Part shown: positions 1 to 34,216 of the stretch, piece after piece
Position numbering within the stretch: the first letter of the stretch is position 1
How the letters are laid out: each line of letters starts with the position of its first letter
Virus record (IMG/VR): IMGVR_UViG_3300033553_000804
Location: 1 to 34,216 of that record
Length of the DNA: 34,216 nt
Reading direction: 5' to 3' (one strand)
Source of the DNA: a virus
The notes under the pieces: generated by a model
Databases searched by the model: none
What the model saw: only the letters and a program-made list of their open reading frames with translations
Told to the model about the DNA's origin: nothing
Translations under genes and position numbers: made by a program

Positions 1-264
1 ATGCAAAATAAAGATAAAAAACCAAGTAGCAAGGTAAAAAAATACGGCGAACCTTACGAACGCAAGCATTTACTAAGGCGCGGCGATATGCGCCTAATAG
101 CTAAGGTAACCGGGTTTGCATACATCACAGTGGTGCAGCAGCTGGATGGTACCAGGAGCATCTCCCCACAGGTGAAAGCGATGGCAGATAAGCTTGCAGA
201 CACCAATAAAAAACTGATTGACGCAATTGACCAGATTAATTCAGACAGCGATTCGGACCAATAA
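1..264 (+). CDS. small putative DNA-binding protein
   Basis: An 87-residue basic protein with an acidic Ser/Asp tail. Residues about 28-65 (RLIAKVTGFAYITVVQQLDG onward) could form a helix-turn-helix, with the sequence after RLIAKVTG as turn and recognition helix. It lies 12 nt before the transposase gene, which is where Mu-like phages carry small regulators such as Ner, so a regulatory role is plausible. The window begins at the ATG, so an upstream start cannot be ruled out. I do not recognise a named family. HTH and role are inferences. Confidence 0.6.
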   Translation: MQNKDKKPSSKVKKYGEPYERKHLLRRGDMRLIAKVTGFAYITVVQQLDGTRSISPQVKAMADKLADTNKKLIDAIDQINSDSDSDQ

Positions 265-276
265 ATAACCAACAGC

Positions 277-2313
277 ATGGAATATTACAAAAATCAACTT
301 TGTGTAGAAGCCGGTTGGCTTATTAAGGAAAGCATAATGACCCAAACGCAGTATGACAACCTCAACCGGAGAAAACAAATTAACGTGGTTCGCCGCGCCT
401 GCCTCAACACTCCCGCCCTGGTTGCATACGACAGCATTCCCGACAGATTCAAAAAAAATATTATCGAAAAAATTGGAAGAGATCCTTACAAGGCGGTTAT
501 TCAAAGTAGCCTTAAGGATTTTATTGTGCCCGACGAAAAGTCCCGCAAATATTTCAGGGGTTATATAATGGACAATGGCGAACACCTGCCAGAACCGGCA
601 CAGGAAGAGTACCGGGCCAATGCCGAAATTTTGAACGCCTTGCACCATATAATAATTGACAGGGCAGCCGGGCGCAAAGTTATTAATGGCAAACTTAAAG
701 GCATTTGGCCGCGTTTGGCTAATGCCGTTTTAAACCTCGATAAAAAAGAATTTAAACACACCCTGCCTCCGAACTACCGCCGCCTGCAGGACCGTTACAA
801 TCGTTTTATTTCAACCGACAATTCACGCTTCGAGCGTATAGGTTACGAAAGCCTGATTCACGGTAACTGGTGCAATAAGAACTCTGAGAAGATTAACGAC
901 GAAGCAAAGGTGTGGATGCTTTCGCGGTGGACCAGCATGGTTGAACGCATTGCCACCACTGAGCAGTTGTTTGACGAATACAACCGCCTTGCCGAAAGCC
1001 AGGAATGGAAGCAGCTGAAAAGCCCCGACACGGTGCACCATTTCTTATACCAGGAGGACATTAAACCTTTGTGGTGGGCTGCACGCTACGGCGAACAGAA
1101 ATTCAAAGAGAAGTTCGTTTACCAGCTCAAAACCATTTTACCAACCATGCGCGACAGCCTGTGGTATTCGGATGGAACGAAGCTTAACTACTTCTACCAA
1201 ACGCGCGATGCACAGGGCCGCTTCCAGATGAAAACCACATCGGTATATGAGGTGATGGATGTTTACTCTGAAACAATGTTGGGCTATCACATATCGGACA
1301 CTGAAGATTATGTTGCTCAGTATTCGGCTTTCAGAATGGCAATGCAGGTTAGCCAGCATAAGCCTTACCAGGTGAGTTACGACAACCAGGGCGGACACAA
1401 GAAATTGGAAGCCGGTGACTTCCTTACAAAGCTTTCTCATTTATCGATCCGAACCAAACCATATAATGGTAAATCGAAAACAATTGAAAGCGCCTTCGGT
1501 CGGTTCCAGATGCAGATACTTAAAAAGGACTGGTTTTTTACAGGCCAAAACATTCAGACTAAACGCGACGAAAGCAAAGCCAACCTCGAATTCATAATGG
1601 CGAATAAGAACAACCTGCCAACATTGGAAGAGGTTCACGCCAAATACATTCAGCGCCGCAACGAATGGAACAATGCCCCACACCCGAAAACCGGGAAAGC
1701 TCGCATTGAAATGTACCGCGAAAGCAGCAACCCAAAAACTGCCAAGGTTGAACTGATGGACATGGTGGATCTGTTCTGGGTATTGCGCGACAAACCTGTT
1801 ACAACCAGCGCTTATGGAATTACTTTCCAGGAGAAAGGCGTTAGCTACAATTACGATGTAACCCTGCCAAACGGCATGCCAGATATTAAGTGGCTTGCTA
1901 AAAACATCGATAAAAAATTCAGGATAAAATTCGATCCACAGGATTTCTCAATGATTTACCTGTACGATGAAACTCCGCAAGGCCTTCGCTTTGTAACCGA
2001 AGCCAATGAAAAGGTTGCAATTCACAGGGGCAAACAAGAGCAGGAACCGGGCGAAATGGAACGTTGGGCAGCTATTGACAAAGCCAATGCCGAATTGCGC
2101 GAAGAAATGCGCGAAAGCCTGATGGAGATACAGCGGCAGCACAATCAATTGCCTGAGCAAAACGGTTTGGTAACTCCGGGCATTAAAGGCATCAACCGGA
2201 AACGGAAACAAACAGCCGACAACTTTGGCCGCCTGCAGAAAGCAATGAGCAACGTGGTAGTGGCTTCTGACGAAGACGACGAACAGGACGACAACTTGTA
2301 TAATCTAATGTAG
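277..2313 (+). CDS. Mu-type DDE transposase (MuA-like)
   Basis: A 678-residue transposase that would cut and join the phage ends to target DNA for integration and replicative transposition. A candidate DDE triad of the RNase H fold is visible: D299 in WYSDGTKLNYF, D369 in VSYDNQGG and E404 in KTIESAFGRF. The spacing (70 and 35 residues) suits a retroviral-integrase-like core, and the length is close to that of MuA (663). The N-terminal ~250 residues would hold DNA-binding domains. The C-terminal part (about 430-640) would be the beta-barrel and the region contacting the ATPase. The start at 277 has the AACAGC-ATG leader seen before other genes here; ATG 337 is an in-frame alternative. The MuB-like gene follows after 22 nt. 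Confidence 0.92.
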   Translation: MEYYKNQLCVEAGWLIKESIMTQTQYDNLNRRKQINVVRRACLNTPALVAYDSIPDRFKKNIIEKIGRDPYKAVIQSSLKDFIVPDEKSRKYFRGYIMDNGEHLPEPAQEEYRANAEILNALHHIIIDRAAGRKVINGKLKGIWPRLANAVLNLDKKEFKHTLPPNYRRLQDRYNRFISTDNSRFERIGYESLIHGNWCNKNSEKINDEAKVWMLSRWTSMVERIATTEQLFDEYNRLAESQEWKQLKSPDTVHHFLYQEDIKPLWWAARYGEQKFKEKFVYQLKTILPTMRDSLWYSDGTKLNYFYQTRDAQGRFQMKTTSVYEVMDVYSETMLGYHISDTEDYVAQYSAFRMAMQVSQHKPYQVSYDNQGGHKKLEAGDFLTKLSHLSIRTKPYNGKSKTIESAFGRFQMQILKKDWFFTGQNIQTKRDESKANLEFIMANKNNLPTLEEVHAKYIQRRNEWNNAPHPKTGKARIEMYRESSNPKTAKVELMDMVDLFWVLRDKPVTTSAYGITFQEKGVSYNYDVTLPNGMPDIKWLAKNIDKKFRIKFDPQDFSMIYLYDETPQGLRFVTEANEKVAIHRGKQEQEPGEMERWAAIDKANAELREEMRESLMEIQRQHNQLPEQNGLVTPGIKGINRKRKQTADNFGRLQKAMSNVVVASDEDDEQDDNLYNLM

Positions 2314-2335
2314 AACATAATAAAACGACAACAGC

Positions 2336-3202
2336 ATGAAAGATTTCGAAAAACAACAAATTGCAGAATCACTGGCACGCTATTGCCAGCGATACGACAG
2401 CAAAAACAAGGCTGCAAATTCTATTAAAGGCGTTAGCTCCGCAACAGTCAGCCAGATATTGAACAACAAATGGGAGCTTATCAGTGACGAAATGTGGCGC
2501 AATGTAGCCTCACAAGTTGGGTACACCGGCCAAACGTGGCAGGTTGCCGAAACGCGCGATTTCCGCCTGCTTACACAGGTATTTGAGTATTCAAAATCAA
2601 TTGCAAAGGTTTGCTTTATAACTGGTGCTACCGGATCGGGCAAAACCGAAACAATTAAGCAGTTTGCAGCAAGCAACAAGCGCGTGTATGTGATTAAATG
2701 CAACGATTTCTGGAACCGCAAAACGTTCCTCAGCGAATTGCTTCAGGCCATGGGCATTGATGCAGGTGGTTACACCATGTACGAAATGATGGGGCTTATT
2801 ATTCACCACATCAAACAACAGCAAAACCCCATTATTTTCCTTGATGAAGCCGATAAACTGAACGACCAGCTATTTTATTTCTTCATAACCCTATACAACA
2901 ACCTTGAAGACCACTGCTCAATTATAATGATTGCCACCGAATTTCTTAAAAAACGCATGGAACGCGGCATCAGGTTGGGTAAGAAAGGGTACCCTGAAAT
3001 TTATTCGCGCGGTGGCCGCAAGTTCATCCAGCTGAAAGGTGTAGGCTCATCCGATGTTCGCGCGGTGTGCATTGCTAATGGTGTAACCGATTCAAAAACC
3101 ATAAAAGAGATTTACGAAGATTCGGAAAATGACCTTCGCAGAGTGAAAGCAAAAGTAATGGCTCATAAAGAGTTTGTACTGAAAGCCGAAAACCTGAATT
3201 AG
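2336..3202 (+). CDS. MuB-like AAA+ ATPase, transposition target selector
   Basis: A 288-residue protein with an N-terminal helix-turn-helix (about residues 10-50, containing SSATVSQILNN) and a C-terminal AAA+ domain. Walker A is GATGSGKT at about 97-104, and Walker B is IIFLDEAD at about 166-173 with D170/E171. This is the domain order of MuB, which binds target DNA as ATP-dependent filaments and delivers it to the transposase. It lies directly behind the transposase, and its start has the AACAGC-ATG leader. Family assignment rests on motifs plus position. Confidence 0.9.
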   Translation: MKDFEKQQIAESLARYCQRYDSKNKAANSIKGVSSATVSQILNNKWELISDEMWRNVASQVGYTGQTWQVAETRDFRLLTQVFEYSKSIAKVCFITGATGSGKTETIKQFAASNKRVYVIKCNDFWNRKTFLSELLQAMGIDAGGYTMYEMMGLIIHHIKQQQNPIIFLDEADKLNDQLFYFFITLYNNLEDHCSIIMIATEFLKKRMERGIRLGKKGYPEIYSRGGRKFIQLKGVGSSDVRAVCIANGVTDSKTIKEIYEDSENDLRRVKAKVMAHKEFVLKAENLN

Positions 3203-3211
3203 TTCTTTGAA

Positions 3212-3838
3212 ATGAAATTAAACCGAGCCATATCTGTAAGCCAGCTTGAGACCATGACCTTCAATGAACTTCCGTTCGAAGGTGCCTGGTATGCTCTGGT
3301 TGGTGAACCTGAAATAGCCGGTGCATGGCTTATCTGGGGCGAAAGCGGAAACGGAAAAACCCGCTTTGCCCTTCAGTTGTGCAAATATTTGGCTGCATTT
3401 TGCCGGGTGGCATACAACAGCATGGAGGAAGGCGCTTCAAAATCGATGAAAAAAGCATTCCGCGAAGTGGGAATGAACGAGGTAAGGCGCCAGGTTATAT
3501 TGCTGGATAATGAACCGATAAGTGAACTTAAAGAGCGGTTGCGCAAACGCCGCAGCCCCGATGCACTGGTAATTGATTCCGTGCAATATTCCGGAATGAA
3601 TTACCGCGACTACGTGGCCCTTCGCCGCGAATTTCCAAACAAGCTTTTCATACTGATTTCGCATGCAGACGGGAAAAACCCAGCAGGCAGCACAGCGAAA
3701 AGCATACGTTACGATGCCTTTGTAAAGATCCGCATTGAAGGTTATAAGGCTTTTGCCCTTAGCCGTTTTGGAGGCACAACAAAGGAATACACCATCTGGG
3801 AGGAAGGCGCCCAGGTTTATTACAACGATGATTTATAA
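3212..3838 (+). CDS. RecA/RadA-like P-loop ATPase
   Basis: A 208-residue protein with Walker A GESGNGKT at about 43-50 and a Walker B-type strand, DALVIDSVQ. The compact RecA-like layout, with an N-terminal strand pair before the P-loop and ILISHADGK as the probable sensor strand, looks like RecA/DnaB-family NTPases rather than a second AAA+ protein. It starts 9 nt after the MuB-like gene, so it is probably co-transcribed. Mu has no such gene at this place. A role in replication or recombination during transposition is inference. Confidence 0.75.
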   Translation: MKLNRAISVSQLETMTFNELPFEGAWYALVGEPEIAGAWLIWGESGNGKTRFALQLCKYLAAFCRVAYNSMEEGASKSMKKAFREVGMNEVRRQVILLDNEPISELKERLRKRRSPDALVIDSVQYSGMNYRDYVALRREFPNKLFILISHADGKNPAGSTAKSIRYDAFVKIRIEGYKAFALSRFGGTTKEYTIWEEGAQVYYNDDL

Positions 3839-3857
3839 CAACAAAACAACAACAGCA

Positions 3858-4343
3858 ATGCATAATCAAATTAACAAAACAATGAAAACCCCTTCGGTTA
3901 AAAAAACAGCCGAACGGTTAAGGATAAATGCCGACCAGATGCAGGGCATTTGGTTTGACGCGGGCATGGATTACCTGGAACTGTTAAGAGGCCGAATTAG
4001 TCACGCGCGGGTGTTCAATGCACAGTTCAGCCCAATGCTCCGTAATTCAGCATTCAGGAGAATGACCCCGGAGCAGGTGTTTTCAGAGATCAAAAATTCA
4101 CAGGCATTTTGGGCATGGTGGGCAACACAACTTTGGTGCATCTGCAGGGCCGAGAAACCTGCAAATCGGACCCAATTCGGGTACCTGCTCCGCTTTAACG
4201 ACAACTTAATACCATACTTCACCTTAAAAAAAATCTTCTATGGCGAACAAAAACAAAGAACAGGACAAGCAATTGCGCCAATACCTGGAGGAACGGCTGC
4301 AAAAACTCAAAAAACGCGACAAAGAGCTGTCAAGGCAACTTAA
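3858..4343 (+). CDS. hypothetical protein, early region
   Basis: A 161-residue product if it begins at ATG 3858, which has the recurrent AACAGCA leader. The frame is open further upstream to 3735, inside the previous gene. The middle is rich in Trp and Phe (AFWAWWATQLWC) and no family is recognised. The last ~35 codons overlap the next gene by 104 nt and read as low-complexity Gln/Thr/Lys-rich sequence. Either the overlap is real or a length error in the A8 run at 4226-4233 extends the frame falsely. Confidence 0.55.
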   Translation: MHNQINKTMKTPSVKKTAERLRINADQMQGIWFDAGMDYLELLRGRISHARVFNAQFSPMLRNSAFRRMTPEQVFSEIKNSQAFWAWWATQLWCICRAEKPANRTQFGYLLRFNDNLIPYFTLKKIFYGEQKQRTGQAIAPIPGGTAAKTQKTRQRAVKAT

Positions 4344-4494
4344 AGAAAAGTTCAGTGTAGAGGTCTTCCGTGAACAGAACATACTGTCAAACTCGATTGA
4401 ATGCTGCGAGCGAAGGCTGAAAGGAACTTTCTCTGATGCAAGAGGCGAATTTGAACAGAGTATTCCACAGAAAAGCAAAACGTTTCACTATTAA
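4240..4494 (+). CDS. small charged coiled-coil protein
   Basis: An 84-residue, strongly charged protein. Residues 1-45 are Lys/Glu/Gln-rich with heptad-like leucines (LRQYLEERLQKLKKRDKELS) and should form a coiled coil. It starts inside the preceding frame and ends 9 nt before the DUF3164 gene, so it is probably in the early operon. No family is recognised. Confidence 0.6.
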   Translation: MANKNKEQDKQLRQYLEERLQKLKKRDKELSRQLKEKFSVEVFREQNILSNSIECCERRLKGTFSDARGEFEQSIPQKSKTFHY

Positions 4495-4503
4495 ATACTT
4501 AAA

Positions 4504-5160
4504 ATGGAAAAAATTCAATTTGACAAACTAACGCCCGAACAAAAACGGGCATTGCGCGAACAGCTTGAGGCCGAAGAAAGGGCCGAAAAAGAAGCAAAGA
4601 AAAGACTTAGCGACGACTACAACTCGCTTAAAGATGAGCAGGTAAAAGCCACTTTTAACAAGCTGAAACACATTTCTATTTCGCTTGAGACTGAAAAGAT
4701 TGATGTTTTCAATCAGTTTGGCAGCCTTATTTCGATGAAAAAAGAGGTTTATAACCTGACCGATGAGCAGCTAAATATTCAGCAATCGCACACATTTACT
4801 ACAAGCGACGGTAAAACATCGGTTGTAATTGGCTCAAATGTGGTTGACCGCTGGGGCGACGATGTAAATGTTGGCATCGACCGGGTTAACAAGTGGATTA
4901 TGGAAACCATTAAGGATGAAAAGGACCGTGAAATAATTCGTGCACTGCTGAAGCCAAACAAAGATGGTGTACTGAAAGCCAACCGCGTGCTCGACCTGAG
5001 CATTGAAGCCCGCAAAAGAGGCGATAAGGAGCTAATTGAAGCAGTGAACTTCATTCAAGACCAGTACCGGCCAATGAAAACTTCAACTTACGTGAAAGCA
5101 AAGTACCTCGACGAAAACGGCGTGTGGCAATGGCTTGCCCTTTCGATGAGTGCTGTATAG
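4504..5160 (+). CDS. DUF3164 family protein of Mu-like phages
   Basis: A 218-residue protein matching in its overall pattern the DUF3164 family, typical of early regions of transposable phages. It has a charged helical N-terminus (about 1-60), a central part with RWGDDVNVGIDRVNKWI, and a C-terminus with SIEARKRGDKELIEAVNFI followed by a short aromatic segment. The biochemical role is unknown to me. It is the last gene of the tightly packed early block, and a gene-free stretch with tRNA-like structures follows. Confidence 0.8.
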   Translation: MEKIQFDKLTPEQKRALREQLEAEERAEKEAKKRLSDDYNSLKDEQVKATFNKLKHISISLETEKIDVFNQFGSLISMKKEVYNLTDEQLNIQQSHTFTTSDGKTSVVIGSNVVDRWGDDVNVGIDRVNKWIMETIKDEKDREIIRALLKPNKDGVLKANRVLDLSIEARKRGDKELIEAVNFIQDQYRPMKTSTYVKAKYLDENGVWQWLALSMSAV

Positions 5161-5224
5161 CAAAGATAATCCTACTGGTGAACAGGTCAACCAGGCGTTC
5201 TTTCATAGCATTAATATTTAGCAA

Positions 5225-5261
5225 TTGCCCCGGTTTTTCGTGATTGATTGAACCGGGGCAA
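5225..5261 (+). other. GC-rich 11-bp hairpin
   Basis: TTGCCCCGGTT at 5225-5235 is perfectly complementary to AACCGGGGCAA at 5251-5261, with a 15-nt loop between them. There is no U-tract after it, so it is not a typical terminator. It sits 3 nt before the first tRNA-like structure and may be part of the same RNA. Confidence 0.6.
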
Positions 5262-5264
5262 AAC

Positions 5265-5296
5265 GGCGGTTGCGGGTTCGACTCCCGCCTCCGCCA
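5265..5296 (+). ncRNA. tRNA-like T-arm/acceptor minihelix
   Basis: A canonical T-arm is present: GCGGG, loop TTCGACT, CCCGC (5272-5288). It is enclosed by GGCGG (5265-5269) and CCGCC (5291-5295), followed by A5296. With two unpaired bases on each side (TT against CT) this makes a 12-step helix, as in an acceptor plus T-stem minihelix. The usual 5' acceptor strand, D-arm and anticodon arm are not found in the preceding 100 nt. It could be a tRNA remnant or a deliberate tRNA mimic. Confidence 0.5.
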
Positions 5297-5334
5297 CACG
5301 GTTTGAGAAAGGTAGTGCTTAAGTTAAACCGGTT

Positions 5335-5390
5335 GGCACGGTGGCAGAAATGGCTGCCGGTTATTGCAGGTTCGAACCCTGCCCGTGCCT
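5335..5390 (+). ncRNA. compact tRNA-like RNA lacking one arm
   Basis: A 56-nt sequence folds as a short cloverleaf. The acceptor is GGCACGG (5335-5341) with CCGTGCC (5383-5389), a perfect 7 bp. One internal arm is GGCAG-AAATGG-CTGCC (5343-5358). A 7-nt linker follows, then a canonical T-arm, GCAGG-TTCGAAC-CCTGC (5366-5382), with T5390 at the discriminator position. A normal tRNA has two further arms before the T-arm and this has only one, with a 6-nt loop, so I do not assign an amino acid. It is probably a tRNA-like element, not a standard tRNA. Confidence 0.5.
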
Positions 5391-5397
5391 CAAAGAG

Positions 5398-5424
5398 AAA
5401 TAGGAAGGCTTGAACTCAAAGTTG
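5398..5424 (+). repeat. cassette left-flank repeat, copy 1
   Basis: AAATAGGAAGGCTTGAAC followed by T-CAAAG-T-TG. The same 27 nt, with two substitutions, recurs at 10475-10501, again shortly before an AT-rich accessory gene. It marks the left edge of the 5455-6464 block. Confidence 0.75.
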
Positions 5425-5454
5425 TGTGTTTTTTAAAATCAATATTATGAACAA

Positions 5455-5673
5455 ATGGAACAAAACATAAAAGAAGGACACAGATACTTGGTGCAACTAA
5501 GCATTGAGCAAGATAGTCCCTTATTTAATTGTTGGGACTATGTTGAAAGTTTCAAAACATTAAAAGAAGCTGAAAACATATGCAATGGACTGTTTGACAA
5601 AAGCGTACATAAACTTCAAATAGCCGATTTAGTAAAAAATACTATTGTGAAAATTTATAGTATAAATCAATAA
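5455..5673 (+). CDS. AT-rich hypothetical protein
   Basis: A 72-residue protein with no recognised family. It begins HRYLVQLSIEQDSP, with an alternating strand-like pattern and then helical segments around FKTLKEAENICNGLF. Its codon use is clearly more AT-rich than that of the transposition genes, suggesting separate acquisition. The leader TTTTAAAATCAATATTATG resembles that of the 6255 gene. A 7-codon ORF at 5447 overlaps the start and might be a leader. Confidence 0.6.
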   Translation: MEQNIKEGHRYLVQLSIEQDSPLFNCWDYVESFKTLKEAENICNGLFDKSVHKLQIADLVKNTIVKIYSINQ

Positions 5674-5683
5674 TAACGAACAA

Positions 5684-6208
5684 ATGAAAGAATATTTAGA
5701 ACAACGAATTGCACACTTAAAAAAGGTTGAAATGGAGTATTTTGACAAGAGTGTGGACAAACAATTTGGCTATCATGCACGCCAAAGTTATAGACGATTT
5801 TCAAATGAATTTAATGCAGCAAGGCGTGAATGTGAATTGATGCTAAAAGAGTTAAATGCTGGGAAGATTATTAATGTAGTCGAAAATGCTACACCACAAG
5901 CCGCAAGCGAATTAATTGAAAGCTGTGCAGAACTGATAAGATCACTAAGTAGGCTGAACAATAACAACAAAGACTTGCTATTAAAGTTAGACATAGAAAG
6001 GCTTGAAAGAGCAAAGTCTATACTTCCTAAATATGCTGACGAAACTCCGAGAATAGTCCAATCAGAAAAGGCAGTGCAAGCGACTGAAAAAACAGGTGTT
6101 TTAAAATCAATAACCACTATTGAAGATATTCTAAATCCACAGTATATAAATGATACCTATACGTGGGGGCAAGTAAAGAAAGCAATGATTAATGCGGGAT
6201 TAAAATAG
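5684..6208 (+). CDS. AT-rich helical hypothetical protein
   Basis: A 174-residue, almost wholly helical, charged protein. The N-terminus (1-60) has a coiled-coil-like pattern, the middle (about 65-115) is leucine-rich with LSRLNNNNKDLLLKLDIERL, and the C-terminus is less regular. No family is recognised. It is in an AT-rich accessory block, 10 nt after the previous gene, with the same GAACAA-ATG leader. Confidence 0.6.
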   Translation: MKEYLEQRIAHLKKVEMEYFDKSVDKQFGYHARQSYRRFSNEFNAARRECELMLKELNAGKIINVVENATPQAASELIESCAELIRSLSRLNNNNKDLLLKLDIERLERAKSILPKYADETPRIVQSEKAVQATEKTGVLKSITTIEDILNPQYINDTYTWGQVKKAMINAGLK

Positions 6209-6254
6209 GTCAACTTTTACAATTCTAAGTATTAACAATTTTAAAATCAATATA

Positions 6255-6464
6255 ATGGGTAATAAAAACTTAAATTTAGGACAGGACGCATTACGGGACT
6301 TTTTAACAGCAGCAATGGAACAATGGGGCGCAAAATATGAGTTGCAATTTTCTGATTATAAAGAAGGTCAATGGACTGTTCCGAGTTTACTAACAGAAGA
6401 TAGAATCAACCGAATTGTAACTGACTTTTCAGTCAAAAATATACGATTACAGTTCCCAATGTAA
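6255..6464 (+). CDS. AT-rich hypothetical protein
   Basis: A 69-residue protein with no recognised family. It contains GQDALRDFLTAAMEQWGAKY and a C-terminal strand-like segment, KNIRLQFPM. It is the last gene of the AT-rich block, and the right-flank repeat follows 3 nt after the stop. Its leader, ending AAAATCAATATAATG, nearly repeats that of the first gene in the block. Confidence 0.55.
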   Translation: MGNKNLNLGQDALRDFLTAAMEQWGAKYELQFSDYKEGQWTVPSLLTEDRINRIVTDFSVKNIRLQFPM

Positions 6465-6467
6465 TGG

Positions 6468-6505
6468 TTCAACTTTGACCAAACGTGGTATAAAACCGAA
6501 TTAAC
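6468..6505 (+). repeat. cassette right-flank repeat, copy 1
   Basis: TTCAACTTTGACCAAACG, then TGGTATAAAACCGA and TTAACA. A related sequence (CTCAACTTTGATAAAAGG, then TGGTATATACCGA and TAAACA) lies at 10879-10913, after the other AT-rich accessory gene. The core CAACTTTGA is also the reverse complement of TCAAAGTTG in left-flank copy 1. Confidence 0.65.
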
Positions 6506-6576
6506 ATTAATAAAAATCATAAAAAATCAGGTATGGAAAACAACAGGGTTCAAGAATTCAAAAAATTGACCAACAG

Positions 6577-6855
6577 ATGAATGAATCAAAAAAGGTTCTT
6601 CAGAAAAGAGCTAAGAAATCTCCGGTAAAAAGAGCTGGTGTAGAGGGTATAAAAACCACACCAAAAATGTTTCGCAGGGCTGAAAGAGCAAGGAAAAACT
6701 ATTTAACCAAAAGAAGAAATGACGGCAAGGTTGTAAAATCAGCCGGGTATGTAATTGGTATGACAGTTTGGGGTTATGAAGCCATTTATGCTCCTGGCAG
6801 AAAAAAGCTGAAAGGCTGGCAGAGAGAAAACCGTAAATACTCTAAAATATCATAA
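6577..6855 (+). CDS. small highly basic protein
   Basis: A 92-residue protein very rich in Lys and Arg, especially in residues 1-50 (KKVLQKRAKKSPVKRAG, RRAERARKNYLTKRRN). The C-terminus has a strand-like segment, KSAGYVIGMTVWGYEAIY. Such basic proteins often bind nucleic acid, but this is inference. It ends 2 nt before the next gene. Confidence 0.6.
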   Translation: MNESKKVLQKRAKKSPVKRAGVEGIKTTPKMFRRAERARKNYLTKRRNDGKVVKSAGYVIGMTVWGYEAIYAPGRKKLKGWQRENRKYSKIS

Positions 6856-6857
6856 TC

Positions 6858-7055
6858 ATGGAAAACGAAATCACAATTGCAATTCTGACAATTATGGCAC
6901 TTATAGCAGGAGCCTCATGGGTTTTGCGCCTGTGTATCCGCGACTTTAAGAAAACGATGAATGAATTTGATCGCATTGAAAAGGGCGAAGTTTCGGAACT
7001 AAGCAGCTCTGCCAGGTACCGGCAAACTGCTGAAAAGATGGAGGAGCTGAAATGA
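6858..7055 (+). CDS. small single-pass membrane protein
   Basis: A 65-residue protein with one N-terminal hydrophobic helix (about 5-26, TIAILTIMALIAGASWVL) followed by a charged cytoplasmic-type tail. Its stop overlaps the next start as ATGA (7052-7055), so the two are probably translationally coupled. No family is recognised. Confidence 0.65.
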   Translation: MENEITIAILTIMALIAGASWVLRLCIRDFKKTMNEFDRIEKGEVSELSSSARYRQTAEKMEELK

Positions 7056-7468
7056 AACTACGAACGTTTGATATAAGCACACGCCGCCAGCACACCTACA
7101 CCAAGCAGGCAACTGTTACGGTAAATATAAAAGGTACTGTTCTTTTTAGCCAGGCATTTTGCAGTGAAATTGGTTTAAAAAAAGGCGACCGGGTTTTAAT
7201 TCACCAGGATTATGAAAGCCCTGGCGACTGGTACATCGAAAAAACCGATTCTGAAAAAGGTTTACCCCTTTGCTTCTATGCAAAAAGCGGTGTAGTAAGC
7301 TTGAGTTCAGTGAAAATTGTTCGCGAACTTCTGAAATCAACAATGGGTGAAGATGCCGAAAAAGGCAAATTCCAGGTACTTACCAGGCCTTACATGCACA
7401 ACAAAACCACCCCGCTCTATCGCATTCTTACCGATGAAAAGGCAGCAGCTTTATATAAAGAATTCTAA
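7052..7468 (+). CDS. hypothetical protein with possible AbrB-like start
   Basis: A 138-residue protein. Residues about 18-55 contain VTVNIKGTVLFSQAFCSEIG and then LKKGDRVLIHQDYE, a pattern like the swapped-hairpin fold of AbrB/SpoVT DNA-binding proteins. The resemblance is weak and not proof. The C-terminus (FQVLTRPYMHNKTTPLYRIL) is not recognised. It overlaps the previous gene by 4 nt. Confidence 0.65.
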   Translation: MKLRTFDISTRRQHTYTKQATVTVNIKGTVLFSQAFCSEIGLKKGDRVLIHQDYESPGDWYIEKTDSEKGLPLCFYAKSGVVSLSSVKIVRELLKSTMGEDAEKGKFQVLTRPYMHNKTTPLYRILTDEKAAALYKEF

Positions 7469-7493
7469 TTTTTTCATTTAAAAATCAACAGCA

Positions 7494-7931
7494 ATGAACA
7501 GTTATTTTGAAGTAAAATTGAAGTACACGAAGGTTACCGAAAGCGGTGCCGAACGTAGAGTTATTGAAACCTACCTGGTGGATGCCGTTTCGTTCACCGA
7601 AGCGGAAGCCAGGATTACACAAGAGGCTGATGAACGCAGTCTTCTCAACTTTGAGGTAAAAGGCATTACCGAAAGCCGCATTGAAAACGTGCTGACAGAT
7701 GAAGGGGAATGGAGCTGGAAGGCAAAAATTTCATACAATTCAATTGATGAAGTAAATGGCCGTGAAAAACGAATTAACAGCACCTGGTTAACTTTTGCCG
7801 ACGACATTACCGAAGCCCTGATTCAGTTTGAAAAAACAATGGATGACATTGTGGTAAAATGCAAAGTTGAGTCGGTGGCATTGTCTTCCATTGTAGAGGT
7901 TTTACCATACACCAGCGAAACACCGAACTGA
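7494..7931 (+). CDS. DUF4494 family protein
   Basis: A 145-residue protein with the pattern I know from DUF4494 proteins of Bacteroidota and their phages: an opening MNSYFEVKLKYTKV, then ETYLVDAVSFTEAEARI (about 24-40), and later WSWKAKISYNSIDE. The function is unknown to me. The leader is TCAACAGCA-ATG, and its TGA overlaps the next ATG by one base, showing coupling. Its presence supports a Bacteroidota host. Confidence 0.8.
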   Translation: MNSYFEVKLKYTKVTESGAERRVIETYLVDAVSFTEAEARITQEADERSLLNFEVKGITESRIENVLTDEGEWSWKAKISYNSIDEVNGREKRINSTWLTFADDITEALIQFEKTMDDIVVKCKVESVALSSIVEVLPYTSETPN

Positions 7932-8173
7932 TGAATACCCTGTCACAAAACAATCAGATCAGGCAGCACCTTGAGAGTGGTAAGTCAATTACCGACCTTG
8001 CGAACCTGGTAAGCGAAATGCGCAAGTTTCAAAAAAATTACTTTAAGTACCGCGACCCGCTTTCGCTGCAGGCTGCAAAAAAAGCCGAACTGGTGGTTGA
8101 TGCCGAAGTGGCCCGCCTTACCGGAACCTCCACAAAGCCACAGCCTGAGTTACTTCATCCTAAATTATTTTAA
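7931..8173 (+). CDS. small helical hypothetical protein
   Basis: An 80-residue, mostly helical protein (NQIRQHLESGKSITDLANLV; MRKFQKNYFKYRD) with a proline-containing tail. It starts on the stop of the DUF4494 gene (TGATG) and ends 3 nt before the HAD gene. No named family is recognised. In phage operons small genes next to DUF4494 are common, but I can give no function. Confidence 0.65.
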   Translation: MNTLSQNNQIRQHLESGKSITDLANLVSEMRKFQKNYFKYRDPLSLQAAKKAELVVDAEVARLTGTSTKPQPELLHPKLF

Positions 8174-8176
8174 ACT

Positions 8177-8527
8177 ATGATTTTAGCTATCGACTTCGAC
8201 GGAACCATTTGCCGGGGCACTTACCCGGCAATTGACGGGCTGCAACCCAATGCCCTGACCTACATCAACGCTTTGTATGAGGAAGGTCACTACATTATTA
8301 TTAACACCTGCCGTACAGGCGATCAACTGCTTGAAGCAATTAACTGGATGCTTCAACAGGGCATAAAATTTCACCGGGTTAACGACAACAGCCCATGCAA
8401 TGTGGCTGAACACAGAGACAACAGCCGGAAAATATTTGCCGATATATATGTTGACGACCGCAACCTGGGAGGCTTTCCGGGTTGGGTTGCGGCTTATGAT
8501 GAAATAACTCAAAAAGCGGAAGAATGA
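8177..8527 (+). CDS. HAD-like hydrolase (small phosphatase)
   Basis: A 116-residue HAD-superfamily protein. Motif I is DFDGT with D6 (nucleophile) and D8, motif II is in the strand IIINTCR, and DIYVDDRN near residue 95 gives the acidic metal-binding motif. The large cap domains of classical HAD enzymes are missing, as in short HAD phosphatases known from Bacteroides and phages. The substrate is unknown; trimming of nucleic acid ends or nucleotides is plausible. The stop overlaps the next start as ATGA. Confidence 0.8.
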   Translation: MILAIDFDGTICRGTYPAIDGLQPNALTYINALYEEGHYIIINTCRTGDQLLEAINWMLQQGIKFHRVNDNSPCNVAEHRDNSRKIFADIYVDDRNLGGFPGWVAAYDEITQKAEE

Positions 8528-8892
8528 AAAACAATGGTATAAAAGCATCGATCTACGCCATGCCCGATCTATTGCTCCAAAACCGTGAGCTAAAGGTAAA
8601 GGTGTCGCAAAAAACTACAGATGAAATTGACAGGGCGGTTACGCATGTATTAGGCGTTTCGGATTTCAGGGAAAAGACCCGGAAACGTGAAGTGGTTGAA
8701 GCCCGTCAAATTGCAATGTATTTCTACAAAAAGCGCACACGGCTTTCGTTGGCTCAAATTGGAATGCAGCTAGGCAATAAAGACCATGCCACTGTGTTGC
8801 ATGCCTGTAAAACAGTAAAAAACCTGTCGGAATCCGATAAGGACTTTGCAACCAAATTCGAGGATGTTCAGGAGTATTTAAAAAACAATTAA
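8524..8892 (+). CDS. free-standing DnaA domain IV-like DNA-binding protein
   Basis: A 122-residue protein whose residues about 55-105 match the C-terminal (domain IV) DnaA helix-turn-helix: VEARQIAMYFYKKRTRLSLA, followed by a form of the signature for DnaA-box contact (GNKDHATVLHACKTV). It has no ATPase domain. It could bind DnaA-box-like sites, either to recruit host replication or to regulate transcription; which of these is inference. It overlaps the HAD gene by 4 nt. Confidence 0.85.
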   Translation: MKNNGIKASIYAMPDLLLQNRELKVKVSQKTTDEIDRAVTHVLGVSDFREKTRKREVVEARQIAMYFYKKRTRLSLAQIGMQLGNKDHATVLHACKTVKNLSESDKDFATKFEDVQEYLKNN

Positions 8893-8904
8893 ACAGTGTT
8901 TAAA

Positions 8905-9393
8905 ATGGCAGTAGTAGCAACAAAACACCGCCGCCTGATGGCATTACTTACACAAGCCGGGTTCGACGACGAAACCCGCCACTCACTTGTGCATGCGTGG
9001 ACCAATGGCCGCACCGAAAGCAGCAAGGACCTTACCGAAACCGAAGTTGACGACCTGGTGTGGAAGTTCGAAAACGACTTCCATTTCAGGCAGAACCCTA
9101 AAAACACGGTTAATGCCATGTTGCTTATTGCAATCAAGCAGAAAAGATCTACAGTACTTGCCATAGCCCAAAGGTGTGGCATACATGAGGGGAAGGATTT
9201 TAAAAAGTTCAATTCCTTTATGGAAAACAGCAGCATCCTAAAAAAGCGCCTCAATAAATACACGTTCGAGGAGCTTGACGAACTTATTAAGCAGATGCAC
9301 GCACTGGAGGCAAACTTTAAAAAGAGCGCAAAAAAAGCGTACAGCAAGGCGTGGCACCAGCATCACAACATTCCTGAAACATCAGACAATTAA
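8905..9393 (+). CDS. GemA-like protein (Mu gp16, DUF1018)
   Basis: A 162-residue protein resembling Mu GemA/gp16. The N-terminal part has TKHRRLMALLTQAGFDDETR, then TNGRTESSKDLTETEVDDLV, the pattern of DUF1018 proteins, which modulate host gene expression and DNA topology in Mu. The C-terminal half is a Lys-rich helical stretch (HALEANFKKSAKKAYSKAWH). I chose ATG 8905; GTG 8896 is an alternative three codons earlier. The assignment is moderate, from motif pattern and phage type. Confidence 0.7.
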   Translation: MAVVATKHRRLMALLTQAGFDDETRHSLVHAWTNGRTESSKDLTETEVDDLVWKFENDFHFRQNPKNTVNAMLLIAIKQKRSTVLAIAQRCGIHEGKDFKKFNSFMENSSILKKRLNKYTFEELDELIKQMHALEANFKKSAKKAYSKAWHQHHNIPETSDN

Positions 9394-9405
9394 AAAAAAA
9401 CAATC

Positions 9406-9717
9406 ATGAAAAAACTATTATTTATCATCAGCATTTTAGTCCTGGCAGCATGTTCTCCGGGCAACCTGGTTGGAACCGGGTATCACACAGTTATTGAAAG
9501 TGGCCGTATGGTATGGCAGGATAAACTGCATACAACCGCCGAAACCGATTCTTTTATTGTTGCAAAAACAGATTTGCCACTCTGCACCGATTCATTGATA
9601 GGTGCAAACCCTCCTGCCTTCCGTTTCGAAAATTTTGAATTTGATGTTTATGTCGAAGAAAAAGCAATTTACCAGCGTCGGGAAAATGGTCGCGAAAGAT
9701 GGAGGAGAATACGATGA
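9406..9717 (+). CDS. small lipoprotein
   Basis: A 103-residue protein with a type II signal peptide: KK, hydrophobic core LLFIISILVLA, lipobox LAAC with the lipidated Cys at 16, then SPGN. The mature part ends with very basic sequence (RRENGRERWRRIR). Phage lipoproteins often act in lysis (spanin-like) or in superinfection exclusion. This one is far from the lysis genes, so exclusion is the better guess. The stop overlaps the next ATG (9714). Confidence 0.75.
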   Translation: MKKLLFIISILVLAACSPGNLVGTGYHTVIESGRMVWQDKLHTTAETDSFIVAKTDLPLCTDSLIGANPPAFRFENFEFDVYVEEKAIYQRRENGRERWRRIR

Positions 9718-9866
9718 AACTAAGAGCAATTGAAGGCGTTTTCAATGGTCCGGATGAAATGGACATAGGCTTTCATATGTATTATGGCAGCGATGAGAAT
9801 GGCGATTTTCATGCAATGACACTTGGATTATTATTTTTCTCAATAACATTTTACCGCTATGAATAA
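9714..9866 (+). CDS. 50-residue hypothetical protein
   Basis: A short gene overlapped at both ends: ATG 9714 lies in the stop of the lipoprotein gene (ATGA) and its TAA lies inside the start of the MazG-like gene. The product begins MKLRAIEGVFNGPDE and ends LGLLFFSITFYRYE, a C-terminal pattern I have seen in small phage proteins of Bacteroidota. The double overlap supports a real coupled gene. Function unknown. Confidence 0.65.
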   Translation: MKLRAIEGVFNGPDEMDIGFHMYYGSDENGDFHAMTLGLLFFSITFYRYE

Positions 9867-10233
9867 AACAGCAGGCATATTAAACGAGGTTCAGCAGGAA
9901 AGAGCAAGGCAGAACCGCAAGTGGGGCGAACAGAACCATTCGGCAGTTGAATGGATTGCCATATTCACTGAGGAGGTAGGCGAAGCAGCACGCAATGGCG
10001 TTGATTTCCACTTCCGCAACGGACTCATTAACCCCTATGAAACCGAAACAGAACTGGAACGCAACATCCAGATTGAGCGAATTATGAAGTACCGCAAAGA
10101 GTGCATCCAGGTTGCAGCGGTGGCCGTTGCGATGGTTGAGAGCCTCGACAGGCAATTAGATGGTGAAAGTAAGAAACCCGTATCTATTTGCAGCAATAAA
10201 GGTTGCATAGGTAAGGATGAAGAGTCGGAATAG
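9859..10233 (+). CDS. MazG-like nucleotide pyrophosphohydrolase
   Basis: A 124-residue all-helical protein with the MazG-type metal site: FTEEVGEAAR at about 35-44 (EExxE) and a later KECIQVAAVAVAMVES (about 75-90) with a further acidic residue. Phage MazG-like enzymes hydrolyse NTPs or (p)ppGpp-like nucleotides to adjust host metabolism. The start overlaps the 50-residue gene. The last ~25 residues (SNKGCIGKDEESE) are a free tail with two Cys. Confidence 0.75.
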   Translation: MNKTAGILNEVQQERARQNRKWGEQNHSAVEWIAIFTEEVGEAARNGVDFHFRNGLINPYETETELERNIQIERIMKYRKECIQVAAVAVAMVESLDRQLDGESKKPVSICSNKGCIGKDEESE

Positions 10234-10256
10234 TTGAATTTAATACATTGAATGTT

Positions 10257-10475
10257 ATGGAAAATTTACTGATAGTTATGGGTTTTGTGGGTATTATTTT
10301 AGCGGCTTGCTGTTCATCGATGGCACTTGTACTTGTGGCGATTTACCAGGAAAGGAAGCCTATTCAAAAGGATGTTACGCTCAATAGGCATAAATGCGGA
10401 GTTAAAGGCTGCGATGAACCTGTGTATGAATTTGGGGGCTGTTTTAAGCATTATGTGCAAAGAGAGCCTTTTTAA
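10257..10475 (+). CDS. small membrane protein with Cys/His tail
   Basis: A 72-residue protein with an N-terminal membrane helix (about 2-27, LLIVMGFVGIILAACCSS onward). The polar tail carries four possible metal ligands in HKCGVKGCDEPVYEFGGCFKH, which looks like a small zinc-binding knuckle. ATG 10257 is preferred over the TTG at 10248. No family is recognised. The left-flank repeat copy 2 begins exactly at its end. Confidence 0.6.
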   Translation: MENLLIVMGFVGIILAACCSSMALVLVAIYQERKPIQKDVTLNRHKCGVKGCDEPVYEFGGCFKHYVQREPF

Positions 10476-10501
10476 AATAGGAAGGCTTGAACCCAAAGGT
10501 G
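10475..10501 (+). repeat. cassette left-flank repeat, copy 2
   Basis: AAATAGGAAGGCTTGAAC followed by C-CAAAG-G-TG. 25 of 27 nt are identical to 5398-5424. It precedes a single AT-rich gene, which is in turn followed by the right-flank-like repeat. Confidence 0.75.
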
Positions 10502-10527
10502 AACCAAAATTTTAATTAAGAATAGTT

Positions 10528-10872
10528 ATGGATAAGAAAGATTATTTACAAAACAAAAAAGAAACAGAAGCTAAAATTCAAGCCGAAAAGGAATGGTTAG
10601 CAGAATTAAAAAGAGAGTATATAGAATCAAACGCCGAATACGAAATTGGTGAGCGCGTTAAAGTTGTTACCCCGCCACATAAATACTATTCGTTAGGCGG
10701 GGGCAAGGAAGGAGTAACTGAGCATAAGGAGCGATTTGCTTATGTCGATGGGTATGAAATTACTTATGAGGGTAACGTAAAACCAATTTTAAAAAAGGAG
10801 AAAAAGGATGGAACGCTAAGTAAGCAAAAGGACCATTATAACGAAAATTCAAGCTATTTAGAGCGAACTTGA
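10528..10872 (+). CDS. AT-rich charged hypothetical protein
   Basis: A 114-residue protein with a helical, highly charged N-terminus (about 1-40, QNKKETEAKIQAEKEWLAEL) and a C-terminal half with strand-like segments (EIGERVKVVTPPHKYYSLGG; FAYVDGYEITYEGNVK). The second half, with ERVKVVTPP, may be a small beta-barrel. No family is recognised. Flanking repeats suggest it is an exchangeable accessory cassette. Confidence 0.6.
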   Translation: MDKKDYLQNKKETEAKIQAEKEWLAELKREYIESNAEYEIGERVKVVTPPHKYYSLGGGKEGVTEHKERFAYVDGYEITYEGNVKPILKKEKKDGTLSKQKDHYNENSSYLERT

Positions 10873-10878
10873 TTTAGC

Positions 10879-10913
10879 TCAACTTTGATAAAAGGTGGTA
10901 TATACCGATAAAC
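10879..10913 (+). repeat. cassette right-flank repeat, copy 2
   Basis: CTCAACTTTGATAAAAGG, then TGGTATATACCGA and TAAACA, closely related to 6468-6505. It lies 6 nt after the stop of the AT-rich gene, matching the position of copy 1 relative to its block. Confidence 0.65.
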
Positions 10914-10964
10914 AGTATTTAACAGTTAAATCACCGATACAAAAAAACCAAAAATCAAGTAAGT

Positions 10965-11075
10965 ATGTTTGGAATAATAATTGGAATAATTGCAGTTGCT
11001 TTCATTCTGTTCGTTCTGGGTTGTGCCAGGGCAGCCGGTAAAACGCAACCAAAAAATGAAAATCCAGTAAATTAA
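10965..11075 (+). CDS. 36-residue membrane peptide
   Basis: A very short gene: residues 2-19 are a hydrophobic helix (FGIIIGIIAVAFILFVLG), followed by a Cys and a polar tail, KTQPKNENPVN. The Cys at 20 follows Val-Leu-Gly, so a lipobox is possible (VLGC). The next gene starts 6 nt later. It is too short to be sure, but its composition and spacing are those of a real phage membrane peptide. Confidence 0.5.
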   Translation: MFGIIIGIIAVAFILFVLGCARAAGKTQPKNENPVN

Positions 11076-11081
11076 TAAATT

Positions 11082-11279
11082 ATGGGCAGCGGGTTAAAAG
11101 CATATAACGAATACCAGGAAGACCAGCAGGCTGAAAAGGACAGGCTGTGGCTGAATGAAAAAGCGAAACAGGTTGCTGCCATCAACCCGCGTTCAGGCGA
11201 ATTCTCCGACTTTAAATGGATGGAGGAGAACCGGGAAAAGATTATCCGGAACAAAAAGTTAATTGATTTATTAGGATAA
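11082..11279 (+). CDS. small charged hypothetical protein
   Basis: A 65-residue helical, charged protein (NEYQEDQQAEKDRLWLNEKA; MEENREKIIRNKKLIDLL). It shows no signal peptide and no known motif. It lies 6 nt after the membrane peptide gene. Confidence 0.55.
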   Translation: MGSGLKAYNEYQEDQQAEKDRLWLNEKAKQVAAINPRSGEFSDFKWMEENREKIIRNKKLIDLLG

Positions 11280-11360
11280 ATTTCAGGATAAACTGATACA
11301 ACCGTACAGAAAAATCTGTAACTTTAAATTAAATTATTTATAATCATAAAATCAACAGCA

Positions 11361-11882
11361 ATGAAAAAATTAACTCAACTACTTTTTGTATTTATTATTC
11401 TTTTTGCAGCGTGCGATAAAGAAGAAACTCCTGAACTTAAAAACCTGATGACTTTTGACAATGCCCAATTTACAATTAAAAGCGGCGTTATTGAAACTTC
11501 GCACTGGAACCAGGACAGAACGACGTTTCATATATTATTAATTGATACAGAATTAAGCAAGCAAAATTATCTTGAGCACAACATGGAGGCAGTAAAAGGT
11601 GCAAGCTTCATTAACTTTGACCTTGATTCTACTTATAATAATTTTGATTATAGGCTCGAAGGCAATAATTGCTACGAGGCTACATGGGATTTTCCAGGAA
11701 TGATAACTATTGATTTTGATGCAGACAAAGAGCTACTAACACATGAGCTTAACTCAGGCAATTTTTGTATTTCTAAAGCCGGTGAAATATTTGATGTAGA
11801 GTTTAACGGTACCACAACAACCGGTAAAAATGTAAGCCTTTATTATTCAGGCAAATTAATTGAAATAGAGGTTTTCGAATAA
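11361..11882 (+). CDS. lipoprotein, unknown function
   Basis: A 173-residue protein with a clear lipoprotein signal (hydrophobic LLFVFIILFAA, then Cys at 19). Cys is followed by DKEE, an acidic stretch after Cys that resembles the surface lipoprotein export signal known in Bacteroidota; this is inference. The mature part looks beta-rich (FTIKSGVIETSHW; TTGKNVSLYYSGKLIEIEVF). The leader has AATCAACAGCA-ATG. A surface lipoprotein just before the regulator region would suit a moron for superinfection exclusion. Confidence 0.7.
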   Translation: MKKLTQLLFVFIILFAACDKEETPELKNLMTFDNAQFTIKSGVIETSHWNQDRTTFHILLIDTELSKQNYLEHNMEAVKGASFINFDLDSTYNNFDYRLEGNNCYEATWDFPGMITIDFDADKELLTHELNSGNFCISKAGEIFDVEFNGTTTTGKNVSLYYSGKLIEIEVFE

Positions 11883-11887
11883 ATATT

Positions 11888-11918
11888 TGGTATTATAAAA
11901 ATCATTTCATAGATTTGC
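11888..11918 (+). promoter_or_regulatory. Bacteroidota-type promoter before RNA element 1
   Basis: TTG (11888-11890), 20 nt, then TAGATTTG (11911-11918), a full match to the Bacteroidota consensus TTG-N19-21-TAnnTTTG. Transcription would start about 5-7 nt downstream, which is at the first base of the closing stem of RNA element 1 (11923). Confidence 0.8.
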
Positions 11919-11922
11919 TCTT

Positions 11923-12077
11923 GTACTACAATTTATACTCAGGGGCAAAATACACTGAGATTTTTTAAACAAAATAAAGGCACTGCCTGCCATTGGTGGC
12001 CAAATGCGAAAGCTGAGGCTGGTTTATCGCCCCGCGATAAATTGTAGTACACACCTAAAGCGGGCAGTGTTCTTTTT
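11923..12077 (+). ncRNA. structured RNA element 1 (antirepressor leader)
   Basis: The closing stem P1 is TGTACTACAATTTAT (11923-11937) with ATAAATTGTAGTACA (12037-12051), a perfect 15 bp. Inside it GGGGC (about 11942-11946) can pair with GCCCC (12029-12033). CACTGCCTGC in the loop (11981-11990) can pair with GCGGGCAGTG just after P1 (12060-12069), giving a pseudoknot. A local hairpin TTTATCGC-CCC-GCGATAAA (12023-12041) competes with the inner part of P1. A T-rich run (12070-12077) follows. The same plan recurs at 13054-13211 with different base pairs. It lies directly before the BRO-N gene. Confidence 0.7.
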
Positions 12078-12087
12078 AACCATTTAA

Positions 12088-12097
12088 TGTACTACAA
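12088..12097 (+). promoter_or_regulatory. 10-nt copy of the RNA stem arm at the antirepressor start
   Basis: TGTACTACAA is identical to the first 10 nt of P1 in RNA element 1 (11923-11932) and ends on the base before the ATG at 12098. The 3' arm TTGTAGTACA (12042-12051) can therefore pair with either copy. Pairing with this one would bury the translation start region of the BRO-N gene. Confidence 0.65.
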
Positions 12098-12778
12098 ATG
12101 GAAAAATCAAAAGAAGTTTTTACACCGGAGGTATTTCAATATTCCTCCAACAAACAAGAAGTTAGAAGCCTTCTTGTAGAAAACGAGCCTTGGTTGGTTG
12201 CTAAGGATGTTTGCCAAATTCTTGAACTGGAAGATGTTCGAAGAGCAGTTGAACCATTAGACGAAGATGAAAAGCTGACCGGAAAAATTCTCCATTCAGG
12301 TCAAAACAGAAAAATGTGGCTTATTAATGAAAGCGGTTTTTACACCCTTGTAATGCGCAGCAATAAGCCAGAGGCCAAAGCTTTCCGCAAGTGGGTAACA
12401 GCTGAAGTTTTGCCTGCAATTCGTAAGCAGGGCTATTATGGAGCAAAACAAAAGGCGGGTGAATACCTTGATGCCCGCGATGTTCCGTATTCTAACCGCG
12501 AATTAAACGGTTTGCCGGTTCGTTTTATTGAGATTGAAGGCGAAGTGTGGTTTTCAGTTAACGATATACACCGCGCAATTGGAAGCCGTACCGATAGCAC
12601 ACAATCTGCACGAAAACTTAACAAAAAGCAGGAGTTGGCTAAAAAGATTTGGGTTTTTGGCAACACGAATGCTTCGTGGTTCACCAATCAGCTTGGTTTG
12701 CAGTTGCTGGTTAGTGGCAGCCGCATATTAAACAACCGCCAGTTGGAACTTAATTTTGGAGGGCAGAGCAATGGTTAA
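12098..12778 (+). CDS. BRO-N domain antirepressor
   Basis: A 226-residue protein. Residues about 10-115 form a BRO-N domain: VENEPWLVAKDVCQILELED, then LDEDEKLTGKILHSGQNRKM, LINESGFYTLVMRSNK and KAFRKWVTAEVLPAIRKQG. Such domains occur in phage antirepressors that bind repressor or DNA and favour lytic growth. The C-terminal part (about 125-226, with VWFSVNDIHRAIGSR) is a second DNA-binding-type region. It is the only clear lysis-lysogeny regulator in the window. It follows the structured RNA element, and its end overlaps the start of the next small gene. Confidence 0.88.
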   Translation: MEKSKEVFTPEVFQYSSNKQEVRSLLVENEPWLVAKDVCQILELEDVRRAVEPLDEDEKLTGKILHSGQNRKMWLINESGFYTLVMRSNKPEAKAFRKWVTAEVLPAIRKQGYYGAKQKAGEYLDARDVPYSNRELNGLPVRFIEIEGEVWFSVNDIHRAIGSRTDSTQSARKLNKKQELAKKIWVFGNTNASWFTNQLGLQLLVSGSRILNNRQLELNFGGQSNG

Positions 12779-12989
12779 TTTTAATAAAAAAGGTTTTACT
12801 GTAAACGTAGCCTCAAATTTGCCTGCAAGCAGCTATGTGCAAACAATGCACGACATAATTGATATTATACAGGCACAAGACCCTGAGATGGAACGCAACA
12901 ATTACCATTTGTTGCAATTATTACAGGCAATGTTACCAACTGAGGAGCAAGCCAAAGCAATAGTTTATGGAACTATAAAATGTAATTAA
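12771..12989 (+). CDS. small regulator-associated protein, copy 1
   Basis: A 72-residue protein. I chose ATG 12771 because GGAGGG lies 14 nt before it; ATG 12756 is the alternative. The start MVNFNKKGFTVNV and the leucine-rich C-terminal part (HLLQLLQAMLPTEE) parallel the 13272 gene (MIEFNRKNRTYSI; LLEEMLPGPG). Both also have the same unusual strong GGAGGG site, so I take them as paralogues. It overlaps the antirepressor end by 8 nt, suggesting coupling. Function unknown. Confidence 0.65.
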   Translation: MVNFNKKGFTVNVASNLPASSYVQTMHDIIDIIQAQDPEMERNNYHLLQLLQAMLPTEEQAKAIVYGTIKCN

Positions 12990-13009
12990 ATTAGAATTTT
13001 TCTAAAAAG

Positions 13010-13040
13010 ACCGTTGTTGTAAAAGCAGCGGTTTTTTTTT
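13010..13040 (+). terminator. intrinsic terminator
   Basis: ACCGTTG (13010-13016) pairs with CAGCGGT (13026-13032), 7 bp with one G-U, followed by nine T (13032-13040). It ends the antirepressor/72-residue gene transcript 20 nt after the stop. Confidence 0.8.
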
Positions 13041-13049
13041 ATACATTGC
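13017..13049 (+). promoter_or_regulatory. weak promoter-like boxes before RNA element 2
   Basis: TACATTGC (13042-13049) resembles TAnnTTTG and ends 5 nt before P1 of RNA element 2, the same offset as in element 1. A TTG at 13017-13019 is 22 nt upstream, slightly long. The boxes overlap the terminator. The match is weaker than that of element 1. Confidence 0.4.
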
Positions 13050-13053
13050 CCAC

Positions 13054-13211
13054 GCGTTACAATTCTTTTTTAGCACAAATGTAGGCCCTGTCAATTCTGT
13101 AAAATCAGATAAAGCAAGGCTGTAAGGTGGTTCATGCTGGAAACGGCTGAGCTGATTCTTGCATTTGTGCATAGAATTGTAACGCACACCTAAGCGGCCT
13201 TGCCGTTTTTT
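13054..13211 (+). ncRNA. structured RNA element 2 (paralogue of element 1)
   Basis: P1 is GCGTTACAATTCT (13054-13066) with AGAATTGTAACGC (13173-13185), a perfect 13 bp. The inner stem is GCACAAATG (13073-13081) with CATTTGTGC (13162-13170), 9 bp. The loop segment GCAAGGCTGT (13114-13123) can pair with GCGGCCTTGC (13194-13203) just after P1. A GAAA-capped hairpin (GCTG-GAAA-CGGC) lies near 13135-13146. The pieces ATAAAG, GGTGG and GCTGAG inside, and ACACCTAA-GCGG after P1, are shared with element 1. CGGC-CTT-GCCG plus T6 (13195-13211) forms a terminator hairpin that would compete with the pseudoknot. Confidence 0.7.
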
Positions 13212-13239
13212 GTTACTTAACCAAAATACAGAAGAACCA

Positions 13240-13275
13240 ATGGACAAAAAAAATGAAGGAGGGAATGTACAATGA
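13240..13275 (+). CDS. 11-codon leader ORF, possible antirepressor remnant
   Basis: ATG at 13240 opens the peptide MDKKNEGGNVQ, whose TGA overlaps the ATG of the next gene (ATGA at 13272-13275). It stands where the BRO-N gene stands in the other copy of the module. Its start resembles the BRO-N start (MEKSK), and its end, with GGA-GGG codons before the coupled start, resembles the BRO-N end. It is either a deleted antirepressor gene or a translational-coupling leader. Confidence 0.4.
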   Translation: MDKKNEGGNVQ

Positions 13276-13478
13276 TTGAATTCAACCGTAAAAACCGAAC
13301 TTACTCCATTACCATTCCCGGAGATGAAACAAAGTACTTTTGTACAGTTCGTGCTATTGCGCGATTAATTGCCTGTTGCGACGAGGAGGCGCTTGATAAA
13401 GACACCATTTATCACACAAGTACATTACTCGAAGAAATGCTGCCCGGCCCTGGGCAGGAACTGGATTTCAAGCCCTAA
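13272..13478 (+). CDS. small regulator-associated protein, copy 2
   Basis: A 68-residue protein starting MIEFNRKNRTYSITIPGDET, with a helical middle (VRAIARLIACCDEEA) and ending LLEEMLPGPGQELDFKP. It is likely a paralogue of the 12771 gene by its start, the LLxxMLP motif, the GGAGGG site and its place after an RNA element. Function unknown. A terminator follows the stop within 6 nt. Confidence 0.65.
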   Translation: MIEFNRKNRTYSITIPGDETKYFCTVRAIARLIACCDEEALDKDTIYHTSTLLEEMLPGPGQELDFKP

Positions 13479-13483
13479 GAAAT

Positions 13484-13511
13484 GGACTGCTTTAGGGCGG
13501 TCCTTTTTTTT
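13484..13511 (+). terminator. intrinsic terminator with competing hairpin
   Basis: GGACTGC (13484-13490) pairs with GCGGTCC (13497-13503), 7 bp with one G-U, followed by eight T (13504-13511). A second hairpin, GCCCTAA (13472-13478) with TTAGGGC (13492-13498), shares two bases of the 3' arm and encloses the 5' arm, so only one of them can form. Confidence 0.8.
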
Positions 13512-13513
13512 AC

Positions 13514-13544
13514 TTGACACACAAGTTAATAGAAGTTACATTTG
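13514..13544 (+). promoter_or_regulatory. Bacteroidota-type promoter
   Basis: TTG (13514-13516), 20 nt, TACATTTG (13537-13544): a full consensus match, placed 13 nt before the ATG at 13558 and just after the preceding terminator. Confidence 0.85.
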
Positions 13545-13557
13545 TAACAAAACCGCA

Positions 13558-13791
13558 ATGAGTTACAACCGCAGAAATTTACTGGAAAGAATTATCGATA
13601 TTCAGAATATTTACAAAAAACATTCTAAGAATTTCGACGGCGGCTGTACCGATAAGCACATTTTTGAGAATATAATAAAACCCATTTACCGCATTTCCCG
13701 CTCCTGTTTTTACGAATACATGCGGACTCCTGCAGAAAAAGAGCTGAAACAGCTTGAAGAAGAAAGCAAAAATCAACTGCAGTTGTTTTGA
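13558..13791 (+). CDS. small hypothetical protein under its own promoter
   Basis: A 77-residue, mostly helical basic protein (NRRNLLERIIDIQNIYKKHS; KHIFENIIKPIYRISRSCFY), ending in a charged helix. The pattern IxRSCFYEYM suggests a recognition helix, so it might be a small DNA-binding protein, but no family is certain. A frame open from 13369 exists, but the promoter and the ATG at 13558 settle the start. It is the last rightward gene before the inverted head operon. Confidence 0.7.
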   Translation: MSYNRRNLLERIIDIQNIYKKHSKNFDGGCTDKHIFENIIKPIYRISRSCFYEYMRTPAEKELKQLEEESKNQLQLF

Positions 13792-13794
13792 GAA

Positions 13795-13825
13795 CTGAGC
13801 AGGTGACCGGAAGTCACCAGCTCAG
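13795..13825. terminator. bidirectional hairpin between convergent genes
   Basis: CTGAGC-A-GGTGAC (13795-13807), loop CGGAA, GTCACC-A-GCTCAG (13813-13825): 12 bp with one A-A mismatch. It fills the gap between the stops of the 13558 gene (+) and the 13826 gene (-). Its T-tracts are weak on both sides, so termination is likely but not certain. Confidence 0.65.
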
Positions 13826-14260
13826 CTAAAACACCTTTTTACAATCGAATTCCAAAAACGTAACCATCCACCCTTTATGTTTATGAAAATGTTGCCAGCC
13901 GGAAAGCTGGAAAGGCGATGTTAAAGCAATATCGGCTTTTTCGGGCGTGAATTTATCAAGCGCCTCAAGAACCAAATACACAACATCTTCGTGATCGAGT
14001 GCAATTGTATCACTAACTGCTCCATCAGCCCCGGCAATGGCTTGTGAAACTACGTGCGCACGCACACGCATAGGTGAGCGCCGCATTTGCTTGCTTACCT
14101 GGTCGAAGCTTAGTTTTTCGGGGAATTCAATAAACACCCGTGGAGTGGTTGGAATGCTGCCTTCGTACTGCACGTTGTACCACTCAATGCCCTTCAGTTC
14201 GCTTTCGGTGTCGGAAGTGTTTAAACGGTTTTTAACCGCTGTGTAAATGTCGTATAACAT
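13826..14260 (-). CDS. tail/neck completion-type protein
   Basis: A 144-residue protein starting MLYDIYTAVKNRLNTSDTES and containing TTPRVFIEFPEKLSFDQV and MRRSPMRVRAHVVSQA. Short proteins with this helix-then-beta plan, encoded last in the head block next to a gpG-like gene, usually cap the tail (terminator or completion proteins). Assignment is by position and general plan, not by a clear motif. It is transcribed leftward. Confidence 0.55.
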   Translation of the reverse strand: MLYDIYTAVKNRLNTSDTESELKGIEWYNVQYEGSIPTTPRVFIEFPEKLSFDQVSKQMRRSPMRVRAHVVSQAIAGADGAVSDTIALDHEDVVYLVLEALDKFTPEKADIALTSPFQLSGWQHFHKHKGWMVTFLEFDCKKVF

Positions 14261-14268
14261 AGTAAAAA

Positions 14269-14319
14269 AGTTTAAAGTTTCGAGTTTCGAGTTTAAAGTT
14301 CCGAATTCAAAGTTCCGGG
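14269..14319. repeat. degenerate short tandem repeat
   Basis: The gap before the 13826 gene is made of repeats of GTTTCGAG / TTTAAAGTTCCGAA-type units (for example GTTTCGAGTTTCGAGTTTAA). It is low-complexity sequence with no ORF or promoter, and looks like chromosomal intergenic sequence, not phage coding sequence. Confidence 0.6.
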
Positions 14320-14760
14320 TTATTTAAAAATGTCGTCGGCCATGCGGTTGAATTTGGATTGGATGCGATCAAACAAAGCTTCGCTTTCGCCTATCATCTG
14401 GCTTTGCGGCATTGTGAAATGAGGAGGCCTTCCGGCTTTTAATCCTTCGTTGTGCACATCGGCATAAGGCAATGCGCTTGTAAATTCAACCTTTGTTCCT
14501 AAAGCTTTTGAATCCTGTTGCCAGCTTCGTTTAAGGCTGCCTCCCCACTTTTCGCCTATCAGCTTTTTTTTGGCCTTTTCAATTTTCCGCTTTGGCCACT
14601 TCTTATAACTGCCCGTTTTTTGCTCAAAGCCTTCGTTGCGGAAGTTGTCGGCAATAAATTTAAGGCCTTCCACTTTAGCTACACCCGGAAGACGTTTTGC
14701 AAACTCAGGAACTTTCTGCTGTATTTGCGTTAGTTTTTGAGAAAAGTTGTTGTTTGCCAT
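14320..14760 (-). CDS. phage virion morphogenesis protein (Mu gpG-like)
   Basis: A 146-residue protein with the features of the virion morphogenesis family: a helical N-terminus ending FIADNFRNEGFEQKTGSYKK, a basic stretch with WPKRKIEKAKKKLIGEKWGG, then LKRSWQQDS and SALPYADVHNEG, a pattern shared with HK97 gp10/Mu gpG-type proteins that act in head-tail joining. It follows the MuF-like gene in the leftward operon. Confidence 0.8.
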   Translation of the reverse strand: MANNNFSQKLTQIQQKVPEFAKRLPGVAKVEGLKFIADNFRNEGFEQKTGSYKKWPKRKIEKAKKKLIGEKWGGSLKRSWQQDSKALGTKVEFTSALPYADVHNEGLKAGRPPHFTMPQSQMIGESEALFDRIQSKFNRMADDIFK

Positions 14761-14774
14761 AATTGTATATGTTG

Positions 14775-14794
14775 AGACGCAAAATTTTGCGTCT
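14775..14794. repeat. REP-like perfect palindrome
   Basis: AGACGCAAAATTTTGCGTCT is a perfect 20-nt palindrome with GAG before and GTAC after, in the 37-nt gap between two head genes. From memory, this palindrome is a widespread dispersed repeat in Bacteroidota chromosomes. In a tightly packed phage operon it is out of place. Confidence 0.65.
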
Positions 14795-14797
14795 GTA

Positions 14798-15754
14798 CTA
14801 AAAGTTTAAAGTGTCGCTGATTGTAGTAAATTCCAATTTACCGGCTTTCTCCTGGACTACAACATAGCTGTTTTTTCCGTTGAGATTGAAAGGAGCATAC
14901 TGGAAGCCTTCTTTGCCTGGTACCGGCTTAAATGTTTTGCCTTTAATTAAACCCTTCAAATTTTCGAGAAGCATGTTTTTCAGGGTATAGTCGCGGTGAG
15001 GCTGTTCAATTGCCTGCTTAATGCCTGCTTTAGTAACTTTTACCTTGCCAAATATTTTGCCAACCTGTGAGGCGCCATACTGCTTTGTAAAATCGTAATA
15101 AAAGCCTTGGGCAGTTGTAGCAATTTCGTCGGCCTTGCTTTTTGAGAAGCTGGTATAATACCCGGCTGAGTCGGAGAAAAGCTTTTGCTCGACTCCCGGA
15201 TTAAAGTCGAAGCCTTTTGGAGCCGTTGTATCTTCAAAGCCTTTGTATTTCTCCTGGTCTTTATTAACCGGATCATCGGTTTGTACCAGCTCGCAACGGC
15301 AACCCCAACCCAGGGGCGGTGTGTGGCCGCTCCAGAACGGGTCGTTCATTGGAAGTATTATTCCATCCAATTTGGCATGTTCGGCCCTTACATCGCTGTC
15401 GCCTGCAGTACGGTATTCGAGGTTAGGGTAAATGTCGGCATTTTCTTCGAAGCCCATCCAGCGTTCAGCTGCTGCACTGTGAGCGAAAATGGTTTGTTCC
15501 TCAACCTGCCTGTAGTTTTTATACTTCTTTTCAATCTTCTGCTTATCGAGGTCGGTACGGACTTCGATAAGTTCCTTTTCCTTTTGCGCCTGGCGGAAGT
15601 GGGCATATTTTGCGGCATCAGCCTGAAGGTTGTCAAAGAGCTTAAGGCGTGGATTGTCGGGTGTAATTTTCGACAGATCGACCTGTGTACCCATCTGCAC
15701 TTGTTTTTGATACAAGTTGAAAACAGCCTCCGGGGTATCTTCATCGGCGGCCAC
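14798..15754 (-). CDS. MuF-like minor head protein
   Basis: A 318-residue protein carrying the Mu F-like head morphogenesis domain at about 85-160: ADIYPNLEYRTAGDSDVRAE, H126, DGIILPMNDPFW, and PPLGWGCRC at 146-154. MuF proteins are minor capsid components near the portal. The start at 15754 is GTG. The frame stays open upstream into the portal gene, across an A10 run, so the true N-terminus is uncertain. The C-terminal ~120 residues (KGKTFKPVPGKEGFQYAPF onward) may be an extra domain, as MuF proteins often carry C-terminal toxins or enzymes; none is recognised. Confidence 0.85.
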   Translation of the reverse strand: MAADEDTPEAVFNLYQKQVQMGTQVDLSKITPDNPRLKLFDNLQADAAKYAHFRQAQKEKELIEVRTDLDKQKIEKKYKNYRQVEEQTIFAHSAAAERWMGFEENADIYPNLEYRTAGDSDVRAEHAKLDGIILPMNDPFWSGHTPPLGWGCRCELVQTDDPVNKDQEKYKGFEDTTAPKGFDFNPGVEQKLFSDSAGYYTSFSKSKADEIATTAQGFYYDFTKQYGASQVGKIFGKVKVTKAGIKQAIEQPHRDYTLKNMLLENLKGLIKGKTFKPVPGKEGFQYAPFNLNGKNSYVVVQEKAGKLEFTTISDTLNF

Positions 15755-15768
15755 GGCTTTTTTACCCG

Positions 15769-16992
15769 TTACCAGGGAGTAACTAAGCGCGCTTTTTTTT
15801 TTAATGAAGCGCCGGCTTTTTTGCCGTTTTCGCTTTCCTGTTCGTCATCATTAATTTCAGTGTCTTTTTCCTTTTCAGGTTCCACTGCCAATTTTGGTTT
15901 TTCATCGAGTGACGGGAAACGGCCTGTAGCTCCTTCGAGCGGGTAACCCCAATGTATCAAAAATGGGATTAGTTCGTAATTAACGATGTTTTGACCATCG
16001 CGCAAACGGGTTGAGGTGAAATCATCCAATATGCGTTCAGAGACTTCAGCACTACCAACAAAGCTTTTTTCAGCACCTACACCGTATTGGCCATTTATGA
16101 TTTTTGCAATATAATGGTCGCACTTATCAATGTTTTTGTCGTAAATAAGGTAACCGCTTCCATTGTTTGAAGCTTCAAATTTATTGACAACATCTTCAGT
16201 ACCCACAAGCGCATAGCCGTTGCGTGAAAAGTTTGCAGCTCCCTTTTCAATTATTGCAAGGTCGTTGCCTTCGGCATCGGTTTGAATTACGATACGCGGC
16301 TGTCCCCACTTTTCGCTGTGCTCGTTCCAGTCGCGACGGGCAAAGCTTTTTATTATCACTTCGCGGGTAAGCACTTCTAACAACCCAAGGCTTTTTTTAT
16401 CGCCCAATTCAAGCAAAAAGAAATCGTAAGGATTAACAACTTCCCCTTTTTCCTTGTCTTCATTGGCATACGATATGCCGGTTGTGTCGGTTGCCTCAAT
16501 AATGATATTGCGGTTATGCGGGTACACGTTGAAAACAGGGAAAAGCATGCAGTCTATAAATTGCCCGTCTTCATCGAATTGCCCGAATTCAACAAGGCGA
16601 TATCCCCACAGTTCTGTATCGATTAAGATCTCTTTAAACTTATCGAACCAGGGCTTTTCGAAAAGTGCTGTCAGCTCCTCATTTTCTTTTCCATCTTTTG
16701 AAATGACAAACTTTTCAGCTTTCATTTTATTGACAGCAATACGGCGCTGGGTCATTACTTCGGCATCGGTAAGCGTGTTTTCGTACATGCGGTACAGTTC
16801 TGTCCATGACGGGTTTTGGGTGTCTTTTGCATCCTGCACGTAAGTTCTCAGGGTGCCAAGCTCCATCTGCACACGGTCGGGCTGTGGCAGGTTCACCTGG
16901 TCGGAATAGCGCCCACCTTTTTTTGCAGATGATTTTTCGATTGGCTCTGCTTTAGCCACTGCCTCTTTGTTGAGAAAAGAAAAAAGTCCCAT
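15769..16992 (-). CDS. phage portal protein, Mu gp29-like (DUF935)
   Basis: A 407-residue protein of the DUF935 portal family, a ring at the vertex for DNA entry. Diagnostic parts are YRMYENTLTDAEVMTQRRIA (about 67-86), then FEKPWFDKFKEILIDTELWG, and SFARRDWNEHSEKWGQPRIV in the middle. The acidic C-terminus (EPEKEKDTEINDDEQESENG) is probably disordered. An A10 run (minus strand, 15793-15802) lies 10 codons before the stop. It is encoded between the gp36-like and MuF-like genes. Confidence 0.88.
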   Translation of the reverse strand: MGLFSFLNKEAVAKAEPIEKSSAKKGGRYSDQVNLPQPDRVQMELGTLRTYVQDAKDTQNPSWTELYRMYENTLTDAEVMTQRRIAVNKMKAEKFVISKDGKENEELTALFEKPWFDKFKEILIDTELWGYRLVEFGQFDEDGQFIDCMLFPVFNVYPHNRNIIIEATDTTGISYANEDKEKGEVVNPYDFFLLELGDKKSLGLLEVLTREVIIKSFARRDWNEHSEKWGQPRIVIQTDAEGNDLAIIEKGAANFSRNGYALVGTEDVVNKFEASNNGSGYLIYDKNIDKCDHYIAKIINGQYGVGAEKSFVGSAEVSERILDDFTSTRLRDGQNIVNYELIPFLIHWGYPLEGATGRFPSLDEKPKLAVEPEKEKDTEINDDEQESENGKKAGASLKKKARLVTPW

Positions 16993-17003
16993 TTAAGTAG
17001 ATT

Positions 17004-17426
17004 TTAAAATATGTCATGGTTGCGGGCTGTATCGCTGCCGAACCTGTAATTGCTTTTTGTTAGCCCTGTTGTATCATCAGTGAGTGCATCGAGCGTTGAA
17101 GACAGTTTGCCGGTTGCAATCTTTTCGATGTTTTTAAGCTGCAGCCTGTAGTTCTCATCAACCCGCTCCGGTATGTCAACATCTTCGACTGAGTTGTACA
17201 GGTAATACACCGTAATGTGCACCAGCATTCGCACAAGCATGTCGTTACGGCTTGTAGTTGTTTTCAGCAGTTCGGCATCAATATCGTAGTTTGCCCTGAG
17301 CGGGTCAAGCTCCGATAGTGCCAGGTCTTCTGCAGTTTCCAGGTTGGCATCGGCAGCACCCCTGAGCTGTGCAAGCGTATTGCTGCCAATGATGCCCGTT
17401 AAGTCAGTTGTTGTAAGGAATTGCAT
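17004..17426 (-). CDS. Mu gp36-like protein (DUF1320)
   Basis: A 140-residue protein resembling DUF1320/gp36: MQFLTTTDLTGIIGSNTLAQ, acidic DLALSELDPLRANYD, then MLVRMLVHITVYYLYNSVED. The family is found next to the portal in Mu-like phages and is thought to act in head completion. The order here (gp36-like before the portal in transcription) differs from Mu. Confidence 0.75.
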   Translation of the reverse strand: MQFLTTTDLTGIIGSNTLAQLRGAADANLETAEDLALSELDPLRANYDIDAELLKTTTSRNDMLVRMLVHITVYYLYNSVEDVDIPERVDENYRLQLKNIEKIATGKLSSTLDALTDDTTGLTKSNYRFGSDTARNHDIF

Positions 17427-17432
17427 ACCTGG

Positions 17433-17585
17433 TTACTTTTTGTAGTAGATTGCCTGGAAGCGGTCGAACGGGACAATGCTAACAATTGTGATTTCGTTTT
17501 CATTCACGAATTCAACAAGCATGTCGGGCGTTTGAAAGTGTTTTACTTCCAGTTTCTTTTTTGTAGTAGCTTTTTTTGTTGCCAT
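17433..17585 (-). CDS. 50-residue hypothetical protein of head operon
   Basis: A short gene with a Lys/Thr-rich start (MATKKATTKKKLEVKH) followed by DMLVEFVNENEITIVSIVPF and DRFQAIYYKK. It fills the space between the terminase (stop 17602) and gp36-like (start 17426) genes with small gaps of 16 and 6 nt. The mature part resembles a small beta-barrel. Its spacing and clean codon use support it. Function unknown. Confidence 0.65.
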   Translation of the reverse strand: MATKKATTKKKLEVKHFQTPDMLVEFVNENEITIVSIVPFDRFQAIYYKK

Positions 17586-17601
17586 TTTAATAGAATTTTG
17601 G

Positions 17602-19185
17602 TTAAAAAATTGAACGTATATCGGTCCGGGAAAACTGCCCGGTTCTCATGCCTTGTGAATCGCCTCCGCGCTTGGCTTTCTTTTTATCGAGCTTATGAAC
17701 GCCACCTTCCACGGCATCGGGTCCATCGTCTTTTACTCCAGATGTAGGAAAGCCCAAAAACTGATCGCGGGTTTCAATCATGTCAGGCTTTTGCTTATGT
17801 GCCCGGTTAAAACGGATGAAGCATTGCTCAGTAAGTGGAGTCAGGTTTTCAATACGGACCTCTTTGTCGGGCTTTTTGCGTTTATCTCCTCTTATCCTGA
17901 GCATAGGCGGGTTTTCTTCACCATAGCGCCAATACTCTTCAAGCATTAGATCCTGAATGAAGTTTGCCTCCATCCAGTGCTTTATTTTAAGGTTATCCGG
18001 AACTTGGCTTGCAAGTGCATAATGGCCGCGTACCATTTCAGCGGTTGAGCATTGGCGGTTGAAGCAGTCAATAATATCAAAATACCTTCCGGTTTTACCC
18101 ATCAGCATAATGGCCTTATTGTCGGAGGTCATTGTTTTTTTGTAGCTTGGATCGTTATAAGTTATCAGCTCATCGTAAAGATTCAAGGGCAAAACATCAA
18201 CCCAGGGCAAATGCTCTTCCTTAAAAGTTTTGCCTTCAATAGTGTGTTCGTGAAAGAATTCTTTAAGACCACGGCGCCACCCCATTTTCCTCATTTTTTT
18301 GAGAATCATTTCGCGGGTATATCGTTTCCATGCAGGCGCTCCTTTTGGTCCAAGGTCTTTTTTATGTGTCCGTGGATTTTCAAGGGCAAATACTTTGGAA
18401 TGATACAGGCCTTCGCGTTTCGGGTCGTCGGGTTCAATGTCGCCAACAATATGAGCAACAACCGATTTTTTGCCGGTACGGTTACCAACACCAATTAAGC
18501 GGCTGCCTGTAATTGGCATAGCCCCGTAAAAGTCTTCAAGAATCCAGTTAACAACCTCATTAACGCGGTCCTCATTTCTTACCAAAACAGCGTCATCAAT
18601 ATCATCGAATACTCCATAGTTTGGCCGTTTTTCTGCCTCCCTGGTACCGCGTGGCGATTGCCCGCGACCGAATGCCCAAAAACCAATGCCATCAACTGAA
18701 GTAAATTGCCCATCCTGCCATTTGCCCTGGTTGTACTGTTCACCAAAATCAGAAATGTACCGTTTATTGAACATCAGCTCCGCCTGAATGTCACCCAGCA
18801 GCATATTTGCTTTATTGAGGTTTGCTGAAGCTACCATCATTCCGGTTAATTCGCCTTTTGCTTTCAGGAGCATTGGCATCATAACATCCCAAATGATTGA
18901 TTTGGCGTGTTCGCGCGGCCACTCCATCATTGCAAAAATATCCTTATTTGCAGCAACCTCTTTGCAGTCGCGTTTATGGAAATAAGCAAAATCGCAATCA
19001 ATTAAATGACTGAAGTAATAGTTAAAGAACTTTGTTTCGTTGCCTGGTTTAAGCAGGTCGGCAATACGGTTCTTTTTAGCCTGTTCGCTTTCACGGGCTT
19101 CGGGACTGAGGCGTTTTATTGCTGCCTTTTCCTTTAGCCAGGCTTCATATTCCTGCCGCTCTTTGAGGCGCATTATACCTGTCAT
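17602..19185 (-). CDS. terminase large subunit (Mu gp28-like)
   Basis: A 527-residue packaging ATPase/nuclease. The ATPase domain has a deviant Walker A, REHAKS (91-96), after MMEW, and a Walker B ending DDIDD (194-198), as in Mu gp28-type terminases. The nuclease domain has YNDPS with D345 and the C-terminal VKDDGPDAVE (484-493). It starts on the stop of the small subunit gene (ATGA). It cuts and pumps DNA into proheads; Mu-like phages package headful with flanking host DNA. Confidence 0.9.
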   Translation of the reverse strand: MTGIMRLKERQEYEAWLKEKAAIKRLSPEARESEQAKKNRIADLLKPGNETKFFNYYFSHLIDCDFAYFHKRDCKEVAANKDIFAMMEWPREHAKSIIWDVMMPMLLKAKGELTGMMVASANLNKANMLLGDIQAELMFNKRYISDFGEQYNQGKWQDGQFTSVDGIGFWAFGRGQSPRGTREAEKRPNYGVFDDIDDAVLVRNEDRVNEVVNWILEDFYGAMPITGSRLIGVGNRTGKKSVVAHIVGDIEPDDPKREGLYHSKVFALENPRTHKKDLGPKGAPAWKRYTREMILKKMRKMGWRRGLKEFFHEHTIEGKTFKEEHLPWVDVLPLNLYDELITYNDPSYKKTMTSDNKAIMLMGKTGRYFDIIDCFNRQCSTAEMVRGHYALASQVPDNLKIKHWMEANFIQDLMLEEYWRYGEENPPMLRIRGDKRKKPDKEVRIENLTPLTEQCFIRFNRAHKQKPDMIETRDQFLGFPTSGVKDDGPDAVEGGVHKLDKKKAKRGGDSQGMRTGQFSRTDIRSIF

Positions 19186-19661
19186 GACATTAACCTCCGC
19201 TTATCGTTAATATAGTCGTCGGCATGATCGATAATGTCCTGTGCCAAATCAATGTCGCGGTCTTTTAACCAGGAGGTAAATTCACGAATGATCTTCACCA
19301 CATTCGACCATTCCAGTTCTTTACCTTTAATAGTAGTGAACAGCTTCTGCAGGGCATCAATTTCGCCTTTGGGAATAAGGGCAGCCTTCAGTTCATCCAT
19401 GTTAGGATCTTCACCCAGGGCGCGCTTAAGCTTTTCGGCCATTAAACGAATAATGGTTGACTGGTGCTCAAGTGCAACCAGGGCATTTTCTTCGGAAGTC
19501 TTTTTGGCAATAGACTGCATGCTCCGGTTTTGGCGGAGATTGTTTTTAGTGACATGCCGGGAAATTGTAACCTCTGACAGTTTAAGAATACGGGCAATAT
19601 CCTTTTGCTCGCAACCTTCATTAAACAGAATATCGATAGCAGCCTGCTTTGTTAGTGCCAT
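19182..19661 (-). CDS. terminase small subunit-like (Mu gp27-like, DUF1804)
   Basis: A 159-residue protein with an N-terminal helix-turn-helix (about 3-38, ILFNEGCEQKDIARILKLSE then VTISRHV) and a helical rest (STIIRLMAEKLKRALGEDPN; EFTSWLKDRDIDLAQDIIDH). It precedes and overlaps the large subunit gene, the usual place of DUF1804/gp27-type small subunits that recognise the packaging site. It is the first gene of the leftward operon. Confidence 0.8.
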   Translation of the reverse strand: MALTKQAAIDILFNEGCEQKDIARILKLSEVTISRHVTKNNLRQNRSMQSIAKKTSEENALVALEHQSTIIRLMAEKLKRALGEDPNMDELKAALIPKGEIDALQKLFTTIKGKELEWSNVVKIIREFTSWLKDRDIDLAQDIIDHADDYINDKRRLMS

Positions 19662-19723
19662 TTTTTAAGCTTTTAAAAGCGTAAATGTGGCTATTTAAAA
19701 ACTGGTTAAAAAGAAACTGTGAA

Positions 19724-19754
19724 AGGGTTGGACGAAAGTATTTTAGGGTTGGAC
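19724..19754. repeat. two direct repeats AGGGTTGGAC, possible operator
   Basis: AGGGTTGGAC at 19724-19733 and 19745-19754 are identical and start 21 bp apart, two turns of the helix. They lie in the divergent region between the leftward and rightward late operons. Such spacing suits binding by a dimer or two dimers on one DNA face. A candidate site for late gene control; inference. Confidence 0.5.
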
Positions 19755-19796
19755 ACTTACTTGTTTTGTGCAAAAAAACAATTGACTTTTACGGCT

Positions 19797-19827
19797 CAAA
19801 GATATAGCAAAAGTGCCGACAATTCAA
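19797..19827 (-). promoter_or_regulatory. leftward Bacteroidota-type promoter
   Basis: On the minus strand, TTG (19825-19827), 20 nt, then TATCTTTG (19797-19804) is a full match to the consensus. It would start a transcript near 19790 for the terminase-portal-MuF operon. No equally good rightward promoter is visible in this 184-nt gap. Confidence 0.8.
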
Positions 19828-19845
19828 AATGAAAAAAGCATGTAA

Positions 19846-20955
19846 ATGGATTTAATTTTTTCGAAAATAGTAAACCGCGAACGCCGCAAAGTAGAAATGC
19901 TGCTTTATGGAGCACTGGGTGAGGACCAGGAGAAAGGCGACATAAACGGGCATCAATTTGCCCGTGAGCTGAACTGGCTTGCCCGCGAATACGATGAAAT
20001 TAAAATCAGGGTGAATTGCGAAGGTGGCATGGTGTCGCACGGATTAAGCATTGTTTCGGAAATGATGGCTTCGCCTGCTTACATTATTGTACAGGTTGAC
20101 GGCATTGCAGCAAGTATGGCCGCTGTTCTTTTGCCTGCAGCTGATAAGGTAACAATGAACGACTATGCAAAGGTGATGATCCATTCTCCTTATTATGCCG
20201 ACGACAATGGCGAAGCAATTAAAAAGCTTTCGGCAAAAGACCGGAAAGCAATCAGCACCCTAAAGGACATGCTTAAGCAGCTTCTTACAAAACGTGGCAT
20301 GGAAGAGGAAAAGGTAAACGCAGCAATGCGGACCGACACCTGGTACAGCGCTGAAGAGGCACTGGAAGCTAAATTGGTTGATGAAATACTATCAACAGGC
20401 AAAAAGAAAGAATTGGCCGCCCTTGAACCAATGAAGCTGGTGGCAAAAATATTCGATGAAGTAATAACTCAAAATTCAAAATCAATGAAAAAAGTAATTG
20501 CAAAGCTGAAAGGTCTTGGTGTGCAACTCGATGAGAATGCAAGCGAAGACCAGGTTGTTGCAGCGCTTGAAACCATCAACTTAAATGATGAAAAGCCTTC
20601 CAAAAAGGTGATCGATCAGCTTATAGTTGTTGGTAAGAAAACAGGCGTTGTAACCGAGGGCGACACCGGCAATGAGGCAAAATTCAGGCGTTTGGCAGAA
20701 GCCGACATGGACCTGTTTGTTGACATGCTTGGTATTGACCAGTTAGGAACTGCTCCGGCTCAGAAAGTTGCCACAACGGCACGCATGAGCGAACTTGTAG
20801 CTGCCGCAAAAGGCAAACCTGTTGCCGCTGCTGCTGATGAGAAAAATTTCGCGTGGTACGAAAAGAACGACCCAGCCGCCCTGGCTAAAATGGAAGTTAC
20901 CGACCCCGAAAAGTTTGCGAAACTCGAAGCTGCCGACAAGGCACAGTACGAATAA
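19846..20955 (+). CDS. ClpP-like prohead protease with scaffold-like tail
   Basis: A 369-residue protein. Residues about 15-200 form a ClpP (S14) domain: GIAASMAAVLLP with nucleophile S90, and MIHSP with H113. DTWYSAEEALEAKLVDEI is the typical end of the domain. The rest (about 205-369) is Lys/Glu/Ala-rich and helical, fitting a scaffold segment that assembles the prohead and is then removed. It is transcribed away from the terminase, just before the decoration and capsid genes. Confidence 0.85.
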   Translation: MDLIFSKIVNRERRKVEMLLYGALGEDQEKGDINGHQFARELNWLAREYDEIKIRVNCEGGMVSHGLSIVSEMMASPAYIIVQVDGIAASMAAVLLPAADKVTMNDYAKVMIHSPYYADDNGEAIKKLSAKDRKAISTLKDMLKQLLTKRGMEEEKVNAAMRTDTWYSAEEALEAKLVDEILSTGKKKELAALEPMKLVAKIFDEVITQNSKSMKKVIAKLKGLGVQLDENASEDQVVAALETINLNDEKPSKKVIDQLIVVGKKTGVVTEGDTGNEAKFRRLAEADMDLFVDMLGIDQLGTAPAQKVATTARMSELVAAAKGKPVAAAADEKNFAWYEKNDPAALAKMEVTDPEKFAKLEAADKAQYE

Positions 20956-20975
20956 TCTTTTAAAAGCTCAAGAAA

Positions 20976-21320
20976 ATGGCAGATCAGATTATAAAATTTC
21001 CGTTTGGACCAGCAACCACAGTTGCTCTGTCCGCTACAGGGGCGCAAGCCATAACTGTAAAGAACATGCTCACTATTGTTGATGGTGTTTCAGTGTCGGC
21101 AACCGGCAACCGCACCGTTAACCTGACTTTGGATGCAGGCCTTGAAGCAGGTGCACGTATTGTTTTCAAACTGAAAACAGATGGTACCGAAACCATGGCA
21201 TTTGGAACAGGTATAACCGGCGCTACTTTGACCGGCGAAGCAGGCAAAACATTTACGGCTGAGGCTGTATTTGACGGAACCGGCTTTGTGTTGACTGCAG
21301 CACCAGTTAAGATTGATTAA
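20976..21320 (+). CDS. head decoration-like protein
   Basis: A 114-residue beta-rich, Thr/Gly/Ala-rich protein (TVNLTLDAGLEAGARIVFKL; TGITGATLTGEAGKTF) between the protease/scaffold and the capsid genes, where decoration proteins are usually found. The sequence pattern suits a small beta-barrel that caps the capsid surface. Assignment by position and composition. Confidence 0.65.
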   Translation: MADQIIKFPFGPATTVALSATGAQAITVKNMLTIVDGVSVSATGNRTVNLTLDAGLEAGARIVFKLKTDGTETMAFGTGITGATLTGEAGKTFTAEAVFDGTGFVLTAAPVKID

Positions 21321-21339
21321 TCGAAAAAACTGAAATAAA

Positions 21340-22287
21340 ATGGCAGAAATTAGTCCAATTAAGTATTCGAAAGAGTTGCAAAAGCAGCTTTTTCCCGACA
21401 ACAGCTTTTACAAAAAGGCGGTGCAGGAAACTGGCATAGCCGACACTGTTTCAAAGGTTGAAAGGCCTTACCAGGGAAGCATAGGCAAAGGCAAATCAGG
21501 CGAACCGGCTTCATTGCCCTTGCAAGTTAATGTAGCAAAGGATGATTCCGACAACTATACCACCACCCTGGTTTATGCTCCTCCTATCGCTGTTGACCTT
21601 CCTGGTGAATTTGCCCTCAACTATAATAAGAGGCAGACGAAACAAATGCAGCAGGCTTCAATCATCAACACACGCTGTGCTGATATTGCAGCCGTGAACT
21701 GGGGACCTACCACAGCCACAAATATCCTGAAAACTTCGGGAGCTGCAAGGGCATCGAATGTTATTAAGGCAGCCGGTGGCGTTATTGGAAACCGCAAAGC
21801 TGTAACCAAAGCCGACATGATTAAAGTTCACAACCTGATTACACGGATGAACATTTCAGGTTTACAAGGACAGTTGTGGGGTTTGGTAACTGCTGACTTT
21901 TACAGCGACCTGCTTGCCCTGGCAGAATTTACCGATTACGAAAAAACCGGACAGGCAAGCAAACTTGCTGAAGGCGTTTTGGGTCGGATAATGGGATTTA
22001 ACATTATGGTACGCAGTACCGATGAGCAGCACACCGGCCTGGTATATTCTACCGCCTATGCAAAAAATGCAATTGATGCATCTGTGTTGACAAACGACTG
22101 CCCCGGCAACTTGTTCTGGCACGATAAAATGACTGCTTCGGCTGAAGGTATGCTGAAAACCTCAGTAAACCTAAATGCTCCTGGTTATTTGGGTGCAACA
22201 ATCATCGAGAGCTGGGTAAGGTTTGGAGCCGCTCATGCACGCTACGACCAGAAAGGTATTGTTGCCCTGCTGGAAGAAAATGCGTAA
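21340..22287 (+). CDS. major capsid protein
   Basis: A 315-residue protein in the position of the major capsid. It has an N-terminal region with LPLQVNVAKDDSDNY, a long helix-type segment (LNYNKRQTKQMQQASIINT), an Ala/Gly-rich middle and the end PGYLGATIIESWVRFGAAHA, consistent with an HK97-type fold. No shell protein gene is otherwise present. A strong terminator follows, as is common after highly expressed capsid genes. Confidence 0.8.
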   Translation: MAEISPIKYSKELQKQLFPDNSFYKKAVQETGIADTVSKVERPYQGSIGKGKSGEPASLPLQVNVAKDDSDNYTTTLVYAPPIAVDLPGEFALNYNKRQTKQMQQASIINTRCADIAAVNWGPTTATNILKTSGAARASNVIKAAGGVIGNRKAVTKADMIKVHNLITRMNISGLQGQLWGLVTADFYSDLLALAEFTDYEKTGQASKLAEGVLGRIMGFNIMVRSTDEQHTGLVYSTAYAKNAIDASVLTNDCPGNLFWHDKMTASAEGMLKTSVNLNAPGYLGATIIESWVRFGAAHARYDQKGIVALLEENA

Positions 22288-22320
22288 ATCCTGATTTTTA
22301 ATATACCAACCAAAGAGTAA

Positions 22321-22349
22321 AGCCCGTGCCTGGCGCGGCACGGGCTTTT
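22321..22349 (+). terminator. strong intrinsic terminator after capsid gene
   Basis: AGCCCGTGCC (22321-22330), loop TGGCGC, GGCACGGGCT (22337-22346), a perfect 10-bp GC-rich stem, then TTTT. It would limit transcription into the lysis genes. Confidence 0.92.
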
Positions 22350-22385
22350 CAATATCTATTTAATTGCTGTTTAAACAAGTCTGAA

Positions 22386-22616
22386 ATGAGCGAAGAAGCA
22401 AACATTGACTTACAAAAATTGTCGCAACGCGAACTTATTGTGATTACCTACATGAAAGTGGAGGAACTAAGCAAAAGTGTGAAGAGCCTACATATTGAAC
22501 AGGCAAAACATGAAGTCCGCATTTCGCTGATGGAACAAAAAGTAATGCTGTGGGGCGCGATTTTCGGCGGAGCAGCCGGAATTATTACAACTATAGTAAC
22601 TGCACTAATAAAATGA
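22386..22616 (+). CDS. small coiled-coil membrane protein, holin-like
   Basis: A 76-residue protein: helical, charged N-terminus (VEELSKSVKSLHIEQAKHEV) then a single C-terminal membrane helix (MLWGAIFGGAAGIITTIVTA), the plan of XhlA-type holin partners. Start at ATG 22386; an open frame from 22326 would begin inside the terminator. The stop overlaps the next start (ATGA). Context: the lysis cluster. Confidence 0.7.
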   Translation: MSEEANIDLQKLSQRELIVITYMKVEELSKSVKSLHIEQAKHEVRISLMEQKVMLWGAIFGGAAGIITTIVTALIK

Positions 22617-23029
22617 AAGCAGTATTAATACGCATGAAAGAACTTACTAACCACCTGCAGACTTGCGGGCGGTTTGTGCTGCTGAACGAAAACGGCGATG
22701 TTGTTTTTAAGGCAGCAAGCCTTGAGCTTCCGTGGATGGGCAACATGCGTAATATGAGCTGCATTTCTGCAGGAAGTTACCTGGTAAGTAAAGTGAACAG
22801 CCCAAAATTTGGCGAAGGAACTTTCAGCGTAAACAACGTTAAAGGCCGGAGCCATATTCTTATACATGCCGGAAACTTCACCCGCGACATTGAAGGGTGT
22901 ATTCTCCTTGGAGAAAAGTTTGCCGACATTGACAACGACAAAATTACGGATGTTACCAACAGCCGCAATACTATAAACAAGCTAAAACTGCTTGCTGACA
23001 ATTTTGAATTGACAATTATTCAAATTTAA
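22613..23029 (+). CDS. DUF5675 family protein, probable lysis enzyme
   Basis: A 138-residue protein matching DUF5675: SLELPWMGNMRNMSCISAGS, then GRSHILIHAGNFTRDIEGCI, with conserved His and Cys residues recalling the L,D-transpeptidase-like (YkuD-like) HxxxGC arrangement. It lies between two membrane protein genes in what looks like a lysis cassette, so a peptidoglycan-related role is likely; the chemistry is not proven. ATG 22634 is an alternative start. Confidence 0.8.
   Translation: MKAVLIRMKELTNHLQTCGRFVLLNENGDVVFKAASLELPWMGNMRNMSCISAGSYLVSKVNSPKFGEGTFSVNNVKGRSHILIHAGNFTRDIEGCILLGEKFADIDNDKITDVTNSRNTINKLKLLADNFELTIIQI
22634..22636 (+). other. alternative start of the DUF5675 gene
   Basis: ATG 22634 (MKELTNHLQTCG) lies seven codons after ATG 22613. 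The first seven residues are not needed for the recognised motifs. The overlap ATGA at 22613-22616 favours the upstream start. Confidence 0.3.
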
Positions 23030-23032
23030 GAC

Positions 23033-23437
23033 ATGGGAATCTTAAAAAACATATTTAGTTCGGCTGATAAGCTTGACCCTCAGAAAACATTCGACACCGT
23101 TGCATCGGGGGTTGATAAGCTGTTTTTTACGAATGAAGAAAAATCGGATGCAGCGCAGAAGGCCTGGGATCAATGGTTGGAATGGTATAAACTGAGCAGC
23201 ACTGAAAACAGTGCCCGTAGTTATACCAGGCGAATTATGGCAGTTATGTTTTCATCTGTCTTTCTTTTCATTCTTTTAGCTGCAGCGGGTGTTTGGCTGA
23301 TTGATAAGGAGTATGCCGCGTTTTTATTTGACTTGGGAAAAGAACTGTTCCCGATGGTAAGCGGAATTCTGTTTTTTTATTTTGGTTACTATGCAGTCAA
23401 TTCAATGATAAAGACTTCGAAAAACAAAGGAAATTAA
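23033..23437 (+). CDS. holin-like membrane protein
   Basis: A 134-residue protein with an amphipathic N-terminal part (FFTNEEKSDAAQKAWDQWLE) and two clear membrane helices (about 68-92, VMFSSVFLFILLAAAGVWLI; and about 106-125, MVSGILFFYFGYYAVNSMI), plus a Lys-rich end. This pattern fits the three-TM holin family of phages and gene transfer agents. It follows the DUF5675 gene by 3 nt. Confidence 0.75.
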   Translation: MGILKNIFSSADKLDPQKTFDTVASGVDKLFFTNEEKSDAAQKAWDQWLEWYKLSSTENSARSYTRRIMAVMFSSVFLFILLAAAGVWLIDKEYAAFLFDLGKELFPMVSGILFFYFGYYAVNSMIKTSKNKGN

Positions 23438-23457
23438 CAATTTAAAGTATATAAATT

Positions 23458-23934
23458 ATGGCTAATACAGGAGTAAGATTTGGTGGGGATATAATGCTTT
23501 ACCAAAATACAGGGACTGAGGCAGTACCTGTTTGGACACCTTTCGCGCATGCTACCAGTCACGGTTATAAAGGGACTACAGAAATGCGCACGCGCGTACA
23601 CAAGGATGACGGCGGTGCATCGGGCACCAGGCCGGGGCGGCATGCTCCGGGAACTATAACCATTGCCGGGTTATCAACTTATGATGGGGTAGACTTTTTT
23701 GGACTTGAAGCTATAAGGCAAGCCCGCACGCGAATTCAGGTTAAATACTCAGGCAGGCCTACAGGAGATACTGATGCAGTTGAAAATGTTGAATCTGCAG
23801 GCGACAAATACCTGGAAGGGTTTGGCTATGTGAGCGAAGTTGGAGAAGAAGCACCGGTTGATGGTGATGCAACCTATTCTGCAACTATTACACTTGACGG
23901 TTTGCCAACTGAAAAAGAAGTTCCTGCTGCATAA
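23458..23934 (+). CDS. major tail tube protein
   Basis: A 158-residue beta-rich protein (VRFGGDIMLYQNTG; TITIAGLSTYDGVDF; DATYSATITLDGLPTEKEV), followed by two chaperone genes and the tape measure, the standard order for a siphovirus-like tail tube. Its fold type (TP901-1-like) is inferred. The stop and the next start share one base (TAATG). Confidence 0.7.
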   Translation: MANTGVRFGGDIMLYQNTGTEAVPVWTPFAHATSHGYKGTTEMRTRVHKDDGGASGTRPGRHAPGTITIAGLSTYDGVDFFGLEAIRQARTRIQVKYSGRPTGDTDAVENVESAGDKYLEGFGYVSEVGEEAPVDGDATYSATITLDGLPTEKEVPAA

Positions 23935-24218
23935 TGGCACAGGTAATTAAACTGAATAAAGAAGAATTCCCCTTCGTTAAAACAAACGAAGGGGAAAAGC
24001 TTTTGCAGGTACTTTCGGTAAACATGGATGCCGTAAAGTTTGGCAAAACTGAGGAGCTACTGAAGTATGCCTATTGCATGTGTGCCGGGGCATCGTTGAA
24101 AGATAAAAAAGAATTTCCTTTTACGTTGCAGCAATTTACTGCAGCACTGCCAGCTGGTTGGCAACAGCAGGTAAAAGCGTTAATTAATACCCGTGCCAGG
24201 GTAAAAAAAGAATCTTAA
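23934..24218 (+). CDS. small tail-region protein
   Basis: A 94-residue protein: an N-terminal strand-like part (MAQVIKLNKEEFPFVKTNEG), then helices (FGKTEELLKYAYCMCAG; FTLQQFTAALPAGWQQQVKA). It lies between tail tube and chaperone genes. It may be a relative of the tail assembly chaperones. Function not recognised. Confidence 0.6.
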   Translation: MAQVIKLNKEEFPFVKTNEGEKLLQVLSVNMDAVKFGKTEELLKYAYCMCAGASLKDKKEFPFTLQQFTAALPAGWQQQVKALINTRARVKKES

Positions 24219-24231
24219 AATTTATTGAACA

Positions 24232-24582
24232 ATGGCAAAATCAACAGCAAAAACAAGTTTAACATTTAACGGGGTTAATTACCCTTTTTACCGTACAATT
24301 CGGGGGCAGTGGGATTTTGAAGCTGCCGGGTTTGAAAACAAAGATTTGGGAGCAGGCAAAGTTGCACCCCTGTTTGCTTACATCTTTTTCCAGGTAAGAG
24401 ATTGCGCGAAAAGGGCAGGGTTGGAATTTAAGTTGACACTCGACCAGTTTGTTGACCAGGCAACGGGTGATGAACTGGAAGTGTATGGCCGACTTGTAGA
24501 GGCCGAAAAAGAATTAAAAGAGAGGGAGGCAACCGTGCCGGGAAAGCAGGAACTGATACAGGAACCGGTGCAGAAGGCTTAA
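24232..24582 (+). CDS. tail assembly chaperone, G-type
   Basis: A 116-residue protein, beta-type N-terminus (LTFNGVNYPFYRTIRG) followed by helices, just upstream of the tape measure. Its frame overlaps an open -1 frame that runs into the next gene, with a GGGAAAG heptamer at 24540-24546, as in lambda G/GT. It binds and solubilises the tape measure during tail assembly (known for the family). Confidence 0.75.
   Translation: MAKSTAKTSLTFNGVNYPFYRTIRGQWDFEAAGFENKDLGAGKVAPLFAYIFFQVRDCAKRAGLEFKLTLDQFVDQATGDELEVYGRLVEAEKELKEREATVPGKQELIQEPVQKA
24540..24546 (+). promoter_or_regulatory. -1 programmed frameshift site GGGAAAG
   Basis: GGGAAAG lies in the frame CCG-GGA-AAG, the X-XXY-YYZ form needed for -1 slippage, and is the same heptamer used by lambda G/GT. 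After slippage the reading (GCA-GGA-ACT onward) runs without a stop into the 24594 ORF and gives a 219-residue GT-type product. Confidence 0.75.
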
Positions 24583-24890
24583 CCCTCGATGAAATGACTG
24601 GAATTGCTGTTGGTCAAATGGGGTTGAGCCTGGACACGTTCCTGGGCTTGACCCCACAGCAGTTCGAACTTGCTTATGAAAAGTTCATTGAACGGATTGA
24701 GGCAGACGACATACAGGCAGAAAGGCGGGCAAGGCTGGTAGCATTCAGAACCGTTTGCCCTCCGGAGGGAAAAACACTTTCAGTATATGATTTCTGGTAT
24801 ATAAAAGGTGATGAGCTGATGAAGCAGGCAGCCAAACCGAAACCAAGCAAACGGAACCGGTTTGAAGAATTAAATAAAAAGTGGCAATGA
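24546..24890 (+). CDS. tail assembly chaperone, T-part (GT fusion by -1 frameshift)
   Basis: The frame is open upstream of ATG 24594 and reads smoothly through EGLTLDEMTGIAVGQMGL, so it is probably made as the extension of the G-type protein after the GGGAAAG slip. Alone from ATG 24594 it would give 98 residues. The end is basic (KPKPSKRNRFEELNKKWQ). The stop overlaps the tape measure start (ATGA). The T extension recruits the tail tube protein in lambda. Confidence 0.7.
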   Translation, partial: AGTDTGTGAEGLTLDEMTGIAVGQMGLSLDTFLGLTPQQFELAYEKFIERIEADDIQAERRARLVAFRTVCPPEGKTLSVYDFWYIKGDELMKQAAKPKPSKRNRFEELNKKWQ

Positions 24891-26992
24891 GCACAACAGT
24901 ATATAAATACATTCTCGACTTTAAGGCACAGACCGACAAATTCACCAAGGATGTTGGTGGAATGAAGGGCATGCTTAAAGGCGCTGCAATTGCTGCAGGT
25001 GCTCTTTTTGCTGCTGATAAGGTTATGGATGCCGCCCGTGCTGTTGGCGAATATGCCAAAGAGATTTCGAAGGTACGGACTGAAATAGGAACGTTGACGG
25101 GTGTACAGGGCGCTGCCCTTGATGCCCTTACCGGGAATGTACAGGCACTATCTGATAGCTACGAACAGGATGTAAACGCGACAATAAAAGCTTCAAACGT
25201 ATTGATGCGCGAATTTGGCGCCACCAGTCAAAAGGCTTTCGACATTATGAATGCCGGGTTTGCTTCATCTGCCAATGCAAATGATGATTTTCTGCAGCAG
25301 TTGAGTGAATATGCTCCACACTTTTCCGAAGCCGGTGCAAGTGCTGAACAGATGCTTGCCGTGATTGCAGAGGGGAACAAAATGGGTATTTTCTCAGACA
25401 AAGCTGCTGACTCAATTAAAGAAGGCGGTATCAGGTTGCGGGAAATGACCAAATCAACACAGGACGCTTTGAACATGATCGGGTTAAGCTCAACACAAAT
25501 TCAGGCCGATATCAGTTCAGGTAATAAGAGCATGTTTGAAGTGATGCAGCTTGTAAGTCGCCAGCTTCAAACATTGCCGCAACAATCGCCTGCAGTGGGT
25601 GCAGCACTTGCCGATATATTTGGCGGTCCGGGTGAAGATGCGGTTAACTTTATCCGTCAGCTGGGTGAAATGGATTTGAGCATGCAGGCGGTTGTTGATA
25701 ATGCCACCCGTGCTCAAATGGAATGGACCAATGAGCTGGCAGAATTTCACACAGTAGGCGCCCAGGTGTTTGGTGGCACAAATCAAATGATACTTGGTGC
25801 AAAAGCCGTGATGCTTGGATGGGTGAATGACTCAATTAAAGGCATTGCAAACCTGATAAACTATTTCATTGACCTGTATAATGAATCGACAATATTCAGA
25901 GGGGCAATTGAATACCTTAAGCTTACATTTAAAACAACGTTTGATTTTGTAGGTACGTTGTTCGATAACTTCTGGGAACAACTTAAAGGCATTGGCAAAT
26001 TACTGAAGGCTGTATTTACCGGAGATTTTAAGGCCATACCCGGTATTATTAAAGAAGCATTCGACAATACAGTCGATAACTTTAAGGAATACGGTGAAGA
26101 TGCAGCACTCAATTTCACTGAGGCAGTTGAAAACACATTAAACCCGCGCGCAAAACTTAAGCTGATTGACCTAAGCACTGAGGCCGAAACGGCAGGGATA
26201 GATGCAGGTCGAAAATTTGCTGCCGGGTTAGGAACCGGAATGGCAGGCGGCAAGGTTCAGGCATTTGACATGCTTGGAACTGTTGGCGATGTAAAGCTTG
26301 CCAAAAGCCCTGCAGAGATATTGGAAATGATGGGCATGGGCAAAAAGGGCGTTTTAAGAGATGGTAAACTGGAGTTTAAACCACAGCTCAACCTGGAAGA
26401 GATGCAAAAGAATATGCCCCTGTTTCAGGAGAACCTGGCATCGATGGGTGAATATATGGATTCTTTAGCAGAAAAACAGGCATTAGTGACAGAAGCAATG
26501 CAATATGGTTTCCAAGCGATAGGGCAAAGTGTGGTTGATTCACTTGGTTTAGCTAAAACCGGATTTGAAGGGTTTTTGGGTCAGCTGCTCTCAACCGCTA
26601 CCCAGGTTATTGCAGCAATGCTCGCGCAAAGTATTGCAACATCAGTTTTTAATTCATCTCAATCAGCGGCTGCAACCGGTCCGGCTGCTGTATTTACACA
26701 ACCGGCATTTATGGCCACGCTTATTGGCGGCGTGCTGGCGGCATTTGCTGCCATACCGAAATTTGAAATGGGTGGCGTTGTTCCTGGTACTTCATTTACC
26801 GGTGACCGAATGATGGTAAGGGTGAACAGTGGTGAAGAAATTTTAAGAAGCGATGATCCGCGTCACCGGAACAATTACGGACAAAGAGCAGCCGGTCGCG
26901 ACAGGGTAATAATTCCCACTGCACGCATACGCAAAGGGGACATTTACATAAGTTACAAAGAAGCAGAAAGAGAGTTTTTAAACAGGACTTAA
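24887..26992 (+). CDS. tail tape measure protein
   Basis: A 701-residue protein: N-terminal helical part with repeated Ala/Gly/Lys heptads (MKGMLKGAAIAAGALFAADK; LTGNVQALSDSYEQDVNATI), a hydrophobic segment near the end (AAVFTQPAFMATLIGGVLAA) and a C-terminal domain with GGVVPGTSFTGDRMMVRVN. I prefer ATG 24887, which overlaps the previous stop, over GTG 24881. At ~0.15 nm per residue the tail would be about 100 nm; this is an estimate from family knowledge. Confidence 0.85.
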   Translation: MSTTVYKYILDFKAQTDKFTKDVGGMKGMLKGAAIAAGALFAADKVMDAARAVGEYAKEISKVRTEIGTLTGVQGAALDALTGNVQALSDSYEQDVNATIKASNVLMREFGATSQKAFDIMNAGFASSANANDDFLQQLSEYAPHFSEAGASAEQMLAVIAEGNKMGIFSDKAADSIKEGGIRLREMTKSTQDALNMIGLSSTQIQADISSGNKSMFEVMQLVSRQLQTLPQQSPAVGAALADIFGGPGEDAVNFIRQLGEMDLSMQAVVDNATRAQMEWTNELAEFHTVGAQVFGGTNQMILGAKAVMLGWVNDSIKGIANLINYFIDLYNESTIFRGAIEYLKLTFKTTFDFVGTLFDNFWEQLKGIGKLLKAVFTGDFKAIPGIIKEAFDNTVDNFKEYGEDAALNFTEAVENTLNPRAKLKLIDLSTEAETAGIDAGRKFAAGLGTGMAGGKVQAFDMLGTVGDVKLAKSPAEILEMMGMGKKGVLRDGKLEFKPQLNLEEMQKNMPLFQENLASMGEYMDSLAEKQALVTEAMQYGFQAIGQSVVDSLGLAKTGFEGFLGQLLSTATQVIAAMLAQSIATSVFNSSQSAAATGPAAVFTQPAFMATLIGGVLAAFAAIPKFEMGGVVPGTSFTGDRMMVRVNSGEEILRSDDPRHRNNYGQRAAGRDRVIIPTARIRKGDIYISYKEAEREFLNRT

Positions 26993-27003
26993 ACAATATT
27001 AAA

Positions 27004-27276
27004 ATGGAACAATTACAAGACTTAACAGTTGCTGAAAATGTAAGCAGCGCCTTCAATGCAAACGACCGGGATGTTGCGATAAAAGTAACTACTTCGGAAA
27101 GCTCAACTATAGTAATTCATCGCTCGATTGACAATACCGACTTCAGGGTTATTCCTGATTTAAGCTGGACAATTGACGGCATTGATGAAATTAATTTGAC
27201 CGACTGCAAAAAGGGTCAATTCTACAAAGTTGTGGCAACAGCTGGTGTAATGACTGCAGCAAAAGTTTTGGCATAA
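27004..27276 (+). CDS. small beta-rich tail protein
   Basis: A 90-residue protein, probably a small beta-sandwich (DRDVAIKVTTSESSTIVIHR; IDEINLTDCKKGQFYKVVAT). It precedes the DGR target gene and overlaps it by one base (TAATG). Its position and composition suggest a tail or baseplate component or a chaperone for the next protein. No family is recognised. Confidence 0.6.
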   Translation: MEQLQDLTVAENVSSAFNANDRDVAIKVTTSESSTIVIHRSIDNTDFRVIPDLSWTIDGIDEINLTDCKKGQFYKVVATAGVMTAAKVLA

Positions 27277-28523
27277 TGGAGTCAATTGCACATAGCGTTG
27301 CGAAAAGCATAAGCGATAGACTTGCGTCATTGTTGAACTCTTTTAACACACGGGTTTTTTGGGATAATACCGAAACTGACCCGGTTGTTGACAAGGATAC
27401 TGAAATGCTCAATTACTTTAAGCAGATTAAGAAGGTTGGACTTAATTCAGCGGGGGAGGAAATACACACATTTGCAACGTGGGATAGTCCGATAACGACA
27501 GGGGCAACTGATGGGAGTTTGGGGCAGGTAATGGGTAAATTCCCTAAGCTATACGTTAAGTTTGAGTATGACGTAAATGGATATATTACTGCATATACCT
27601 TACGCTCTACCCCGGCAACCGGATTTCAATTGCATGAATGCTTCTGGGATTATGATTTGATGGACGGGAGTAAGGGGCGTGACGAAGTGTATATAGGGAG
27701 CTATGAAGGGTATAGTGTTGGCGGTAAATTAACTTCAATCTCAGGCGTTGTTTCTACCGGAAGTTTGACGATGGTACAATTCAGGGATTTAGCAAAAGCA
27801 ACATTCACAGACTGGAATGGACATCAATTAGACTTTTACACGCAGGAACTGATTCAGCTTTTGTTCTATTCATATTATGGAAACAGAGACAGTCAGACAG
27901 TACTGCCCGGTTACACGGAAAGGGCTGCATATAATGCCGCAGATTTCAGAAACAATGGGCGCACAGACATTCTGACAACTGTAAACGGATATATAAATGC
28001 ACAAACCGGAGCAGGAGAATTGGATGCTGATTTAGCGGCAGGCTGGCAGACAGGCGGCAGAGGTACTGCAATTGCTAATCGTTTTTTGTTTATAGAGAAT
28101 ATTTTTGGAGCAAAATGGAAGTTTCTGGATGGTTGCAGTTTTGACGGACGGGTTGGGGCAAAGAAAACAGCATGGGTTCATCCAGACCCTCGTGTGTTCA
28201 CCTCCGTTGATGCTGATGTTTTAACTAACTACATTGATTTAAACATTGATGTATTAACAGCAGATACAACAAGTTGGATAGGTGGGGTAGGACGTGGGTT
28301 TATACCGCTTGCAGCATTAGGAGCCGATTCAGCAAAGTATTACTGTGATTTATTTTACAGTTACCTAAGCGATGCAGCTAACCGAAACTATTTGCGCTCC
28401 GTTCTCGCGGGTGGCTTTCTGAGCTCTGGATCGAATGCGGGTCTCGCGGCGCGTGATTCGTACTATTCGCTTGCGCTTGCGAACTCGATCAGCGGTTCTC
28501 GGCTCTGCTATAAAAAATTGTAA
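27276..28523 (+). CDS. DGR-diversified tail/receptor-type protein (C-type lectin-like end)
   Basis: A 415-residue protein. The N-terminus (about 1-90) would attach it to the virion. The C-terminal ~200 residues (from about FLFIENIFGAKWKFLDG to the end) look like the C-type-lectin-like fold of DGR targets: YLRSVLAGG, then AGLAAR, and GSRLC near the end. Residues 377, 381, 383, 384, 386, 394, 396, 397, 401, 404-406 and 409 are changed relative to the downstream template. It likely binds a host surface ligand whose specificity the retroelement could alter. Position among tail genes supports receptor binding; the exact tail part is not known. Confidence 0.8.
   Translation: MESIAHSVAKSISDRLASLLNSFNTRVFWDNTETDPVVDKDTEMLNYFKQIKKVGLNSAGEEIHTFATWDSPITTGATDGSLGQVMGKFPKLYVKFEYDVNGYITAYTLRSTPATGFQLHECFWDYDLMDGSKGRDEVYIGSYEGYSVGGKLTSISGVVSTGSLTMVQFRDLAKATFTDWNGHQLDFYTQELIQLLFYSYYGNRDSQTVLPGYTERAAYNAADFRNNGRTDILTTVNGYINAQTGAGELDADLAAGWQTGGRGTAIANRFLFIENIFGAKWKFLDGCSFDGRVGAKKTAWVHPDPRVFTSVDADVLTNYIDLNIDVLTADTTSWIGGVGRGFIPLAALGADSAKYYCDLFYSYLSDAANRNYLRSVLAGGFLSSGSNAGLAARDSYYSLALANSISGSRLCYKKL
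28391..28505 (+). repeat. DGR variable repeat (VR)
   Basis: The last variable stretch of the 415-residue gene. Aligned without gaps to 28558-28672 (offset 167), 97 of 115 bases are identical. All 18 differences fall on template adenines (29 in all), and none on the other 86 positions. Similarity stops sharply at 28391 on the left. On the right the next bases show the first non-adenine differences (28506, 28510), as expected for the initiation region of homing. Confidence 0.93.
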
Positions 28524-28822
28524 TGAACAATAAAAGGTTTATATCGGCAAGCGTTGTTTTGCGCTCCGTTCACGCGGGTGGCAATCTGAACAATGGAACG
28601 AATGCGGGTCTCGCAGCGCGTAATTCGAACAATTCGCTTGCGAATGCGAACACGAACAACGGTTCTCAGCTACGCTGTATTTATAGGAGGGCTGACATAA
28701 ACCTTGCCTCTTGGCAAAACATAGAAACATTATCAAACGGTATTAGTAGCACTGATGCGAAAATTCCAAACGATACAGCAGATATGAAAAGACTTGGAAT
28801 ATTACACATTCAATTAGCATGA
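28523..28822 (+). CDS. ORF containing the DGR template
   Basis: A 99-residue frame that contains the template repeat in the same phase as in the target gene, so it encodes an Asn-rich version (NSNNSLANANTNNGSQLRC). It starts on the stop of the target gene (TAATG) and ends on the start of the next gene (ATGA), the coupling seen in real phage genes. The part after the template (SWQNIETLSNGISSTDAKIP onward) is of unknown origin. It could be translated as a short protein, or be open by chance because the template is in-frame. Confidence 0.45.
   Translation: MNNKRFISASVVLRSVHAGGNLNNGTNAGLAARNSNNSLANANTNNGSQLRCIYRRADINLASWQNIETLSNGISSTDAKIPNDTADMKRLGILHIQLA
28558..28672 (+). repeat. DGR template repeat (TR)
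   Basis: It carries 11 AAC/AAT codons in the target phase, 9 of them changed in the VR, the codon choice typical of templates because adenine mutation of AAY can give many residues without stops. It lies 52 bp downstream of the end of the VR, on the same strand, the common place for a DGR template. Confidence 0.92.
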
Positions 28823-29475
28823 AAAGAGGAACAATGACACCAACGGGCGCAATGCCTTCTGCAACTGTTACAGAGAATCTTCGACATCAGGGTTGTCCTG
28901 TTCAGGTGAGATGGGATTTCAAAGAGGAACAGCAGGAACATGAAGGGGAAACGCTAAGTGTTTGGACTTTCAATTATGACAACATGGTTGAAAAGTGGAA
29001 TCATTTCAGGGTTTACGCAAAAGAAGAAACCTGCTGGTTGAATAACGGTAAGGTTTACGTTTCGGAAATTGACAACAACAAGAACAAACCACCACAGGCG
29101 GGATGGAAAGAAATAGTATTTGAAGGGATTACAAAGGCAGAGGAACAGGAAGCTAAGACGTGGGTTCCTGTGACCGGGGCGCATGATGTGTATAAGTTAG
29201 GCGAAGTGGTTGAACACAATGGTAAAAAGTATGTGAGCAATCATCCTACTAATAGTTGGGAGCCGGGAACGCTTACTTACTTGAATTTGTGGATTGAGAT
29301 TGGAGCAACTGAAAGCAATGAAATATTGCCGTGGGTACAACCTACGGGGGCGCATGACAGCTATAAAGTGGGAGACCAGGTTACTTACAATGGATTCACA
29401 TGGGAATGCACAGCAGGGGATGGAAGCGGAAGTAATTCGTGGGCTCCGGGGGTGTATGGGTGGACAAAAATTTAG
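28819..29475 (+). CDS. protein with carbohydrate-binding (CBM5/12-like) repeats
   Basis: A 218-residue protein with two clear chitin-binding-type repeats: residues about 115-162 (WVPVTGAHDVYKLGEVVEHN; SWEPGTLTYLNLWIEI) and 172-218 (WVQPTGAHDSYKVGDQVTYN; SWAPGVYGWTKI). A third, degenerate copy lies at about 72-99 (WLNNGKVYVSEIDNNKNKPP). Such repeats occur at the ends of phage tail proteins and bind glycans. It overlaps the template ORF by 4 nt and sits where a DGR reverse transcriptase gene would often be. Confidence 0.8.
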   Translation: MKRGTMTPTGAMPSATVTENLRHQGCPVQVRWDFKEEQQEHEGETLSVWTFNYDNMVEKWNHFRVYAKEETCWLNNGKVYVSEIDNNKNKPPQAGWKEIVFEGITKAEEQEAKTWVPVTGAHDVYKLGEVVEHNGKKYVSNHPTNSWEPGTLTYLNLWIEIGATESNEILPWVQPTGAHDSYKVGDQVTYNGFTWECTAGDGSGSNSWAPGVYGWTKI

Positions 29476-29551
29476 TTCGCCTTTGGGGGGAAGTTGATAC
29501 ATTTTAAAATTTAGGAAAAAGGTGTTTAAGGAGGTTAAAGTTATTAAGGAA

Positions 29552-30091
29552 ATGGAAAATAAAAGTAAAAAATCGGCGATGTTGGGGGCAGTTATTTGGC
29601 TTTCGTATATTGTAATTATGTGGAAAAAATATGGAGGCGTTAAAAGTTCGGTTTCAGCACTGTTTAATTACCTTAAGGGGAGCTATACAAAAAGAAGATT
29701 GGTCATAGCAGTTATTTATGTTGCGGCGGCTTTCTTCCTTGCCAGGGCAATCTGGTTGCTCGATGTTTCTTTTATCAGTAATATTTTCGGAATAGTTGGG
29801 ACTGCAGGTTTGGCCGGGGCAGGGATAATACCAGACAGCCGCAATAAAGCAGGCAGTTACAGCAAGCTTAAAGATAAGGCTCATATAATTAGCACGCTTA
29901 TAGCAATAGTTTGTTCAATGATTTACATTGTAATGAGCAGCATCATACTTCAGCGGTATTGGTTTCTTCTAATTCCTGCTGTTACAATTGCAGCTACTGT
30001 TTACATGCTTCGTGAAAAGGTGAAAAACCATACTACCTGGATTGAATTAGCTATGTTTTTTGCAGTGTTGATGTTTATCAATTTAATATAA
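29552..30091 (+). CDS. polytopic membrane protein, unknown
   Basis: A 179-residue protein with about five or six membrane helices: AMLGAVIWLSYIVIMW, LVIAVIYVAAAFFLARAIWL, IFGIVGTAGLAGAGII, IISTLIAIVCSMIYIVMSSI, FLLIPAVTIAATVYML and IELAMFFAVLMFINLI. ATG 29552 is chosen; GTG 29522 is an alternative. It is encoded between host-recognition genes and the last tail gene, 3 nt before the latter. It is not like known holins in length. Superinfection exclusion is a possibility. Confidence 0.65.
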   Translation: MENKSKKSAMLGAVIWLSYIVIMWKKYGGVKSSVSALFNYLKGSYTKRRLVIAVIYVAAAFFLARAIWLLDVSFISNIFGIVGTAGLAGAGIIPDSRNKAGSYSKLKDKAHIISTLIAIVCSMIYIVMSSIILQRYWFLLIPAVTIAATVYMLREKVKNHTTWIELAMFFAVLMFINLI

Positions 30092-30094
30092 AAT

Positions 30095-33000
30095 ATGGCC
30101 TACAGCAAGCGGCTTCAGATAGAGTATAAAGATATTAACCAGGTTGATACCCGGATTGAGGTACACCAGGAAGGTTACGCGGGTGCTGTAACGTACCGCG
30201 AATATGCCAATGACGAAGTTGCTTGTGAGGTGACATGGGGCGATAATTCAAGTAAACGGCTTCCTGTTGTGTACGGTTCACAGGCTTCAATTTATTTTGA
30301 TTCTGAAACCGATTTCGAATTCCACGACTTCTTTTCTTCCAATTCAAGGAAAAACAAAATACTTGTTTATAAAAACAATGTACTGTTTTCTGCAACGTTT
30401 GCTGAAGCTGATACGTGGGAGGAACCGCTTGTTCCTGCACCTTATGAGGTAGGCATTACAGGGTATGATGGTTTAGGTTTGCTGAAGGAGGAAGACTTTT
30501 TAGATTCAAACAAAAATTACTATACCGGGCAAAAAACGCCACTGCAGATTATTGCAATAATTCTTGCCAAAACAGGTCTTGATCTTCCGATTAATACGGC
30601 TGTTGGAATCAGGCCTATTATTACCACAGGAGATCCACTTGTGAAGGTGCTGAAAGATGTGGTTACCTACCAGGGCATGAGCTGCTATGAGGTTCTTACA
30701 ATGCTGCTGCAGGGATGCCGGATATTTCAGCGTGACGGTGAATGGTGGATCATTTCAAATGATAAATGGACTGCTTCATCGATTACCTGCTACCATTACA
30801 CCAGTGCAGGGGTGGCTGATGGAACTGTTAATTTTTCGACTGAGTTTGCAGGGTTCTGGTACGAAGATGAGCCGGGCCTGGAGTTTATGCCTGCAATGAA
30901 ACAGATTACAGTTAAGCAGGAGTTTGGCTACAAAGGGAATCTGATTGAAAACTCAGATTTTGGAAGTTATGATGGTGCCAATTTTGATGACTGGACAGCT
31001 GTAGGTGTAACTCCACAGCAGCGGGTGTATGACAGCGACGGGAATAAGTATGTTTATTTGCCAGGCATCGAGCATTTGAACCCGTGGGAGAGTGCAGACA
31101 GGCAAAAGTACCTGGTAGGAAAACCTATGCAGGTGAATGAGGCATCGGACCAGTTAACCTTCAGCCTGTCGTATGCGCTGATGGGACCTGTAGGCAGCAG
31201 GGGTTATGTATTTTTCGCGCTGTTCCTTGACGGAGATAATGGAGTGAACTACACGCTTGAGCCATATTTGTATGAAGGCACCGAAGGCAGGGAAGTACGG
31301 CACAGATGGAGCGCAACCCTGGGCAACAAAAGAGCAGTTCCGGTTAAGGCGCACGTTAAGAAAAAAAGCCATTGGCCGTTCCCGGCCACTTACCATGTTG
31401 AACCTGATGTAACACCATCCTACCCATACAATGAAGTAATTAATCATTTTGAAGATGTAAGCTTTTCAGTGGAAGGCGGCATACCCACAGCCGGGACAAT
31501 GCAGCTTTATTTGTTCCTGACACATACCGATAAGACAGTTGCAGGTAACTGCTTTCGTAATGTGAAGCTGCTTATAGCTGATGAAGATGAACAGGAGTAT
31601 GCTTCTGAAAGAGAATTCGTGCTGGTAAACGATTTGGGCAATAACCATGTTCCGGAAGACATTACGATGGTTAACGGTGACCTCCCGGCAATACCAAACC
31701 GGCTTACACTTTACGACGGTGGTTTTATTTACGTTGATGGATTGTATGCTGGCGGACCAACAACTTTGTGGCAGGTTGATAATCATACAGGGCAGTTTAC
31801 GTATGCTGAAATGGTGGCCCGGCTGATTGCAGCAGAGATGAAGCTGGCAAGGCAAAGTTACCGGGCACGGCTTGCTGATGCAATACCAGGCATCGATATG
31901 GTATTTGTTGATACAACGAACAGCAACAAGCGGTACCTGGAGGCGGGCATAACTTATAATGACCGTATGCAGACCATTGACGGGAGGTATTGCGAGGTTA
32001 AGCCATACGAAATTGACAGCTTTACAGTAATTCAGAAAATAAACTACGGCAAACCATCTGGTGAAGCTGGCACAGGAGGAAGCGGGGGAGGAACCGTTAT
32101 TGTAACCACACCTGACGAAAAGGTAAAGCTGGTAGATCCGTCGAGCATGAGCGTTGTTGGGCAGGCAGGGTATTTGAGCAGCGATTTCTTTGAACAGACC
32201 ATTGACGAAACAACGGGCCGGGTTGTAATTAAGCCTATAGTAACGGAACCGGATGGAATTATATCGGGTGGCAAGGTTGTTTGGGTTTCAGGCCTTACGA
32301 ATGGAGTAACAGCCACGGCTTACCGCTTAAACAAATTGCCTTACCAGTTCGATTATACCACAGTGACACATGATGCAGCCGATGCCACCTATACACGCAG
32401 GGATGTAATAGCCTTGGATGCCACAGGTCCGATAATTATAAAAGGCACACCAGGTGCAAACCCGATCAAGCCACAGATAGACCCGTTAACCCAGATAGAG
32501 CTTACCGATGTATGGATTGAGGCAGGAGCCACTGAACCAACTACACCAGGAGGTGATCCGATTGTGAATACAATAGTGTACGACGAGAACACAGAATGGA
32601 CAGCAATAGCGGCAGGAACTACGGTTGATTATGATTCGCTGACTGACCCGGCACATGGAAGCAAGTGTGCAGAGGTTACCAATATTGGCAGGTTTGATTA
32701 CCTGAAGTTTATTTCAGGGACGCTGAACCTTTTTGCTGACTTTGGGACCTTGACGCTGATGCTAAAGCTAAAGGCTGAAATGTCGGCCACACATTCGCTT
32801 TTTGTTGTTCTGATGCAAGGCGCTGTGCCGGTTTCAAACTTTGTGAGACTGAGCTTCAATATTTACTCAACCGCCTGGCAAAAGCTTGTGGTGTCGATGG
32901 ATGATTTCACGAAGGAAGGCACCCAGTTTGATGCTATTGCCTTTATGTATTCAACTGTGACAGATGGGGAGATTTTTGCGGGCTTCTATCTGGATTATGT

Positions 33001-34216
33001 GTACTTCCAGGGAGGGTTGCAGCAGCCGGTGAATACGATGGTTGACACTTATGTGACAGGGTTGGAGTTTAACCAGGCTTCACGAATATTGAAGCTGAAG
33101 CAGAACAATGAGAAGGAAGACATTGAGATTGAAATACCATATGTAAGGCGGCAGGATTTCTTTCTACATAATGATGCAAGTGATATTGCAACTTATGAAA
33201 GCCTGCTGGAAGTACCGGCAGATCATACAGAAGAAATTGCAAGCGTTGCCATTGTTAGCGGCGATGGTGAAACTTTAATTCAGGAGTTTTCTACTGCAGT
33301 AGGTACACCCGGAACCACCAAAATAGATCCGGGTATTTGGGAGTTTGATTTTTACCATTACGTTAGCAGCAGCAATACCGGCGATACAACTTTTGTATAT
33401 CGGGTATACAAGCGGGCGGCAGGTGGAACAGAAACAGAGTTGTTCAACGCTGAAACGCCTGTTATTACGGCTGAAGTTGTGCAGTTGTTTAAAACGTACT
33501 ATGCTGCAAACACAGAGATTGAACTGCTTGTTTCTGACAGGCTTGTGTTGAAGGTTTATGCTAAGACAACCAGCGCAAGCGCTGTTACATCGTACCTGGT
33601 TTATGAAGGCGACACAAGTGCGAGTCATTTGCAGACTCCGGCTGCAGTATCGGCTGTAAGTTTGGATGAGAAGGTGAAATATGATGCAGGTGATACAGCA
33701 GCCGGGTATTTGAAAGATAAGATTGTAGCAGGGGACAATGTTACGATTGAGGAAGGGGCCGGGGTTGATGAGAATAAGGTGAAGATAAGTGCAACACAAA
33801 TTCAGAGCGATTGGAACCAGGCAACTGATACTGCCATGGATTTTATAAAAAACAAGCCAAGCATACCCACTGTTAACGCAAATTACCTGAAGGATTGGAT
33901 TGAGTTTGAATTTGGTGATTTCACGGCAGGCACTGCAAAAACCTACACCCTTAACCTGAAAGCGCTGGTTGGGTATACAATTGATTCGCTGGTACTGCAG
34001 GTTGACAACGGCACGCTAGGAGGCATTGCCGTACAAATAAATGCAGCAGCAGTTACCGGGTTAAGCGCTGTTACCGCAACAACCACCATAAGCGAAACAG
34101 CGGCATCAGGAGGCAATACAGTTGTTGCAGGTGATCTTGTTACGCTTTCGATAGGAACGGGCTTCACGGGGGCGCCTACGGTGATTAAAGGGCAGATTAA
34201 CTTAACGAGGACGTAA
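30095..34216 (+). CDS. large tail tip/fibre protein
   Basis: A 1373-residue protein, the largest in the window, with the stop at the last base. The N-terminal half (about 1-650) has patterns of tail hub/tip proteins (LQIEYKDINQVDTRIEVHQE; FWYEDEPGLEFMPAMKQITV). A Gly-rich linker lies at about 655-667 (AGTGGSGGGT). The second half is beta-rich and Thr/Val-rich (TTPGGDPIVNTIVYDENTEW; AATVTGLSAVT-like repeats at the end), as in fibres. Together with the DGR target and the CBM protein it probably forms the adsorption apparatus. Detailed domain names cannot be given. Confidence 0.75.
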   Translation: MAYSKRLQIEYKDINQVDTRIEVHQEGYAGAVTYREYANDEVACEVTWGDNSSKRLPVVYGSQASIYFDSETDFEFHDFFSSNSRKNKILVYKNNVLFSATFAEADTWEEPLVPAPYEVGITGYDGLGLLKEEDFLDSNKNYYTGQKTPLQIIAIILAKTGLDLPINTAVGIRPIITTGDPLVKVLKDVVTYQGMSCYEVLTMLLQGCRIFQRDGEWWIISNDKWTASSITCYHYTSAGVADGTVNFSTEFAGFWYEDEPGLEFMPAMKQITVKQEFGYKGNLIENSDFGSYDGANFDDWTAVGVTPQQRVYDSDGNKYVYLPGIEHLNPWESADRQKYLVGKPMQVNEASDQLTFSLSYALMGPVGSRGYVFFALFLDGDNGVNYTLEPYLYEGTEGREVRHRWSATLGNKRAVPVKAHVKKKSHWPFPATYHVEPDVTPSYPYNEVINHFEDVSFSVEGGIPTAGTMQLYLFLTHTDKTVAGNCFRNVKLLIADEDEQEYASEREFVLVNDLGNNHVPEDITMVNGDLPAIPNRLTLYDGGFIYVDGLYAGGPTTLWQVDNHTGQFTYAEMVARLIAAEMKLARQSYRARLADAIPGIDMVFVDTTNSNKRYLEAGITYNDRMQTIDGRYCEVKPYEIDSFTVIQKINYGKPSGEAGTGGSGGGTVIVTTPDEKVKLVDPSSMSVVGQAGYLSSDFFEQTIDETTGRVVIKPIVTEPDGIISGGKVVWVSGLTNGVTATAYRLNKLPYQFDYTTVTHDAADATYTRRDVIALDATGPIIIKGTPGANPIKPQIDPLTQIELTDVWIEAGATEPTTPGGDPIVNTIVYDENTEWTAIAAGTTVDYDSLTDPAHGSKCAEVTNIGRFDYLKFISGTLNLFADFGTLTLMLKLKAEMSATHSLFVVLMQGAVPVSNFVRLSFNIYSTAWQKLVVSMDDFTKEGTQFDAIAFMYSTVTDGEIFAGFYLDYVYFQGGLQQPVNTMVDTYVTGLEFNQASRILKLKQNNEKEDIEIEIPYVRRQDFFLHNDASDIATYESLLEVPADHTEEIASVAIVSGDGETLIQEFSTAVGTPGTTKIDPGIWEFDFYHYVSSSNTGDTTFVYRVYKRAAGGTETELFNAETPVITAEVVQLFKTYYAANTEIELLVSDRLVLKVYAKTTSASAVTSYLVYEGDTSASHLQTPAAVSAVSLDEKVKYDAGDTAAGYLKDKIVAGDNVTIEEGAGVDENKVKISATQIQSDWNQATDTAMDFIKNKPSIPTVNANYLKDWIEFEFGDFTAGTAKTYTLNLKALVGYTIDSLVLQVDNGTLGGIAVQINAAAVTGLSAVTATTTISETAASGGNTVVAGDLVTLSIGTGFTGAPTVIKGQINLTRT

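Follow-up and report, generated by a model that had tools for sequence, protein, structure and literature searches.

A Mu-like prophage within a type III-A cas10 gene

The stretch of DNA analyzed here (the window, 34,216 nucleotides) corresponds to C64:26331-60546 of a 5.76-Mb bacterial genome assembled in 67 contigs, and it covers most of a Mu-like prophage. The complete prophage is 37,041 bp long and lies within the type III-A gene cas10/csm1. Joining the two flanks restores an 837-aa cas10 open reading frame, and a 5-bp duplication (TATGT) is present on both flanks. Since both prophage ends are thereby known, no part of the prophage is missing from the assembly. It encodes a MuA-like transposase (277..2313, plus strand), which is 40% identical to that of Hankyphage p00, and a MuB-like ATPase (2336..3202, plus strand). 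The minus strand carries the terminase-portal block, and the plus strand carries the capsid and tail genes. Genes for MuA and MuB, a divergent terminase-portal block and a short target-site duplication are all features of Hankyphage-like Mu-type phages.

Several observations concern the surroundings of the insertion and the prophage cargo. The halves of cas10/csm1 are found at L002:14568-15113 and L001:3593-5578, with csm3 and further csm genes following, and the lysogen therefore lacks Cas10. A CRISPR-like array of about 20 units (L001:10563-12050) has unusually degenerate repeats, many of which are unlike the first ones. The last prophage gene (L001:2001-3491) encodes a 496-aa protein with short NNTxxGDIxxLP-type repeats and no family match. 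Between tail genes, positions 29522-30091 of the window encode a small membrane protein with a weak DUF998 match, which is possibly a moron gene.

A tail gene that ends in a mutated repeat

Within the tail region, an intact open reading frame (27276..28523, plus strand) encodes a 415-aa protein of the phage tail family phrog_5302, annotated as tail protein (E 4.6e-31). This gene is the target of a diversity-generating retroelement (DGR) and carries the VR at its 3' end (28391..28505, plus strand). The template repeat, TR, lies downstream (28558..28672, plus strand), and the two repeats align over 115 bp with zero gaps. Substitutions affect 18 of the 29 TR adenines (10 to T, 5 to G and 3 to C) and 0 of the 86 other positions. 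The probability that 18 random mismatches would all land on the 29 adenines is approximately 7e-14. Nine of the 11 AAY codons are changed, yielding F, S, S, D, Y, Y, L, I and S. The coordinates of the two repeats, the counts of replaced adenines and unchanged positions, and the recounted codons reproduce those of an earlier note made from the letters of the window.

When the loci collected to that point were scanned for adenine bias, the signal was confined to DGR loci. The VR/TR locus is single-copy in the host genome. A scan of the genome contigs with a two-row VR/TR alignment, for which poor patterns had been chosen, gave no match, and the sole match of a second scan by TR/VR pattern (L016) was rejected as a chance locus.

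The target protein contributes to a profile of 24 DGR targets (itself and 23 others) that end in GSRLC. Its closest homolog by protein sequence is 77% identical and is known from a single IMG/VR locus (L004), whose contig stops 17 bases past the stop codon of the target gene. There the target gene seems to lead into the start of a CBM5/12-like gene with no TR between, although the same sequence could be the start of a reverse transcriptase (RT). A lectin-like C-terminal segment, as proposed in the earlier note, is plausible. The VR sits at the 3' end of a tail-family gene, and the best PDB match of an AlphaFold model of the target is the DGR variable protein TaqVP, at a nonsignificant E of 0.06. 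The model itself is too poor for fold assignment (mean pLDDT 50, falling to near 30 at the C-terminus). Searches by sequence or profile gave no PDB match for the target, and no Pfam domain common to the DGR targets was found.

Boundary signature and structured RNA

The 3' ends of the two repeats carry the IMH/IMH* difference that is also found in 54 VR/TR pairs of relatives. The IMH-like end of the VR is TCTCGGCTCTGCTATA (28497..28512, plus strand), and its IMH* partner at the TR is TCTCAGCTACGCTGTA (28664-28679, plus strand). At the first signature site the change is A to G in 54 of 54 pairs; at the second, the VR has T or C in all 54, with A opposite in the TR in 49. The final two mismatches of the window pair, A to G at TR 28668 and A to C at TR 28672, fall within this fixed signature, and so approximately 16 of the 18 mismatches would be mutagenic. 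Immediately past the repeat, C/T and G/A mismatches (CGCTGTA at the TR, TGCTATA at the VR) also fit a difference between IMH* and IMH. A hairpin with a 5-bp stem after the VR (ATTGT-AATGA-ACAAT) was set aside as chance-level, since 31% of shuffled sequences have one too.

Downstream of the TR lies an intact RT-17 RNA (RF03020; 28700..28785, plus strand) that scores 45.0 bits (E 2e-7) against a curated gathering cut-off of 40.4 and ends at the RT start codon, which is its expected place. In ten intact relatives the same RNA scores 42.6-51.2 bits in the same location between TR and RT. A 99-aa open reading frame (28523..28822, plus strand) reads across the TR, the RNA and the RT remnant described below, and it was rejected as a gene because of this overlap.

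A scar in place of the reverse transcriptase

Intact relatives share the order target with VR, TR, a conserved stretch of 80-100 bases (the RT-17 RNA), RT and an accessory gene encoding about 100 aa, with a small extra gene between RT and accessory gene in some of them. Their RTs begin MKR(V/L/I)GN(L)Y, for example MKRLGNLYDKI or MKRVGNLYDRI. In the window, an ATG at 28784 is followed by AAAAGACTTGGA, giving MKRLG, the usual start of the related RTs, and these five codons (28784..28798, plus strand) are the sole remnant of a DGR-type RT in the cassette. From 28797 to 28817 (plus strand), another frame reads EYYTFN-stop. The accessory proteins of relatives terminate in [YF]xFx-stop in 25 of 29 cases, and the chance of such an accessory-like end at this position was 6e-4 in a shuffle test. 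Apart from this end, the accessory gene is absent and has no match elsewhere in the prophage. A tail-region gene with a CBM5/12 domain follows (28819..29475, plus strand). For this gene no relatives were found in IMG/VR; a CBM5/12 gene likewise follows the accessory gene in one intact relative (L044), which has the order target with VR, TR, RNA, RT, accessory gene and CBM5/12 gene.

The succession of MKRLG, accessory-gene end and next tail gene indicates that the RT and the accessory gene were deleted and that the TR, VR and RNA were kept intact. This is interpreted as the loss of about 1.2 kb through a deletion that fused RT codon 5-6 to the final accessory-gene codons, with a junction, as seen in the assembly alone, at about 28797. 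Because no sister phage with an RT at the same target was found, the deletion is deduced from more distant relatives. The sequence ATGAAAAGA, a 9-base repeat with one copy at the RT start and another at the start of the next gene, was also weighed as a recombination site but discarded, as both copies persist.

No reverse transcriptase elsewhere in the prophage or host genome

An RT-like open reading frame was found neither in the window nor in the prophage ends, and nothing in the prophage matched an RT or accessory protein above noise. The whole 5.76-Mb host genome gave no match to RVT_1 (PF00078), and none, at E values up to 10, to the phage RT family phrog_1423 or to the Hankyphage RT. When the DGR RT of L040, which comes from the host's family, was used as the query, the host genome also gave no match at E 0.01, whereas the same query and threshold detected an RT in 68 of the family's 140 genomes, which serves as the positive control for the negative result. 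The 67 contigs amount to a completeness of 95.5%, and so an RT might still lie on a missing piece.

Since neither the prophage nor the genome yielded an RT, the VR should be fixed in this lysogen unless an RT arrives in trans. Thus, the reading of the earlier note divides. A VR/TR pair of DGR type does occur at a phage tail gene, but the statement that the phage probably varies its host recognition is not supported in the present tense, given that the RT and accessory gene are gone from the cassette and that the RT is not found in the prophage or host genome.

Other cassettes that have lost the reverse transcriptase

Two published DGR surveys (Benler et al. 2018, PMC6199706; PMC8144416) start from the RT gene, and RT-less cassettes are therefore invisible to them. 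Cassettes were instead sought through the RNA, by using two RNA patterns that returned 56 and 45 loci from IMG/VR, or 101 in total without removal of duplicates. Six of the 101 phage loci either lack the RT or have an internal deletion in it. Remnants are MKRIGK-stop in L203, ATGAAAAG in L248 and about 11 RT codons in L187, where the TR/VR pair is putative. In L205 and L260 the RNA is fused to the end of the accessory gene, with the cut inside the RNA region. In L178, RT codons 1-48 are fused to codons ~227-315, and the catalytic part is lost. The contigs of the six loci (up to 90 kb, several of them fragments) contain no match to RVT_1. A further locus, L276, has lost the RT and retained the accessory gene.

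Two genomes of the host's family add to this set. One (G022) retains RT codons 1-47 and the other (G048) the RT end alone, and both have a clean TR/VR pair and no other RT match. Including the window, nine RT-deleted cassettes are known, seven with a verified TR/VR pair, and four of the nine (the window, L203, L248 and L187) are cut directly after the RNA and the RT start codon. The TR/VR pairs in the RT-less loci show essentially no drift. Judged from these sequences, loss of the RT from a cassette with intact TR and VR is not rare, having occurred in 6 of 101 phage loci and in three genomes of one family. Among 393 genomes of the host's order, five carry an RT-17 RNA at E 1e-4, and four of these RNAs exceed the Rfam cut-off. 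In all four genomes besides that of the host the RT directly follows the RNA, although the fourth of these RNAs scores below the Rfam cut-off.

Some of the collected loci have peculiarities of their own. L187, a 90-kb IMG/VR contig in which TAG is apparently read as an amino acid, has an RT-17-like RNA, an RT start remnant and a TR-like sequence near which no VR was found. At L177:2208-3201, and also in L197, the RT frame shifts midway in two contigs that have near-identical matches, through a frameshift, an insertion or a sequencing error. A Mu-like phage whose MuA is 67% identical carries a DGR outside the tail region (L032:188-1073), in which one TR serves the VRs of two small proteins of about 140-150 aa; L203 and L275 have small paired targets of a similar kind. 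A second DGR cassette that lacks an RT of its own is seen in a Mu-like phage (L028:10642-10942 and L031:7512-7812); the VR of this cassette differs between two contigs nearly solely at template adenines, which shows that it is served in trans.

A probably decommissioned element and its alternatives

The explanation that best accommodates these findings, and which is very probably correct, is that the cassette is a decommissioned DGR, once active, that lost its RT and accessory gene by deletion and is now frozen in this lysogen. The paired repeats, the RT-17 RNA, the scar and the failure to find an RT can be read from the sequence itself; past mutagenesis would follow from established DGR biology. 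That the deletion is recent, that the element is now inactive and that it might be rescued in trans are further inferences. As a strict DGR, the cassette lacks the RT and accessory gene, and RT-deleted DGR is its best label. The ancestral prophage would have had a standard Bacteroidota phage DGR, with target and VR, TR, RT-17 RNA, RT, an accessory gene (about 100 aa) and the next tail gene. Its RT would have reverse-transcribed the TR RNA, making errors at adenines, and the resulting cDNA would have replaced the VR to create the present tail-tip variant. A deletion from RT codon 5-6 to the last accessory codons would then have spared the target, VR, TR and RNA up to the RT start. Rewriting of the VR would resume only if a compatible RT, perhaps together with the accessory protein, arrived via another phage.

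An appreciably less likely explanation is that the cassette is a nonautonomous DGR maintained for use in trans, such that the RT of a coresident or coinfecting phage serves its TR, RNA and VR. Service of this kind occurs within one phage genome. In one related phage (G538/G540), a second cassette of TR, VR and RNA, which has no RT of its own, is separated by about 2.7 kb from the cassette that bears the RT. The two versions differ at 14 positions in 900 bp, all of them in the second VR and 12 at positions of TR adenines, while the TR and flanks are identical, and so the RT evidently serves the separate cassette in trans. In addition, functions of the BPP-1 DGR can be supplied in trans (PMC3240598), and in Pseudogulbenkiania a distal DGR target is reported, in one instance, to adjoin a strongly mutated RT (PMC3521204). 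The recurrent cut just past the RNA and the RT start codon, and the nearly drift-free pairs of the RT-less loci, also favor maintenance of a functional unit. However, the host genome holds no RT to serve the window cassette, and no helper phage is known for this prophage. The cuts inside the RNA region of L205 and L260, along with the retained accessory gene of L276, indicate that no single unit is preserved. Furthermore, the 0 of 86 differences at non-adenine positions would mean that the RT was lost recently or that the cassette was used in trans until recently, but such a count sets a bound on age of about 3.5% divergence and no tighter one.

Two further explanations appear improbable. In the first, the RT resides elsewhere in the genome, on an unassembled part. 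The assembly is incomplete, and distal DGR targets are known (PMC3521204), but a scar occupies the expected RT site, the prophage is complete and continuous, and no RT of any class is present in the 5.76 Mb. The second, if anything slightly more improbable still, is that misjoining dropped the RT from the contig. The TR and VR are repeats that can mislead assemblers, and the junction is known from one assembly. Against this, the junction lies outside the VR, the TR and any long repeats, running from RT codon 5-6 to the accessory end; the RT is missing from the entire assembly; and unrelated assemblies have junctions that are similar without being the same. Tandem duplication of a gene end with later drift or selection, and no DGR, is refuted by the extreme adenine bias, the RT-17 RNA, the IMH signature and the RT-bearing relatives with the same architecture, in agreement with the earlier note, and nothing was found in its favor.

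Implications and comparison with known systems

Beyond the decommissioned element itself, it may be ventured, though with considerable doubt, that RT-less cassettes form a recurring class in Bacteroidota phages, in which the target, TR and RT-17 RNA persist, the RT is repeatedly excised so that the tail variant is locked, and the RT of another phage can reactivate the system. If so, such nonautonomous cassettes would resemble SINE-type elements that borrow an enzyme. RT-less cassettes bear on how long hypervariation persists, on whether RT loss is a way for phages to fix a favorable receptor-binding variant and on whether DGRs can be shared between phages.

The prophage is a distant relative of Hankyphage (Bacteroides phage p00, BK010646; PMC6199706), which is likewise a Mu-like phage of Bacteroidota; its genes lie in a similar order, with a VR in a tail gene and a TR downstream. 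Unlike the window, Hankyphage has an RT 208 bp after the TR, with an accessory-like domain fused to it, and the RNA after its TR is RT-3 (RF03068) rather than RT-17. The prototype DGR, that of Bordetella phage BPP-1, has the same VR/TR logic, adenine mutagenesis and IMH/IMH*, but it has a different accessory protein (Avd) and an RT. The Pseudogulbenkiania locus resembles the window in that a VR-bearing target lies beside a lost RT; there the RT is mutated and another remains in the genome, whereas here the RT is deleted and none was found in the genome. Further close parallels are the RT-17-type DGRs of Bacteroidota phages (such as L040, L077 and L044). These retain the RT and accessory gene that the window has lost, but they share with it the TR, the RT-17 RNA, the register of the RT start and the IMH signature. 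Their targets end in GSRLC(F/Y), as does that of the window, and in L044 even the CBM5/12 gene beyond the accessory gene is shared.
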